DNA of 64,000 nt, from the NCBI RefSeq assembly GCF_018394335.1, contig NZ_CP074572.1, positions 3,348,001 to 3,412,000 on the forward strand, given 5' to 3'. The stretch's first letter is position 1. Each line of letters opens with the position of its first letter. The notes below the pieces were generated by a model. It saw nothing but the letters and a program-made list of their open reading frames with translations, searched no databases and was not told the DNA's origin. Source of the stretch: Shewanella dokdonensis (lineage in GTDB: Bacteria; Pseudomonadota; Gammaproteobacteria; Enterobacterales; Shewanellaceae). This document shows, piece after piece, positions 1 to 64,000 of the stretch. The translations under genes and the position numbers were made by a program.

Positions 1-970
1 GCAGATGTTTCTGATTGTTATGCGGCAAGCCATGCAGTTGGATCAGTCCTTGCTGCATGACACCCGGCAAATGGAGTTAACTTTGTCGGCGGCATTGCTT
101 GAGATGCTAAAAACGCTAGTGCCAATGCTAACGGCGATTTTTGTGGCTATGTGGATAGCCGCCTCGTTGCCTGGCGGTATTATTTTTTCGTGGAGCCTGT
201 TGGCATTTAAAGGTAGCAGACTGAGTCCCCTCAAAGGGCTCTCCAAGATCATGGGCAAGAGCAGTCTGCAGGAGTTGTTAAAGTCGATCATCAAGATCTG
301 TTTATTGATGGGCTGTATGATCGCATTTTTGTTGCAGCTCGCTAAGCGTCTGGTGGCTTTGCAGAGTCAGCCGTTACAGATATCTGTGCATGAGGGGCTA
401 CAACTGTTATTTCTGACGCTGCTGTTAATGGCAACGCTATTGCTGTTAGTGGCGGCGATTGATATTCCGTTTCAGTACAAAAGCGTGATGGACAAGGTCA
501 AGATGACCCGTCAAGAAGTGAAAGAAGAGCGCAAAACTTCTGATGGTAACCCTCTGATCAAGAACCGTATTCGGCAGATCCAATACCAGTTTGCTCGTCG
601 CCGCATTGAGGAGCGAGTGCCCAAGGCCGATGTGATCATCACTAACCCTACCCATTTTGCGGTGGCATTACGTTACTCTGAAAAGGATGCCAAGGCACCG
701 TATGTGGTAGCCAAAGGGGTTGATGAAATGGCGTTGCGTATTCGTGCCATTGGGACGCAACATCAAAAGGAAATTCTGGAGATCCCGGCACTAGCGCGGG
801 CGATTTATTGGTCAACTCGGGTGGATCAGGAAGTGCCCGCAGTACTGTATACCGCGGTCGCCTACGTGTTGACTTATGTGGTGCAACTGAAGGCTTATAA
901 GGCCGGGCGTGGCAGCAAACCCGCACCGATACCTGAACTGAAAATTCCCAAGAATTTAGCTAAGAATTAA
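1..970 (+). CDS. flhB: Flagellar export apparatus protein FlhB (5' truncated by window)
   Basis: FlhB is the substrate-specificity switch of the flagellar type III export gate in the inner membrane. About 322 codons are present and the reading frame is open to the window edge, so roughly 55 N-terminal residues of a usual ~376 are missing. Hydrophobic membrane segments fill the first half. The cytoplasmic domain carries the autocleavage motif NPTH at 644-655, followed by the usual FAVALRY stretch. It lies 17 bases before flhA, as in many flagellar operons, and the gene set downstream suggests the lateral system. Family assignment is certain; the lateral versus polar assignment is inference. 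Confidence 0.95.
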
Positions 971-987
971 TACGTTGGAGAAGACAA

Positions 988-3058
988 TTGAACTGGCGTA
1001 ACCTCACCAGACCTTATACTGCAATTCCGATTTTGTTGCTGGCTATCCTAGCAATGGTGATCCTGCCATTGCCATCCTGGGTGCTGGACACGCTGTTTAC
1101 CTTCAATATTGTCCTGTCCATTATGGTGTTGCTGGTGGCAGTTTCTAGTCGTAAACCGCTAGATTTTTCAGCATTTCCCACCATTTTGCTGGTTGCCACC
1201 CTGATGCGCCTGACGTTGAATGTGGCATCAACGCGTGTGGTATTGCTCCACGGCCATGAAGGCGCAGATGTTGCCGGACGCGTGATCCAGTCGTTTGGTG
1301 AAGTGGTTATCGGCGGCAACTATGTTGTGGGTATCGTGGTGTTCGCCATCTTGATGGTGATGAACTTCGTGGTGATCACCAAAGGTGGCGAACGTATTTC
1401 TGAGGTTGCTGCTCGCTTTACACTGGACGCCATGCCCGGTAAGCAGATGGCCATTGATGCCGATCTCAACTCTGGGCTGCTTGGACCAGAACAAGCCAAA
1501 GCCCGCCGCATAGAAGTCTCTCGGGAAGCCGATTTTTACGGCTCGATGGATGGTGCCTCTAAATATGTGCGTGGTGATGCGATTGCCGGATTAATCATCC
1601 TGGTGATCAACTTGATCGGTGGTGTCAGTATCGGGGTGTTCCAGCATGATTTGAGCATGGGGAAGCCTTTCAGCGCTTTGCACTGCTCACTATAGGTGAT
1701 GGTTTGGTCGCCCAGATCCCATCGCTGCTGCTGGCGGTGGCGTCTGCCATCATAGTTACCCGCATGAACGATGATGAGGATATGTCAGAGGCCGTCGGTG
1801 GACAGCTGCTGGCATCGCCTAAAGTCGTCGCCACCGCTGCCGGTATCATGATAGTGCTTGGCATCGTGCCAGGTATGCCGATACTGGCCTTTGGTAGTTT
1901 TGGCTTAGTACTGTTCTATGTGGCGTGGCGGCTATATAAACGGGCGCCTGCCGATGACTTGTCACAGGTCGAAAAGCTCACAGAGACTATTGCTGAAGGT
2001 CAGCAACCACTTAGCTGGCAGGATATTCCCCATGTCGATCGGATTTCCGTCGAGCTGGGTTTTATGCTGGTGTATCTGGCGGAAAAAGAGAAAGGGGAAG
2101 AGCTTATCAGCACCCTGCGTGGTATCCGCAAGACCTTGTGTGAGCAGCTGGGATTTTTGCTGCCTGAAGTGCGGATCCGCGACAATTTAAAGCTGAATCC
2201 TCAAGAATACCGGATATTGCTGTCAGGCGTCCCAGTGGCGGGGGGACGTTGAAACCACAGCAACTGTTGGCACTGGATACCGGAGAGGTCTATGGACAAC
2301 TCGATGGCGAAATTACTCGCGATCCCGCTTATGGTCTGAACGCCGTATGGATCAAAGCAGAAGATAAGTCCCGCGCATTGAATATGGGCTATTCCGTAGT
2401 TGATCTGGCGACGATTGTCGCGACGCATGCCGGCAAAGTTATCAAAGGTGCGTTGGATGAGCTGTTTCTGTTTGAAGATGTTAAGCATTTCAATAAGCGT
2501 GTGAAAGATGTCGCGCCTGAGCTGGCGGCCACGCTGGAAAAAGTGTTATCAGAAAGCATTCAACTTAAGGTTTTCCGCTACCTGTTACGGGAGTTGGTGT
2601 CGATAAAAGATGCGGTGACTGTTGCCAGTACCTTAGTTGACAGCGCTGACATCACCAAAGATCCCATATTACTGGCGGCCGATGTGCGTTGTGCACTGCA
2701 ACGGGCGATTACCAGGCAGCTAATGGGCGAACGCGATGAACTGGCGGCTTATAGTCTGGACAGCAAGCTGGAACAGACGCTGCAAAGTTCATTAAATCAG
2801 GCAATGCAGGCTGGGAAAGTGGCCTTGGATAGCTTCCCGGTGGCTCCCAATCTGCTACAACAGTTTCAACGGATGATGCCCGTGGTACAGCAAGAGATGC
2901 AGAAGCAAGGGATCACGCCGGTATTGGTGGTGATCCCGCAATTGCGTCCTTTATTGGCCCGATATGCGAAGACCTTCACACATAATGCATTGGTTGTACT
3001 TTCTTACAATGAAGTTCCTGACAATGTCAGGGTAAATGTGTTAGGCGCATTAGGATGA
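988..3058 (+). CDS. flhA: Flagellar export gate protein FlhA (two frame breaks)
   Basis: FlhA is the large export-gate protein whose cytoplasmic ring docks chaperone-substrate complexes. The start is TTG at 988 with GGAG at 976-979. Multiple membrane segments lead into the conserved FHIPEP-type region and a soluble C-terminal domain. The frame is broken at G4 (1659-1662) and again at G6 (2240-2245); adding one G at each site gives a continuous protein of about 690 residues, the normal family length. Both breaks are single-base homopolymer losses like others in this window, so an assembly error is more likely than a pseudogene. Confidence 0.93.
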
Positions 3059-3392
3059 GTCAAAAAAACGTCTTTATTTAGGGCAATGACAAAAAAAGTG
3101 TAAAAATACTATGAAAGGATGTTGCTTATTGGATTAGCTTATAATACTTTAGCCCAACAAATGCAGCGTTCTGTAAATTTGCTACAGAATTATTGCTAAG
3201 ACAATTAAATGGCAAACCAGATGAAAATCTGGGACGCAAAGCTTCCGGTCTACGTTTGTTACACAAATATGATAGCGGGGTTACATTAACTTAGCGGCAG
3301 ATCATCTCTGGCTTAATGCCTGCCTTTCTTCCGCTTGTTTTTAACTTTATTGGACAAATATTTTATTGGCCAGTGAGTGTTATGGGATAGAA
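3059..3392 (+). other. Intergenic leader between flhA and motY with two hairpins
   Basis: This 334-base gap has no gene. It is AT-rich and contains TATAAT at 3140-3145, with no convincing -35 element. Two inverted repeats follow: a 7-bp arm pair at 3169-3175/3183-3189 and a 6-bp pair with a GAAA loop at 3217-3222/3227-3232. Neither has a T-run, so they are not ordinary terminators. They may be leader structure or operators of the motY-lafK-fli unit. No sigma-54 -24/-12 element was recognised. Confidence 0.4.
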
Positions 3393-4283
3393 ATGTCTTT
3401 TTCGTATTGGAGAGTTATTGTGCCAGCACTTTTTATGCTGCCATCAATAACGATAACGAATGTATCAGCTAAGGATCGCTGGCAACAGGCTTATGAAAAT
3501 GGAATTTGGAATATAACGTCAAATAAATTTAGATGCGCCTTATCCCAGAATTTAGAAGGCGTAGCAGAATTGTACGTTATTCGAACGCCTGAATATAAAA
3601 CACGATTAATTCTTAATCTACAATCCCCAGAAACAGCCATCGCTTCAGCCAAGGTGAAAATTAAACCAGCTGACTGGAAGAACATCACCAACAATGCGGA
3701 TTATCAGCCTGTCTATGATGGATATGTAGATGATTTTTCATCAGTTTATGACAATATTGGCAGCGAAGTTTTAGATGCGATAGCGGCCGGTGATTGGCTT
3801 GATTTTGAACTAAATTCGGAAGGTAATAGTAAAGAAATAATATTTACTAATACTCATGGTTTATCAGCGGTAACCGCTTTTCGTGAATGTTTGTCTGATA
3901 TGGCACCCATTTCATGGGAAAGTGCCAGAGAAAATGATTTTTTCTTTGAAAAAGGCAAAAAAAATATTTCTTCGCAACGTGACATTAAAAAACTTAAAAA
4001 TTTAGTACGTTATATTCAATTAGATGGGCACGTTAGCAAAGTTTTGGTCGATGGCTATACCGATAATGTGGGAAATAGTATCGCTAATCGGCAACTTTCC
4101 CAACAACGGGCAGATGATATCGCCTCAAGATTAGTTGAATTTGGTTTAAAATCCTCGCTGTTGGAAGTGCGAGCCCATGGGAATCGTTATCCTGTAGTTA
4201 ATAATGACGACAATGAACAACAATTAAACAGAAGGGTATCAGTAAGACTAATCCGCAAGGACAATGGAGTAGTAAAGCAATGA
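3393..4283 (+). CDS. motY: MotY-like flagellar stator-associated protein, lateral type
   Basis: MotY proteins form the T ring that anchors the sodium- or proton-driven stator around the motor in the periplasm. This 296-residue protein begins with a signal peptide (hydrophobic VIVPALFMLP, likely cleavage after VSA). It has a MotY N-terminal domain of about 150 residues and a C-terminal OmpA-like peptidoglycan-binding domain with GYTDN, NRQLSQQRA and NRRVSVR. ATG 3393 was chosen over an upstream TTG at 3366 because it puts the signal peptide at the N terminus. It overlaps lafK by four bases. The order motY-lafK-fliE is that of lateral flagellar clusters described in Vibrio parahaemolyticus. The gene is AT-richer than its neighbours. 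Confidence 0.82.
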   Translation: MSFSYWRVIVPALFMLPSITITNVSAKDRWQQAYENGIWNITSNKFRCALSQNLEGVAELYVIRTPEYKTRLILNLQSPETAIASAKVKIKPADWKNITNNADYQPVYDGYVDDFSSVYDNIGSEVLDAIAAGDWLDFELNSEGNSKEIIFTNTHGLSAVTAFRECLSDMAPISWESARENDFFFEKGKKNISSQRDIKKLKNLVRYIQLDGHVSKVLVDGYTDNVGNSIANRQLSQQRADDIASRLVEFGLKSSLLEVRAHGNRYPVVNNDDNEQQLNRRVSVRLIRKDNGVVKQ

Positions 4284-5584
4284 AAGATAATTGTGTCTTG
4301 TGGCTGTCAGGAAAAAAGCCAAAAGCTAATGAGCTTGCCTGTTTCAGCGATGAATCATTATATTTAAAACATGCAAAAGACCTTTATCTTGATGGGTTAA
4401 CTGAACAGCCGGAAATTATATTTATTGATTTTGTCAATTATCCGAATATTGTTCAGGACTGGGTTCGAAATATCCATCATCGTTTCCCGTCCACCCCGAT
4501 AGTGGTGATCGTCGAGTCTTCTCAAAGCCAACTGGCCTCCGACGCTTTGTCTTGTGGTGCCGTTGACTATCTGTTGCGGCCTTTCAGTTGTGCCCAACTG
4601 CTCACCTCGGTACGTAATGCGCGCTTCATGCTGAAAAACATGAAGGATATGGTGGCGGTATCACAGGCCAGCCAAAAAGTGTTGCGACTCGCTAATCGTG
4701 CAGCACAGACCAATAACACCACTGTTCTTATCCAAGGTGAATCGGGGACCGGCAAAGAAAAACTGGCGCAGTTTATTCACCAGATGTCAGCTCGGCGCGA
4801 TAAGCCTTTTGTGGCCGTTAACTGCGCGGCAATTCCTGAGAATATGCTCGAGGCCATGCTGTTTGGTTATGCCAAAGGCGCATATACCGGAGCCGTCAAT
4901 TCTGCGGCTGGCAAATTTGAGTTGGCTAACGGCGGCACCCTGTTACTGGACGAAATCTCTGAGTTGCCCTTGGAGTTGCAGAGTAAATTGCTGCGTGTGT
5001 TGCAGGAACGGGAAGTGGAGCGGCTTGGCAGCCACAGCAAGATTAGCCTGGATGTCAGAGTCATTGCTTCTTGCAACCGAGATTTGCGTGAGTTGGTCAG
5101 TCAAGGCGCATTCCGTGAAGACCTTTACTATCGCTTGGATGTCTTGCCATTGTGCTGGCCAGCATTGCGACAACGCATGGACGATGTGATCCCGCTGGCA
5201 CAGTATTTCATCCGTAAATACGGTGAAGACCGCTATTACCTCAGCGATGCGGCCCGGGAAGTGCTGATGAGCTACAACTGGCCGGGCAATGTGCGCGAAC
5301 TGGAAAATGTGATCCAACGGGCGCTGGTGATGGCCCGCGGTATGGAACTGCAAGCCGAAGACTTAGGGCTACCACTGTTGCAGCTCAGTCGTGATGAAGC
5401 GCCAGGGAAACGTCTGCAACACACGCGTAAACAGGCAGAATTCGAATATATCTACGATTTACTTCAACGTTTTAATGGGCATCGGAGCCGTACCGCCGAA
5501 GCATTGGGCATGACCACCCGAGCATTGCGATACAAACTGGCGGCAATGAGAGAAAACGGCATCGATATTGACGCCATAGCATGA
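4280..5584 (+). CDS. lafK: Sigma-54-dependent flagellar regulator LafK
   Basis: LafK is the enhancer-binding activator of lateral flagellar genes. The 434-residue protein has an N-terminal receiver-like region of about 115 residues that lacks the usual acidic pair, then an AAA+ sigma-54 interaction domain. The Walker A is GESGTGKE, the GAFTGA loop is present as GAYTGA, and the Walker B is LLLDE. The C-terminal end carries a Fis-type helix-turn-helix. The degenerate receiver suggests activity that does not depend on ordinary phosphorelay; that is inference. It overlaps motY by ATGA and precedes fliE by 22 bases, so it heads the fli genes. Confidence 0.85.
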   Translation: MKDNCVLWLSGKKPKANELACFSDESLYLKHAKDLYLDGLTEQPEIIFIDFVNYPNIVQDWVRNIHHRFPSTPIVVIVESSQSQLASDALSCGAVDYLLRPFSCAQLLTSVRNARFMLKNMKDMVAVSQASQKVLRLANRAAQTNNTTVLIQGESGTGKEKLAQFIHQMSARRDKPFVAVNCAAIPENMLEAMLFGYAKGAYTGAVNSAAGKFELANGGTLLLDEISELPLELQSKLLRVLQEREVERLGSHSKISLDVRVIASCNRDLRELVSQGAFREDLYYRLDVLPLCWPALRQRMDDVIPLAQYFIRKYGEDRYYLSDAAREVLMSYNWPGNVRELENVIQRALVMARGMELQAEDLGLPLLQLSRDEAPGKRLQHTRKQAEFEYIYDLLQRFNGHRSRTAEALGMTTRALRYKLAAMRENGIDIDAIA

Positions 5585-5606
5585 ATAACAGACAGGTACA
5601 TTGAAC

Positions 5607-5918
5607 ATGGAACCAATAGCAACGCAGAGCCTTTTGCTCAGCCGTATGGATCAGATGGAACAGGTGGCCGAGAGTGGAGCCATTGCTCCCGCGAATAATC
5701 ACGGTATCCAGCAGGATTTTATGCAGGTGGTGAGAAATGTTAACGCCCAGCAGAATCTCGCATCGGAAATGATGCAAGCGGTCGATACCGGAGCGTCTCA
5801 GGATGTCGTCGGGGCTATGGTAACCAGCCAGAAGGCCAGCCTTAGTTTCAATATGTTGATGGAAGTACGCAATAAGGTTCTCGATAGTATCGACGACGTT
5901 ATGCGTATGTCTCTGTAG
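5607..5918 (+). CDS. fliE: Flagellar basal-body protein FliE
   Basis: FliE links the MS ring to the proximal rod and is exported early. The 103-residue length and the C-terminal part (NMLMEVRNKVLDSIDDVMRM) fit the family. ATG 5607 was preferred to a TTG two codons upstream. It stands between lafK and fliF with only 10 bases to fliF, as part of a fliEFGHIJ unit. Confidence 0.9.
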   Translation: MEPIATQSLLLSRMDQMEQVAESGAIAPANNHGIQQDFMQVVRNVNAQQNLASEMMQAVDTGASQDVVGAMVTSQKASLSFNMLMEVRNKVLDSIDDVMRMSL

Positions 5919-5928
5919 GTGGTGATTG

Positions 5929-7670
5929 ATGAAGGGTGTAGTGGCAACCAAGGATGAACATTTTGCGGGTAATGGCGGATTAAAAGAGAAAGTGGTTAAT
6001 CTGTCAGGCAAGTTTGGCTGGCCGCAGAGTGGTGATAGAAGCTTGGCGTCCATCGCACTACTGGCAACGCTGGTAGCTGCGGCAATCGTGATTATCTTAT
6101 GGACCTCGGCCAAAAACTATGTGCCGCTTTATGGTAATCAGGAGCATTACGATAAAGCCAGCATCTTGGAAATCCTCGACAAAGAGAAGTTTCAATTCCG
6201 TATCGATACCGATACCGGCAACATTATGGTGCCACAGGATAAATTGGCAGATGCTAGGATTACCTTGGCCGCTCGTGGCATCAAAGCGGCGCTGCCTGAT
6301 GGCATGAATAGCATCAACAGCAAGGTGCAAATGGGCACCAGCCAGTTTATGGAAACCAAACAGTACCAGCACGCCCTGGAAGGGGAACTGGCGCGCACCA
6401 TCATGAATATGACCGGCATCCAGAGTGCGAGGGTGCATTTGGCGATCCCTAAACGCAGCCTGTTTATCGGCCGTAAAGAGGAACTCCCCGGCGCTTCGGT
6501 AATGATTGACCTTGCCCCTGGCTATGAACTGAAACAGCAACAAGTCGAGGCTATCGTTGGGCTGGTGGTGGGCAGCATTCCCGGCCTTGATCGGCGCTCT
6601 GTATCTGTGGTCGATCAGAAAGGCGAATTGCTCACCGCAGAACTGTTCGATGATTCTCCTGTCGGCAAGGACTCCAGCAAGAAACTGCAATTTATCAATA
6701 AGCTGGAGCAAGATATCGAACAGCGGGCCGCCATCATGCTGTTGCCAATTGTTGGTGAAGGCAATTACCGTATTCAGGTGTCAGCCGATGTGGATTTCAG
6801 CGTCGTTGAAGAAACCAAGGAAACGCTTGATCCAAATACCGTGGTGAAGTCAGAGAATACCAAAACCGGTTCTTCTCAGGACGATTTAGCCATGGGTATT
6901 CCGGGGTCACTGGCAAATAATCCGCCAGTTGCCAACCCCAATGGTCAACAGGCAAAACCCGATGTCAATGGCCGTACCAGCCAGAAGCAAGAAGCGCAGC
7001 GTACATTTGATAATGGTCGTTCTGTCACACACACCCGCTATGAAGTCGGGCGGCTAAAATCGATGAGTGTGTCAGTGCTGGTGAATGATGCCGCAGCAGG
7101 TAAAACCGGCTGGACCGATGCACGACTGACATCGCTAGGGAATATGGTGCGCACTGCCACCGGTTTCAATGCGGACCGCGGTGACAAATTCAATATCTCC
7201 AGTTTTCAGTTTGTTGAAGCAGATGTTGCTGGCACGGTTGACGCTACTCCGTGGTGGCAGTTGCCGATTATGCGGGAATATGCCCGTTATCTGTTTGGAA
7301 CCTTGATTGCCTTAGCATTGATTTTCTTTGGGGTTCGACCGCTGGTGAGCCATCTGATTAAAGGTAAGCGCCAAAATAGTGAGCCGAGTTCGCAGTTACT
7401 GGCACAGCAACGTGGCAGTGGCGATAAGAGCGACTTTGATGCGGCAACCCCAGCCCAGGCGGCGGTGGTCGCTGCGGATGGCTCTAAACCTCAAGATAAA
7501 GCGCTCGCCGAGGATGAAATGCCCACCATGGCTTTACCCAAAGCCGGAGCACTTTTGAAGAGCAGGTAGCACATATGCAATACCTGGCTAATAAAGAATC
7601 AGACCGTGTTACTGCGGTAATTAAAACCTGGGTAGAACGGGGAATAGAAATTGAATCCAGCAAGTCCTGA
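5929..7670 (+). CDS. fliF: Flagellar MS-ring protein FliF (one frame break)
   Basis: FliF builds the MS ring in the inner membrane and binds FliG with its C-terminal tail. It has two membrane segments (near residues 40-60 and 450-470) enclosing the periplasmic ring-building region. The frame breaks at T4 (7553-7556). Adding one T extends the protein by about 40 residues, ending at TGA 7668-7670 and restoring the FliG-binding tail (FEEQVAHMQYLANKESDRV). The corrected length is about 580 residues, as expected. The 3' end overlaps fliG by 20 bases. Confidence 0.92.
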
Positions 7671-8669
7671 ATTCGTCAAAGAGTTATCTGAACTCGACCA
7701 AGCAGCCATTTTATTACTGAGCATGGGGAAGATAACGCCGCCAATGTGATCCGGCGGCTTGGTAAGGGCGAAGTGAAAGCTTTATCAGAACGGATGGCAA
7801 AAATTGCCCATATTACACAAGAAGATATGAGCCAGACGCTGCAGCATTTCTTTGACAGTTATCGTAATGAAAGTGGTGTCAGTGGCGCGTCACGCCGTTA
7901 CTTGGAAAAAGCCCTGGATAAAGCGGTTGGCCGTAAGCTGGCGCGCGGGATGCTTGATGATATCTATGGCGTCACGTTAATTGAAGAGTTACGTCGCCTG
8001 GAATGGGTGCCAGCAGAACTGATCGCCCGTTTTCTGGAGCAGGAACATGCACAGATGCAGGCGCTGATCCTGGCTTTTCTACCGCCAGAACAGAGCTCCG
8101 CCGTACTGGCATTGCTGCCACAAGAGCGCCACGAAGATCTGCTATTCCGTATCGCCGGCATGCGTGAAGTCAGCGAACATATCATTGATGATTTACGTTT
8201 TGCGCTGGATCGTTGTATCGAGTTCGTTGGTCAGCAAACCGGTGCCAGAGTGGATGGCGTTGAGAAAGTTGCCGAGATTGTTAACCGTTATAACGGCAAT
8301 AAGGCCGAGATTATTACCCTGTTGCGGCAGCACGATAAAGAAACGGCGATTGCGATTGAAGAACGGATGTTCGATTTCGAAACCATCGCCTTGCAGACCG
8401 AAGACGTGCGTGCCCAGTTGATGAATGAAATTTCTGATGAACTGTGGATTGTGGCGCTTAAAGGCGCGAAAGCCGAATTTATTCAGTCCATTCTGCAGGC
8501 ATTACCCAAACGTCTGGCACAGGTTTACCAACAGCAGCTTGACGGCTTAGCACCTCAACCGGTGAAAAAAGTGGAAAACGCTCGTGCAGAGATCATGAAG
8601 ACCATTCGCCAGATGATGAGTGAAGGCACCATCGATTATCGGCTCTATCAGGAAGATGTGCTGGGGTAA
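7651..8669 (+). CDS. fliG: Flagellar motor switch protein FliG (one frame break)
   Basis: FliG is the switch-complex protein that takes torque from the stator. The likely start is TTG 7651, preceded by GGGG at 7640-7643 and overlapping the end of fliF. The frame breaks at G4 (7725-7728). Adding one G joins the N-terminal domain (LDQAAILLLSMG) to the rest, giving 339 residues, the usual length. The C-terminal domain shows the charged torque helix region and ends with IRQMMSEGTIDY. The TTG start is less certain than the family call. Confidence 0.9.
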
Positions 8670-8672
8670 TAC

Positions 8673-9299
8673 ATGTCAGATCTGTTCCAGTTTCCGGCAG
8701 TTGTTCGGCAGGAGTCGCAGTTAACACTGCAGCAGCGGCTTGATGATGCCTATCAAAAAGGTGTTAGTGATGGTCGGTTAGCAGGTGAACAGCAAGGGCG
8801 ACAGCGCGCAACTGATGAACTCAGAGCAGAGATGGAGGCGCAGTGCCAGCAACAATTGCAACAGCAAAAGCTCACCATAGAAGCCGATAACCGCCAGCAG
8901 TTGGCGCAACTGATGAACGGCGTCAAGTCACAGCTCCGTATCAACGCGGCGCAGCTGAGCGAGGATCTTTACACTTTGATCCACGAATTGGCGCAGACGG
9001 TCATTGAAAGCGAATTATCGGGACAGCCTCAGTCCTATCTCACCGCTATTGAAAGCACGTTAGAAGCCCTGCAAGGGCGTGACATCATTACCGCCATCAG
9101 TGTTGCCGCTAGCGACAATCAGTGGCTGAAGAATCAAGGGGTGACGGAAGTCGATGGCATTCCTTTTCGGGTGGATGAATCTTTGCCAGCAGGACAGGTG
9201 CAGTTTGAAGGTGAAGCACAGTTACATCAACTGTCATTCCGTCAGCGCTTGTCCGAAATTTTACAACAGATAAAGCCGATATTGACCGATGCAGACTGA
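8673..9299 (+). CDS. fliH: Flagellar export ATPase regulator FliH
   Basis: FliH is the stalk protein that binds the export ATPase FliI and holds it inactive until docking. The 208-residue protein has a Q/A-rich coiled-coil middle (about residues 35-85) followed by a globular C-terminal domain resembling the V-type ATPase E subunit. The N-terminal segment MSDLFQFP is typical of the C-ring-binding tail. It starts three bases after fliG and overlaps fliI by 11 bases. Confidence 0.85.
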   Translation: MSDLFQFPAVVRQESQLTLQQRLDDAYQKGVSDGRLAGEQQGRQRATDELRAEMEAQCQQQLQQQKLTIEADNRQQLAQLMNGVKSQLRINAAQLSEDLYTLIHELAQTVIESELSGQPQSYLTAIESTLEALQGRDIITAISVAASDNQWLKNQGVTEVDGIPFRVDESLPAGQVQFEGEAQLHQLSFRQRLSEILQQIKPILTDAD

Positions 9300-10614
9300 A
9301 TGGCAACAGCGCTTACGACTGGCGACAGCAGCTATTCGCCCGCCCCATAAATTCAGTAGTTATGGGCGCTTGCTGAGTATTAATGGCCTAACATTGACCG
9401 TTCAAGGTGGTCGGCTGTCGCTTGGGCAACGTTGCCAGGTTGAAGGTCAACAGCAGTGGTTTGATGCCGAAGTGATCGGTTTTGATCAGGAACAGGCGTT
9501 TCTGATGCCATTGGCCGCCGTTTCTGGGCTTTATGCTGGCGCTAAAGTGCGGGTGACCGAAAATTCTGATCTATTGCCGGTGGGTGATTCGTTAATGGGA
9601 CGCGTTGTCGATGGTCTGATGCGCCCGATTGATGGTCTCGGAGAGATAGATGCACCAAGGCAAGCGTTATATGCTCCACATCTAAGCCCCATGCAACGGC
9701 GCGGGGTAGAGCAACCGCTTGATGTGGGGATCCGAGCGCTCAATGGCCTGTTTACCGTGGGCAAAGGCCAGCGTATTGGCTTGTTTGCTGGCTCTGGCGT
9801 CGGCAAAAGTAAGCTGCTCGGCATGATGACCCGCTATACCGCCGCCGATGTGGTCATTGTGGGATTGATTGGTGAACGCGGCTGGGAAGTGCGTGATTTT
9901 ATTGAAAATGCCTTAGGGCCGGAAGGCCGTAAAAGCCATTGTCGTTGCGGCACCGGCGGATCAGTCCCCTTACTGCGCCAGCGTGCGGCGGAACTGAGCC
10001 ATAAGCTTGCGGCCTATTTTCGCGATCAGGGCAAAAATGTATTGTTGCTGATGGATTCTCTGACCCGTTATGCCCAGGCCCAGCGGGAAATTGGTTTGTC
10101 TCTCGGCGAGCCACCAGCAACTAAAGGTTATCCGCCATCAGTATTCAGTAAGCTCACCAGCTTGGTGGAAAGCTCCGGCAACAGTAACAGTTCCCGCGGC
10201 AGTATGACGGCCATTTATACCGTACTGGCGGAAGGGGATGATCCACAAGATCCCATCGTCGATAGTACTCGCGCCATCCTAGATGGTCATATCGTGCTGC
10301 GTCGTTCTCTGGCCGAGCAGGGCCACTTCCCGGCGATTGATATTGGCGCTTCTATCAGTCGTGTGATGCCACAGATAGTGAGCGATGCACATCTTAACGC
10401 CTGTTATAAGCTGAAGCGGTTATATGGCCGTTATCAGCAGATCCAAGAACTTATTCCGCTCGGAGCCTATCAGAAGGGCGAGGATACGGAGCTGGATGCC
10501 GTGGTGAAACGTTTCCCGGCTATCGAAGCCTTTTTATGCCAGGGGCTGAATGAACAGTCAGCTTATGCTGACAGTCGTAAGCTGTTAATGGAGTTGGTGA
10601 ATGAGTTCGCTTAA
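9289..10614 (+). CDS. fliI: Flagellum-specific export ATPase FliI (internal out-of-frame stretch)
   Basis: FliI is the hexameric ATPase of flagellar protein export. Walker A is GSGVGKSK near residue 165 and Walker B is LLLMDS near 250. Between A4 (9931-9934) and C4 (9966-9969) the translation reads a nonsense stretch. Reading the other frame there recovers the family motif VVAAPADQSPLL. This fits loss of two A and one C that restores the frame downstream, so about 12 residues appear wrong in the conceptual protein. The rest is normal in order and length (441 residues). It overlaps fliJ by 14 bases. Confidence 0.92.
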   Translation: MQTEWQQRLRLATAAIRPPHKFSSYGRLLSINGLTLTVQGGRLSLGQRCQVEGQQQWFDAEVIGFDQEQAFLMPLAAVSGLYAGAKVRVTENSDLLPVGDSLMGRVVDGLMRPIDGLGEIDAPRQALYAPHLSPMQRRGVEQPLDVGIRALNGLFTVGKGQRIGLFAGSGVGKSKLLGMMTRYTAADVVIVGLIGERGWEVRDFIENALGPEGRKSHCRCGTGGSVPLLRQRAAELSHKLAAYFRDQGKNVLLLMDSLTRYAQAQREIGLSLGEPPATKGYPPSVFSKLTSLVESSGNSNSSRGSMTAIYTVLAEGDDPQDPIVDSTRAILDGHIVLRRSLAEQGHFPAIDIGASISRVMPQIVSDAHLNACYKLKRLYGRYQQIQELIPLGAYQKGEDTELDAVVKRFPAIEAFLCQGLNEQSAYADSRKLLMELVNEFA

Positions 10615-11011
10615 TCAGTATCTGGAATTACAGCGGCAGAAATTTGAGCGTATGCAGAGTCGCCGCCAACAGTTATTACAGCATCAGCAGTTAGAACAGA
10701 GCCGTTTTGAACAGTTGCTAGAGCATCTGGATGCTCTAGCCGTCAATGGTGGCGGCTCGGCGCTTTATCTGCAGAACATGGGCGATATCAAAAACCAGAT
10801 GCATCGGCTCTGTGAACAGCAACAACAACGGGTTATGGAAGCATCTCAAGAATACCACTTGCAGCAACGAGCCTGCTTACAACAGGCAAGCTTTAATCTG
10901 GGGCTGCAACATATGCTAGAACGGCGAGCAGATGAGGTTAAAAAGCAGCAACAGTTACAGGAACAAAAACAGTTGGATGAACTGGTGTGTAACTATCATT
11001 CTCGCGGGTGA
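10601..11011 (+). CDS. fliJ: Flagellar export chaperone FliJ
   Basis: FliJ is the small coiled-coil protein that sits in the FliI hexamer and couples it to FlhA. The 136 residues are almost entirely charged and Q-rich helix, as in the family, with little else conserved. ATG 10601 lies inside the end of fliI. It is the last gene of the motY-lafK-fliEFGHIJ run. No strong terminator follows; only a 5-bp hairpin is seen near 11009-11022. Confidence 0.82.
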   Translation: MSSLNQYLELQRQKFERMQSRRQQLLQHQQLEQSRFEQLLEHLDALAVNGGGSALYLQNMGDIKNQMHRLCEQQQQRVMEASQEYHLQQRACLQQASFNLGLQHMLERRADEVKKQQQLQEQKQLDELVCNYHSRG

Positions 11012-11027
11012 ATTAGTTCACTTCACT

Positions 11028-11063
11028 AAAAAAGAAAACCATCTGCAGGGACGAAGCAGACGG
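11028..11063 (-). terminator. Rho-independent terminator of the yceI-like gene
   Basis: On the minus strand, an 8-bp stem (CCGTCTGC paired with GCAGATGG, one G-U pair) is followed by a T-rich tail TTTTCTTTTTT. It sits 24 bases after the stop of the yceI-like gene. Confidence 0.75.
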
Positions 11064-11087
11064 CCTTCTTAAAACGGTTTCACAAAC

Positions 11088-11669
11088 TTACAGGGTGCTA
11101 GCTTCAGTAGTGATGTGAATGGTCACTTCATCGCTAACGTAAGGTACGTACTGACCCATATCAAAATCAGAACGTTTAATGTCGGTAGTCGCATCAAAAC
11201 CTACGGTAGGTTTTTTCTTCATTGGATGCTCACCTTCTTTATTCAGCTTGGCGTGCAATACCACTTCTTTGGTAATACCTTTGATGGTCAGTTTACCGGT
11301 AACGTCGTATTCATTAGTGGCGGTCTTTACCACTTTAGTGCTGTCGAAAGTTGCTTCTGGATGACCTTCAGCATCAAAGTATTCCTTCGCCAGAAACTCT
11401 TTAGTTAGCGCTGGTACCCGAGTATCTACAGTTTTTACTGGGATCTTTACGCTGACTTTTGACTTGCTTGCATCGGCATCGTCGAAGTTCAATGTGCCGG
11501 TGACATCGCTGAAGCTGGCGGTTGGGTTAGAAAAACCAAAGTGATTCCATGACACAACTACGCTGGTGTGAGTAGGGTCCAATTGGAATGTTTCAGCCAT
11601 GGCACTAGCGCTCAGGCTAGCAAAACCTGCAAACGCAACACTCAAAGTAACTTTTTTCAACAGATGCAT
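11088..11669 (-). CDS. YceI-family periplasmic lipid-binding protein
   Basis: YceI proteins are periplasmic beta-barrel (lipocalin-like) proteins that bind isoprenoid-type lipids; their cellular role is mostly unclear. The 193 residues begin with a signal peptide (MHLLKKVTLSVAFAGF, cleavage after AMA). The mature part shows the family pattern: FQLDPTHTSV at the start, then DVTGKLTIKGITKEV and DFDMGQYVPYVSDEV. It is a single gene with its own terminator. Confidence 0.88.
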   Translation of the reverse strand: MHLLKKVTLSVAFAGFASLSASAMAETFQLDPTHTSVVVSWNHFGFSNPTASFSDVTGTLNFDDADASKSKVSVKIPVKTVDTRVPALTKEFLAKEYFDAEGHPEATFDSTKVVKTATNEYDVTGKLTIKGITKEVVLHAKLNKEGEHPMKKKPTVGFDATTDIKRSDFDMGQYVPYVSDEVTIHITTEASTL

Positions 11670-11910
11670 ATATTCCCTCTTTGGTATCGTTAACCGGTGA
11701 TCTCTGCAGCCGGTGTTAATGGGTTGGAATCCTTGCCGTGATGATACTGATTAGCAGTGATCCCGGTTGCTATTTATACTACGTTCTAAAAACTTTAAAT
11801 CAACGGCGAAATTTCGCATAAATATTTCGAATAATTGCAATTATTAAGGTGCTCTTGATGTTTGCCTAGCAGGCGTTTGTTCCCGGTTAATCCACGAACT
11901 ATTGTCAGTG

Positions 11911-13506
11911 TTAAGCGACTTCATAGCGGTTACGACCATTGTCTTTAGCAATATAAAGTGCGGCATCGGCCCAGGCAAATAGGGTTTCATATTCAATAAT
12001 GGTATCGGCAGGTTTGGTGGCAAGTCCCACCGAAATGGTAACCACAGGGCTGGCGGTTGACATCTGATGCGGAATCGCTAGCTTGGCAACGGCCTGACAG
12101 AGGTTGGCGGCAACCACCGAGGCTTCTTCTTTGCTAGTGTTTTCCAGTACGAGTACAAATTCCTCTCCGCCGTAGCGACATACCAGATCTGTCGCTCTGT
12201 GGGTGCTTTCTTGCAGGGCAATGGCTACCTGTTGCAGCACTTTGTCCCCCATGGCATGACCATAAAAGTCGTTGTAACGTTTAAAAAAGTCCACATCAAT
12301 CACCAACATGGCGAGTGGTTGTTTCCGGCTGGCTTCCGTGCTGCGAAGTATTGCCAGATATTCATCCAAAGAGCGGCGATTAGCGAGTCCGGTTAAGGCA
12401 TCTGTATTACTCAGATCCTGTAATGTCCTATTTTTCTGCGTGAGTTTCTGTTGCTGCTGACCTACTAACTGAAACATCTGGTCAATCAGTCGACCCAGTT
12501 TATGGATTTCATTATGGCCTTGCAGATTGGCTCTGGCGGAATAGTCGTTGCTGAAATTTACATAGCTGATGGTTTTCAGCAGATGGCGGATGGGTCTGAC
12601 TAATTTCCGACTGATAAACAGGTAGAGTAGCAGCAGGGTAAACACTGATACGACAATTCCAGCAGTAAGGGCAGAATTGAATAGCGCTTCATCATATAGT
12701 CTCGGGCTTTGGGGAATGGCAAAGATGAGTAGCAGCTGGTTGTTCATGCCAAGGACACCTAGGTACAAGTTCTTATTCCAAGGCTTAACCTGTATTTCAT
12801 CCGTATGCAGCAGAGCACTGACGTAAGGTGCAATACTGGTCATTTGCTCTGGTGCAATAATCTGGATGTCGTTATTGATAGATAGCATCAAATCATCAAT
12901 GAAATTGTTGTCCAGATAACGCCACAATAATAGAGTGCCAGCACTGGGGCCTTGTTCTAACGAGGGTGCTAGGCTCTGGCTGATAGCTACAGCAGGTTTG
13001 CCGTTAACCGTAATAAAGCTGGTTTTTGCAACAGGCATTAATTGATTTTGTTGAACGTCTGCAGTACTTATCAACAGCTCTGTTGCTATGGCTTGCGGAG
13101 CAGAAAACATCTCAACTGCTATCGGTTGCAGGTTGTTATCAACGCTCATTCCTGCCAAAAGCTGCTGTTGACTGTCGTAAAAGTACAGCCCGTTGATGGA
13201 CAAATGCTGAAATGAAGGTTTAAGCAAAAAGTTGTCTTTAAACCATTGGCGATCTTGAATCATGGCTTTTTGATAAGATTCATCCCAGACACCATTATCG
13301 TAGGCAATGTTCTGTAGCCGCTTGAGCTGCATCTGCAAAACGCCCTTGAATCGCTGGATCTCCAGTCTGTCATTATACAGCGCCAAATGTGAAAACTGTG
13401 GCAGGGTCCACCAGTAACGGATCATCACCTGCGCCGATAGGATAGCAAAACATGCTAGCGCAGCTGCGAGCAGCAACTGTGACCTTAAGCTGGATCTTTT
13501 CGTCAT
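11911..13506 (-). CDS. Membrane diguanylate cyclase with CHASE4-like sensor, HAMP and GGDEF
   Basis: The protein makes cyclic di-GMP from GTP in response to a periplasmic signal. The 531 residues run: membrane segment at about 10-28, a periplasmic CHASE4-like sensor region at about 45-270, a second membrane segment at about 285-303, HAMP, and a GGDEF domain from about 375. The active site is GGEEF. The inhibitory site RATD lies five residues before it, so product inhibition is likely. The protein should be an active cyclase; the ligand is unknown. Confidence 0.88.
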   Translation of the reverse strand: MTKRSSLRSQLLLAAALACFAILSAQVMIRYWWTLPQFSHLALYNDRLEIQRFKGVLQMQLKRLQNIAYDNGVWDESYQKAMIQDRQWFKDNFLLKPSFQHLSINGLYFYDSQQQLLAGMSVDNNLQPIAVEMFSAPQAIATELLISTADVQQNQLMPVAKTSFITVNGKPAVAISQSLAPSLEQGPSAGTLLLWRYLDNNFIDDLMLSINNDIQIIAPEQMTSIAPYVSALLHTDEIQVKPWNKNLYLGVLGMNNQLLLIFAIPQSPRLYDEALFNSALTAGIVVSVFTLLLLYLFISRKLVRPIRHLLKTISYVNFSNDYSARANLQGHNEIHKLGRLIDQMFQLVGQQQQKLTQKNRTLQDLSNTDALTGLANRRSLDEYLAILRSTEASRKQPLAMLVIDVDFFKRYNDFYGHAMGDKVLQQVAIALQESTHRATDLVCRYGGEEFVLVLENTSKEEASVVAANLCQAVAKLAIPHQMSTASPVVTISVGLATKPADTIIEYETLFAWADAALYIAKDNGRNRYEVA

Positions 13507-13847
13507 GCATTCAGCCCTCAGGTATGTAACATCTTGTTAAGCTGTCGTTCCCTGCTAAGCCAAGTATAGAAGTTAATTGCTTATTGTTGCGTTGCCTTCT
13601 GTTATCGCGGCATATCTTTTGATACAGCAAGGTACTGATAAAAACCTGAGTTTGATTTACCTCATTACATGAAAAAATCTTCTAAAGATTTTTTCATGAA
13701 TCATCTATAAATCGTATTTGATCACATTTACGCCACAACAAAGCATTTAATCTAGCATATGCCAGTAAGTAGTTGATTTAATTTATTTTAATTATCTGCA
13801 ATTCGCATTTCTATAAATTGCAAAATAACTAATGTGGGGTGATGAAC
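13507..13847. other. Divergent promoter region between the cyclase and the split-Soret cytochrome
   Basis: This 341-base gap holds the starts of two divergent genes and must contain both promoters. It is AT-rich. The outstanding element is the perfect inverted repeat listed separately at 13668-13698. I could not assign clear -35/-10 pairs. A CRP-like half site near 13720 was judged too weak. Confidence 0.4.
13668..13698. repeat. Perfect 14-bp inverted repeat with CTA loop
   Basis: The arms CATGAAAAAATCTT and AAGATTTTTTCATG are exact reverse complements separated by three bases. A T6 run lies in the right arm and A6 in the left. It is about 150 bases before the cytochrome gene and 160 before the cyclase. 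It could be an operator or, given the T-run, a bidirectional transcription block. Confidence 0.75.
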
Positions 13848-14768
13848 ATGAACGTAAATCGACGTCAGGCTATGGGGCAGATTATCGGCTTGGTGAGTGT
13901 TGCTGCAGGTGGGGGCATCATGGCAACGGCTATGGCTGCAGATTCTTGTCCAGGAGATACCTCTATCGGTATCGGCAGTGAAGGTAGCAGTGATTTGGCG
14001 GCTAACCTGCTGACTTATGTCAAAGTTGATCCGCTCGCGGTAGCAAAACGTGCCTATGAAGACTACGGCAAAGGTGGTTGTATGTACGGGGTCTTTGATG
14101 CCATCGTCAAGGAACTCGCAGCACAAGGGCACGAAGATGCCTGCAAATTTGCCGCAATACCTACCAATATTACCGTTTATGGTGGCGGTGGGGTTGCCGG
14201 TTGGGGCACCTTATGTGGTTGTGTGAATGCGGCCGCAATGGCCATCAATATGTTGGCGGGCGTTGACCGCACTAAGGTTACTCGTTCCGTATATCATTAT
14301 TATGAAAGCACTTCTATGCCACGCGGCGATAGCGAATTTTTGAGCGCTATTGGTGCGCCTACTCGTAAAACCGATGCCGGCGAACTGCTGACCGCCGATA
14401 TGATTGGGCAGTCGGTGGCAAAATCGATCCTGTGCCATACCTCAGTGACCCTTTGGTCTAAACAAAGTAAGTTTGGTACTAGCCATCAGGCAAAACTGGA
14501 GCGTTGTGCCCAAGTTACCGCGGAAATAGCCTATATTACGGTCGATTTCCTCAATAAAGCCTTGGATAACACGTTGGATGTGGCTATTGCAGCTGACGGA
14601 AATAGCGATTGCGCTGTTTGTCACAGTAGCACTAAACGGGAGCCAGACACCTACTTTGCTACGGATGTTAACGCCCAGATGGAATGCCAAACTTGTCATA
14701 GTGAACATGATGTCACTGCGGGGCTGACTGGGGCACATGAAGGTTTCACCTGCAGCGACTGCCACTAG
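13848..14768 (+). CDS. Split-Soret-type multiheme cytochrome c
   Basis: The protein resembles split-Soret cytochromes c. These have a C_GC-type domain and heme-binding sites that give an unusual absorption spectrum. The N terminus (NRRQAMGQIIG, then a hydrophobic run to AMA) is a twin-arginine-like signal. The C_GC motif appears as CGCVNAAA. The C-terminal third carries three CxxCH heme sites: CAVCH, CQTCH and CSDCH at the very end. ATG 13848 is chosen because GTGGGG lies eight bases upstream. About 306 residues. Likely a periplasmic electron carrier; partners are unknown. Confidence 0.82.
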   Translation: MNVNRRQAMGQIIGLVSVAAGGGIMATAMAADSCPGDTSIGIGSEGSSDLAANLLTYVKVDPLAVAKRAYEDYGKGGCMYGVFDAIVKELAAQGHEDACKFAAIPTNITVYGGGGVAGWGTLCGCVNAAAMAINMLAGVDRTKVTRSVYHYYESTSMPRGDSEFLSAIGAPTRKTDAGELLTADMIGQSVAKSILCHTSVTLWSKQSKFGTSHQAKLERCAQVTAEIAYITVDFLNKALDNTLDVAIAADGNSDCAVCHSSTKREPDTYFATDVNAQMECQTCHSEHDVTAGLTGAHEGFTCSDCH

Positions 14769-14777
14769 GAGGCGGTG

Positions 14778-15271
14778 ATGAAATATCAAAGTCTAATCAT
14801 AATCTCAGCCTTAGCAGCGTTAGGGGCTGTGGCTCGGATGATAACGATACTGATGTAACGCCAACACCCGAACCGAGTTATGTATCTATCAACGATGCGA
14901 CCAGTCTTAACATAGTGGTCGACAAGATTGATAGTACAAGTAAAGCTGTGACGTTTTCACTCACTACCAATGATGGCGCACCCGTTACCGATGCGGGTAG
15001 CAATTATACCGTTATGTACCTGAATATTCCTGGTGCGCAGGTTTCGGCATTTTCCATCCCTTGGCATAAAGGCGTGCGTTTTGCCTGCAGTGACAGCACT
15101 GATACCTGCAGTGGCACTCTAAGTGCAACGGATACTGCTGGAAAATACCAATTCACACCTGGTAGTTTGGAACAACTGGGAACTGTTGCCGGACAATTGA
15201 AACTGGCTATCAATATAAGCGGCGCCTTGGCAGAAACCAAAACTGATCTGTTAGATATTCCTTCCTCTTAA
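14778..15271 (+). CDS. Small lipoprotein resembling the N-terminal domain of OmcA/MtrC-type cytochromes (one frame break)
   Basis: The start is ATG 14778, with AGGAGG at 14767-14772, nine bases after the cytochrome stop, so the two are co-transcribed. The frame breaks at G4 (14823-14826). Adding one G gives a lipobox-like ALGGC and a continuous 164-residue protein. The mature part is a beta-rich domain (VDKIDSTSKAVTFSLTT) resembling the domain before the hemes in outer-membrane decaheme cytochromes, but there are no CxxCH motifs here. The resemblance is from memory. It may dock the cytochrome at a membrane; that is inference. Confidence 0.6.
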
Positions 15272-15296
15272 CGTTTAATTAGCTACTGAAGTATTT

Positions 15297-15320
15297 GCCC
15301 GGCATTTGCCGGGCTTTTTT
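15297..15320 (+). terminator. Rho-independent terminator of the cytochrome-lipoprotein operon
   Basis: A 7-bp GC-rich stem (GCCCGGC/GCCGGGC) with an ATTT loop is followed by T6, 25 bases after the lipoprotein stop. Confidence 0.92.
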
Positions 15321-15433
15321 AATTGGGCTATTACCTCATAATCAGTACATCTGTTGATGAGGCGTTGCTTATATCACCAGATATGATTTCGCTGATACAG
15401 ATAGCTTGGAATAGACGGCATGAACGGCACTCC

Positions 15434-15457
15434 TGTAGCACAAAATGTAGCACAAAA
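15434..15457. repeat. Tandem 12-bp direct repeat beside ssrA
   Basis: Two exact copies of TGTAGCACAAAA lie head to tail, 62 bases beyond the 3' end of ssrA. The 3' end of ssrA is a common integration site for genomic islands, and tyrosine recombinases bind short direct repeats near their attachment sites. No integrase or island is present, so a relic of past integration is only a guess. Confidence 0.5.
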
Positions 15458-15470
15458 GTGTCAGCTCCAG

Positions 15471-15511
15471 ATAAAGAAAAAGGACTGAAACCGTAATGGA
15501 ATCAGTCCTTT
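15471..15511 (-). terminator. Terminator of ssrA
   Basis: Reading the minus strand, a 10-bp stem (AAAGGACTGA with TCAGTCCTTT) is followed by a T-rich tail, just after the tmRNA 3' end. Confidence 0.82.
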
Positions 15512-15518
15512 AGGAAGG

Positions 15519-15873
15519 TGGTGGAGGCGGCGGGACTTGAACCCGCGTCCGGAACACCTACATTCAGGGCCCTACATGCTTAGTCTCTCTTTTATTTAAC
15601 CGGTTAAACTCCGAAAGACAGGATTTCAAACGGTGAGTTTGGTACTGTTTCGCGGTTCACCCCCAAACAAGGTTCCCTCGCTAGCACGATGTAAGGTGAC
15701 CATCAAATCCACTGCCCATGTGCGAGACCTGTGGTAGATGGCTAGCGGCATTAAGCGGCTAGAGCGTAGTTATCGTCGTTTGCAACTATAACTTTGCGGC
15801 TTTTAACGAGGCCAACCGCCCCTCGGCATGCTCCCGGAGTTTCGCGAATCCCGTCGAATCCAGAATCGCCCCC
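15519..15873 (-). ncRNA. ssrA: Transfer-messenger RNA (tmRNA)
   Basis: tmRNA rescues stalled ribosomes and tags the peptide for degradation. The RNA begins GGGGGCGATTCTGGATTCG at 15873, a standard tmRNA 5' end, and ends with the tRNA-like part and an encoded CCA at 15521-15519. The tag frame at 15783-15751 reads ANDDNYALAA then TAA, close to the E. coli tag ANDENYALAA. The length of 355 bases is typical. smpB lies about 100 bases upstream in the same direction. Confidence 0.97.
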
Positions 15874-15884
15874 AAGATTTGTCA

Positions 15885-15914
15885 ATTGTAACCTTTATTG
15901 TGGTTGTTCACCAA
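15885..15914 (-). promoter_or_regulatory. Possible ssrA promoter
   Basis: On the minus strand TTGGTG (15914-15909) and TACAAT (15890-15885) are 18 bases apart. The -10 ends 11 bases before the tmRNA 5' end, a little far, so this is tentative. Confidence 0.35.
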
Positions 15915-15976
15915 GTTTTCAAGTGCAGGCTACACCTGTTTGCTGGTTATCCGAGCAACTTATGGATAATCCACAA

Positions 15977-16459
15977 TTATTTTTTCATCATTCGGGCTTT
16001 TTCGATGGCCCAGTCACGCTGTTTGATATCTTCGCGTTTGTCATGGGCCTTTTTACCTTTACCCAGACCTATCTCTACTTTTACCCACGCACCTTTGCGC
16101 CAGTACATGGATATTGGCACGATAGCATAACCTTGTCGTTCAACCTGACCTGCCAGCCTGTCGAGTTCTCTGCGATTCAGTAACAGCTTACGCGGCCGTG
16201 TTGGATCACAGATAACATGAGTAGAAGCGGTATTCAGTGGCGTGATGGTACAATTATGCAGAAAGGCTTCGCCATTTTTCATTTGCACAAAGCTTTCTGA
16301 CAGATTGATTTTCCCTGCACGGATCGATTTTACTTCCCAACCCATGAGCGAAAGTCCCGCTTCGATTTTTTCATCGAAACGAAATTCAAAGGTAGCACGC
16401 TTATTGCGGGCGATTGTGGCCGGCTGCGCGCCTTTATTTTTTGCATTCTTCTTCACCAT
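15977..16459 (-). CDS. smpB: tmRNA-binding protein SmpB
   Basis: SmpB binds the tRNA-like part of tmRNA and is needed for trans-translation. The 160-residue protein starts [10 protein letters not shown]. It shows the conserved core ([29 protein letters not shown]) and the basic C-terminal tail [15 protein letters not shown] 16459 was chosen over an in-frame ATG 23 codons upstream because it matches the usual N terminus. It lies upstream of ssrA in the same direction and is divergent from ratA. Confidence 0.96.
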
Positions 16460-16661
16460 AGGCCCGCTATTATACGCAGCCACTATCATTTTGGAATTAG
16501 CCAACAACACTATTTTAAGTAAATTCAAACACTCGATATCTCAGATGCGCGCTTTTTGAACGGTTGTTATACAGGTGCATAGCTAGCCGAGGGTGCGTTT
16601 TATTGGCTACGTGTTAAAATTCGGCACTGATTTTTTATCCACCTTGGGGAAAAGTAAGCGG

Positions 16662-17099
16662 ATGCCACATGTTTCGCGAAATATTCTGGTACGCTACAGC
16701 GCACAACAGATGTATGAACTAGTAAATGACGTAGAGTCTTACCGAGAGTTCTTGCCAGGCTGTGTTGGGGGTAAAGTGCTAGAGTTCGATGGCCGCACTA
16801 TGGTGGCATCTGTCGATATTAGCAAGGCGGGGATCAGCAAAACGTTTACTACTCGCAATCAAGTGGTCCCTGGTAAAAGCATTGAGTTACGGTTGGAAAA
16901 TGGCCCTTTTAAACATCTTCATGGCAGTTGGAAATTTACGGAACTGGCGGAAGATGCCTGCAAGGTTGAATTCGAATTGGATTTCGAGTTTGCTAATAGT
17001 CTGGTGGGAATGGCCTTTGGGCGTGTGTTTCGCGAGTTAGTCACTTCCATGGTTTCCGCTTTTACGTCGCGAGCAAAGGAGGTTTATGGTGTCAAATGA
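16662..17099 (+). CDS. ratA: RatA, START-domain ribosome-association protein (UPF0083/COQ10 family)
   Basis: RatA (YfjG) is a START-like protein related to Coq10; in E. coli it was described as the toxin of a RatAB pair that blocks 70S assembly, and a ubiquinone-related role is also proposed. The 145 residues show YSAQQMYELVNDVESYREFLPGC, a family hallmark. ATG 16662 is favoured over an upstream ATG by the conserved start MPHVSRN. Its end overlaps rnfH by 14 bases. Confidence 0.9.
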   Translation: MPHVSRNILVRYSAQQMYELVNDVESYREFLPGCVGGKVLEFDGRTMVASVDISKAGISKTFTTRNQVVPGKSIELRLENGPFKHLHGSWKFTELAEDACKVEFELDFEFANSLVGMAFGRVFRELVTSMVSAFTSRAKEVYGVK

Positions 17100-17424
17100 A
17101 GTCGCTGCATTTTCTGTGGACATTATTTATGCGTTGCCACATCAGCAAAAAGTGATACCCGTTTCAGTGCTTCCTGGAACTACGTTTATCGAAGCGGTAA
17201 GGAAAAGTCGTATCGGTGACTTTTTCCCAGAACTGGATCTCGAACATATTAAGTTGGGCTGTTTTAGCCATGTGGTAAAAGCAGATGATGTGCTCCAACC
17301 TGGGCAACGGGTAGAAATTTATCGGCCGCTGATAGCTGATCCCAAAGATGTCCGGCGTAAACGGGCGGAAAAGGCTAAAGATGAAGGGCGTATAAATAAA
17401 ACGACAGGCGCTAAAATCAGTTAG
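17086..17424 (+). CDS. rnfH: RnfH/RatB family ubiquitin-like protein
   Basis: A small beta-grasp (ubiquitin-fold) protein of the UPF0125 family, 112 residues, conserved next to ratA. It has a strong ribosome site AGGAGG at 17076-17081 and ATG 17086, inside the end of ratA, so the two are translationally coupled. The core VLPGTTFIEAVRKS and RVEIYRPLIADPKDVRRKRA fits the family. Its molecular role is not settled. It converges with bamE across a shared terminator. Confidence 0.88.
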   Translation: MVSNEVAAFSVDIIYALPHQQKVIPVSVLPGTTFIEAVRKSRIGDFFPELDLEHIKLGCFSHVVKADDVLQPGQRVEIYRPLIADPKDVRRKRAEKAKDEGRINKTTGAKIS

Positions 17425-17436
17425 CACCATAATTAT

Positions 17437-17463
17437 AAAAAAGAGCACTGGGTGCTCTTTTTT
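17437..17463. terminator. Bidirectional terminator between rnfH and bamE
   Basis: A 7-bp stem AGAGCAC/GTGCTCT with a TGG loop has an A-run on the left and a T-run on the right, so it can serve both convergent genes. Confidence 0.9.
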
Positions 17464-17476
17464 ATGATCAAGGAAA

Positions 17477-17992
17477 TTACTTACCTGCTGCCGGTTCTAC
17501 TGGTTTTACTTCACTACTGTTGCTTCTAGCAGGATTTTTCTCTTCGATCAATGGCTTGGTATCTGGGCGCTGTTCTGGCACTTGAGGCACTAATTCCGGA
17601 CTGCGAGCCTCTGGTAGCAAGGTTTGCTCCAGCGGTGTATTGAAGTCTTTGCTCAAGGCGTAGTCACCAGAAACGGAAGCCAGCTTGTCACCATTGAAAT
17701 GAGCTATCAGCTCTTTATGGGTGACACTCGCATCACGACCGCTCTTATAATGATACACGTAATACCAAGTATCATCTGCGAAACTATCACGTAATACCGG
17801 ACGCCCCAGCACATATTCGACTTGCTCTTTGGTCATGTCGATACGCAGCTTTTCTACTTGCTGAGTTTCCATATAGTTGCCCTGCGGAATGTCAGGCTTG
17901 TATACCAGCCAGTCCATCACGCTACAGGCATTTAGTGATAACGCGAGGGCGGCTGCGCCCATCAGGGTAAGACTTTGCTTTTTAATCAACAT
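17477..17992 (-). CDS. bamE: Outer-membrane assembly lipoprotein BamE (SmpA)
   Basis: BamE is a lipoprotein subunit of the BAM complex that inserts beta-barrel proteins in the outer membrane. The 171-residue protein starts at ATG 17992 with a lipoprotein signal (MLIKKQSLTL, lipobox LNAC). The conserved core is KLRIDMTKEQVEYVLGRPVL followed by DTWYYVYHY. The C-terminal extension of about 50 residues is P/E-rich and looks disordered. An earlier in-frame ATG at 18118 would bury the signal peptide and was rejected. Confidence 0.93.
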   Translation of the reverse strand: MLIKKQSLTLMGAAALALSLNACSVMDWLVYKPDIPQGNYMETQQVEKLRIDMTKEQVEYVLGRPVLRDSFADDTWYYVYHYKSGRDASVTHKELIAHFNGDKLASVSGDYALSKDFNTPLEQTLLPEARSPELVPQVPEQRPDTKPLIEEKNPARSNSSEVKPVEPAAGK

Positions 17993-18266
17993 CGGGATTG
18001 CTGCTTCCTGAAAAACTGCGGGCCATAATAACCAAGCCCCATTATTAAATACAAGAATTATCGGCGGTCTGTCAGAGCTTTGACAAAAGGTTTGTGTAAT
18101 AGTTCTGTGGTATCTCATGTTACAGGCCTGTGTGGCAATGTCAGATTTTATCGAGATAGCCGCAGAGGTTGGATCTTTGAGCTTCTGTTATTGCAAAACT
18201 TTTCTCAAGTAACCAGAATGTGAAATAGACTCAATAACGTTATGGATAAAGGACTGGCAATAACCG

Positions 18267-19063
18267 ATGGAAAAGGGAAGTTTAGTTTGTGTAGGCACAG
18301 GATTGCAGCTCGCAGGCCACGTCACTGTTATTGGTAAGAGTTATATCGAAAGTGCCCAAGAGGTTTTTCTTTAATGCCAGATGCATTTGGACAACGCTGG
18401 CTTGAAGGATTGAACGCTAATATTACCGATCTGCAGCAATTTTATGCCCATAAGGGCGAAGTAAAAAACCGTCGCCTTACCTATGAACAAATGACAGAAG
18501 CCATTATGGCTGCGGTTAGAGCGGGTAAACGGGTTGTTGGGGTTTTTTATGGTCACCCCGGGGTATTCGCTTGCGTGCCGCATATGGCAATTGCGCGGGC
18601 GCGCCAAGAAGGGTTTCGGGCGGCAATGGAGCCTGGCATCTCTGCAGAAGATTGTTTATGGGCCGATCTTGGTATTGACCCTGGTAATTATGGCTGCCAA
18701 AGTTTGGAGGCCAGTCAATTGATGTTTTTTGAACATCAACTGGACAATAGCGGCTATGTGTTGTTATGGCAGATTGCCTTGGCCGGGGAACACACGCTGA
18801 CGGGGTTTTCCACCACAGCGGAACGCTTAAGCGTTTTAGTTGATTTGTTACAACAATGGTATCCAGCCGAGCACAAAGTGTGCTTATATGAAGCGAGTAA
18901 TTTGCCTATTGGTGCATGTCGTGCAGAATGGGTTTATTTAAAGGATTTGCCGGAGGCAACACTCCATGCCATTACCACGCTGGTGATCCCTCCAGTGCGG
19001 GAATTGCAGTACAACCTTCGGGTGCTCAATCAATTGGGATTGACGCCGGAGGATTTAGGTTAG
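18267..19063 (+). CDS. sonM: Split-borosin peptide alpha-N-methyltransferase, SonM type (one frame break)
   Basis: Borosin methyltransferases are tetrapyrrole-methylase-fold, SAM-dependent enzymes that methylate backbone amides of a peptide. The start ATG 18267 gives EKGSLVCVGTGLQL, the expected N-terminal SAM-binding strand and glycine loop. The frame stops after 35 codons because T5 (18364-18368) lacks one base; adding a T joins it to the downstream frame for 265 residues. Family motifs include YGHPGVFA, GISAEDCLWADLGIDPG and QIALAGEHTLTGF. The precursor follows 19 bases later, and the locus order bamE-sonM-sonA-aceB is as recalled in Shewanella oneidensis. The break is probably an assembly error. 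Confidence 0.86.
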
Positions 19064-19082
19064 TGACTCATACGGAGGTGTT

Positions 19083-19295
19083 ATGGAAGCGTTACAACTA
19101 TTTTTAACCAGATTGGGTGAAGATGCGGGATTTCGGGCGGCATTTTCGGCAGATCCTGAGACGGTGTTAGCGCAAAGTGGTCTTCAGGAGCAGCATGCTA
19201 TGGCGGTGCAACGTCAAGACGGCGCGGCATTGCAAACCTTAAGTGGTGATGATCATGTGCCTTTTTTGATAGTGAACCATGGTAACAGACTGTAA
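19083..19295 (+). CDS. sonA: Borosin precursor peptide, SonA type
   Basis: A 70-residue protein with a strong ribosome site (GGAGG at 19074-19078). Residues 1-55 form a helical binding domain (LFLTRLGEDAGFRAAFSADP, then VLAQSGL and LQTLSG) like the SonA leader. The C-terminal tail VPFLIVNHGNRL is the probable core, a short hydrophobic run before HGN, as in the known SonA substrate where two backbone amides are methylated. The modified residues here should lie among F61-V64; that is inference. The last 17 bases overlap the next gene. Confidence 0.85.
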   Translation: MEALQLFLTRLGEDAGFRAAFSADPETVLAQSGLQEQHAMAVQRQDGAALQTLSGDDHVPFLIVNHGNRL

Positions 19296-21071
19296 GTTAA
19301 GCCGTTATCTGCTTATTTTTGTTCTGCTATTCAGTGGGGGTAGTCGTTTGTCTGCAGCCCCCATTGATGAAGTAGATGTATCTCTCGGTAAACTCGAAAA
19401 AATTCTCAAAAGTGACGTTGCTGCTGCTCAACAACAGATTGAGGCGATGAAGCCTAGGATCGGCTCCTTTACCTCAGAGCAAGCCGCTAGGTTACTCATT
19501 GCTTCAGCCATCAGTAAGATTTTCAGTGGTGATTTTGAAGAGGCGCTATCGTTTCTGGATAAAGCGGAAACTAAGGCTAATGCCCCGCAATATCTGAGTC
19601 AGATATATAACTACCGCGCTACTTGTCTCATTGGTTTACGTCGTTATCGTGACGCGCTATTGGTTATGGGAAGAAATCTGGCATTACTGGAAAAAGTTGA
19701 TGATCCCGTCGAGAAGCGTGACTCTTACTTTCGGATTGCTAATTTATACGATGAATTAGAAGCATATGACGAGATGGGGTTATATGCTTCTCGTATTCTT
19801 GATCTCGCTGAAAGCGAAAAAGATACCAAGGCGTACTGTTATGGCATCTTTCTATTAGCAATGTCACAGAATGGCCGAGGGATGCTGAAACAGGCTCAGG
19901 AAGGGTTTCAAAATGGCCTGAGTTATTGTTCTGAACACGGTTATTTATTGATGATTGCTATGATCAATAAGGGCCTGGGCGATACGGTCAGGCAATTGGG
20001 CGATAATCGTGCCGCACAACGCTATTTCCGTACGGCGTTAGCACAATATCAACAGTTTCATTTCGCTACCGAAATTGTTAGTACCAGTGCCATGTTAGCG
20101 CAAGTCGATTTAGCGTTAGGTGATGAGCAGGAAGCTGAATCGATGGCGATGGAAGTTCTCTCAGACAGTGGTAGCAGTTATACGGCTGCTAGGCGTGACG
20201 CCTTAAAGGTGATGGCCGAAATCGTGGCTAATCGAGATGATTTTGCTAAAGCCTATGACTACCAGAAACAGTACCTTGATCTCAACGATAAACTTTTTGA
20301 TGAAAGCCGGGTCAAGGCACTAGCCTACCAAGCGGCTCATTTCAGCGCCAACGAGCGTGAACAGGAACTCAAATTGCTCAATAAAGAGCGGGAGCTTTTG
20401 CTTACGCGCGGGATGCTGCGGGAAAAAGAGCATAATAACATGGTAACCTTTGCCAGCCTTCTCAGTGTCGCCATGCTGATGCTCGTTGCCTTCTCTTATT
20501 GGGGGTGGCAACAAAAGCAAAGATTTATGAAGCTTTCCCGGCAAGATCAACTGACCGGAATATATAACCGTGCCACAGTACAGATGATGGGCGACAATCA
20601 ATTTGTGCAGGCCATGCGTCGGGACGCTCATTTTAGTCTAATGTTGTTTGATCTGGATAACTTCAAACAGATTAACGACAACTTTGGCTTTGGATGTGGT
20701 GACTGGGCAATATGCCGGGTCGTCGAATCGGTTCAAGCTGAGCTTTCGCGGAAACATATTTTTGCTCGCATGGGGGCGAAGAATTTGTCATTATCATGCC
20801 TGATGTCGATGCCGCTGCGGCCATAGCGCTGGCAGAGCAGATACGTCAAGTGATTGCCGCTATCTCCAGTAACCGAAGTGGCCATCAGTTTGTGATTACA
20901 GCCAGTTTTGGCGTAAGTAGTCGTACCCCTGTTGATTTGAGTTTGGAACCGCTCATTAACCGGGCGGATAAGGCATTACATCAAGCAAAATTATCTGGGC
21001 GTAACCGCGTCTGTATGACGCCAGAGGTGGTGGCAGATGTCCCAGATGTTGAGGAAGTGTTGAGCAACTGA
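19279..21071 (+). CDS. Exported TPR-diguanylate cyclase overlapping sonA (one frame break)
   Basis: The protein has an N-terminal signal or membrane segment (YLLIFVLLFSG), about 330 residues of tetratricopeptide-like repeats, a membrane segment near 395-415, and a C-terminal GGDEF domain. The frame breaks at G5 (20772-20776). Adding one G restores the catalytic GGEEF exactly at the break and gives about 597 residues. There is no RxxD inhibitory site in the usual position. ATG 19279 lies inside the end of sonA, so translation is probably coupled. It should make cyclic di-GMP; a link to the borosin is suggested only by position. Confidence 0.8.
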
Positions 21072-21295
21072 GTTAATTGCATTAAAGATCCAGATAGGCA
21101 TTTATTCTCTGATGCTATTTTGTTTATACTGAAACTCCCCTAAGGCCGCAACTGAACGACAGCTTTGGCCACGTTAACTACATATCTTGATTTTCTTTGT
21201 CTGGCATCAGGTGTTCCAGCGCTCGTCTATTATTGGTTGCAATCTACCCTTACGTCATGGCCGTATTTTCTTACCCGTTTGCTTGAGGATTCCTG

Positions 21296-23068
21296 ATGGA
21301 ACAGGACAATATTTTAATTTCTACCTTATTGTTTTTACTGGCAGCTGTAGTGCTGGTACCACTGGGTAAGCGTTTCGGTGTCGGGCCAATCTTGTCTTAT
21401 CTTGCGGCTGGGGTCATTCTCGGCCCGGCGGGCATCGGCGTGGTTTCAGAACCCGCATCAGTGCTGCACATCGCCGAATTTGGTGTGGTCCTGATGTTAT
21501 TTATCATGGGATTGCAGCTAAGTCCTGGGAAACTATGGGAATTACGCAGCGCTATTTTTGGATTGGGTAGTAGCCAATTAATCTTATCCTGGACTGCGGT
21601 CAGCCTCTTTTCTGTCTATCTTGGTCTTTCTTGGGCGAGTGCAATCATCATCGGCGCGGCATTGTCATTGTCTTCTACAGCCTTTGCCGTACAACTGATG
21701 GCTGAGCAACGTTTGTTAACCACTCCTATCGGCCGTGATGCTTTTGGGGTGCTGTTGATGCAGGATTTAGCGGTGATCCCCATGTTGTTGCTAACGGCTT
21801 ATTTAGATCCAAATTCTGCCGAAGCTGGTCATAGGGCCGTGCCTTGGTATTGGACCTGCGTTGCACTACTTGGATTTTTGCTGATGGGTAAGTATTTACT
21901 ACCTAAGCTATTGCAGCTAGTGGCAGCGAGTGGTGTCCCTGAAGTGTTAACTGCGTTTGCACTGTTATTGGTGATGGGAAGTGCCGCGCTGATGGCTTGG
22001 TTGGGGCTATCTTCTGGCATGGGGTCATTTTTAGCCGGGGTGTTACTGGCAAACTCCAGCTACCGACATCAATTAGAAACAGATATCGAGCCATTCAAAG
22101 GATTGCTGCTTGGGCTGTTCTTTATGGCTGTGGGCATGAGTATGGATCTCAGCCTATTACTGAAAGAACCGCTATTACTGTTGGGGGTTTTGCTAGCAAT
22201 GCTGGCGATTAAAACTCTGGTGCTGGTGGTGTTGGGCAAATTTCGCAGACACTCGTGGCGCAATAGCGTGGCGTTGGGACTTATTCTGGCTGAAGGCGGT
22301 GAGTTTGCATTTGTGTTGTTGTCGCAAGCACATCTGTCAGGGTTATTGTCTCAGGAACTCAGCCAGGCGTTAGTGTTGGTGATAGGGCTTTCTATGGCAT
22401 TAACACCTTACTTACTGCGAGCCTTCCGGGCGACCGCCAAACCAGCCGAGGATCATAGTCGACTTGCCGATGTTATTGAACCGGGTGAAAGTGAGGTGGT
22501 CATTGCTGGCTTTGGCCGAATGGGGCAGATCACAGGGCGTATTTTAGCTTCCACAGGTATTCCATTTGTTGCTCTTGATAAAGATGCCCACCATGTGGAT
22601 GTCGTCAGGCAGTTTGGCAGTGAAGTTTACTTCGGTGATGCCAAACGACTCGATATGTTGCTGTCGGCTGGGCTCACTAAAGCGAGAGTGATATTAGTCA
22701 CCGTGGATTCGGTTGAGGATTCATTGCAGATCGTCAATCAGGTACAGACTCATTTTCCCCACGTCACTATTATCGCTAGAGCACGTGACCGTAACCATGC
22801 ATATCGCTTGATGAGTATGGGGGTCACTCGGGTATTTCGTGAAACGTTTGGTTCAGCACTGAGCGCCAGTGAAAGTGTGTTGCAAATGCTAGGGATGTCG
22901 CAAGTGCAGGCTTCGGAACGTGTCCGGATTTTTGCAGAGCACGATAAGGCCCAAGTGGTTGCCGGGGCTGAGCATAAAGACGATTTGAAGGCATTGATCC
23001 GTATCTCTAACGAAGGTAAAGCGGAGCTTGCATCGCTGATGCGTGCCGACCGAGATAAGGGCATTTAG
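21296..23068 (+). CDS. Kef-type monovalent cation:proton antiporter (CPA2 family)
   Basis: The 590-residue protein has about 12 membrane segments (residues 1-385) and a cytoplasmic RCK/TrkA-N domain from about 395 with the nucleotide loop GFGRMGQ. The motif QDLAVIPML is typical of KefB/KefC/YbaL proteins, which exchange K+ for H+ and are gated by nucleotide or glutathione adducts. ATG 21296 has GAGGA at 21284-21288. KefB-like is the closest call, but the exact member cannot be fixed from sequence reading alone. Confidence 0.87.
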   Translation: MEQDNILISTLLFLLAAVVLVPLGKRFGVGPILSYLAAGVILGPAGIGVVSEPASVLHIAEFGVVLMLFIMGLQLSPGKLWELRSAIFGLGSSQLILSWTAVSLFSVYLGLSWASAIIIGAALSLSSTAFAVQLMAEQRLLTTPIGRDAFGVLLMQDLAVIPMLLLTAYLDPNSAEAGHRAVPWYWTCVALLGFLLMGKYLLPKLLQLVAASGVPEVLTAFALLLVMGSAALMAWLGLSSGMGSFLAGVLLANSSYRHQLETDIEPFKGLLLGLFFMAVGMSMDLSLLLKEPLLLLGVLLAMLAIKTLVLVVLGKFRRHSWRNSVALGLILAEGGEFAFVLLSQAHLSGLLSQELSQALVLVIGLSMALTPYLLRAFRATAKPAEDHSRLADVIEPGESEVVIAGFGRMGQITGRILASTGIPFVALDKDAHHVDVVRQFGSEVYFGDAKRLDMLLSAGLTKARVILVTVDSVEDSLQIVNQVQTHFPHVTIIARARDRNHAYRLMSMGVTRVFRETFGSALSASESVLQMLGMSQVQASERVRIFAEHDKAQVVAGAEHKDDLKALIRISNEGKAELASLMRADRDKGI

Positions 23069-23253
23069 CCTCTAGCATAGACACATACATAGATGTGAGT
23101 TTGCTTGGCCGTAACCAAATGAGCCTGAGCGGTAGCTGTTTTTCTAGCATTTACGGAAAAAGTGAAAATTTTTTTATTTTTACCAGATTTTCCAGAGATG
23201 TTGCTGGTTTAATCACAGTCTGTCTCATAACGTATCTTGCTGGAGATCTTACC

Positions 23254-23275
23254 AAATTGACGTCTACGTCAATTT
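23254..23275. promoter_or_regulatory. Palindromic operator upstream of aceB
   Basis: The arms AAATTGACGT and ACGTCAATTT are exact reverse complements around a CT centre. The core TTGACGT-N2-ACGTCAA resembles the MerR-family LiuR operators reported for Shewanella, from memory. It lies about 440 bases before aceB. Confidence 0.6.
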
Positions 23276-23428
23276 AAAACGACTGTTTTATTCCCGTGTT
23301 TGTTTTGCCTCTATTAACTTATTGTTTCTATTACTTTTAATGGCTTAACCAACAGGTTAATCTGTTACGTCATTTCATCTTCACGCCTTAATTAATTATC
23401 CGTTCAGGTGTAAACAATTATGATTTTT

Positions 23429-23443
23429 TGTAATTAAATTACG
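23429..23443. promoter_or_regulatory. HexR-like operator upstream of aceB
   Basis: TGTAATTAAATTACG matches the HexR consensus known from Shewanella (TGTAATTAAATTACA) at 14 of 15 positions. HexR controls central carbon metabolism in response to KDPG. A second, shorter copy GTAATAAATTAC overlaps its end (23443-23454). Confidence 0.7.
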
Positions 23444-23713
23444 TAATAAATTACTTATTGTGTTTTATGGTAAAGAAGTCTGACAAATTATTAGAAAAAG
23501 CTGTTTTGTATAAAATTTAATAGTTATTAATTTAATAAAAACAATTAATTATTTTTTATGTGCGTTATTGGTAAAACCAATTTTTATGACATTAATCACG
23601 CTGACTTATGACTTTTTGGCTATTGCATTGTTTATTTTTTATCGCTAGGTTTTGTTATTAAAAGAACATATGAAAGTTTTGTCGCTAAGAAATTTTAAAC
23701 CTGGAGGTTGTCA

Positions 23714-25336
23714 ATGCAACAGACCGCAGAACGCCCACTTACTACGGCTGGCAGCTTAGCCATAAGTGCCAGTCCGATTGCCGGACAAGAGCGGGTATTA
23801 ACAGAAGGCGCTTGTGCTTTATTACAGGCACTGTGTGGCCAGTTTGCCAACGAAGTCGAGAGCTTACTCGCTCGTCGTAAACAGCGTCAGCAGATGATTG
23901 ATGCCGGTACACTTCCGGATTTCCTGCCAGAGACCCAATCAATTAGAGAGGGGGATTGGCAAATCCTCGGCATTCCCGCCGATTTACAAGATCGCCGGGT
24001 AGAAATTACCGGTCCGGTGGATCGCAAGATGATTATCAACGCACTCAATGCGGGGGTAAAAGTTTTCATGGCCGATTTTGAAGATTCGCTGGCCCCTAGC
24101 TGGGAAAAGCTAATCCAAGGTCAGGTGAACCTGCAAGATGCGGTCAGAGGTGAAATTGAATACACCGCACCTGAAACCGGTAAACATTACCAACTGTGTG
24201 ATACTCCCGCCGTGTTGGTTGCCCGAGTGCGGGGGCTGCATCTGCCTGAAGATCATATTTTGTTTAATGGTAAGGCGATTCCGGGTGGCTTGTTTGACTT
24301 CGCCATGTACTTTTTCCATAACTACCGTCAGTTGTTGGCAAAAGGCAGTGGTCCATATTTCTATATCCCTAAGCTGGAAAGTCATCTGGAAGCTCGTTGG
24401 TGGGCTAAGGTATTTGCATTTGTTGAAGAACGTTTTTGCCTGCAGCCTGGCACCATCAAATGTACCTGTCTGATTGAGACATTACCCGCCGTGTTTGAGA
24501 TGGACGAAATTCTCTATGAGCTGCGTTCAAATATTGTGGCACTCAACTGCGGCCGATGGGATTACATTTTCAGCTACATCAAAACACTGAAGAATCATCC
24601 AGACCGAGTCCTGCCAGATCGGCAGCAGGTGGGCATGGATAAGCCATTTCTCAGCGCTTATTCGCGGTTGCTGATCAAAACCTGTCATAAACGTGGGGCG
24701 CTGGCGATGGGCGGCATGGCGGCATTTATTCCTGCCAAGGACCCAGAAGTTAACGCCAAAGTGTTGCAACGAGTCCGTGCGGATAAAGAACTGGAAGCCC
24801 GCAATGGCCACGATGGCACCTGGATTGCACACCCTGGTTTGGCGCAGATTGCGCTAGAGATATTCGATGAGTATATCGGCAAAGAACGCCCCAACCAGTT
24901 GCATATTACCCGCGATGTTGACGCGCCAATCCTCGCCTCAGAATTACTGGCTCCTTGCGATGGCAGTCGTACCGAAGAAGGCATGCGGCTAAATATCCGC
25001 ATCGCGTTGCAGTACATCGAAGCTTGGATTGGTGGCAACGGCTGCGTGCCTATTTATGGCTTGATGGAGGATGCCGCCACCGCCGAGATCAGCCGTACCT
25101 CTATTTGGCAGTGGATCCGCCACGGCAAATCTTTGAGCAATGGCAAACTGGTGACAAAAGCGCTGTTCCGCAACATGCTCACCGATGAACTCGCTGCGGT
25201 AAAACGGGAAGTGGGCGAACAACGCTATACCCAGGGCCGGTTTATTCAGGCGGCATCATTGCTGGAAGAGATCACCACCGCAGATGAGTTGGTGGATTTC
25301 TTAACCCTACCAGGTTATCGCTTGCTTAATACGTAA
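23714..25336 (+). CDS. aceB: Malate synthase A
   Basis: Malate synthase condenses glyoxylate with acetyl-CoA to malate, the second step of the glyoxylate shunt. The 540-residue length fits isoform A. Family motifs are seen: FMADFEDSLAPSW, then YFYIPKLESH, CLIETLPAVFEMDEILYELR and GRWDYIFSYIK. The catalytic Arg and acidic residues lie within these. ATG 23714 is set by GGAGG six bases upstream. It is 79 bases before aceA with a hairpin in between. Confidence 0.96.
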   Translation: MQQTAERPLTTAGSLAISASPIAGQERVLTEGACALLQALCGQFANEVESLLARRKQRQQMIDAGTLPDFLPETQSIREGDWQILGIPADLQDRRVEITGPVDRKMIINALNAGVKVFMADFEDSLAPSWEKLIQGQVNLQDAVRGEIEYTAPETGKHYQLCDTPAVLVARVRGLHLPEDHILFNGKAIPGGLFDFAMYFFHNYRQLLAKGSGPYFYIPKLESHLEARWWAKVFAFVEERFCLQPGTIKCTCLIETLPAVFEMDEILYELRSNIVALNCGRWDYIFSYIKTLKNHPDRVLPDRQQVGMDKPFLSAYSRLLIKTCHKRGALAMGGMAAFIPAKDPEVNAKVLQRVRADKELEARNGHDGTWIAHPGLAQIALEIFDEYIGKERPNQLHITRDVDAPILASELLAPCDGSRTEEGMRLNIRIALQYIEAWIGGNGCVPIYGLMEDAATAEISRTSIWQWIRHGKSLSNGKLVTKALFRNMLTDELAAVKREVGEQRYTQGRFIQAASLLEEITTADELVDFLTLPGYRLLNT

Positions 25337-25373
25337 CCTATTCAATTGACTGGGCTCAGCCCGTAACTGTAAC

Positions 25374-25393
25374 CATCGGTTTTGGGGCCGATG
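25374..25393 (+). other. Hairpin between aceB and aceA
   Basis: A 6-bp stem CATCGG/CCGATG with an 8-base loop lies in the 79-base aceB-aceA gap. There is no T-run, so it is more likely an RNA processing or stability element than a terminator. Confidence 0.4.
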
Positions 25394-25415
25394 AGCAACT
25401 TGTAGGAGTGTAAAA

Positions 25416-26737
25416 ATGACTGAGGCAAGCCAAATGAATCGTCAGGCGCAAATTGCGGCCCTGAAACAGGATTGGGCTGAAAATCCACGTTGGCAAGGCG
25501 TTCGCAGACCTTATAGCGCAGAAGAAGTAGTGGCATTGAGAGGCTCGGTGATCCCCGAGAACACGCTGGCCAAAATGGGGGCGGCAAAATTGTGGGCGTT
25601 GGTGAATGGTGCTGCCCGCAAGGGATACGTTAACTCGTTAGGGGCGTTAACGGGGGGCAGGCGGTACAACAGGCAAAAGCGGGAATTGAGGCGATTTACC
25701 TTTCTGGCTGGCAGGTTGCAGCCGATGCCAATCTGGCGAGCACCATGTATCCCGATCAGTCGTTATATCCGGCTAATTCGGTGCCCTCTGTGGTCTCTCG
25801 GATCAATAATGCCTTTCGCCGTGCCGATCAAATCCAATGGAGCCAAGGGGTAAATGTCGATGATGACGGCTTTACCGACTATTTTCTGCCAATTATTGCT
25901 GATGCCGAAGCTGGGTTTGGCGGGGTACTGAACGCTTATGAACTGATGAAGTCAATGATTGAGGCGGGGGCTGCCGGGGTTCACTTTGAAGATCAGTTAG
26001 CATCGGTGAAAAAGTGTGGGCATATGGGCGGTAAAGTGCTGGTGCCAACCCAAGAAGCTGTACAAAAACTGGTGGCCGCGAGACTGGCAGCTGACGTTGC
26101 CGGGGTGGATACCTTGGTTATTGCGCGCACCGATGCCAATGCCGCCGATTTGCTGACTTCTGATTGTGATCCCTATGATAGTGATTTCATCACGGGTGAG
26201 CGTACGCCTGAAGGATTTTATCGGGTACGTGCTGGCCTTGACCAAGCCATCTCCCGCGGTCTGGCTTACTGCCCATATGCTGACTTGGTATGGTGTGAAA
26301 CGGCCAAGCCAGATCTGCAAGAGGCTCGCCGTTTTGCTGAAGCTATTCATGCTAAGTTCCCAGGTAAGCTGCTGGCATATAACTGCTCACCATCGTTCAA
26401 CTGGAAGAAAAATCTGGATGATGCCACCATCGCTCGCTTCCAGCAGGAACTGTCGGATATGGGCTACAAATACCAGTTCATCACATTGGCAGGTATCCAT
26501 AACATGTGGTTCAACATGTTCGATCTTGCCTATGAGTATGCTCGCGGTGAAGGGATGAAACATTACGTAGAGAAGGTTCAACAACCGGAATTTGCGGCCG
26601 CGGAGAAAGGCTATACCTTTGTGGCGCATCAACAGGAAGTGGGCACTGGGTACTTCGATAAGGTAACGAATGTCATCCAGGGCGGCATGTCTTCGGTCAC
26701 CGCATTAACTGGCTCGACAGAAGAAGCCCAGTTTTAA
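25416..26737 (+). CDS. aceA: Isocitrate lyase (one frame break)
   Basis: Isocitrate lyase splits isocitrate to succinate and glyoxylate, the first step of the shunt. The catalytic [14 protein letters not shown] is intact. The frame breaks at G6 (25652-25657); adding one G restores the [12 protein letters not shown] region and a 440-residue protein. ATG 25416 has AGGAG upstream. Loss of this gene would disable acetate growth, but the pattern of breaks across the window favours a sequencing error. A terminator follows. Confidence 0.95.
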
Positions 26738-26757
26738 TAAGCTTATCAGGTTATCTA

Positions 26758-26780
26758 ACGGCGCAGGCGCGCCGTTTTTT
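26758..26780 (+). terminator. Terminator of aceBA
   Basis: A 7-bp stem ACGGCGC/GCGCCGT with loop AGGC is followed by T6, 20 bases after the aceA stop. Confidence 0.92.
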
Positions 26781-26908
26781 GTACCTGTGGACGGCAAATA
26801 CAAAGAAATTTTGTTATCACAATGTAAATTCCACCAGGGTGAGTTATGTTTAAACAACATAAACCAGTATTACATTTACTGGATAACGTTACCCGAAGGT
26901 AAATTGCG

Positions 26909-28441
26909 TTGAAGACAAATTCTCTGGGCGCAGATTATTGGGTACGTCGTATCAGCGAGCAGGAAATGCCTGCGCTAGGCTCCATGATCCGTACTCTTGA
27001 ACAACTCGCTAAGGATGAAGTGTCATCAATGGCGGTGTTGGGCCGCAGTATCATGCACGACAACGCGTTAACCTCGCGAGTCCTGCGTGTTGCCAATAGT
27101 GCTATTTACAATAAAGGCATCAGCCAGGTGACAACGCTCAGCCGGGCGGCCGTGGTACTTGGGTTTGATGTTATCCGTAATATCTGTATTACGGCTAAGT
27201 TGCTGACTAGCTTGCTGGAAAGCAACAATATGTCGCCGGCGGTTTACCAACGCTTGCTAAAATTGATGGCGCATTCATTCCAATCCGCAATGCTCACTAA
27301 AATGATGTTGGCGGATTATGGCGAGGAGTTGCAAGAGGAAGCATTTATTGCCTCATTGCTTTATCACCTCGGTGAAAGTGCCTTCTGGAGCGTTGCTGGG
27401 CAACCTGCTGATGAGTTGGACGCATTACTGGCAAATTGTGAGGATAATGTCAGTTGTTTGCAGGTTTCTCGTGATTATCTAGGCGTATCATTTAATCAGC
27501 TAACACAGGGACTTGCCCGGAGTTGGGGGCTGGGTGAGTTGCTGATGAAATCCTTGCTGAATCCAGATGAACGAACCCCAGAAGTTCGCACTATCTTTCT
27601 TGCCAATAAACTTAGCGATGTGATGAGTGACAGTCAGGCATCTCCTGACGAATTGCAGCGCCGATTGCAGCAATGTGCCGAGTTAATGGCGTTACCAACA
27701 TCAGAGTTTCAACAGCGCTTACAGCACTGTTTGGATGCGACTAGGCGACTGACGGTGGATTATGGCGCAAAAGTGTTGCTGCAACATTTGCCCAAACGCG
27801 AGACGCTGACACAGTTGGCACCATCACCGCACCTTGTGCCAAGAGTGGCGGATACCGGTGTTTTGTTGGAAAAACTGCGGCAACTCACCTTGCTTGCGCA
27901 AGATAAACCCGATTTTAATCAGGTCATTTTGACAGCATTGCCAGCTATGCTTGATGGCATTGGGTTAGATCGCTGCGCAGTGTTGCTCTTGTCACCCAAT
28001 CGTAAACGTTTGCAGCCCCGGCTAGCCATAGGTGATAACGCAGACCTAATGAAGCAAAGCTTTGTATTAGAGTTGAGTGACGATGCGGTGATGTTGCGAG
28101 CCTGTCTAGAAAAACAACAGGCATGCTGGCAGGGCAAGGATACTCCAGAGCTACCGATGGGGGAGATTTTGCAGCAACTGTTACCTGTAAACGGTTATCT
28201 GATGGCACCGCTGCGAGTTGAAAATAAAACCATCGGCATTTTTTATGCTGACCGTCAGACCACGGGAAGAGACATTTGTCAGCAAGATTTTGACAGTTTT
28301 ACCCATGTCGCCCAGTTGGCTAATCTTTGTTTATCACTCGCACTCAGGGGTTTTAACCGCCTTTTTACGGAAAATCTTTATTTGATCTGTGATGCGCGGT
28401 GCCAAGGCATTGGGTATTGGGAAACTCAGGTGATATTGTAA
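26909..28441 (+). CDS. HDOD domain protein with C-terminal GAF-like domain
   Basis: HDOD proteins are non-catalytic relatives of HD phosphohydrolases used as signalling scaffolds. Residues about 15-215 form the HDOD domain (SRVLRVANSAIYNKG, then RAAVVLGFDVIRNICI), with no HD metal pair. Residues about 310-480 look like a GAF sensor. The start is TTG 26909 with GAAGG at 26895-26899. The last ~28 residues run into the convergent gene. If G4 at 28347-28350 lacks one base, the true stop would be TAA at 28354-28356 (LALRGF then stop), which I think likely. Confidence 0.78.
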   Translation: MKTNSLGADYWVRRISEQEMPALGSMIRTLEQLAKDEVSSMAVLGRSIMHDNALTSRVLRVANSAIYNKGISQVTTLSRAAVVLGFDVIRNICITAKLLTSLLESNNMSPAVYQRLLKLMAHSFQSAMLTKMMLADYGEELQEEAFIASLLYHLGESAFWSVAGQPADELDALLANCEDNVSCLQVSRDYLGVSFNQLTQGLARSWGLGELLMKSLLNPDERTPEVRTIFLANKLSDVMSDSQASPDELQRRLQQCAELMALPTSEFQQRLQHCLDATRRLTVDYGAKVLLQHLPKRETLTQLAPSPHLVPRVADTGVLLEKLRQLTLLAQDKPDFNQVILTALPAMLDGIGLDRCAVLLLSPNRKRLQPRLAIGDNADLMKQSFVLELSDDAVMLRACLEKQQACWQGKDTPELPMGEILQQLLPVNGYLMAPLRVENKTIGIFYADRQTTGRDICQQDFDSFTHVAQLANLCLSLALRGFNRLFTENLYLICDARCQGIGYWETQVIL

Positions 28442-28868
28442 AATTTTCCAGCCATCTTCAGTGAGTACCAGCGTGCCAGTACCGCGGCATAATCCATAGT
28501 TTTTATTATCTAAGATCTCATCAAAAACAATGACATCACCGTGGCGAACCAATGTGCGTGACCGAGTTTCATAGCTCCAGCCCTTACTGCTACGGGCATA
28601 ACGCTGAAAATCCCCATCGTCCAGTGTTCGGTAATATCTGTGCCAATAAACCCAGCATCTTCGGTAAATAGGCTGAAATAACTGTCCCAGTCTGCGGCAG
28701 CAGCACTTAAATGCAGCATATCAAGGAGTGCATCCGCTTTCGCGGTTTGTGGGTTGCGAGATACTTGATTTAGTGCCGTTGGCGTATCGGCATCCGCTGC
28801 CAAGGGAGTCCGGCCTGAACGAGCACACTGAACAACAGCACTTTTGTCAATTTTTGTAAGTTCAACAT
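28334..28868 (-). CDS. Exported SnoaL/NTF2-like protein (two frame breaks)
   Basis: A small NTF2-fold protein with a signal peptide. From ATG 28868 the sequence reads MLNLQKLTKVLLFSVLVQAG, a clear export signal. The frame breaks at GGG 28804-28806 and again at CCCC 28612-28615 (plus-strand bases). One added base at each gives a continuous 178-residue protein with LLDMLHLSAAAADWDSYFSLF, a SnoaL/DUF4440-like pattern, and GTGTLVLTEDGWKILQYHLS near the end. The function is unknown; family members bind or turn over small molecules. The stop may be earlier if the shared G4/C4 tract at 28347-28350 is also short. Confidence 0.68.
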
Positions 28869-28960
28869 AAGTTTTGCCGGTAAATTTTTAACAATATTCT
28901 AGGCTGCATAACATGGGGATGCCAGCGGTTAATGTGTTGGCAGACGGTAAAAATGCAGAT

Positions 28961-29003
28961 AAAAAAAGCTGACAGCAAACGATAACGCGTTTCAACTGTC
29001 AGC
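28961..29003 (-). terminator. Terminator of the ParA-RHH operon
   Basis: On the minus strand an 8-bp stem GCTGACAG/CTGTCAGC, with an inner AAACG/CGTTT pairing, is followed by T7, about 42 bases after the stop of the small gene. Confidence 0.88.
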
Positions 29004-29044
29004 AAATGGGTAGGAGTTAGTATGAACTTAGGAAAACAAGGGAG

Positions 29045-29449
29045 TTAATCAACCATAAACTGTTGATACAGTAACTTACGCTGTTGCGCACTAAGGCTGT
29101 CGAAGTAACTTGTCAAAAACCTTAACATGCGGGATTTAGATACGTTCGCTTCTGTGGACAATTGTGCCAGTTGCTCAATTATCGGCTCACCTAGAGTAAA
29201 GGTTGCCCGTTTCAATGGACATTGTGGCGGATAAACCAGTCGTCCATTGTTTGACTCTGCAACATGGCGGTGCAAAGTAATGATATTGCTTTTATCAGCA
29301 ATAACATGATGTTGCTCGGTACGGCGCTCTTTGCCGAGCGCATAGAAAATGGCATCCTCGATAAATTCATCAATGGAAGGACACAAGTCTTGTCGGTTAC
29401 GATGTGGCTCACATGGCGTAGCGTTTTTCTTCAGATCTGCTAGACCCAT
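29045..29449 (-). CDS. Small protein partner of ParA, probable ribbon-helix-helix DNA-binding protein
   Basis: The 134-residue protein overlaps parA by 41 bases and is the second gene of the unit. Residues about 80-115 (RATFTLGEPIIEQLAQLS then ANVSKSRMLRFLTSYF) look like a beta-strand plus two helices of a ribbon-helix-helix fold. Such proteins act as centromere-binding partners of ParA-type ATPases. The first ~75 residues are polar and not recognised. The fold call is by eye. Confidence 0.55.
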   Translation of the reverse strand: MGLADLKKNATPCEPHRNRQDLCPSIDEFIEDAIFYALGKERRTEQHHVIADKSNIITLHRHVAESNNGRLVYPPQCPLKRATFTLGEPIIEQLAQLSTEANVSKSRMLRFLTSYFDSLSAQQRKLLYQQFMVD

Positions 29450-30152
29450 ACTGTGCCCCCATAGCGTTAACTTTTAGATTCATGAAGCGTTGCCGCAGCT
29501 CAGCTGCATTGCTGGCTTGTAACATTTCACATGCGATGCCACGGATTTCATCGGCGGCTTTACCTTGGGGCTCAATTTCCATGACAGAACGGCCTGATTC
29601 CTCGCTGTCATCATAGATATTACGGCTATAAGTGACATTGCTCAGCACCTTGATGTCATAGGTGCGGCAGACTTCTTTGGCTTCTTCAATACGGCTCGCC
29701 TGACTGGGAAGGTTAGGGCATTGGGTGATAACAAATGATGCCAGCATCTTCGGATTTATCATCATGCAAGTGGCAACCACATCATCCATATGGCTGACCG
29801 TTTTAAGGTCGCGGCGCTTTGGCCGTAGTGGCATCAATACGTGTGAAGCTACCGACATAGTTGCCCGTAAGGCAAGGTTGTCCTGGCCTCCACAGTCGAC
29901 GATGACAACATCATAGTGCTGCTCCAGACTGAGCAAATCGTTACGGATTTTGCCATACAGTTGCACACAATTGATGCCCGTCAGCTCTGGATGCTGATTA
30001 CGTGCTTGGATCCAGTCGGATGTGGTGCGCTGGGGATCACAGTCGACCATAATAACGGCGGCACCACAGTCTCTTGCCAAAAACACGGCGATATTCTGGG
30101 CGATACAACTCTTGCCGCTACCACCTTTTTCTCCGCCGACCAGTATGATCAT
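29409..30152 (-). CDS. ParA/MinD-family partition ATPase, orphan
   Basis: A 247-residue ATPase with the deviant Walker A motif KGGSGKS (residues about 9-15), switch region VDCDPQRTTSDW and Walker B VVIVDCGG. It is distinct from the housekeeping ParA, which is normally next to ParB near the origin. Here it is paired with a small probable RHH protein and a terminator, with no ParB. Such orphan ATPases position cargo (plasmids, islands, chemoreceptors). Its cargo is unknown. Confidence 0.85.
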   Translation of the reverse strand: MIILVGGEKGGSGKSCIAQNIAVFLARDCGAAVIMVDCDPQRTTSDWIQARNQHPELTGINCVQLYGKIRNDLLSLEQHYDVVIVDCGGQDNLALRATMSVASHVLMPLRPKRRDLKTVSHMDDVVATCMMINPKMLASFVITQCPNLPSQASRIEEAKEVCRTYDIKVLSNVTYSRNIYDDSEESGRSVMEIEPQGKAADEIRGIACEMLQASNAAELRQRFMNLKVNAMGAQYGSSRSEEKRYAM

Positions 30153-30607
30153 GATGTAATCCTCAGCTGTTTTTAACGGATGGCATCGTAAGATGCGTTA
30201 CCATTACAAGCTACCTAATTGGGTTGGTAAAATTAATGTTACAGGGAAAGTTTTTTCGGTCAAGTGTATGATTTATAGATAAAATAATGGTAATGCTGTT
30301 GTCATTATTTTGGCGACAACGGCCTTAGCGCCGTAAATATGACACGCGCCTCAAACTGCCGTGTTATCGTGATATAAATTTTTACAATCAAGTGGTTAGA
30401 TAGTTTGACAGTGTCATAAAGCTGTGTAGGGTGATGGGGCTTTGGCAAACGCACGCAAACGTCCGCTTTTATTACTTCAATATGAAATTAAAAATTATTT
30501 TTTAGTAATGAAATATTATAAATCTACTGTTAACTGATTGATGATAAAGATCAGTTGCGACAGTTAGGAAGCATTCCGCTGCGAACGGTACCGATTTAAG
30601 GGGGTTA
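30153..30607. other. Intergenic region between parA and the DUF3820 gene
   Basis: This 455-base gap separates divergent genes and must hold both promoters. It is AT-rich. A TTGACA lies at 30405-30410 without a good -10 at the right distance, and a 5-bp hairpin ACGGC/GCCGT lies at 30319-30334. I saw no gene or clear centromere-like iteron repeats. Confidence 0.4.
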
Positions 30608-30817
30608 ATGGAGCAACAACAGTTACTGGAGGCTATCAATCAGGTTATGCCATTTGGTAAGTATGCCGGAAGCAAGTTATTGGAGTTACCGGAGCCATAT
30701 TTAGTGTGGTTTCACCAGCGTGGGTTTCCACCGGGAAAACTAGGCCAACAGTTAGCATTAATCTACGAAGTAAAACTCAATGGGCTGGAAGCGATGCTAC
30801 GACCACTACTGAAATAG
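30608..30817 (+). CDS. DUF3820 family small protein
   Basis: A 69-residue protein with the DUF3820 signature: MPFGKYAGSKLLELPEPYLVW, then HQRGFPPGKLGQQLALIYE. GGGGG at 30600-30604 precedes ATG 30608. The family is widespread in gammaproteobacteria and is annotated in databases as a putative quorum-sensing-regulated virulence factor, without solid functional proof. It stands alone. Confidence 0.75.
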   Translation: MEQQQLLEAINQVMPFGKYAGSKLLELPEPYLVWFHQRGFPPGKLGQQLALIYEVKLNGLEAMLRPLLK

Positions 30818-30912
30818 CTGCACACGATAAAAGTGTGACCCCTATTAGTGATTTATGAAGTAAGCCATGCTTTAATGATAAGCAGTTTTATTGACAACAG
30901 GAATTGATTCAC

Positions 30913-31215
30913 ATGGTAAAACTGGCAAAAATTCTGGCGACTGCCGCAATGGTTCTGGGGATCTCTGTATCTGCATGGGCTGCGGGTAAAATGCATGAAG
31001 GTACTGTTCTGGATACAATGAACAGCGGCGGCTACACTTATGTCCAAGTGAAAGAAGGTGACAACACATTCTGGGCGGCCGGTCCACAAGTAAAAGTGGA
31101 TAAAGGCGATAAAGTGCAAGTGGATGAACAGATGTGGATGACTAACTTCACCAGTAAAACGCTGAAACGCACCTTCGACAAACTGATGTTTGTGGGCGAA
31201 ATTGCTAAGAAGTAA
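30913..31215 (+). CDS. Small periplasmic NrfJ-like protein
   Basis: The 100-residue protein has a signal peptide (AKILATAAMVLGISVSAWA). The mature part is a small beta-rich domain with HEGTVLDTMNSGGYTYVQV and NTFWAAGPQVKVDKGDKVQV, which resembles the OB-fold-like proteins labelled NrfJ-related in Shewanella. ATG 30913 with AGGA at 30899-30902 was preferred to a codon nine bases upstream. The role is unknown. A terminator follows. Confidence 0.65.
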   Translation: MVKLAKILATAAMVLGISVSAWAAGKMHEGTVLDTMNSGGYTYVQVKEGDNTFWAAGPQVKVDKGDKVQVDEQMWMTNFTSKTLKRTFDKLMFVGEIAKK

Positions 31216-31238
31216 TTAACTGCCTAAGAAATTCCAAC

Positions 31239-31280
31239 ACACCCGGCGATAACGTTTCCACAATTGTCGGGTGTTTTTTT
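31239..31280 (+). terminator. Terminator of the NrfJ-like gene
   Basis: A 7-bp stem ACACCCG/CGGGTGT with a long loop is followed by T7, about 23 bases after the stop. Confidence 0.85.
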
Positions 31281-31813
31281 ATCTGCAATCCATCACTTAG
31301 CCTGCCATTAATAGCGCCAAGCACTTAGGCGAGACAAGCGTTAGTTCAGACAACTGGATAACGCCATCGATACTGATGAAACAACTGCGAGCTGTACTAA
31401 AAATCAGCTATTCGTTTTAGGAAATCATGCAATAACATAATTTCATACTGCTGCTGATTGCACTAACCCCATGTCACAACAGACAATACTGCTGCGCCGC
31501 ATAATATCAAGGCACTAGATGATGTCAGTTGTATTTTTTGAACTGGGTCATCTTTTTTACCGGAAGAGTCCGGAGTATTCCTTTTCCCAAAGCTGCATTT
31601 TTCGAAAATGAACGCTTCCTACTTACTTAAGCGCGGTGCGCAAAGCGGCATTGACCCTGTTTGGTCAGACAAACGTTTTTTCGCTGCTCTGTATAGACGG
31701 ATTAAGCCGTAACTACCGACGGAATATTGATTCTGCCGTACGACTGCCGACAGAGCGTTTGCCTGATGTATGCAGGCAGATGCGAGGTTGTATCAGGACA
31801 TGCAGGAGTTCCT
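31281..31813 (+). other. Intergenic region upstream of the gluconate dehydrogenase-type operon
   Basis: There is no credible gene in this stretch; short frames in it lack signals and family matches. It contains a terminator-like hairpin at 31518-31558, and a 5-bp CCGGA/TCCGG hairpin at 31560-31573. A strong ribosome site AGGAG at 31804-31808 decides the start of the next gene. Confidence 0.4.
31518..31558 (+). terminator. Terminator-like hairpin with no gene before it
   Basis: Stem GATGA/TCATC and, inside it, CAGTT/AACTG, followed by T6. No protein gene lies between the previous terminator and this one. It may end a small RNA or act as an attenuator. Confidence 0.45.
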
Positions 31814-32518
31814 ATGGATTCAAATCATACCGATGATTCCCGTCGCCGTTTTATGAAAGGCGCGATGTGGGTTATCTCCGCTTCAGCCCTTGGCAGCGGC
31901 GTAATGCTGTCAGCAAACGCCAGCACAGCACCCGAACTGTCGCAATATAAACCCGTTTTTTTCAACGACGCCGAGTGGCATTTTGTGTTGGCTGCTTGTG
32001 ACCGGTTGATCCCCGCCGACGATAACGGCCCTGGGGCATTACAGGCAAATGTTCCGCTCTTTATCGATCGGCAGTTACAAGGCGATTTCGGCCAGGCGAA
32101 AGACTGGTATATGAAGGGGCCATTTCTGGAAGCCCCGGCTGAACTGGGATACCAATCACCACTAACCCCTGCGCAAACCTACCAGAAAGGCATTGCCGCA
32201 ACGGATACCTACTGCCAGAAAACATTCGGCAAAGTCTTTGCTGATCTGTCGGCTGAACAACAGGATGCACTGTTAACGCAACTGCAATCAGGACAGGTAA
32301 CGCTGACAGAGGTAAGTGCAAAACAGTTCTTTGATTTTCTGTTGCAGAACACCAAAGAAGGCTATTTCGCTGATCCTATTCATGGCGGCAATAAAAATAT
32401 GGCCGCATGGAAAATGATCGGTTTCCCTGGCGCCCGCGCATCCTACCTGGAATGGGTGGATTTGCACAATGTCCCTTATCCAATGGGGCCTGTCAGTATC
32501 AATGGCGATAGGGGGTAA
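31814..32518 (+). CDS. Gluconate 2-dehydrogenase-type subunit 3 (gamma), Tat-exported
   Basis: The small subunit of a membrane-bound, flavin/cytochrome sugar-acid dehydrogenase. The N terminus DDSRRRFMKGAMW followed by a hydrophobic run is a Tat signal, which probably carries the flavoprotein with it. The 234 residues show the subunit pattern: ACDRLIPADDNGPGA near residue 60 and IHGGNKNMAAWKMIGFPG near 200. ATG 31814 is set by AGGAG upstream. It is three bases before the flavoprotein gene. Confidence 0.88.
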   Translation: MDSNHTDDSRRRFMKGAMWVISASALGSGVMLSANASTAPELSQYKPVFFNDAEWHFVLAACDRLIPADDNGPGALQANVPLFIDRQLQGDFGQAKDWYMKGPFLEAPAELGYQSPLTPAQTYQKGIAATDTYCQKTFGKVFADLSAEQQDALLTQLQSGQVTLTEVSAKQFFDFLLQNTKEGYFADPIHGGNKNMAAWKMIGFPGARASYLEWVDLHNVPYPMGPVSINGDRG

Positions 32519-32520
32519 TC

Positions 32521-34293
32521 ATGTCTCGGCAAGAACAACCAGTAGATGTAGTGTTAGTAGGGTTGGGCTGGACCAACGCCATTATGGGCATGGAATTGGC
32601 TCAAGAAGGTTTGAATGTGCTGGCGCTTGAACGCGGTGAAGATCGCGATACCGTACCCGATTTCGCCTACCCGAAAATGGCGGATGAGTTAACTTACGGG
32701 GTTCGTTACAAACTGATGGTGAAACCCGCCAAAAGTACCATTACGGTGCGCCATAGTTTGGCAGAAACCGCCGTTCCCTATCGGCATTTAGGCTCTTTTC
32801 TGCCTGGCGATGGCGTTGGTGGTGCGGGCACGCACTGGAACGGTCATACCTGGCGCCCAATGCCAGAAGAACTGCGTTTGCGTAGCTATGTTGAACAAAC
32901 CTTTGGTAAAAATATTATTCCGAAGGACATGACTATTCAGGATTATGGTGTCAGCTATGAAGAGCTGGAGCCTCACTTTGATTTCTTTGACAAAGTGCTA
33001 GGGGTTTCTGGTAAAGCCGGCAATATCAATGGCAAAATCCAGGAAGGCGGTAATCCGTTTGAAGGTCCGCGGAGCCATGAATATCCGTTGCCGCCACTGA
33101 AACGTACGCTAAACGATACCATGTTTTCTGACGCCGCTAAGGCGCAAGGACTGCATCCTTTCCCGTTGCCATCATCCAACGCGTCAGAAGCTTATACCAA
33201 TCCTTACGGAATGCAGTTAGGCCCTTGTAACTTCTGTGGTTTCTGTGAAAGATATGGTTGTATTAACTACTCTAAAGCCTCCCCGCAAACCGCTATTCTG
33301 GGAGCGTTGAAGCAACATAAGAACTTCGCCTACCGAACCGGATGTGAAGTCATCAAAGTCAATCTGAGTGATGATAAAAAGACTGCCACCGGGGTGACTT
33401 ATATCGATGCTAAGGGCGAAGAAGTTTTTCAACCTGCCAAATTAGTCGTTGTTGGCACATTTGCTTATAACAACGTTCGTTTACTGTTGTTATCTGGCAT
33501 CGGCCAGCCTTACGATCCGCTCTCCAACACTGGTACCGTGGGGCGCAACTACGCCTATCAGATGATGGGTGGCGCTACTTTATTCTTTAAAGATAAGCAG
33601 TTTAACCCTTTCATCGGCGCTGGCAGTAATGCGACCACCGTTGATGACTTCGCCATCAACCAGATTGATTTTGCTAAAGAAGGCTTTATTGGTGGCTCCT
33701 ATTTGTTAGCGGCTCAAACCAATGGTCAGCCTATTCACAGCCTGCCGTTACCTCCAGGAACGCCAACTTGGGGCGCTGACTGGAAAAAAGCGGCGAAAGA
33801 TTATTATGGTCATGCCATGAGCATCAGTTCTCATGGCTCCAATATGTCTTACCGCGATTGTTATTTGAGTTTGGATCCTAACTACAAAGATGATCATGGT
33901 TTGCCGTTGCTGCGTTTAACCTTTGACTGGAAAGAAAATGATCTGCGCATGACCCAGTTTATGAAACAGAAAGTGGCTGCGTTAGCGAAGGGACTGAATC
34001 CAGATTTTCTGAAGGTGTCATTTAAAGATATCGGGACTCACTACGATGTGCGTCCATATCAGACCACTCATAATGTAGGCGGTGCGATTATGGGCACTGA
34101 TCCTAAGACCAGTGTGCTCAATCGTTATCAGCAAAGCTGGGACGTCCATAACGTCTTTGTTTTGGGTTCAAGCTCATTCCCGCAGAACCTACAGTACAAC
34201 CCCACCATGTTAGTTGGTGCCTTGGCATACTGGTCAGCTAAAGCGATCCGTGAGCAGTATCTGAAACACCCAGGTCCATTGGTGCAAGCATAA
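32521..34293 (+). CDS. GMC-family flavoprotein subunit of a gluconate 2-dehydrogenase-type enzyme
   Basis: The catalytic subunit oxidises a sugar acid or polyol on a bound FAD and passes electrons to the cytochrome subunit. The 590 residues show an N-terminal FAD-binding strand-loop (VVLVGLGWTNAIMGMEL), a cysteine-rich segment (CNFCGFCERYGC) that may hold an iron-sulfur cluster as in related enzymes, and the GMC C-terminal region (HNVGGAIMG, PTMLVGALAYW). It has no signal of its own, as expected if exported with the gamma subunit. The substrate is not proven: gluconate, 2-ketogluconate, sorbitol or fructose are all possible. Confidence 0.9.
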   Translation: MSRQEQPVDVVLVGLGWTNAIMGMELAQEGLNVLALERGEDRDTVPDFAYPKMADELTYGVRYKLMVKPAKSTITVRHSLAETAVPYRHLGSFLPGDGVGGAGTHWNGHTWRPMPEELRLRSYVEQTFGKNIIPKDMTIQDYGVSYEELEPHFDFFDKVLGVSGKAGNINGKIQEGGNPFEGPRSHEYPLPPLKRTLNDTMFSDAAKAQGLHPFPLPSSNASEAYTNPYGMQLGPCNFCGFCERYGCINYSKASPQTAILGALKQHKNFAYRTGCEVIKVNLSDDKKTATGVTYIDAKGEEVFQPAKLVVVGTFAYNNVRLLLLSGIGQPYDPLSNTGTVGRNYAYQMMGGATLFFKDKQFNPFIGAGSNATTVDDFAINQIDFAKEGFIGGSYLLAAQTNGQPIHSLPLPPGTPTWGADWKKAAKDYYGHAMSISSHGSNMSYRDCYLSLDPNYKDDHGLPLLRLTFDWKENDLRMTQFMKQKVAALAKGLNPDFLKVSFKDIGTHYDVRPYQTTHNVGGAIMGTDPKTSVLNRYQQSWDVHNVFVLGSSSFPQNLQYNPTMLVGALAYWSAKAIREQYLKHPGPLVQA

Positions 34294-34303
34294 GGAGCCA
34301 CAG

Positions 34304-35593
34304 ATGAAACGCAATCTGATAATGATGCTGTTGCCGTTGGCCCTGTTGGCGACAACTGAAGCAGATGCTTTTGATAAAGCAACTATCAATCAAGGTGAAT
34401 ATCTCGCCCGTGCCGGCGACTGTATTGCCTGTCACTCGATCCCCGGCGGTGCGCCGTTCGCGGGCGGTCTGGCCATTGACAGTCCATTTGGCAAAATCTA
34501 TTCCACCAATATTACTCCGAGTAAGACTGCGGGAATTGGCAACTATACGCTGGCGCAATTTGATGCGGCGTTGAGACATGGTGAACGTGCGGATGGCAGC
34601 AACTTGTATCCGGCGATGCCGTATCCCGATTACGCCATGTTGACCGCAGATGACGTTAAAGCCCTTTATGCCTATTTTATGGAAGGCGTGGCCGCCGTTG
34701 ATCAAAAAGCCCCGGCAACCGCATTAAGTTTTCCATTTAATCAGCGCTGGGGGATCAGTTTTTGGAACTGGATGTTTGCTAACAATAAAGCCTACCAACC
34801 ACAAGCCTCTAAGTCCGATGACTTCAATCGTGGCGCCTATCTGGTACAAGGTTTAGGTCACTGTGGTAGTTGCCATAGCCCTCGCGGTGTAGCCTTCCAG
34901 GAAAAAAGCTATGATGAGTCTGATGCTAGTTTCCTCAGTGGCGGTAAAGTGGGGATTTGGCAAGCGCCTAGCTTGAGAGGCGGTGATAAGGGCGCTTTAG
35001 CAAGTTGGAGTAAAGCCGAACTGATTGATTATCTTGCCAATGGCCGTAATGACACCACCGCTGTTGCTGGTGAAATGACCTCAGTGATTGCCCATAGCTT
35101 GAGTTATTTAAGTCAGGCTGACTTAGCAGCTATTGCGGACTATCTGAAATCTCTGCCAGGAGATGGTAAGGCGCTGCCAATGACCGCGGCGGCGACCAAG
35201 AAAACCAGCGATGCACTCAACAGCGCTAAAGTGGGCATTAACTCTGGGGCGCGGTTGTATCTCGACAGTTGTGGTGCCTGCCATTTTACCCAAGGACAGG
35301 GAGCTGCACGGGTATTTCCGAAATTGGATGGCAATGCACTGGTTAATGATGAAGACCCCAGTGGTTTAATTCATGTGGTGTTAGCCGGGGCGCGTTTACC
35401 TTCGACCAAAGGTGCTCCAGAAGCGTTGGCAATGCCTGCTTTTGGTTGGCGGCTGAATGATGATGAAGTGGCGCAGTTACTGACGTTTGTACGCCATGCC
35501 TGGAATAATCAGGCACCAGCCGTGACCGCGGAAGAGGTTGCCAAAGTACGGCAAACTATTCCTCAATCGGTTATGAATGCTACTCGTCCATAA
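34304..35593 (+). CDS. Triheme cytochrome c subunit of the gluconate 2-dehydrogenase-type enzyme
   Basis: This subunit takes electrons from the flavoprotein to quinone at the periplasmic face. The 429-residue protein has a signal peptide (MKRNLIMMLLPLALLATTEA) and three CxxCH heme sites: CIACH, CGSCH and CGACH, each heading a cytochrome c domain. This matches the triheme subunit of gluconate and alcohol dehydrogenases. It lies 10 bases after the flavoprotein, with AGGAG before the ATG, and a terminator follows. Confidence 0.92.
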   Translation: MKRNLIMMLLPLALLATTEADAFDKATINQGEYLARAGDCIACHSIPGGAPFAGGLAIDSPFGKIYSTNITPSKTAGIGNYTLAQFDAALRHGERADGSNLYPAMPYPDYAMLTADDVKALYAYFMEGVAAVDQKAPATALSFPFNQRWGISFWNWMFANNKAYQPQASKSDDFNRGAYLVQGLGHCGSCHSPRGVAFQEKSYDESDASFLSGGKVGIWQAPSLRGGDKGALASWSKAELIDYLANGRNDTTAVAGEMTSVIAHSLSYLSQADLAAIADYLKSLPGDGKALPMTAAATKKTSDALNSAKVGINSGARLYLDSCGACHFTQGQGAARVFPKLDGNALVNDEDPSGLIHVVLAGARLPSTKGAPEALAMPAFGWRLNDDEVAQLLTFVRHAWNNQAPAVTAEEVAKVRQTIPQSVMNATRP

Positions 35594-35610
35594 AAAGACC
35601 CTCCGTTAGA

Positions 35611-35636
35611 AAGCCACCTAAATGGTGGCTTTTTTA
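35611..35636 (+). terminator. Terminator of the dehydrogenase operon
   Basis: An 8-bp stem AAGCCACC/GGTGGCTT with a TAAAT loop is followed by a T-run, 18 bases after the stop. Confidence 0.9.
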
Positions 35637-35736
35637 TGGCCGCAGTGCATTCCGATGCTGCTGAAAACCGCTTGCGTTTATGGGGTGTAGCAGCAAGAAT
35701 CAACGCGTTTACTACCTTTATTGAGGTTTGCGCTGG

Positions 35737-36261
35737 ATGGCGACAACCCTGATCCTCTATTCTCATGCGCAACATCGGCATTTAGCCGCAGAAGTCTCGC
35801 AAGTCTATCATCAGGCCGTACAAGCTCTCGCTGGGGGCTTTTATTCCGCTGCCCAGTGTCATGCCTGGTCGCGCGCACCTCGTTCAGATAAATATTGGCA
35901 GTTGCGTTTGCGCCATAGTACCGCTTGGTTGGCGCTGGATAGTAATGGTCATTGTGTTGGCTTTGTGCAGGCTGAACGCCAATATGGCGAAGCGGGTTAT
36001 ATCAGCTGTTTGTATGTGCTACCGAGCTGGCAGCGCCGAGGTATTGCCGCGCAGTTGATTGCGACGATGAAATGTTGGGCGCAACAACAGGCATTACCAA
36101 GACTCAGTACCCACGCCTCAATGCAATCAAAGTCAGTGTTTGAGCGGCAAGGATTTCGCAGTCACCATCGTTGTTATCAGGAAAAATCCGGGCAGCAACT
36201 CACCAGCTTTCTAATGTACTGCCCAATAACTGCAAGTAACATAAGTGTGCCTGAGCTGTAA
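35737..36261 (+). CDS. GNAT-family acetyltransferase
   Basis: A 174-residue N-acetyltransferase. The acetyl-CoA-binding motif A is present as YVLPSWQRRGIAAQLI (Q/RxxGxA type), preceded by the beta-strand GYISCLYV. The C-terminal ASMQSKSVFERQGFR is the usual motif B. ATG 35737 is preferred to a TTG nine bases upstream because TGAGG lies ten bases before it. The substrate is unknown. Confidence 0.85.
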   Translation: MATTLILYSHAQHRHLAAEVSQVYHQAVQALAGGFYSAAQCHAWSRAPRSDKYWQLRLRHSTAWLALDSNGHCVGFVQAERQYGEAGYISCLYVLPSWQRRGIAAQLIATMKCWAQQQALPRLSTHASMQSKSVFERQGFRSHHRCYQEKSGQQLTSFLMYCPITASNISVPEL

Positions 36262-36402
36262 GACCTCACCATTGTGTCGTCAGGCACTGGACATTTTGGT
36301 GCTCACTGATATTTGCCACTTGCCCCGTGTTTGGGCTTCATGATGATGGACGCTGTGGACCAAAGATGCCGTGCTAACCCGTCTAACACGTGTGCACAAT
36401 GC

Positions 36403-36432
36403 AAAAAAATCCCCCGCATTTAACGGGGGATT
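36403..36432 (-). terminator. Terminator of the doxX-pirin unit
   Basis: On the minus strand a 9-bp stem AATCCCCCG/CGGGGGATT is followed by a T-run, about 60 bases after the pirin stop. Confidence 0.9.
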
Positions 36433-36494
36433 GATATCGAAGTAACAATGCCATAGCTGTTTTTCATCGTTACCGCTATGGCGCTGTTATTGGC

Positions 36495-37184
36495 TTACGG
36501 CAGGTCGAATACCAGCGCTTCAACGTTATCGCTAGCCTGTAGTGACAGCAATTGTTCATCAGTGACACTGACGCCATCGCCTTCGTTGAGCTGGGTGCCA
36601 TTCAGCGTGAGCTCGCCTTTTATCAGTTGCAGGTACAGTGTCCGGCCGCTGGTCAGTGGCAATGTCAGCTGTTCGGCATCTGCCAGTTGTAGACGATATA
36701 CGGTGGCATCCTGTTTTATCTGCAGTGTGCCGTCTCTACCATCCGGGGTAACCACAGCGGTGAGCGCTTCAGTCTGTTCAAAGGCTTTCTGCTGATATTC
36801 TGGTTGGCCGCCGGTGGTTGCCGGCTGGATCCAGATCTGCAGGAAGTGCAGTGGCTCAGTTGCTGAAGGGTTGTACTCACTGTGATAAATACCACTGCCA
36901 GCAGACATCAACTGAAATTCTCCTGCGGGCAGATCTTTCACATGGCCGTAGCTGTCCTTGTGGGCAATAGTGCCAGAGATAACATAACTGATGATCTCCA
37001 TATCCCGGTGCCCGTGAGTCGCAAATCCTTGTCCAGGTATTACTCTGTCATCGTTAATCACTCGTAGGGCGGAAACACCCATATAACGAGGGTCGTAGTA
37101 ATTGCCAAATGAGAAGGTGTGGCGGCTCTGGAGCCAGCCAAAATTGGCTTGGCCACGTTCAGATGCTTTTCTTACGTTGATCAT
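36495..37184 (-). CDS. Pirin-family bicupin protein (YhhW type)
   Basis: Pirins are two-cupin metal proteins; bacterial members such as YhhW show quercetin 2,3-dioxygenase activity in vitro. The 229-residue protein has the metal ligands in THGHRDMEIISYV and SGIYHSEYN (two His, then His and Glu). ATG 37184 was chosen by the conserved start MINVRKASERG and GGAGGA upstream. It follows doxX with a 16-base gap and probably shares its promoter. The in vivo role is unknown. Confidence 0.88.
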   Translation of the reverse strand: MINVRKASERGQANFGWLQSRHTFSFGNYYDPRYMGVSALRVINDDRVIPGQGFATHGHRDMEIISYVISGTIAHKDSYGHVKDLPAGEFQLMSAGSGIYHSEYNPSATEPLHFLQIWIQPATTGGQPEYQQKAFEQTEALTAVVTPDGRDGTLQIKQDATVYRLQLADAEQLTLPLTSGRTLYLQLIKGELTLNGTQLNEGDGVSVTDEQLLSLQASDNVEALVFDLP

Positions 37185-37200
37185 CAGGGGTTCCTCCAAG

Positions 37201-37641
37201 TTAAACTTTACGAGCGATAATATTGTCCAGCGACACTTTACCGGCACCAGATATCACTAGTGAGATGGCGATAGCGGCCAGTGTCAGCGCGTATTCGTAA
37301 CCGTTATTAGCCATGAACAGCCCGTTGTGTATATGTACGGTAAACAGCGCTACCAACATAGTGAATGCAACTACTGCGGCTGCCGGACGTAATAACAGAC
37401 CCAATAACAGAAACAGACCACCAAAGAATTCGCCTGAGCCGGCCAGCAATGCCATCAGGTATCCTGGGGTCAGTCCAATGGATGCCATCCATTGACCAGT
37501 TCCTTCCAACCCATAACCACCAAACATGCCAAACAATTTTTGACTACCATGAGCCATCAGTGTCAGGCCAACTGGAACACGCATAATCAGTGGGGCGTAA
37601 CCAGCATTGTTGTTAACGAGCTTTGCGATAAGTTTTCTCAT
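37201..37641 (-). CDS. DoxX-family membrane protein
   Basis: A 146-residue protein with four membrane segments and the DoxX pattern (MRVPVGLTLMAHGSQKLFGMFGG, SGEFFGGLFLLLGLLLRP). The ribosome site is GAGGAAAG. DoxX proteins form redox-related membrane complexes in some bacteria. It heads the doxX-pirin unit opposite a LysR gene, so it is probably the LysR target. Confidence 0.87.
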   Translation of the reverse strand: MRKLIAKLVNNNAGYAPLIMRVPVGLTLMAHGSQKLFGMFGGYGLEGTGQWMASIGLTPGYLMALLAGSGEFFGGLFLLLGLLLRPAAAVVAFTMLVALFTVHIHNGLFMANNGYEYALTLAAIAISLVISGAGKVSLDNIIARKV

Positions 37642-37749
37642 GATGCTTTCCTCAGTAAATTTGAATCCTGTTTACGTCAGGATTTGGGGAGTTCCCCGTC
37701 GTTGAAAGCAAGTTTAGTCAGCGCGATGACACTTGAAAATCGGAACATT

Positions 37750-37766
37750 TTGAAGTTAAATTTCAA
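37750..37766. promoter_or_regulatory. Probable LysR operator between doxX and the LysR gene
   Basis: TTGAA-N7-TTCAA is an inverted repeat of the T-N11-A type typical of LysR sites, 24 bases before the LysR start and 108 before doxX. Confidence 0.5.
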
Positions 37767-37789
37767 AAAATTTGAATATGGGAAATTTT

Positions 37790-38686
37790 ATGCACCCTGC
37801 AATCAATCTTGATGCACTTAAAGTATTGGATGCCATCGATAAAAAGGGCAGTTTCGCCGCGGCAGCCGAGTCGCTTTTTCGGGTACCTTCGGCGTTGACT
37901 TATACGGTACAAAAGCTGGAACAGGATCTCGGCAGCAGATTATTTGAACGTAAGGGCACCCGTGCCCAACTGACGGCGGTAGGTCAGTTAGTATTGACTC
38001 AGGGGCGGGAGATCCTCGCCGCGGCTACCCGTTTGGAAGACGCGGTACGACAGTTGGAAACTGGCTGGGAAACGGGGATTTCATTGGCATTGGACAGTAT
38101 TTTGCCTGATGGGCCATTGATGAAAACCGTGGCGGAATTTACCGAACTTGGCAAGCAAGTCACTATCAGTCTTTCTAAGGAGGTTTTGGGCGGTGGCTGG
38201 GACGCTTTGTACTCCAGACGTGCTGATATCGCGATTGGGGTTTCTGGTGAATTACCGCGGGGACAGTATGAACTGCATCCTCTGGGGGCGGTGGAATTTG
38301 TGTTCGCCGTGGCACCTCAGCATCCTTTGGCACAGCATGAGGCTGAGATCCCCGTCGACGCCTTATTGCAATTTCCATCAATAGTGGTCACTGACAGTTC
38401 ACAGTCACTACTGCAACGTTCGAGCGGTATTTTTGCCAGTCGGCAACAGATCCGGGTCTCCTCAATGGCTGATAAAGTGTGTTTACAGCAGCAAGGCACC
38501 GGGGTGGGATTCCTGCCGCTTCACCTAATCCGCCAGCAACTTGCCGAGGGGACACTGGTGGCGCGTAACGTGGCATTACCCAGACCGCCATTGCCCACTT
38601 TCATGGCGTGGCGCAAAGGGGAAAATGGTAAAGCGCTCAGTTGGTTTGTACAACGCCTGCGGCAACAAGACTGGTTGGCGGCCTGA
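37790..38686 (+). CDS. LysR-family transcriptional regulator
   Basis: The 298-residue protein has the N-terminal helix-turn-helix (LDALKVLDAIDKKGSFAAAA, then SALTYTVQKLEQDLG) and the periplasmic-binding-like effector domain. ATG 37790 has GGGA six bases upstream; the ATG at 37778 has no ribosome site. It is divergent from doxX-pirin and likely regulates them, by analogy with many LysR genes. The effector is unknown. It ends five bases from a convergent gene. Confidence 0.9.
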   Translation: MHPAINLDALKVLDAIDKKGSFAAAAESLFRVPSALTYTVQKLEQDLGSRLFERKGTRAQLTAVGQLVLTQGREILAAATRLEDAVRQLETGWETGISLALDSILPDGPLMKTVAEFTELGKQVTISLSKEVLGGGWDALYSRRADIAIGVSGELPRGQYELHPLGAVEFVFAVAPQHPLAQHEAEIPVDALLQFPSIVVTDSSQSLLQRSSGIFASRQQIRVSSMADKVCLQQQGTGVGFLPLHLIRQQLAEGTLVARNVALPRPPLPTFMAWRKGENGKALSWFVQRLRQQDWLAA

Positions 38687-38691
38687 GCCGC

Positions 38692-40437
38692 CTAACGTTT
38701 ACTCTCGGCCATTTCTGCTAGATGGCTGGTGTAATACACTGTGGGTTGTAACTGAGCATCAAAGCTGGGGGCTTGCTGTAGCAACTGAATAAAGGCACTG
38801 GGTAAGGTCACTTCGGTTAATGCTTGCTGCCAACGCGCTTCTAGCAGGGCATCGTAACCCTCTTTGCCACTGGCGGTATAGCTGGTGGATACCCCGACAT
38901 AAAACTCATCCCGCTTTAGTGGCTGCCAGCTGCCAAGTCCATCTTGCAGTTCCAGACGGAATAAACGTTGTCCGAGTGCCAGGCGGCCATCATAAAAATA
39001 ACGCAACCCGTAGGTGTAGGGAAAACTGCCCGCGCCGGTGCCCATCACACTGTTATTGGTGGCGGCATTGATGGCGGATTCTAGTACCCGAAATAGTGCA
39101 TCGCCAACGATCTCATATTTCACCAACGGCAGTTCAAACGGCAACAACCTGCCCATCACATCCGCCAGTGTGACTTGCCCCTGTACCAGTGATTGGCGCA
39201 CTCCGCCGGCATTATGTAGGGCAAAATCTACCCTTGGGTCTTGGGTCTTTGCGGCTAAAAACATGCTTTGGCTGACCCAAGGCGCGATTTCACTGCCGTG
39301 GGGCAAGTTGCGACTAGGTAGGCGGGTGTGCAATAAGGTTTTGGGCACAAATGCGAGCACCTGTTGCTCCATATTGCTAATAGCCGGACGAAATTCGCTG
39401 TCGATGACCTGATTGATATGGGCGTCCTGTTCATCCCACAAAATGCCCGCGTGATTTGCCAGCAGTTCCTGTGCTTCTCGGTAATCATGGTCAGTGGCAG
39501 TGGTGTCACCACTCAGCATGAAATGGCGATCCAGCATAAAGTGGCTGGAACCTTGGATCTGTATTACCCGGCCCCGGTCATCAAATGCTATCTCGGCAAT
39601 ACCTAAGGTTTCGGCGTGTTTTCCCGCATGTACGATTGGAATACCATTTACTGATTCGGCGTATGGTAAGCACGGAAGGCCCAAGTCGGCAAAGTCGCCC
39701 ATCAATGTGTGAGTGTGACCGCCGATAATCAGGCTGATATCGGGAATTTCTGCCGCCAGTTGCCGATCTTGTTCAATGCCAAGATGGCTGAGTAGCAGGA
39801 TATGATCCACGCCTTGTTGTTTCAGGTGCTTAACCGTGGCTTGGGTCGTGGCGATGGCGTCAAGAAACTCGGTGTCGGGATCCGGTCTGGCGACCTTTTT
39901 CATTTGAGCTAGCGTGATACCGACAATGGCCAGTTGCCGGTCATAAAAATCTCGTAGCAGATAACGCCCAATACCCGCGTTGTTATCCCAGGCGTAAAGA
40001 TTATCTAATCCCTGAAAACTGCCATTCTTACCGGGCAGTTCATGGCTGATATCCATATTGGCTGCCAGCACCGGGAAGGGTACGGTGCGGATAAAATCCG
40101 CCAGCACCGCATTACCATCATCGATGTCATGGTTACCTATGGTCATGGCATCTGGTTGCAGTAGTTGCAGCAATCTGGTGTTGGCTCGGCCTTTGAATTC
40201 ACTGTAAAACAGGGTGCCGTGGAAACTGTCACCAGCGTGCAGAAACAGCATTTCCCGCTGCTGCTGTTGTGCTTGTTGCCGCAGTTTAGCGACTTGTGCC
40301 GCAATTCGGCCATAACCGCCACTGTGGCTGGCTAAGGTAAATTGTCCGTGCTGCAGGGTAACTTTGAACTGCACTAGACTGGGATCAAAATGGGAGTGAG
40401 TATCGTTGAGATGCGCAAGCGTTAAACGGTAAGTCAT
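38692..40437 (-). CDS. 5'-nucleotidase/2',3'-cyclic phosphodiesterase family protein, apparently cytoplasmic
   Basis: The 581-residue protein has the dinuclear metallophosphatase motifs: LNDTHSHFD at the N terminus, HAGDSFHG, GNHDIDDG, LLSHLGIEQD and GGHTHTLMG. The C-terminal half is the UshA-type nucleotide-binding domain. It starts directly with the catalytic domain (MTYRLTLAHLNDTH) and shows no signal peptide, unlike UshA. It could therefore be a cytoplasmic nucleotidase, unless the start is misjudged. The exact substrate is unknown. Confidence 0.86.
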   Translation of the reverse strand: MTYRLTLAHLNDTHSHFDPSLVQFKVTLQHGQFTLASHSGGYGRIAAQVAKLRQQAQQQQREMLFLHAGDSFHGTLFYSEFKGRANTRLLQLLQPDAMTIGNHDIDDGNAVLADFIRTVPFPVLAANMDISHELPGKNGSFQGLDNLYAWDNNAGIGRYLLRDFYDRQLAIVGITLAQMKKVARPDPDTEFLDAIATTQATVKHLKQQGVDHILLLSHLGIEQDRQLAAEIPDISLIIGGHTHTLMGDFADLGLPCLPYAESVNGIPIVHAGKHAETLGIAEIAFDDRGRVIQIQGSSHFMLDRHFMLSGDTTATDHDYREAQELLANHAGILWDEQDAHINQVIDSEFRPAISNMEQQVLAFVPKTLLHTRLPSRNLPHGSEIAPWVSQSMFLAAKTQDPRVDFALHNAGGVRQSLVQGQVTLADVMGRLLPFELPLVKYEIVGDALFRVLESAINAATNNSVMGTGAGSFPYTYGLRYFYDGRLALGQRLFRLELQDGLGSWQPLKRDEFYVGVSTSYTASGKEGYDALLEARWQQALTEVTLPSAFIQLLQQAPSFDAQLQPTVYYTSHLAEMAESKR

Positions 40438-40527
40438 AACATCCTCTGTAACCAAACAGAGATTGTACACCTGACTTCTGACAACACAAGGGACGTTTGT
40501 GGTGCGTCCCCGTGCTTAGATGTCACA

Positions 40528-41650
40528 TCAGTGATGTGGCTGTTCCTGTGTCGTATCCTCTTTATCTTCGGATAAATGAATGCCTTTATCCTGCATGCGT
40601 TTTTCCCACAGTTGGCGCGCTAACTGCTGCATATCGATAGCCGGATCGTTGAGATCGACAATTTCCAGCCCCAGCAGCGATTCAATGATATCTTCCAGCG
40701 ACACCAAGCCGCGGGTACTACCGTATTCATCTACTACCATGGCAATCTGAGTATTGCGTTTAATCATCAGCTCAAACAGCGGCAGGATCCGCGCGGAGTC
40801 TGGCACAACCAACAGCTGGCGTTTGACATCCGCTATCGGTGCTTGCGGAGTATAGCGTTCTGCCAGCAGCACATCGGTGCGGTTGATATAACCAATAATA
40901 TTATCGTGATCATCCTGATACAGCGGGATCCGAGTGAAGGGTTTATGCAGATGCTCTTGCACAAATTCTTGCTGGCTCATGGCGGCGGGCAGGGTAAACA
41001 TCACGGTTCTTGGGGTCATGATGGCACTTGCCGGCATATCTCGGGCTTTCATCATCTGTGTCAGGATCTTGCTTTCCTGACGGTTTAGCTCACCTGACTC
41101 AACGCCGATTTTTGCCATCGCACTGATCTCTTGACGGATATATTGTCCAGAGTCGCCTTTGCCAATCAATTTGGTGACCTTGTTGGAGGCCCAGATCAAC
41201 GGCAGACAGAGCCGCTCCATCCACAGCAGCATTAACGATACCCCAGGTGCCAGTTGGCGCCAGTAATTGGCGCCTATGGTTTTGGGAATAATTTCCGAAA
41301 AAAACAGAATAAGGAATGTCAGCACGCCGGAAAACACGCCTACCATTTCATCGCCGAACACATGGGCGGCTTGCGCCCCAGCAACGGCAGCCCCCACGGT
41401 GTGGGCAATAGTGTTTAGCGTTAAAATGGCAACCAGCGGCGATTCTACATGCTGCTTTTGTTGCTCAAGCCGTGCGGCCCTGCGGCGCAGAGCTGCGCAG
41501 GTTAGCGATATAACTAGGGGTGACAGACAACAGCACTGCTTCAAATACACTGCATAAAAAAGAGATGCTGATGGCAACCAGCACCGTAATTGTTAAAGCA
41601 AACATAGAATAGGGAACCAGATTTCCCTGAATGACATCATTAGGAGACAT
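40528..41650 (-). CDS. CNNM/CorC-type membrane protein with CBS domains (one frame break)
   Basis: The protein has an N-terminal CNNM (DUF21) membrane domain and a tandem CBS domain (MTPRTVMFTLPA, GLVSLEDIIESLLG), the arrangement of hemolysin-like/CorB proteins linked to magnesium transport. The C terminus is His-rich (EQPHH). The first 58 codons from ATG 41650 (SFLCSVFEAVLLSVTPSYIA) are joined to the rest only by a shift near 41478-41480. Two lost bases, or one gained, would restore a protein of about 374 residues. The ribosome site is weak. Confidence 0.86.
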
Positions 41651-41801
41651 GAGTTAACCATAGTTAACTTTAACAGAACTTAATTGTGTTGCTGGCGGAT
41701 GCGGCCATAGTCCTGGTTATTTCGCGTGGTCTCTGGCTAAAATCAATGGTGATCTATATAATTTGCCGCCCTGTTGCGGGTTTTGGTGTGAGGTAAATCA
41801 A

Positions 41802-42922
41802 ATGGCCGAAAAAAGATCAATTTGCTCGATCTTGATCGTAAAGCGATGCGTGCATTATTCGCCGAATTGGGTGAAAAGCCATTTCGCGCCGATCAGGTGA
41901 TGCAGTGGATATACCACTACGGCATTGATGATTTCGAACAGATGAGCAACATCAATAAAAACCTGCGTGCCAAGCTGAATAATGCCTGTGAAATTGTGGC
42001 GCCACAGATTTCTGGTTATCAAAAGTCTACAGATGGCACCATTAAGTTTGCTATCAATGTGGGGGCCGGGCAGGAAGTTGAAACGGTATATATTCCTGAG
42101 GATGACCGGGCCACATTATGCGTCTCGTCACAGGTAGGTTGTGCGTTGGCCTGTACCTTTTGTTCTACCGCTCAGCAAGGGTTTAACCGCAATCTCACTG
42201 TGGCTGAAATCGTTGGGCAAATCTGGCGCATATCACGTTTCCTTGGCCTTAAGTATGAAACGGGTGACCGACCGATTTCTAACATCGTGATGATGGGGAT
42301 GGGCGAGCCGCTGCTTAATATGGCTAATCTGGTGCCAGCGCTAGATATCATGCTGGACGATTTTGGTTTTGGTTTATCTAAGCGCCGGGTGACAGTGTCA
42401 ACTTCGGGTGTGGTTCCGGCGTTGGATAAACTCGGCGATCTGTTAGATGTGGCATTGGCGGTCAGTATTCATGCGCCTAATGATGAACTGCGTGATGAGT
42501 TAGTGCCCATCAACAAGAAATATCCGTTAAAAGAGTTTCTGGCGGGGATCAGCCGTTATATCGAAAAATCCAATGCCAACCGTGGCCGGGTAACAGTTGA
42601 ATATGTGATGCTGGATCATATCAATGACAGCACTGAGCAGGCTCATGAACTGGCCGAGCTGATGAAAGATACGCCGTGCAAGGTTAACCTGATCCCATTT
42701 AATCCATACCCGGGGTCACCTTACGGCCGCTCCTCCAATTCGCGTATCGATAGATTCGCCAAAGTATTGATGGAATATGGGCTGACCGTCATTGTCCGTA
42801 AAACCCGCGGCGATGATATTGATGCTGCCTGTGGCCAGTTAGCGGGAGACATTCGTGACCGAACCAAACGTCTGGCAAAAAAACGCATGCAACAGAATCA
42901 AATATCGGTCACAATGAGTTAA
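41802..42922 (+). CDS. rlmN: Dual-specificity RNA methyltransferase RlmN (one frame break)
   Basis: RlmN is a radical-SAM enzyme that methylates C2 of A2503 in 23S rRNA and A37 in some tRNAs. The cluster motif CALACTFC (CxxxCxxC) is intact, as are GMGEPLLN and [16 protein letters not shown]. The true start is ATG 41802 with GAGG upstream. A6 at 41809-41814 lacks one base, which breaks the frame after three codons; correction gives 373 residues. It heads the conserved run rlmN-pilW-rodZ-ispG-hisS. Confidence 0.95.
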
Positions 42923-42954
42923 CATATTGTTTGTCAACATTAAAGGGTTTGCCA

Positions 42955-43740
42955 ATGAAGCACGGATTGTGGGGCTTGGCGATGCTGGTAGCCATGTGTT
43001 CTTCGCTGCCCGGATGTGTGACCGAAAAAACCTATGCCGGTACGGATATTCCGGTCGTAGAGCACAAATTTGACCGAAACGCTGCGGCCTTAGAACGGGT
43101 GCAGCTAGGGCTCACTTATTTGAAAAAAGGTAATAGTGAGCAGGCAAAATTCAATTTAGATAAAGCCATGGGATATGCTCCCGATTTGGAAGAAGTTAAT
43201 GTTGCCATGGCGTATTACTATCAGACCGTGGGTGAGACTCAAAAAGCTGAGGACACTTACGAACAAGCCATTAGATCTAGCAATGCTACCGGTGATGCCG
43301 CCAACAATTTTGGCGTGTTTCTGTGTCAGAACGGTAAGTATGCTAAATCTGAGGAGATGTTCCTCCGCGCCATCAGCAATCCCAAATATACGCGAACCGC
43401 TTCCAGTTATGAAAATCTCGGTATTTGCCAGCATAAAGCGGGGGATATAGAAAAAGCGAGACAGTATTTTGAGATAGCGTTAAAGTATGAGCCAACCAGA
43501 CAAGTATCGCTGCTAGAGCTGGCTGAGATGGCACTGGAGCAACAGAATTTTCAAGCGGCTAAAGTGCAGTTGGATCGTTACCATAAAGTGGCGATCGATT
43601 CGGCGCTGAGTCTCGCACTAGCAATAAAAATTGAGCGTGGGTTGAACGACATTGAAGCCGCCAAACGATACGGCGTGCTGCTTTTGGCTAAATTTCCCAG
43701 TTCACCCCAAGCAAAAGAATACCGGGCAAGCATGCACTGA
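42955..43740 (+). CDS. pilW: Type IV pilus biogenesis lipoprotein PilW/PilF
   Basis: PilW/PilF is the outer-membrane TPR lipoprotein (pilotin) needed to assemble the PilQ secretin. The 261-residue protein has a lipoprotein signal with lipobox LPGC at about residue 20 and several TPR repeats (NNFGVFLCQNGKYAKSEEMF, NLGICQHKAGDIEKA). ATG 42955 with AAGGG nine bases upstream was preferred over an earlier TTG. The order rlmN-pilW-rodZ is conserved in gammaproteobacteria. It overlaps rodZ by one base. Confidence 0.92.
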   Translation: MKHGLWGLAMLVAMCSSLPGCVTEKTYAGTDIPVVEHKFDRNAAALERVQLGLTYLKKGNSEQAKFNLDKAMGYAPDLEEVNVAMAYYYQTVGETQKAEDTYEQAIRSSNATGDAANNFGVFLCQNGKYAKSEEMFLRAISNPKYTRTASSYENLGICQHKAGDIEKARQYFEIALKYEPTRQVSLLELAEMALEQQNFQAAKVQLDRYHKVAIDSALSLALAIKIERGLNDIEAAKRYGVLLLAKFPSSPQAKEYRASMH

Positions 43741-44717
43741 TGACAGATATTAACAATGACGTTAACAAGGATGATGACAACAACCACGCCGCAGGGCACG
43801 AGGAAACACTCGGTACCGTATTGCAACAGGCGCGTGAGAGCAAGGGACTGAGTCTGCAGGAGGTTGCAGCAAGGCTGCACCTGCGGGCGTCTATTGTCGC
43901 GGATATTGAAAATGATGAATTTTGCAATATCGCTTCCAGCACTTATGTGCGGGGCTATGTGCGCAACTATGCCCGTTTTCTGGAAATTGATCCTGAATGC
44001 ATCGAAGCTTGCCTCTCTCGGCAAGTTCCCGTGGTCACCGCACCAGTAATGCAGAGCTTTTCCCGTAAAACATCCCAAAAGAGTCGTGATAACTGGTTGA
44101 TGGTAGTGACCTACCTAATCGTTATTGTCTCGCTAGCACTCTTGGTGTTGTGGTGGCTGCAAAAGCCGGCGATAGTGACGGAAGATTTCTCCAAGCCAAC
44201 AGTAGAAGAGTTGCAACCAGAGTCAGGCCTGCCTAGCTCTACAGATGAACAGCCCACAGCGGTGAATAGTCCTGATGACATTAATGGCCCTAAAGCGGAA
44301 GACACTCCCATCGAGGCCCCTGATATGGCCACTGGCGTTGATAACAGCGGGCAGGCGGCAGATACTCCAGCTAACACAGTAACCGCGAACACTACTCCCG
44401 TGGTGGCAGACCAACCAACAGCGACGCTTCCACCACAAGCTGCTAGTGATGTTAGCACTGACACTGCTGCATTAAGCGCCAAACTGGAAATCGTCTTGCA
44501 AGGTGACTGCTGGATTAAGGCCACAGATGCTGATGGCAAAACGCTGGTGGACGGCCTTAAGTTGTCGGGCAAGAGTATTGAAGTCAGCGGTAAGGCACCA
44601 ATCAGCTTAGTCTTGGGTGCGCCACAGAGTGTCAGCCTGCGCTATAACGGTGCGGCGATTGATCTTGCCCGTTTCCCTAATGGCCGGGTTGCACGACTGA
44701 CGCTGCCGCAAGCCTAA
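43740..44717 (+). CDS. rodZ: Cell-shape protein RodZ
   Basis: RodZ links MreB filaments to the wall-building complex. The 325-residue protein has an N-terminal cytoplasmic helix-turn-helix (Xre-like, LGTVLQQARESKGLSLQEVA), a membrane segment at about 122-140 (LIVIVSLALLVLWWL), a T/P/D-rich periplasmic linker and a C-terminal beta-rich DUF4115 domain (CWIKATDADGKTLVDGL). Order and length fit the family. Confidence 0.94.
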   Translation: MTDINNDVNKDDDNNHAAGHEETLGTVLQQARESKGLSLQEVAARLHLRASIVADIENDEFCNIASSTYVRGYVRNYARFLEIDPECIEACLSRQVPVVTAPVMQSFSRKTSQKSRDNWLMVVTYLIVIVSLALLVLWWLQKPAIVTEDFSKPTVEELQPESGLPSSTDEQPTAVNSPDDINGPKAEDTPIEAPDMATGVDNSGQAADTPANTVTANTTPVVADQPTATLPPQAASDVSTDTAALSAKLEIVLQGDCWIKATDADGKTLVDGLKLSGKSIEVSGKAPISLVLGAPQSVSLRYNGAAIDLARFPNGRVARLTLPQA

Positions 44718-44776
44718 AATTCAAGAATTTATGCTGGCCGAGTGATGGCCAGATTTAAGAGACAGAGCCAAATACG

Positions 44777-45889
44777 ATGTACACTGAATCTCCCATCAAA
44801 CGCCGCCCATCAACTCGCATCTATGTTGGTAATGTGCCTATCGGTGATGGTGCGCCTATTGCCGTGCAGTCGATGACCAACACCCGCACTACGGATGTTG
44901 AAGCTACCCTCAAGCAAATTCATGCCCTTGAACGTGTGGGCGCCGATATCGTGCGCGTTTCGGTGCCAACAATGGATGCTGCTGAAGCGTTCAAGTTGAT
45001 CAAACAACAGGCCAAGGTGCCGCTGGTAGCCGATATCCACTTTGATTACCGGATTGCCTTGAAAGTGGCGGAATATGGTGCTGATTGCCTGCGTATCAAC
45101 CCAGGTAATATCGGTAATGAGGAACGTATTCGTCAGGTGGTGGAAACGGCTCGCGATAAAAACATCCCTATTCGTATTGGGGTAAATGGCGGCAGTCTCG
45201 AAAAAGAGCTGATGGACAAATATGGTGAGCCAACACCAGAAGCCTTGGTGGAATCGGCAATGCGCCATGTCGATATTCTCGATCGGCTTAACTTTGATCA
45301 ATTCAAAGTGTCGGTGAAGGCGTCTGACGTATTCTTAGCGGTAGCCTCTTATCGATTGCTGGCGCAGCAGATTAAACAACCGCTGCATCTGGGGATCACC
45401 GAAGCCGGTGGCGCCCGTTCCGGCGCAGTAAAATCTGCCGTGGGTTTGGGCATGCTGCTGGCTGAAGGTATCGGTGACACCATTCGGGTGTCGCTGGCGG
45501 CTGATCCGGTAGAAGAGATCAAAGTGGGCTTTGATATCCTCAAATCCTTACGTATCCGTTCCCGCGGTATCAACTTTATTGCCTGTCCATCCTGCTCCCG
45601 TCAGGAATTTGATGTAATCAATACCGTGAATGCGCTGGAACAGCGCTTGGAAGATGTGACTACGGCGATGGATGTGTCCATCATCGGCTGTGTGGTTAAC
45701 GGCCCTGGCGAAGCCTTAGTGTCCGATCTCGGCCTCGCCGGTGGTCATAACAAGAGCGGTTTGTATGAAGATGGCGTGCGGCAGAAAGAGCGTCTGGACA
45801 ATACTGATTTGGTCGATGCCTTGGAAGCCAAAATTCGCGCTAAAGCCGCGATGTTGTCACAACGCATCGATGTCAAAGCAGAGGAATAA
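44777..45889 (+). CDS. ispG: 4-hydroxy-3-methylbut-2-enyl diphosphate synthase IspG (GcpE)
   Basis: IspG is the [4Fe-4S] enzyme of the MEP isoprenoid pathway. The 370-residue protein shows NRTVPIGDG-type start ([20 protein letters not shown]), the TIM-barrel core, and the cluster cysteines in [11 protein letters not shown] and [11 protein letters not shown]. It lies 59 bases after rodZ, in the same conserved run. The frame is intact. Confidence 0.97.
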
Positions 45890-45995
45890 TTCCGCAGTGT
45901 GAGCCACGCGTCATCCGGCGGTTTGGCGATCATCGCTGAACCGCTTATAATGCTGGCATTTTTAACTTTCCGGCCTGGAACAAACGAGTCTAACA

Positions 45996-47276
45996 GTGGC
46001 AAAACAGATCCAAGCGATTCGCGGCATGAATGATATTCTGCCCGACCAGAGTCCCGTGTGGCAAAAAGTCGAGGCGGTGTTACGCGCCTCAGTAGCGTCA
46101 TTCGGTTACAGTGAAATCCGTACTCCCATCGTGGAAAATACCGATCTCTTTAAGCGCTCTATCGGCGAAGTCACCGACATTGTTGAAAAAGAGATGTATA
46201 CCTTCGCCGATCGTAACGGTGACAGTCTGACTCTGCGGCCAGAAGGGACCGCTTCGACTGTGCGCGCCGGTAACGAGCATGGTTTGCTGTACAATCAGGA
46301 ACAGCGACTTTGGTACATTGGCCCAATGTTCCGGCATGAGCGTCCACAGAAAGGGCGTTATCGGCAGTTCCACCAGTTTGGTGTTGAAGTTTACGGCATC
46401 GCCAGCGCCGAGATTGACGCTGAAGTGTTGATGCTGTCAGCATCGCTGTGGGACAAGCTGGGCATGCGCGAGCATGTAACGCTGGAATTGAACACCCTTG
46501 GTGACAATCAGGAACGCATTGCTTACCGTGACGCGCTGGTGGCATTTCTGGAACAGCATAAAGAGGTGTTGGACGAAGACAGCCAGCGCCGTATGTACAG
46601 TAATCCGTTGAGGGTACTGGACAGCAAAGATCCTGAAGTGCAAGCACTATTGGCTGATGCGCCAGTGCTGATGGACTATCTCGGTGAAGATTCCAAAGCA
46701 CATTTTTCACGCTTATGTGAACTACTGCAAGCCGTTGGTATCCAATACAGGGTTAATCCGCGGTTGGTGCGTGGTCTCGACTACTACAATCGCACCGTGT
46801 TTGAATGGGTGACCGATAGTCTAGGCGCGCAGGGCACGGTTCTGGCCGGTGGTCGTTATGATGGTTTAGTTGGGCAGCTAGGCGGTAAAGATACCCCAGC
46901 CGTCGGTTTTGCCATGGGACTTGAGCGTATTGTCTTGTTGCTGGAAACCCTAGGGCTCACAGCCGATGTGCCATCAGCCGTGGATGTTTATGTCACGGCA
47001 ACCAGTGATGACTGTGTTGCAGAGGCGGTCAAGGTGGCACAAGAACTGCGCCAGACAGTGCCTACGCTCCGGGTGATGAGCCATTGCGGCGGCGGTAACT
47101 TTAAAAAACAGATTAAACGGGCTGATAAGAGCGGCGCAACTTATGCGTTGATTATTGGCGAAACAGAATTGGCAGATAATAAGGTAGCAGTCAAACCTTT
47201 GCGTGACGACAGTGAACAACTGCTGATTGAACGCAGTGCATTGGCTGCCTATCTGGCGGAACAACTCAAAAAATAA
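45996..47276 (+). CDS. hisS: Histidyl-tRNA synthetase
   Basis: HisS charges tRNA-His. The 426-residue class II synthetase has motif 1 near [13 protein letters not shown], motif 2 as [25 protein letters not shown] sequence split across 46315-46380, the histidine-specific [13 protein letters not shown], and motif 3 as [11 protein letters not shown]. The start is GTG 45996, which gives the family N terminus [16 protein letters not shown] hairpin (45918-45944) and TATAAT (45946-45951) precede it. Confidence 0.97.
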
Positions 47277-47291
47277 TAAGGGGAAGTGCGG

Positions 47292-47912
47292 GTGGAAATT
47301 TACAGCACAGAAGAACAACAGGTCGAAGCGATCAAAACGTTTTGGAAGGACTATGGATCTTCGATATTAGCGGGTGCCGTGATCGGTCTGGGCGCGCTGT
47401 ATGGCTGGAATTATTATTCTGGCTACCAAGTTAAAAAAGCTGAAGCAGCCTCCGAAGCATTTAACGTGGCACTCTCTCAGAGTAAAGATGCTGCCAGTAC
47501 CTTGGCCGCTGCTGCCGAGTTCGATAAAGCACATTCCCAACTAGGCTATTCAGCTTTGATGCAACTGATCGTGGCTAAAACGGCTGCTGAAACTGGTGAC
47601 CTTGATAAAGCCTCCGCAGCACTGCAACAAGTGCTGGCCGATAAACCGGCTGCAGCGGTAGCGGCTATAGCCAACTTGCGATTGGCAAGAGTTCAGGCAG
47701 AACAAGGGCAACTCGATGCTGCATTAGCAACATTGGGCAAAGTGTCTGATGCGGCATTTGCGGCAGAAAAAGCCGAGCTGGAAGGTGACTTCTATGTTAG
47801 CAAAGGTGATGCGGCAAAGGCTAAAACCGCTTATCAGACAGCTATTGAAAAAGGCGGTGCGGCTTCCAGCCCAGCGTTACAGATGAAACTCGACAATCTT
47901 AACCAGGCATAA
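47292..47912 (+). CDS. yfgM: YfgM family membrane-anchored TPR protein
   Basis: YfgM is an inner-membrane ancillary protein of the SecYEG translocon that works with PpiD. The 206-residue protein has a short cytoplasmic N terminus (EIYSTEEQQVEAIKTFWKDY), one membrane segment at about 22-42, and a periplasmic TPR-like part rich in alanine. The start is GTG 47292, with GGGGAA seven bases before, preferred over GTG 47286. It lies between hisS and bamB, its usual position. Confidence 0.9.
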   Translation: MEIYSTEEQQVEAIKTFWKDYGSSILAGAVIGLGALYGWNYYSGYQVKKAEAASEAFNVALSQSKDAASTLAAAAEFDKAHSQLGYSALMQLIVAKTAAETGDLDKASAALQQVLADKPAAAVAAIANLRLARVQAEQGQLDAALATLGKVSDAAFAAEKAELEGDFYVSKGDAAKAKTAYQTAIEKGGAASSPALQMKLDNLNQA

Positions 47913-47923
47913 GGAACCACCGG

Positions 47924-49112
47924 ATGAAGTCATGGTGTAAAACGCTTGTCGCCTGTGGTTTGGTCGTGGGAACGTTAGCAGGGTGTGCTTCCAGTGATGT
48001 AGATGAAGCGCCCGTGAGCCCATTACCGGATATCACGCCGTCGGTGGAACCGTCAATTGTCTGGGATGACTCTGTAGGTGACGGCGTAGGTGATTACTAT
48101 TCCAAGCTGCATCCTGCTGTGCGTTACGGCAAAATTTTTGCGGCTTCACGCGATGGCAAAGTCGCTGCATTCGATGAAAAGAGTGGCGATGAAGTATGGA
48201 AGGTCGATTTTAACGATCTGTTTGGCGATGACGGTCCGCTGAAGGAAACCCAAGGTGCGCGTTTAGCCGCCGGGGTAACCGTAGCGCAGAACAAGGTATT
48301 TGTTGGTGGTGAAAGCGGATTATTGGTGGCGCTAGACGTTGAGACAGGTAAGCCAATATGGCACACCATGGCCGGTGGTGAACTGCTATCAGCTCCCACT
48401 GTGGCCGAAGATACCGTGGTAGTGCACAGTTCTACTGGTGCCTTGGATGCCTTTAATGTTGATACGGGTGCCAAACTTTGGAGCTACGAGTCAGCATTAC
48501 CTAATTTGACGTTGCGTGGCACCGGGTCAGCGGCCTATGCCGAAGGCGGTTTTTGTCGGCACTGCTGACGGGAAAGTGGCCGTGGTCATTAAGAGCAATG
48601 GTCAGGCGGCGTGGGAACAACCGATTTATGTGCCCAAAGGTGGTAACGAATTCAGCCGTATGGCAGATGTTGATATGACACCTGTGTTACTGGGTGAAAA
48701 TATTTATGCTGTCAGCTATAACGGCAACCTTGCCAGTTTGGAAATGCGCAGTGGCCGAGTGGTATGGTCACGTAAATATTCCAGCTTTGACGAACTAGCG
48801 GCAGGTGGTTTACATCTGTACCTCGTCGATGACCACAGTAATATTTATGCGGTAGATCGGCGTAATGGTTTGGAAGTGTGGAGTAATACTCAACTGGCAA
48901 ACCGTCAACTGACATCACCAGCCGTATATCGCGGTTATGTAGTGGTTGGCGACTTTGAAGGTTATCTACACTTTATTGATCGCGAAACAGGTACAATTGT
49001 CGGCCGTATTAAGGTTGATGGTTCTGGATTATTCAGCCAACCTCAAGTGGTTGACGATAAAATCTATGTGCAGGCCCGTTCCGGAGAGATAGCTGCCATT
49101 TCACTGCCTTAA
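47924..49112 (+). CDS. bamB: Outer-membrane assembly lipoprotein BamB (one frame break)
   Basis: BamB is the beta-propeller lipoprotein of the BAM complex. The lipobox is LAGC at about residue 20, followed by PQQ-like propeller repeats (AAFDEKSGDEVWKVDF, GLLVALDVETGKPIWH). The frame breaks near 48546-48550. Loss of two bases in a GGCGGCG-type run best fits the E. coli BamB spacing, giving YAEGGVFVGTADGKV and about 396 residues. It lies between yfgM and der, as usual. Confidence 0.95.
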
Positions 49113-49134
49113 AGCGTATAATGCCAGCTAACGA

Positions 49135-49164
49135 AGCCTCCGGGAGTCAACCCGGGGGCTTTTT
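49135..49164 (+). terminator. Terminator between bamB and der
   Basis: A 10-bp stem AGCCTCCGGG/CCCGGGGGCT (one mismatch) with an AGTCAA loop is followed by a T-run. Confidence 0.88.
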
Positions 49165-49191
49165 GTTGTTTAAGAATTCAAGAGGAAAAGC

Positions 49192-50664
49192 ATGATTCCT
49201 GTCGTGGCCCTGGTGGGGCGACCCAATGTAGGTAAATCGACTCTGTTCAACCGGCTTACCCGCACTCGTGACGCGTTGGTGGCGGATTTTCCGGGCCTGA
49301 CGAGGGACCGTAAATATGGCCGAGCCTTTCTGTCTGGGCACGAATTTATCGTAGTGGATACCGGCGGTATTGACGGTAGCGAGGAAGGTATTGAAACCAA
49401 AATGGCGGAACAGTCGCTAGCGGCCATTGCCGAAGCCGACGTTGTGCTGTTTATGACCGACGCGCGTGCCGGATTAACTGCCGCCGATGAAGCGATTGCC
49501 CAATATCTGCGTTCGCGGGAAAAGATGACGTTCCTGGTTGCAAACAAGATTGACGGTATTGACGGTGACTCGGCAGTTGCCGAATTCTGGGCGCTGGGCC
49601 TAGGGGAAATCCACCAGATCGCTGCCGCACAAGGGCGTGGCGTCTCCAGTTTGATCGAAAATGCACTGGCACCGTTTGCCCAAGCAATGGCTGAGGATGA
49701 CGAGTTCGCTGACGAGGGTGAAGACAGTCATAAACCACTGCGTGAATATACCGAAGAAGAGGCGGAAGCCGAGCAGGCGCGCCTGCAAGAGTTGCCCATC
49801 AAACTGGCGATTATTGGTAAGCCTAACGTGGGTAAGTCAACCCTGACTAACCGTATTCTGGGTGAAGAGCGTGTGGTGGTTTACGATCAGCCCGGTACAA
49901 CCCGTGACTCGATTTATATCCCGATGGAGCGTGATGGCCGTGAATACGTGCTGATTGATACCGCCGGGGTAAGACGCCGTGCCAAAGTGCATGATGTTGT
50001 TGAAAAATTCTCCGTGATCAAAACCCTCAAGGCGGTTGAAGATGCCAATGTGGTGTTATTGGTGATCGATGCCCGTGAAGGGATTGCCGAGCAGGATTTG
50101 GGGCTGTTGGGCTTTGCTATCAACGCTGGTCGAGCCTTAGTGATTGCGGTAAACAAATGGGATGGTATCGATACCGATATCAAAGAGCGCGTGAAAACAG
50201 AGCTTGATCGCCGCTTAGGCTTTATCGATTTTGCCCGTATTCACTTTATTTCGGCATTGCATGGCACCGGCGTTGGTCATCTGTTTGAGTCGATTGAAGA
50301 AGCTTATGAAAGCGCTACTCGCCGAGTGGGAACATCAATGCTTACTAAGATCATGCAGATGGCGCAGGATGATCATCAGCCGCCATTGGTGAATGGCCGC
50401 CGCGTGAAATTGAAATACGCCCATGCCGGTGGTTATAACCCACCGATTATTGTGATCCACGGCAATCAGGTTGCCAGACTGCCGGATTCATACAAACGCT
50501 ACATGATGAACTATTATCGCCGTACGTTGAATATTGTGGGTACGCCAATTCAGCTGCGGTTCCAAGAAGGCGCTAACCCGTTTGAAGGCAAAACCGAGAA
50601 GCTGACCCTGAGTCAGGAACGGCGCCGCAAACGGATGATGGCGCATATCAAAAATCGTCAATAG
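49192..50664 (+). CDS. der: Ribosome-assembly GTPase Der (EngA)
   Basis: Der is an essential double GTPase for 50S assembly. The 490-residue protein has two G domains, with P-loops [12 protein letters not shown] near residue 8 and [12 protein letters not shown] near 207, DTGG and DTAG switch II motifs, NKxD motifs, and a KH-like C-terminal domain ([17 protein letters not shown]). An acidic linker separates the G domains. The frame is intact. A hairpin follows. Confidence 0.97.
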
Positions 50665-50673
50665 CACAGCATC

Positions 50674-50705
50674 ACAAGCCGGGTATTTAGCCCGGCTTGT
50701 TTGCG
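50674..50705. terminator. Hairpin terminator between der and xseA
   Basis: A 10-bp stem ACAAGCCGGG/CCCGGCTTGT with a 7-base loop lies between the convergent genes; the T-tail is short, so strength is uncertain. Confidence 0.65.
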
Positions 50706-50718
50706 CTGGCGATATCGG

Positions 50719-52062
50719 TTAGGGCCGCTCCAGCTTTTCAATCTTGGAAATAACCTTGCCTTGTTTCAGTAAGGTATGCAGCTGTTGCCCAGGTTGCAGT
50801 TGTGCCACATCCTGCACTATCTGACCAGCATCGTTGCGGGTGATACTGTAACCGCGGCTGAGAGTTGCCAGCGGACTGACGCTCTCCAGTGCATGGCTAT
50901 CACGAAGCAGCCGTTGCTGTGCCTGTTGTAAGCTTGACTGGGTTAATTTTTGTAACTGTTGTGTCAGATATTCTAAGCGTTTACTTTCTAACGCCAATTG
51001 ATGCCGTGGGTGCTGAGCATTGAGATGTCCTTCCAAACTCAACAATTGCTGGCGTTTACGTTGCAGCAAACTGGTGAAGGAGCTGACAAGCCGCAGTTGC
51101 TGCTCATCAAACCGCTGTACTAACTGTTGCAGTTGCCGTAGCGGGTCTTGGCGTTGCAAACGGTGATCCAATAGCTGTAATCGCTGGCGGATCAATAGCT
51201 GCCAGTGCTGCCATCCCTGTATTAATCGCACGCTGGCGGTATGAAGTTGCTGCTGTTTATCGCTGGCCGCTTGCGACAGGATTTCTGCGGCGGCCGATGG
51301 TGTCGGGGCTCTGATATCGGCCACAAAGTCACTGATGCTCATATCCACTTCATGACCTACTGCCGAGACCACGGGTAACTCGCTGTTGTAGATGGCATAC
51401 GCCAGGGCTTCATTGTTGAAGCCCCAGAGATCTTCCAGACTACCACCGCCGCGAGTCAGCAATAATACGTCTACTTCTTGCCGCTGGTTAGCCAGTTCCA
51501 GTGCCCGTATCAACTGTAACGGTGCCTGGCCGCCTTGCACCGCGCTAGGATAGATAATCACTTCTATCGAAGGGTCGCGACGTGACAATACTTGCAGTAC
51601 ATCGCGGATCGCCGCTCCGGTGGGCGAGGTGATAACCCCAATACGTTGAATGTTTTTGGGGAGTGGCCGTTTGCTGTCAGTGGCAAATAATCCGGCGGCG
51701 GCCAGTTTCATTTTCAACGCTTCATACTGCTGTGCCAGTAACCCATCACCCGCGGGTAGCATGGATTCAATGATCAGCTGGTAATCACCGCGAGGTTCAT
51801 AAACGCTGATATTGGCACGAACCAATACTTGCTGACCGTTTATGGGGTTGAAGGTGACATGCTGGTTGCGGCCGCGAAACATAGCACAGCGGATTTGGGA
51901 ACGGCTGTCTTTCAGGGTCAGATACCAATGACCAGAAGCGGGACAAGAAAAATTGGAGATTTCACCACTGAGCCAAATACGCCCAAGCTGGCCTTCCAGC
52001 AGTTGTCTGACCTCACCGTTCAGGCGAGAGACGGTATACACCTGATCCGCCGATATCGACAT
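50719..52062 (-). CDS. xseA: Exodeoxyribonuclease VII large subunit
   Basis: XseA is the catalytic large subunit of the single-strand exonuclease ExoVII. The 447-residue protein has the N-terminal OB-fold ([33 protein letters not shown]), the catalytic core ([34 protein letters not shown]), and a Q-rich coiled-coil C terminus. AGG lies just before the ATG. It is divergent from guaB, a conserved arrangement. Confidence 0.96.
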
Positions 52063-52100
52063 TAAACCTTTCCCTGACAGAATTTTTAGTTATTTTCCCA

Positions 52101-52129
52101 TTTACCCGGCAGGGCTTGCAAGGTATAAT
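52101..52129 (+). promoter_or_regulatory. Probable guaB promoter with GC-rich discriminator
   Basis: TTTACC (52101-52106) and TATAAT (52124-52129) are 17 bases apart. The bases just after the -10 are GCCGCCGC-like, a GC-rich discriminator of the kind that makes E. coli guaB sensitive to ppGpp. No PurR box was recognised here. Confidence 0.5.
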
Positions 52130-52188
52130 GCCGCCGCAATATTTCACCTCTATTTGATTTGTATCCTACCGCAAGGGGAGATGTTGCA

Positions 52189-53654
52189 ATGTTACGATTA
52201 ATCAAAGAAGCGCTTACTTTTGACGATGTGTTATTAGTGCCAGCGCACTCCACCGTCCTCCCTAATACCGCGAACCTGAAAACCCGGTTGACCCAAAAGA
52301 TTGAGCTTAATATTCCGTTACTGTCTGCTGCTATGGACACTGTGACTGAAGCCCGTCTGGCCATCGCTATTGCTCAGGAAGGTGGCATTGGGTTTATCCA
52401 TAAAAATATGAGCATTGACGCTCAAGCCGAAGAAGTGCGTAAAGTTAAAAGCTACGAAGCTGGGGTAGTGGCACAGCCTGTCACTGTGACGCCATCTACT
52501 ACTATTGCTGAACTGCATGTGCTGACTGAACGCAACGGCTTTGCCGGGTATCCTGTGGTCACTGAAGCGAACGAACTGGTGGGGATCATCACCGGTCGTG
52601 ACGTGCGTTTTGTGACCGATCACAGCAAGACAGTGCAGGAAGTGATGACGCCGAAAGAACGGTTAGTGACCGTAAAAGAAGGCACCAAGCACGATCAAGT
52701 GCAAAAGTTGATGCACACTAGCCGTATTGAAAAAGTGTTGGTTGTGGATGACGACTTTAAACTTAAAGGTCTGATCACCGTTAAAGACTTCAAAAAGCAG
52801 AACGTAAACCGAATGCCTGTAAAGATGAATTTGGTCGCTTGCGAGTAGGTGGTGCTGTTGGTGCAGGTGCTGGCAATGAAGATCGCATTGATGCCCTCGT
52901 TAAGGCCGGCATTGACGTATTGCTGATCGATTCTTCGCATGGTCATTCTGAAGGCGTGTTGCAGCGTATTCGCGAAGCCAGAGCCAAATATCCCGATCTA
53001 CAAATTGTGGGTGGTAACGTTGCGACTGCTGAGGGTGCTCTGGCGTTGGTGGAAGCTGGCGTCAATGCGGTTAAAGTCGGTATTGGCCCCGGTTCTATCT
53101 GTACAACTCGTATCGTAACGGGTGTGGGCGTGCCACAGATCACCGCGGTTTCCGATGCGGTTGAAGCGGTTAAACATCTAGATATCCCCGTGATTGCCGA
53201 TGGTGGTATCCGTTATTCTGGTGACCTGGCTAAAGCGCTGGCCGCGGGTGCTTCTTGCATTATGGCCGGTTCAATGTTCGCGGGTACCGATGAAGCCCCA
53301 GGTGAAGTGGAGCTGTATCAAGGCCGAGCCTATAAATCCTATCGTGGCATGGGGTCATTAGGGGCTATGTCCAAAGGTTCTTCTGACCGTTACTTCCAGA
53401 GCGACAACGCTGCCGATAAGCTGGTGCCAGAAGGGATTGAAGGGCGGGTGCCATATAAAGGCAAAATCAAAGAACTCATTCACCAGTACATGGGCGGTTT
53501 GCGCTCCTGCATGGGGCTGACCGGTTGTGCCACCATCAAAGATCTGAACGAAAAAGCCCAGTTTGTAAAAGTGACTTCGGCCGGTATGGGTGAGTCTCAC
53601 GTACATGATGTGACCATTACTAAAGAAGCGCCGAACTACAACGTTCGGGGCTGA
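52189..53654 (+). CDS. guaB: IMP dehydrogenase (one frame break)
   Basis: GuaB oxidises IMP to XMP, the committed step to GMP. The catalytic cysteine loop [11 protein letters not shown] is intact, as are the CBS pair (residues about 95-200) and the flap region. ATG 52189 has GGGGAG eight bases upstream. A5 at 52792-52796 lacks one base, breaking the frame near residue 203; correction gives 488 residues, the E. coli length. It is followed by guaA. Confidence 0.97.
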
Positions 53655-53664
53655 TAACCATACG

Positions 53665-53692
53665 GGGCGGCGATAAGTCGCCCTTGCTTTTA
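53665..53692 (+). terminator. Weak hairpin between guaB and guaA
   Basis: A 5-bp GGGCG/CGCCC stem (or alternative GGCGA/TCGCC) is followed by TTGCTTTT. It may partly end transcription after guaB. Confidence 0.4.
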
Positions 53693-53743
53693 GTTTATGC
53701 CATCAGTAATGACGGCAGTTGCACTTAGAAATAAAGGTTTTCA

Positions 53744-55320
53744 ATGAGCAATATTCATGAGCACAAGATACTGATCCTGGATTTTGGCTCCCAGTATACC
53801 CAGTTGATTGCCCGTCGAATTCGTGAAATCGGCGTGTACTGTGAACTGTGGGCCTGGGATGTTACCGAACAGCAGATCCGTGATTTTGCCCCTAATGGCA
53901 TTATTCTCTCTGGTGGCCCCGAGAGCGTTACCGCGGCCAATTCGCCGCGCGCCCCCGAATATGTGTTTACCGCAGGTGTACCCGTATTTGGTATTTGCTA
54001 CGGCATGCAAACCATGAGTGAGCAGCTCGGTGGTAAGGTGATTAACGGCGTTGGCGAAGGCGAATTTGGTTATGCCCAGGTGGAAATGTTGCAGCCATCT
54101 GCACTGTTCCATGATATTCAAGATGCCGTAAACGCCGATGGTAAGCCACTGTTGGATGTGTGGATGAGCCACGGTGACAAAGTCTCGGCCATTCCCGCAG
54201 GTTTTGAAGCCGTTGCCAGTACCGATACTTGTCCGTTTGCCGCCATGGCCAACGAAGCCAAGCGATTTTACGGCGTGCAGTTTCATCCAGAGGTAACGCA
54301 CACCCGCCAAGGCCAGCGCATTCTTGAACATTTCGTGCTAGAGATCTGTGGCTGTGAAAATAAATGGCAACCCGCTTCTATTATTGAAGATGCCGTGGCC
54401 CGCATCAAAGCCCAGGTTGGCGATGATGAAGTGATCCTCGGACTATCTGGCGGTGTCGATTCTTCTGTCACCGCCATGTTGTTGCACCGTGCCATTGGCG
54501 ACAAACTGACTTGCGTATTTGTGGACAACGGTTTACTGCGCCTCAATGAAGCCGATCAGGTGCTGGATATGTTTGGTGATCATTTTGGCCTGAACATTGT
54601 CCACGTGGCGGGCGAAACCCGTTTCCTCGGAGCGTTAAAAGGCGTCAGCGACCCTGAAGCCAAGCGTAAGATTATTGGCCGTGTATTCGTCGAGATCTTT
54701 GATGAAGAAGCCTCGAAACGCGTTAATGCCAAATGGTTGGCTCAGGGCACCATCTATCCCGATGTGATTGAATCTGCCGGTAGTGCCACAGGCAAAGCCC
54801 ATGTGATCAAGTCTCACCATAATGTTGGTGGTCTACCCGATAATATGGAACTGGGGCTGGTTGAGCCACTGCGCGAACTGTTTAAAGATGAAGTGCGTCG
54901 CATCGGCCTTGAGCTGGGGCTGCCATACGACATGCTGTTCCGTCATCCATTCCCTGGCCCAGGTTTAGGCGTGCGGGTACTGGGTGAAGTGAAAAAGAAT
55001 ACTGCGACTTGCTGCGCCGCGCCGATGCTATCTTCATTGAAGAACTGCGTAAGGCCGATTTATATCAGAAAGTCAGCCAAGCATTCACCGTGTTCCTGCC
55101 CGTGCGTAGCGTGGGCGTGATGGGCGATGGCCGTAAATATGATTGGGTGGTATCACTGCGCGCAGTGGAAACCATCGACTTTATGACGGCACATTGGGCA
55201 CATTTGCCATACGATTTCTTGGGACGGGTGTCTAATCGTATCATCAATGAAATCGACGGTATTTCCCGCGTGGTTTACGATATCTCCGGCAAACCACCCG
55301 CTACTATTGAGTGGGAATAA
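53744..55320 (+). CDS. guaA: GMP synthase, glutamine-hydrolysing (one frame break)
   Basis: GuaA converts XMP to GMP using glutamine. The glutaminase domain has the catalytic cysteine in [11 protein letters not shown] and the His-Glu pair in QFHPEVTHT. The ATP pyrophosphatase loop is [10 protein letters not shown]. The C-terminal dimer domain ends PPATIEWE. A5 at 54992-54996 lacks one base; correction gives 525 residues, exactly the E. coli length. Confidence 0.97.
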
Positions 55321-55349
55321 TAACCGATAGTTTTATCGGGAAAGATTTC

Positions 55350-55378
55350 AAAGGGCGCTGCGGCGCTCTTTGTTTTGT
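55350..55378 (+). terminator. Terminator of guaA
   Basis: A 9-bp stem AAAGGGCGC/GCGCTCTTT (one G-T pair) with a TGCG loop is followed by TGTTTT, 30 bases after the stop. Confidence 0.75.
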
Positions 55379-55395
55379 GGAACGCCAACGAATGA

Positions 55396-55875
<480 letters not shown>

Positions 55876-56095
55876 AACAGGGCAGTTGTGGTGATGGTGG
55901 TGATGATTAATGTAATAAAAGCCGGAAAATAATCTTTCTCTGGCAAAAATGCGTTTACGGTGGACTTTCTTGATAAGACGCCTTCTGTGGGCGGCGTTAC
56001 GATTGATTGAACCTGCTTTCATTGGCGATCCTGATAGTAAATTCGTCCTCACGTTAACAGGTTATTGTGATAAGCGCCAGTGACATCCGTTGTGC

Positions 56096-57544
56096 TTAAC
56101 GTGGTTGCACCGCTTCTGCTTCAGCTCCTGAAATATCGTTTGCCTCAGTTGCTGCATCTGGCACATCGCTGCTGTTATTGTCTGCTAATGTTTGCTGATC
56201 ATGTTGATTATCCAGCCATACTAGCGTGTCGTAGTAACGGCGGATATTATCCACATACTGCACAGCTTCACTGCCTCGGGCATAACCGTATTTAGTTTCT
56301 TGATAATACTTACGTTTTTGCAATAGTGGCAGTACCTGTTTGACATCTTTCCAGGCGCTGGGATTCTTCCCGAGTTTTTCTGCCAGTACGCGGGCATCTT
56401 CTACGTGTCCAAAGCCGACATTATACGATGCCAAAGCAAACCACATCCGTTCTTCGTCGGGGATGGAAGCGGGCAGCGTCTGCAAAATACTCGCTAGGTA
56501 TTCAGCGCCGCCACGAATGCTCTGTTGCGGATCGAGGCGATCGTCTACCCCGAGTTGCTGGGCGGTGGGAATGGTCAACATCATCATGCCGCGAACACCG
56601 GTTGGTGAGCGCGCGCGCGGGTTCCAGTGGGACTCCTGATAGCTGGTGGCCGCCAGTTTTCGCCAGTCCAATTCGCCAGCGTAGCTTTTAAACCAAGACT
56701 CAAATTGTGGTAGCCGCAGTTTCACAGCCCGGATAAACGCGCGGGTATCCACATAGTCAAAGCGTTTCACGTGGCCGAAGTATTTTTCTACCAGATGATC
56801 GAGGGTGCCATCACGTTTTTCCTGATGCCAGAAACGCAATAATTCACTCATTAATGGATCGCTGTTATTGCGAGGCAGTAGCCAAACAACGGGTTGTTGT
56901 TGTTTGAGTACCAAACTGGCACGTAACTCCGGCATAAAACGGCGGTTAATCTCCAAACTGGTAGAATCGGTAATGGTGTATTGCAATTCGCCACTGGCAA
57001 TCATCGACAGCAGTTCTTCATTGTCTTTGTCGTTCACTTCCTGCCATTGCAGCGATGGGTATTCAGGTTTGAGATCTTCCAGTGTTTCAATAAAGGAAGA
57101 ATCGGCAACCACTTCCAGCGGCTCTGAAAGGCTGCTCAAGTCAGTGGGGATCGCGTTGCCTTCGCGGTACACCAGCAATTGGTTGACATGATAGAGTGGC
57201 GGGCTGAGACGAAAATGGTTGCGGCGAATGTCGGTGTCACCCAAACCCGCGGCAATCAGATCTATCTGCCCTTCGTCCAGCGCATGATAGAGTTCGTGGA
57301 TACTGCCATAAGGCACCATTTCCAACGGTTTATTCAGAAAGTCTGCAAAACGGGAGGCCAATTCGTAGTCGAACCCGCTGTCACCTCGAGCGGAAGCCAC
57401 ATAAATTTGCGGGCCATAGAGCGTGCCCACCCGCAGGGTCTCAAATTGACCGGGAGGTGTTGGTGGGGGCGTTTCTGTCATGGGCAGTTTCTGGCAACCG
57501 GCCAGCAACAGAAGCGCAGTGAAAACAGCAGTCAGTTTTTTCAT
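56096..57544 (-). CDS. mltF: Membrane-bound lytic murein transglycosylase F
   Basis: MltF cleaves peptidoglycan glycan strands from the outer-membrane side. The 482-residue protein has a lipobox (LLLAGC), an ABC-type solute-binding domain (residues about 35-265) that acts as an allosteric sensor, and a C-terminal lysozyme-like domain. The catalytic Glu is in SYQESHWNP, followed by [17 protein letters not shown] long acidic tail of about 40 residues ends the protein. The frame is intact and the gene is divergent from purL. Confidence 0.94.
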
Positions 57545-57743
57545 TAGTTGTCGCTAATTGAGATCTTGGCTGTAGTTGTTATCAACTTTGGCAGTATCCC
57601 GCTGCCGGACAATTTACTCCTACATTTCAGCCTGTTGCCTCAACAGTTGCGTTTGCATCCCAAACAATCTGTGGCGTTGTTTGGTGAGCTGAACGCTATG
57701 TTCCTCTTATTGAATAAGTTTATACCATAGATGGCGGTTAATT

Positions 57744-57786
57744 ACGCAAACTGCGAGGTGATTTAACCCCGATATTTCCCTATAAT
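57744..57786 (+). promoter_or_regulatory. Possible purL promoter with PurR half-site
   Basis: TATAAT lies at 57781-57786. The -35 region is not recognisable, but ACGCAAACTGCGAGGT (57744-57759) keeps the left half of the PurR box (ACGCAAAC) and ends just upstream of the -35 position. About 10 of 16 positions match the full box. Confidence 0.4.
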
Positions 57787-57836
57787 AGCGCCACTTCTGA
57801 CCCTGTAATCCTATTTAAATAAGGTGATAAGACGTG

Positions 57837-60800
57837 ATGGAAATCATCCGCGGAGCCCCGGCACTCTCTGCTTTCAGAGTGCAAAAATTGTTGCAAGCCT
57901 GCAGTGCCGCAGGGCTGTCGGTCAAGGATATTTACGCAGAATATATTCATTTGGCTGATGTGACCGAATCTTTGACCGATACTGCTCGAACTCAGTTGCA
58001 AAAGCTCCTCACTTATGGCCCCGCCATAGAATCTCATGAACCGCAGGGCTTGTTGCTGTTTGTTACTCCTCGTCCTGGCACCATTTCTCCTTGGTCTTCT
58101 AAAGCAACTGATATTGCACATAACTGTGGTCTGGCTCAGATTAAACGGTTGGAACGAGGGCTGGCGTACTATGTGCAGACGCCGGCGCTAAATGCCGCGC
58201 AATTGCAACAACTGAAGTCATTGTTGCACGACCGTATGATGGAAGTGGTGTTAGAGCATTTTGCCGATGCTTCTTGCCTGTTCCAGAAAGCGGAGCCAAA
58301 TCCGTTAGTCAGTATCAATATTCTGGCCGAAGGGCGTCGGGCATTAGAAAGTGCTAACCGGCAGTTAGGGTTGGCGCTGGCAGATGACGAAATCGATTAT
58401 CTGGTGGAAAATTTCATCAAACTGGGGCGTAACCCCAACGATATTGAGTTGATGATGTTTGCCCAGGCGAACTCAGAACATTGCCGCCATAAAATCTTCA
58501 ACGCTGACTGGACGATTGATAATGAAGTTCAGCCCAAGTCACTGTTCAAGATGATTAAAAACACCTTTGAAAAAACACCCGAATACGTGTTATCGGCTTA
58601 TAAAGATAACGCCGCGGTAATGACCGGCTGCGAGGCTGGGCGTTTCTTTCCAGACACGGATGGGGTTTATCGTTATCACACCGAACCCGTACATATTTTG
58701 ATGAAGGTGGAAACGCATAACCATCCAACCGCCATCAGTCCTTTCCCTGGCGCGGCTACCGGCTCGGGCGGAGAAATACGTGATGAAGGCGCTACTGGCC
58801 GCGGTTCAAAACCGAAAGCGGGGCTGACTGGCTTCAGTGTGTCAAATCTGCGGATCCCCGGATTTGTGCAACCGTGGGAAGGGAATTATGGCAAACCTGA
58901 ACGTATTGTCAGTGCCTTTGACATCATGCTCGATGGCCCTCTGGGCGGTGCGGCATTCAACAACGAGTTTGGCCGCCCGGCGCTGCTGGGGTATTTCCGT
59001 ACTTATGAACAGCAGGTCAACAGTCATAATGGTGTGGAAGTGCGTGGTTACCATAAGCCGATCATGCTAGCCGGCGGTCTGGGTAATATCCGCGAAGAAC
59101 ATGTGCAAAAGGGCGAAATTTCGCTCGGTGCTAAGCTGATTGTGTTGGGCGGCCCGGCGATGAACATCGGTTTGGGTGGCGGTGCTGCATCTTCTATGGC
59201 TTCCGGCCAATCCAGTGAAGACTTGGATTTTGCCTCAGTGCAGCGTGATAACCCAGAAATGGAACGCCGCTGTCAGGAAGTGATCGACCGTTGCTGGCAA
59301 CTGGGTAAAGACAACCCGATCCAGTTTATTCACGACGTGGGCGCGGGTGGTTTGTCGAATGCCTTCCCAGAGTTGGTCAGTGATGCCGGGCGGGGCGGTA
59401 AGTTTGAGCTGCGCAATGTGCCGTCTGATGAACCCGGCATGAGTCCGTTGGAGATCTGGTGTAACGAATCACAAGAACGTTATGTGTTATCCGTTGCCGC
59501 CGAGAAGCTTGAGACTTTTACCGCAATCTGTGAACGGGAACGCGCCCCATTTGCCGTAGTCGGCGAAGCTACCGCCGAAGAACACTTGAGTCTGCATGAC
59601 ACCCATTTTGACAACAAACCGATTGATCTGCCGCTGGAAGTGCTTTTAGGTAAACCGCCGAAAATGAGCCGGGATGTTTCCAGTCTTCAAGCAAGTGGTA
59701 AGCCGCTGGATAAGAGCCAGATCCAAGTCGCTGAAGCGGTAAAACGCGTGCTGAGTTTGCCCACCGTGGCCGACAAAACCTTCCTGATCACCATCGGCGA
59801 CCGTACGGTAACGGGTTTGGTCAATCGTGATCAAATGGTCGGCCCTTGGCAGGTGCCTGTGGCCGATTGCGCGGTGACGGCTGCCTCCTATGACACTTAC
59901 GCGGGTGAAGCGATGTCGATGGGGGAACGTACGCCGCTGGCATTACTGGATTTTGCTGCTTCAGCGCGCATGGCGGTGGCTGAGTCACTGCTTAATATTG
60001 CCGGTGCGGATATCGGCGATTTACAGCGCATTAAGCTCTCTGCTAACTGGATGGCCGCGGCTGGGCACCCTGGTGAAGATGCCGGTTTGTATGCGGCAGT
60101 CAAAGCTGTGGGTGAAGAATTGTGCCCAGAACTGCAATTGACCATTCCTGTCGGTAAAGACTCCATGTCAATGAAAACCGCTTGGGAAGATAGTGCCGGC
60201 AAGAAAGCCGTTACTGCACCCTTGTCACTGATTATTTCGGCCTTTGCGGCGGTGCGTGATATTCGTCATACCGTAACGCCTGAGCTACGTAGTGATAAAG
60301 GTGACTCTGCATTATTGCTGGTGGATGTTGCTAACTGTCGGCAGCGTTTGGGCGGTTCTTGTCTAGCACAGGTATATGGCGAGTTGGGCGACCAAGCTCC
60401 TGACGTTGATAATGCGGCAGTGCTTAAAGGCTTCTTTAACGTTACGCAAACACTGGTGGCTGAACGTAAGTTGCTGGCCTATCACGACCGCAGTGATGGT
60501 GGTTTGTTTGTTACGCTCAGTGAAATGGCTTTTGCTGGTCATACTGGTCTGGATGTGGATTTAAGTGCCTTGCCCGGCAGCGATATTGCTCGCTTGTTTA
60601 ATGAAGAACTGGGGGCTGTTATCCAAGTCGCTGCCGCCGATGTGGCCAACATCACCCAAGCGTATCAGTCGGCAGGGGTTAACTGTTTGCCAATTGCGGT
60701 GATTAATCAAGAGGATGTGCTGCGTTTTTCTGACGGCTCTCGCGCCGTCTTTAGTGCGAGTCGCACAGAACTACGCAAGCTTTGGTCTGAAACCACATAC

Positions 60801-61718
60801 CGCATGCAGGCGCTGCGTGATAACCCTGAATGTGCTAGCGAAGAGTTTGCCTTGAAACAAGATGCAACCGATCCAGGGCTTACTGTGAAGCTGGGCTTCG
60901 ATCCTCAGGAAGATATAGCCGCACCTTATATTCTCAAAGGTGTGGCGCCCAAAATTGCCATTGTACGCGAGCAAGGGGTTAACTCTCAGACAGAAATGGC
61001 GGCAGCTTTTGATCGTGCGGGCTTTGCTAGTATCGATGTGCATATGTCAGATGTACTTTCTGGACGCATCAAACTGCAACAGTTCCAAGGGCTGGTGGCC
61101 TGCGGTGGTTTCTCTTATGGTGACGTGTTGGGAGCGGGTGAGGGCTGGGCTAAGTCAATTCTGTTCAACGCCCGTGCCAGAGATGAATTCAGTCAGTTCT
61201 TTGCCCGTGAAGATAGTTTTGCGCTCGGCGTATGTAACGGCTGTCAGATGCTGTCTAATCTCAAGGATATTATTCCTGGGGCGGAACATTGGCCGCGTTT
61301 TGTTCGCAACCGTTCAGAGCGGTTTGAGGCGCGTTTCAGCCTAGTGGAAATCCAACCGAGCCCGTCGCTGTTCTTTAATGGCATGAGTGGTTCCAGAATG
61401 CCCATTGCGGTTTCCCATGGAGAAGGCCGTGCTGAATTTGCTTCGAACATTGCGCAGCAACAGGCTGAGCAAACTGGCACAGTGGCATTGCGCTATGTGA
61501 CAGGCAATGGCGAAATTGCCACGCTTTATCCGCAAAATCCGAATGGTTCGCCAGCGGGGTTAGCGGGTATAGCATCTAATGATGGGCGGGTAACCATCAT
61601 GATGCCGCATCCTGAACGAGTGTTCCGTACCGTGGCTAACTCATGGCATCCGGATAACTGGGGAGAAGATAGTCCCTGGATGAGAATGTTCCGTAATGCC
61701 CGAGTCAATGTCGGCTAA
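57837..61718 (+). CDS. purL: Phosphoribosylformylglycinamidine synthase
   Basis: PurL makes FGAM from FGAR, glutamine and ATP in purine synthesis. This is the long single-chain form, 1293 residues (E. coli 1295). It has the N-terminal domain, two AIRS-like halves ([49 protein letters not shown]) and a C-terminal glutaminase with Cys in [10 protein letters not shown] and His-Glu near HPERVFR. ATG 57837 was preferred to GTG 57834; AAGGTG lies 10 bases upstream. The frame is intact. Confidence 0.98.
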
Positions 61719-61746
61719 TCTAGTTATATAAGATTTTTCTGATACC

Positions 61747-61779
61747 AAAAAGGCGGGTAAATTTAATACCCGCCTTTTT
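61747..61779 (+). terminator. Terminator of purL
   Basis: A long stem AAAAAGGCGGGTA/TACCCGCCTTTTT with a 7-base loop; the T-run closes it. It can act in both directions. Confidence 0.93.
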
Positions 61780-62559
61780 CATATGCGTTGTCTAGTACTT
61801 AAAAATACATAAATTCAATATGTTATCCTGTAAACCGTATTTTCGTTACCACTGAAGTGAGTAAAACTAAGTCTTAAGACAAAGCGGCAGACTAGCTTAC
61901 TGCAAAGTCCATTTTGCCGTGCAAACAATACTTTGGCGATTATGCCACTCCTTTATGACTTCCATGACACCTTTCACCGCATAAGAACTTCATAATAATT
62001 TTATTGATAGTGCTAGTCATTAACGTTATGGCTACTGTTAATTATTTTTACCAAATAAAACAAAAGGATATGAAGTACATATAGGTAGGTTGTTGCCAAT
62101 AATTGACGAAAAAATGGCATTCTTGATAGGGCTTTATCGCTGCTGTTGGCTATATGTGGCCGCTATTGCTGCTGTCGATTGCGGCATAACGGTGCACTTG
62201 TGTTGTTAATGTTAGCAGAATAAAAATCTTAAAAATTTAAATCAATGATTAGTTATATTTATCAATATTTATAAAATAAATCTAATTTAAATTGTTGTTT
62301 AAATAATTAAACATTATATTTCAATTGATTATGATTAAGTATTAGGTATTGGTTAAATTTTAATCTTATAAAAATATTAAGCTTAAAAAATAAAAATTTT
62401 ATTTATGGTGATTTTTTTGGTTATTTCTATGGAGTTCGTAAAAACAGCGGGAAATAGTTAAATTTGCCTAACTCCTATCACGTGTAACTATAGTTGTCAA
62501 TAAGCTTTTATGCTGAGTGTGCCGCTCGCCTCAAAAACCGCTTAAAGCCAAGGGTTTGA

Positions 62560-62573
62560 TTGATTTGAGTCAA
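62560..62573. promoter_or_regulatory. FNR-like site upstream of cydA
   Basis: TTGAT-TTGA-GTCAA matches the FNR/EtrA consensus TTGAT-N4-ATCAA with one mismatch. Confidence 0.5.
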
Positions 62574-62698
62574 AATCAGGTGGTATAAAATAGTGGCGAA
62601 TTTTGACGAATGCATTTAACCAACTCACTGATATTTAATGTTTTATAAGTATCTCGGAGAAGGTGGGTTTTGAAGTAATACACAAAATTCTAATGAAG

Positions 62699-62714
62699 TG
62701 TGATTCGCGTCACG
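62699..62714. promoter_or_regulatory. CRP-like site upstream of cydA
   Basis: TGTGA-TTCGCG-TCACG matches the CRP consensus TGTGA-N6-TCACA in nine of ten specified bases. In Shewanella, CRP is a main regulator of respiration, so control of cyd by CRP is plausible. Confidence 0.65.
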
Positions 62715-62905
62715 ATTAGGCGGCAAAAACCATATTTGTGAGGTTAGCGCTGCTGAAATGCCGTTCGAGAATCATTTGGATGGTTTATCTGATGGAACAG
62801 CATCGGATAGAAATTTACAAATTTACTAACGCTATCCTACTCACCATCGGGTCGTTTTAATGGGGATTGAAACGGGCAGATGGAATACCATGTAAGGAGT
62901 CACAA

Positions 62906-64000
62906 ATGATAGTTGGAGAGGTTGTTGAGCTATCGCGCTTCCAGTTTGCGCTGACAGCCATGTATCACTTCTTGTTTGTTCCCCTCACTCTGGGTATGAC
63001 CTTCCTGCTGGCTATTATGGAATCACTTTATGTGATGACTAATAAGCAGGTTTATAAGGACATGACCAAGTTCTGGGGTAAATTGTTCGGTATCAACTTT
63101 GCGCTGGGGGTGGCTACCGGTTTGACGATGGAGTTCCAGTTCGGAACCAACTGGTCATATTATTCCCATTATGTAGGGGATATTTTTGGTGCGCCGCTGG
63201 CCATTGAAGGTTTGATGGCATTTTTCCTTGAGTCCACTTTTGTGGGGATGTTCTTCTTCGGCTGGGATCGCATGTCTAAGCGCCAGCACCTTGCTGCAAC
63301 TTGGTTGACGGCATTGGGAACAAACCTGTCAGCCTTGTGGATCTTAGTGGCAAACGGTTGGATGCAGAATCCGGTGGGTTCAGTGTTCAACTATGAAACC
63401 ATGCGTATGGAGATGACCAGCTTCGCCGAGGTGTTGTTTAACCCGGTCGCTCAGGTGAAATTTGTTCACACTGTGGCTTCTGGCTACGTTGCGGGTTCTA
63501 TGTTTGTGCTGGCGATCAGTGCTTACTACATCCTGAAAAAACGTGATCTGCCATTTGCTCGACGTTCATTCGCTATTGCTGCCAGCTTCGGTATGGCATC
63601 AATTCTATCGGTAATCGTGCTGGGTGATGAATCTGGCTACCGTATGGGCGAAGTACAGCGTGTTAAATTAGCCGCCGTAGAAGCTGAATGGCATACCGAA
63701 CCAGCACCTGCATCATTCACTGCATTTGGTTACCCAAATCAGAATGAGATGGAAACCGACTTCGCTATCAAGATCCCTTATGCAATGGGCATCATTGCTA
63801 CCCGTTCTTTTGACGAACAGGTCACTGGTATTCACGACTTGGTGAAAGAACATGAAGCCCGCATCCGTAATGGTATGCAAGCTTATGCACTGTTGGAAAA
63901 ACTGCGTACGGCTAAGAAAGATCCTAGCATAGTCGTTGACGCCGCTGACAAGGCCGCTTTTGAAGAGAAGAAAGTGGATCTGGGCTATGGGCTGCTATTG
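62906..64000 (+). CDS. cydA: Cytochrome bd ubiquinol oxidase subunit I (3' truncated by window)
   Basis: CydA carries hemes b558, b595 and d of the high-affinity oxidase that reduces oxygen with quinol. The frame is open to the window end: 365 codons of about 520. The ribosome site is AAGGAG at 62894-62899. Visible features: the heme ligand His in [11 protein letters not shown], the acidic residues in [16 protein letters not shown], the second His in [22 protein letters not shown], and the start of a long Q-loop ([17 protein letters not shown]). cydB and cydX should follow outside the window. Confidence 0.96.

Follow-up and report, generated by a model that had tools for sequence, protein, structure and literature searches.

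A split borosin locus of Shewanella dokdonensis in which a neighboring TPR-GGDEF gene may encode the receptor of the core peptide

The closest described system is the SonM/SonA pair of Shewanella oneidensis MR-1 (PMC8429565; PDB 7LTC, 7LTE and others), in which a methyltransferase and a precursor of about 70 residues are encoded separately. According to PMC8429565, residues L63 and I65 of SonA are methylated, and most genomes of Shewanella retain the small SonM/SonA cluster; the Discussion of that paper states that, as of 2021, no split borosin pathway had been tied to a final natural product. The words GGDEF, cyclase, tetratricopeptide, operon and quorum are absent from the main text of that paper. 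A GGDEF domain is named among borosin cluster architectures in the legend of Figure 1 of PMC11395268, so the co-location of GGDEF and borosin genes is not new; the legend is silent on a TPR sensor, on any exchange of core and sensor, and on a role as ligand. In the literature searched, which left out four key papers, we found neither a ligand-receptor reading of borosins nor a co-mention of borosin and diguanylate, and borosin appeared alongside tetratricopeptide or histidine kinase in none of the matches listed.

The window analyzed here, a stretch of 64,000 nucleotides from Shewanella dokdonensis, carries on its forward strand a sonM homologue (18267..19063), which encodes a borosin alpha-N-methyltransferase, and a sonA homologue (19083..19295), which encodes the precursor. 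Methyltransferase and precursor are two separate ORFs, as in type IV split borosins; the earlier note had put them 19 bases apart and the precursor at 70 residues, and the ORF coordinates confirm both figures. SonM of the PDB matches a 229-aa piece of the enzyme (18374-19063) with an E-value of 1.6e-96, and SonA (7ltc chain B) matches the precursor with an E-value of 5.5e-9, both far above chance; together they support the SonM/SonA identity proposed in that note and show that the precursor is detectably similar to SonA. It is virtually certain that this is a split borosin locus, and its SonM/SonA pair adds a member to that class. Weaker PDB matches to the enzyme (1e-37 to 1e-40) came from fungal borosin enzymes, OphMA among them. 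Cobalamin and siroheme methylases were rejected as identities for the enzyme; their models matched far below the curated cut-offs and far under the SonM match. The upstream neighbor on the reverse strand (17477..18118) is bamE/omlA (Pfam BamE, E-value = 1.3e-23), and a gene of the same kind is conserved in the loci of relatives.

With the nearest SonM-type loci, the window enzyme shares about 64% identity. Catalytic residues are retained: Y58, R67, Y71, Y93, F99, E146 and W166 of SonM are all found in the alignment, in which Q178 is replaced by G, and Y58, R67 and Y71 (SonM numbering) are invariant across 16 relatives. A single frame disruption, also claimed earlier, is indeed present as one break in a T-rich stretch near 18360-18374, where a short first piece is followed by the 229 aa in another frame (the two pieces were searched separately, not joined). 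The enzyme therefore has no unbroken reading frame in the S. dokdonensis genome as assembled, whereas sonM frames are intact in relatives, including the nearest one (L004). A gene at 25416-26737, which we take to be isocitrate-lyase-like, is also split over two frames. Because of the breaks at 18360-18374, at 20770-20800 (see below) and in the 25416-26737 gene, together with a genome completeness of 96.6%, the assembly may hold sequencing indels.

The sequence match between precursor and SonA spans residues 2-68 and thus would take in both a borosin-binding-domain leader and a hydrophobic C-terminal core before HGN. The tail reads VPFLIVNHGNRL, its counterpart in SonA being YLVISHGN, and the predicted core region is HVPFLIVNHGNRL (19254..19292, forward strand). 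When the alignment is anchored on HGN, the methylated L63 and I65 of SonA correspond to L62 and V64 here, so that methylation would be expected most likely at L62 and then at V64; the range F61-V64 named in the earlier note contains both aligned positions. That note had also taken the core to be the locus's own sequence. It does differ from the SonA tail, but it belongs to a large set of tail classes that vary in step with the sensor described below, and tails of the PFLIVNHGNKL type occur in three related precursors of the protein database. Pfam LigA, a dioxygenase subunit, was rejected as an identity for the precursor at 21.4 bits, under its cut-off of 25.3. For SonA, neither a signal peptide nor an exporter or protease could be recognized. 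PF00026 (pepsin-like peptidase) had no match in the same genome, which is uninformative because the control gave no match either. Lee 2024 is said to describe a borosin precursor as a substrate of shewasin A.

The enzyme and precursor had been placed correctly by the earlier note, which stopped one gene short. A third gene (19279..21071, forward strand) starts within the last codons of sonA, overlapping its end by 17 bases, and encodes a predicted signal peptide, a TPR sensor, a membrane helix and a GGDEF domain. The sensor part (about residues 28-320; 19360..20240) matches Pfam TPR_12 with an E-value of 3.4e-9, and inspection of the sequence predicts that a membrane helix (about residues 388-410; 20440..20508) separates it from the GGDEF domain. 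From the signal-peptide-like start and the one helix, the sensor part is predicted to be periplasmic. Pfam GGDEF matches the first piece of the gene (E-value = 1.4e-17), and its frame is broken in a G-rich stretch near 20770-20800, at the GGDEF motif, beyond which the letters GGEEF are present in another frame. The motif is degenerate in the two nearest relatives, GGAEF in L281 and GGQQF in L284. Because the relatives' motifs are degenerate and the own copy is frame-broken, c-di-GMP output is uncertain in the S. dokdonensis lineage and may have been lost there. NCBIfam models applied to the third gene of relatives returned general GGDEF families only. The AlphaFold2 model of the sensor (19279-20430, with 11 relatives) is a helical solenoid with a mean pLDDT of 86.6. 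In a Foldseek search against the PDB, LGN-peptide complexes came top (4e-9), and the top 30 include the pheromone receptors Rap (4gyo, E-value = 4.5e-8) and NprR (5dbk, E-value = 2.9e-7). The modelled sensor is thus similar to peptide-binding TPR proteins; since TPR solenoids resemble one another, this likeness is a weak argument and points only to a peptide-binding kind of fold.

The three-gene order is conserved in nearly all Shewanella SonM loci compared. Among the matches listed, 112 of 129 Shewanella genomes have a SonM match with an E-value of 1e-10 or better, and 150 non-redundant SonM loci with long flanks, the window locus excluded, were collected for comparison of neighborhoods. Two of these end within 2 kb of SonM; in 147 of the remaining 148, a GGDEF gene lies downstream of SonM on the same strand, and the single exception (L061) has two precursors and an apparent remnant of the GGDEF end. 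The motif is GGEEF in 133 of the 147 proteins, GGDEF in one, altered in five and unrecognized by the script in eight. Two paralogous systems can be distinguished in Shewanella. Type A lies beside bamE and its precursors have the core at the very C-terminus, whereas type B has longer precursors with a conserved hydrophobic stretch like CPDVVCIMLPAED followed by long acidic tails. The precursor filter missed five of 142 entries (L010, L013, L017, L116 and L204), and precursors are visible in the first four.

The S. dokdonensis genome carries both types, with a second SonM-type gene at C1:982329-983108. In this second locus (L003, C1:978000-988000, outside the window), SonM is accompanied by a precursor gene that is intact and by a TPR-GGDEF gene whose frame is broken; the DNA between SonM and the intact precursor contains a truncated precursor along with a duplicate of the 3' end of SonM (259 bp at 92.7% and 100 bp at 100% identity). 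The same kind of remnant is found in L095, and we read the remnants at both loci as traces of cassette replacement. A search of the genome with the TPR part (E-value of 0.001) hit only two places, namely the two borosin loci. The sensor alignment scored 266-428 bits in six SonM-bearing Shewanella genomes chosen as controls, and no strong match was found in 17 SonM-less Shewanella genomes (best, 43.9 bits): 15 have weak matches and two have none, one of these being 52% complete.

In relatives, peptide tail and sensor are exchanged as a unit, an indication that the peptide may serve as the sensor's own signal. We infer that the adjacent TPR receptor recognizes the core peptide as its ligand, and would put the probability of this reading at roughly 60%. 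Its chief rival is physical linkage: core and sensor adjoin on the DNA, so a single recombination tract could carry the two along even if they never bind, and two fast-diversifying neighbors might share such tracts while the receptor has a different stimulus and the borosin an unconnected function. Eight loci of the MR-1 clade fall into two tail classes, SY[LI][VI]IS... and F[LV]LVNHGNN, giving 13 pairs within and 15 pairs between classes. SonM is 98.7% identical both within and between classes, and the SonA leader is 96% identical within and 95% between, whereas the tail falls from 85% to 42% and the sensor (columns 1-325 of the third gene) from 88-99% to 29-50%. From column 326 onward, the GGDEF half is again 93-99% identical within and between classes. 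Three pairs compared at the nucleotide level stay at 85-100% identity until roughly codon 55 of sonA; across tail and sensor, identity drops to about 20-65% per 40-base block, and 3' of the sensor it recovers to mostly 80-100%. The swapped block is contiguous, which favors linkage only; that it begins at the leader/core junction in this clade speaks against that rival. The same core-sensor pattern is seen in a wider clade of 17 loci.

Across Shewanella, 188 locus pairs (not independent of one another) were selected with SonM 88% or more and the GGDEF half 70% or more identical. The median tail similarity is 0.83 in the 81 pairs with like sensors and 0.38 in the 105 pairs with differing sensors, while the corresponding values are 0.93 and 0.92 for SonM, 0.87 and 0.81 for the GGDEF half, and 0.92 and 0.86 for the leader. 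Three SonM clusters contain two, five and four sensor groups, and three smaller ones contain one each. The sensors of L088, L095, L084, L119 and L106 join no group at the grouping threshold of 0.58; for L088, L095, L119 and L106, the closest sensor belongs to a locus with a similar core, and this holds less clearly for L084 (closest, L089, at 53%). The closest sensor to that of L106 is in L114, which has the same core type with SonM only 84% identical, whereas in L117, with SonM at 93%, the core is a different one and the sensor is 18% identical. The sensor here follows the core across the SonM background.

In partial Mantel tests on 92 type A loci, core and sensor covary when SonM, the GGDEF half and the leader are taken into account (r = 0.33, p = 0.0005, the smallest p possible with 1999 permutations), and still do so in the 72 loci left when HGN-type tails are removed (r = 0.32). 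In the 35 type B loci the value is 0.37 (p = 0.0005). Between core and GGDEF half, no covariation is left in either type (r = -0.01, p = 0.56 for type A; r = -0.14, p = 0.95 for type B), which speaks against linkage only. Favoring that rival, the leader covaries with the sensor over all 92 type A loci, and more strongly than the core does (r = 0.49, p = 0.0005); in type B the leader-sensor value is 0.32 (p = 0.0005). Leader and core thus both track the sensor over the whole set, and the block starts at the core only in close relatives. The type B loci L058 and L048, however, have differing leaders (54%) and yet the same core and grouped sensors.

The gene arrangement outside Shewanella is also informative on this point. 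With SonM thresholds of 1e-10 for the genus, 1e-20 for the order and 1e-30 for the phylum, matches were found in 95 of 394 genomes of the order sample and 15 of 398 of the phylum sample. Among the best 80 scan matches were 39 named loci outside Shewanella and Parashewanella, of which 35 have a same-strand GGDEF gene downstream and two (L221 and L261) have one upstream; the two without are L224, on a short contig, and L225, with two genes at the partner position, the scanned one being TPR-only. Ten further loci (L294-L303) have a GGDEF gene within 2.6 kb downstream in eight cases, and it is absent in L296 and L303. In 20 more distant loci (L304-L323), the partner beside SonM is a GGDEF gene in nine (eight upstream, one downstream), a TPR-histidine kinase in eight (L305, L306, L307 and L311-L315, some kinases having receiver and Hpt domains) and a TPR-only gene in one, and there is none in two (L310 and L323). 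Five of the nine distant GGDEF proteins were scanned with Pfam (E-value of 1e-5), and TPR was recognized in two and not in three. A precursor-like ORF lies directly 5' of the receptor gene, with a gap of -106 to +32, in 18 of 19 loci (18 of L304-L323 plus L261), none being found for L315. Because the enzyme side and the output domain vary among these distant loci, the stable unit is precursor plus receptor. That the precursor stays directly 5' of the receptor even with SonM on the other side and a different output domain speaks against linkage only, which we consider unlikely, if still the best placed of the alternatives.

Borosin loci without such a receptor partner include L061, L303, L310 and L323. 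L323 (genome G515) encodes a protein of 1177 aa that carries a domain of the tetrapyrrole-methylase type close to the N-terminus and is possibly a fused borosin-like enzyme. Genes that appear by inspection to be pepsin-like (DTGSS-type) lie upstream of SonM in L223 and L303, whose precursors are longer than usual (144-146 aa), with repeated units in L223. Genes resembling GNAT acetyltransferases, also by inspection, lie beside SonM in L223, L230, L240, L250, L255, L259 and part of L294-L302, the genera concerned including Colwellia, Rheinheimera, Neiella and Lysobacter, among others.

If the core is the receptor's ligand, SonM would bind the helical SonA leader and methylate backbone amides of the C-terminal core. 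The peptide would then be released and reach the periplasm by some route, N-methylation perhaps aiding its membrane passage, and the periplasmic TPR solenoid would bind it in its groove and thereby determine how active the cytoplasmic GGDEF domain is with respect to c-di-GMP. A second alternative dispenses with release: intact SonA, its methylated C-terminal tail still attached, would itself interact with the TPR domain. According to PMC12282931, linear peptides and tails are bound by domains of this kind; moreover, type A precursors end with the core, and no maturation protease is seen in the operon. Nevertheless, SonA has no visible signal peptide whereas the sensor appears to be periplasmic, and the long acidic tails that follow the hydrophobic stretch in type B precursors also count against it, so that we regard this alternative as improbable. 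Regulators are often found in biosynthetic operons, and the GGDEF protein might accordingly sense an environmental cue and only regulate production of a borosin that acts as an antibiotic, a metallophore or the like, but an ordinary regulator would not have to vary in step with the core, and this alternative is the least credible of all.

The ligand reading names a specific partner for a split borosin peptide, namely the TPR domain encoded next door. Close relatives that share the same enzyme and differ in their core-plus-sensor pairs constitute a natural experiment, and a ligand-receptor test is feasible in S. oneidensis MR-1. A wider possibility, which we hold tentatively and at somewhat less than even odds, is that gammaproteobacterial split borosins are N-methylated peptide pheromones with cognate periplasmic TPR receptors, swappable GGDEF or histidine kinase outputs, and pherotypes carried as core-plus-sensor cassettes, serving self-recognition between cells. 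If so, they would represent a Gram-negative modified-peptide signalling system that feeds c-di-GMP or two-component signalling.

Of the known systems that invite comparison, the RRNPP receptors of Firmicutes, including Rap and NprR, are cytoplasmic and respond to imported, unmodified peptides. They share with the window sensor a TPR solenoid, which in their case accommodates a short linear peptide whose gene adjoins that of the receptor. The window sensor differs in its signal peptide, its membrane helix, its GGDEF domain (a kinase elsewhere) and the predicted N-methylation of the peptide, and because of the signal-peptide-like N-terminus and membrane helix, both recognized by inspection, the third gene is not assigned to the RRNPP family. 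RcbB of Vibrio vulnificus, as described in the relevant part of PMC12282931, likewise has an N-terminal TPR domain that regulates a GGDEF domain; its partner is another TPR protein, RcbA, and RiPP and borosin-like peptides are unmentioned in that part of the paper. From SonM/SonA itself, the window pair differs in the core VPFLIVNHGNRL, the Q178 to G replacement and the broken enzyme frame, and otherwise has the same architecture. In our view, the three-gene unit with its core-sensor exchange represents a variant among the split borosins, in which a modified peptide is paired with a TPR receptor.
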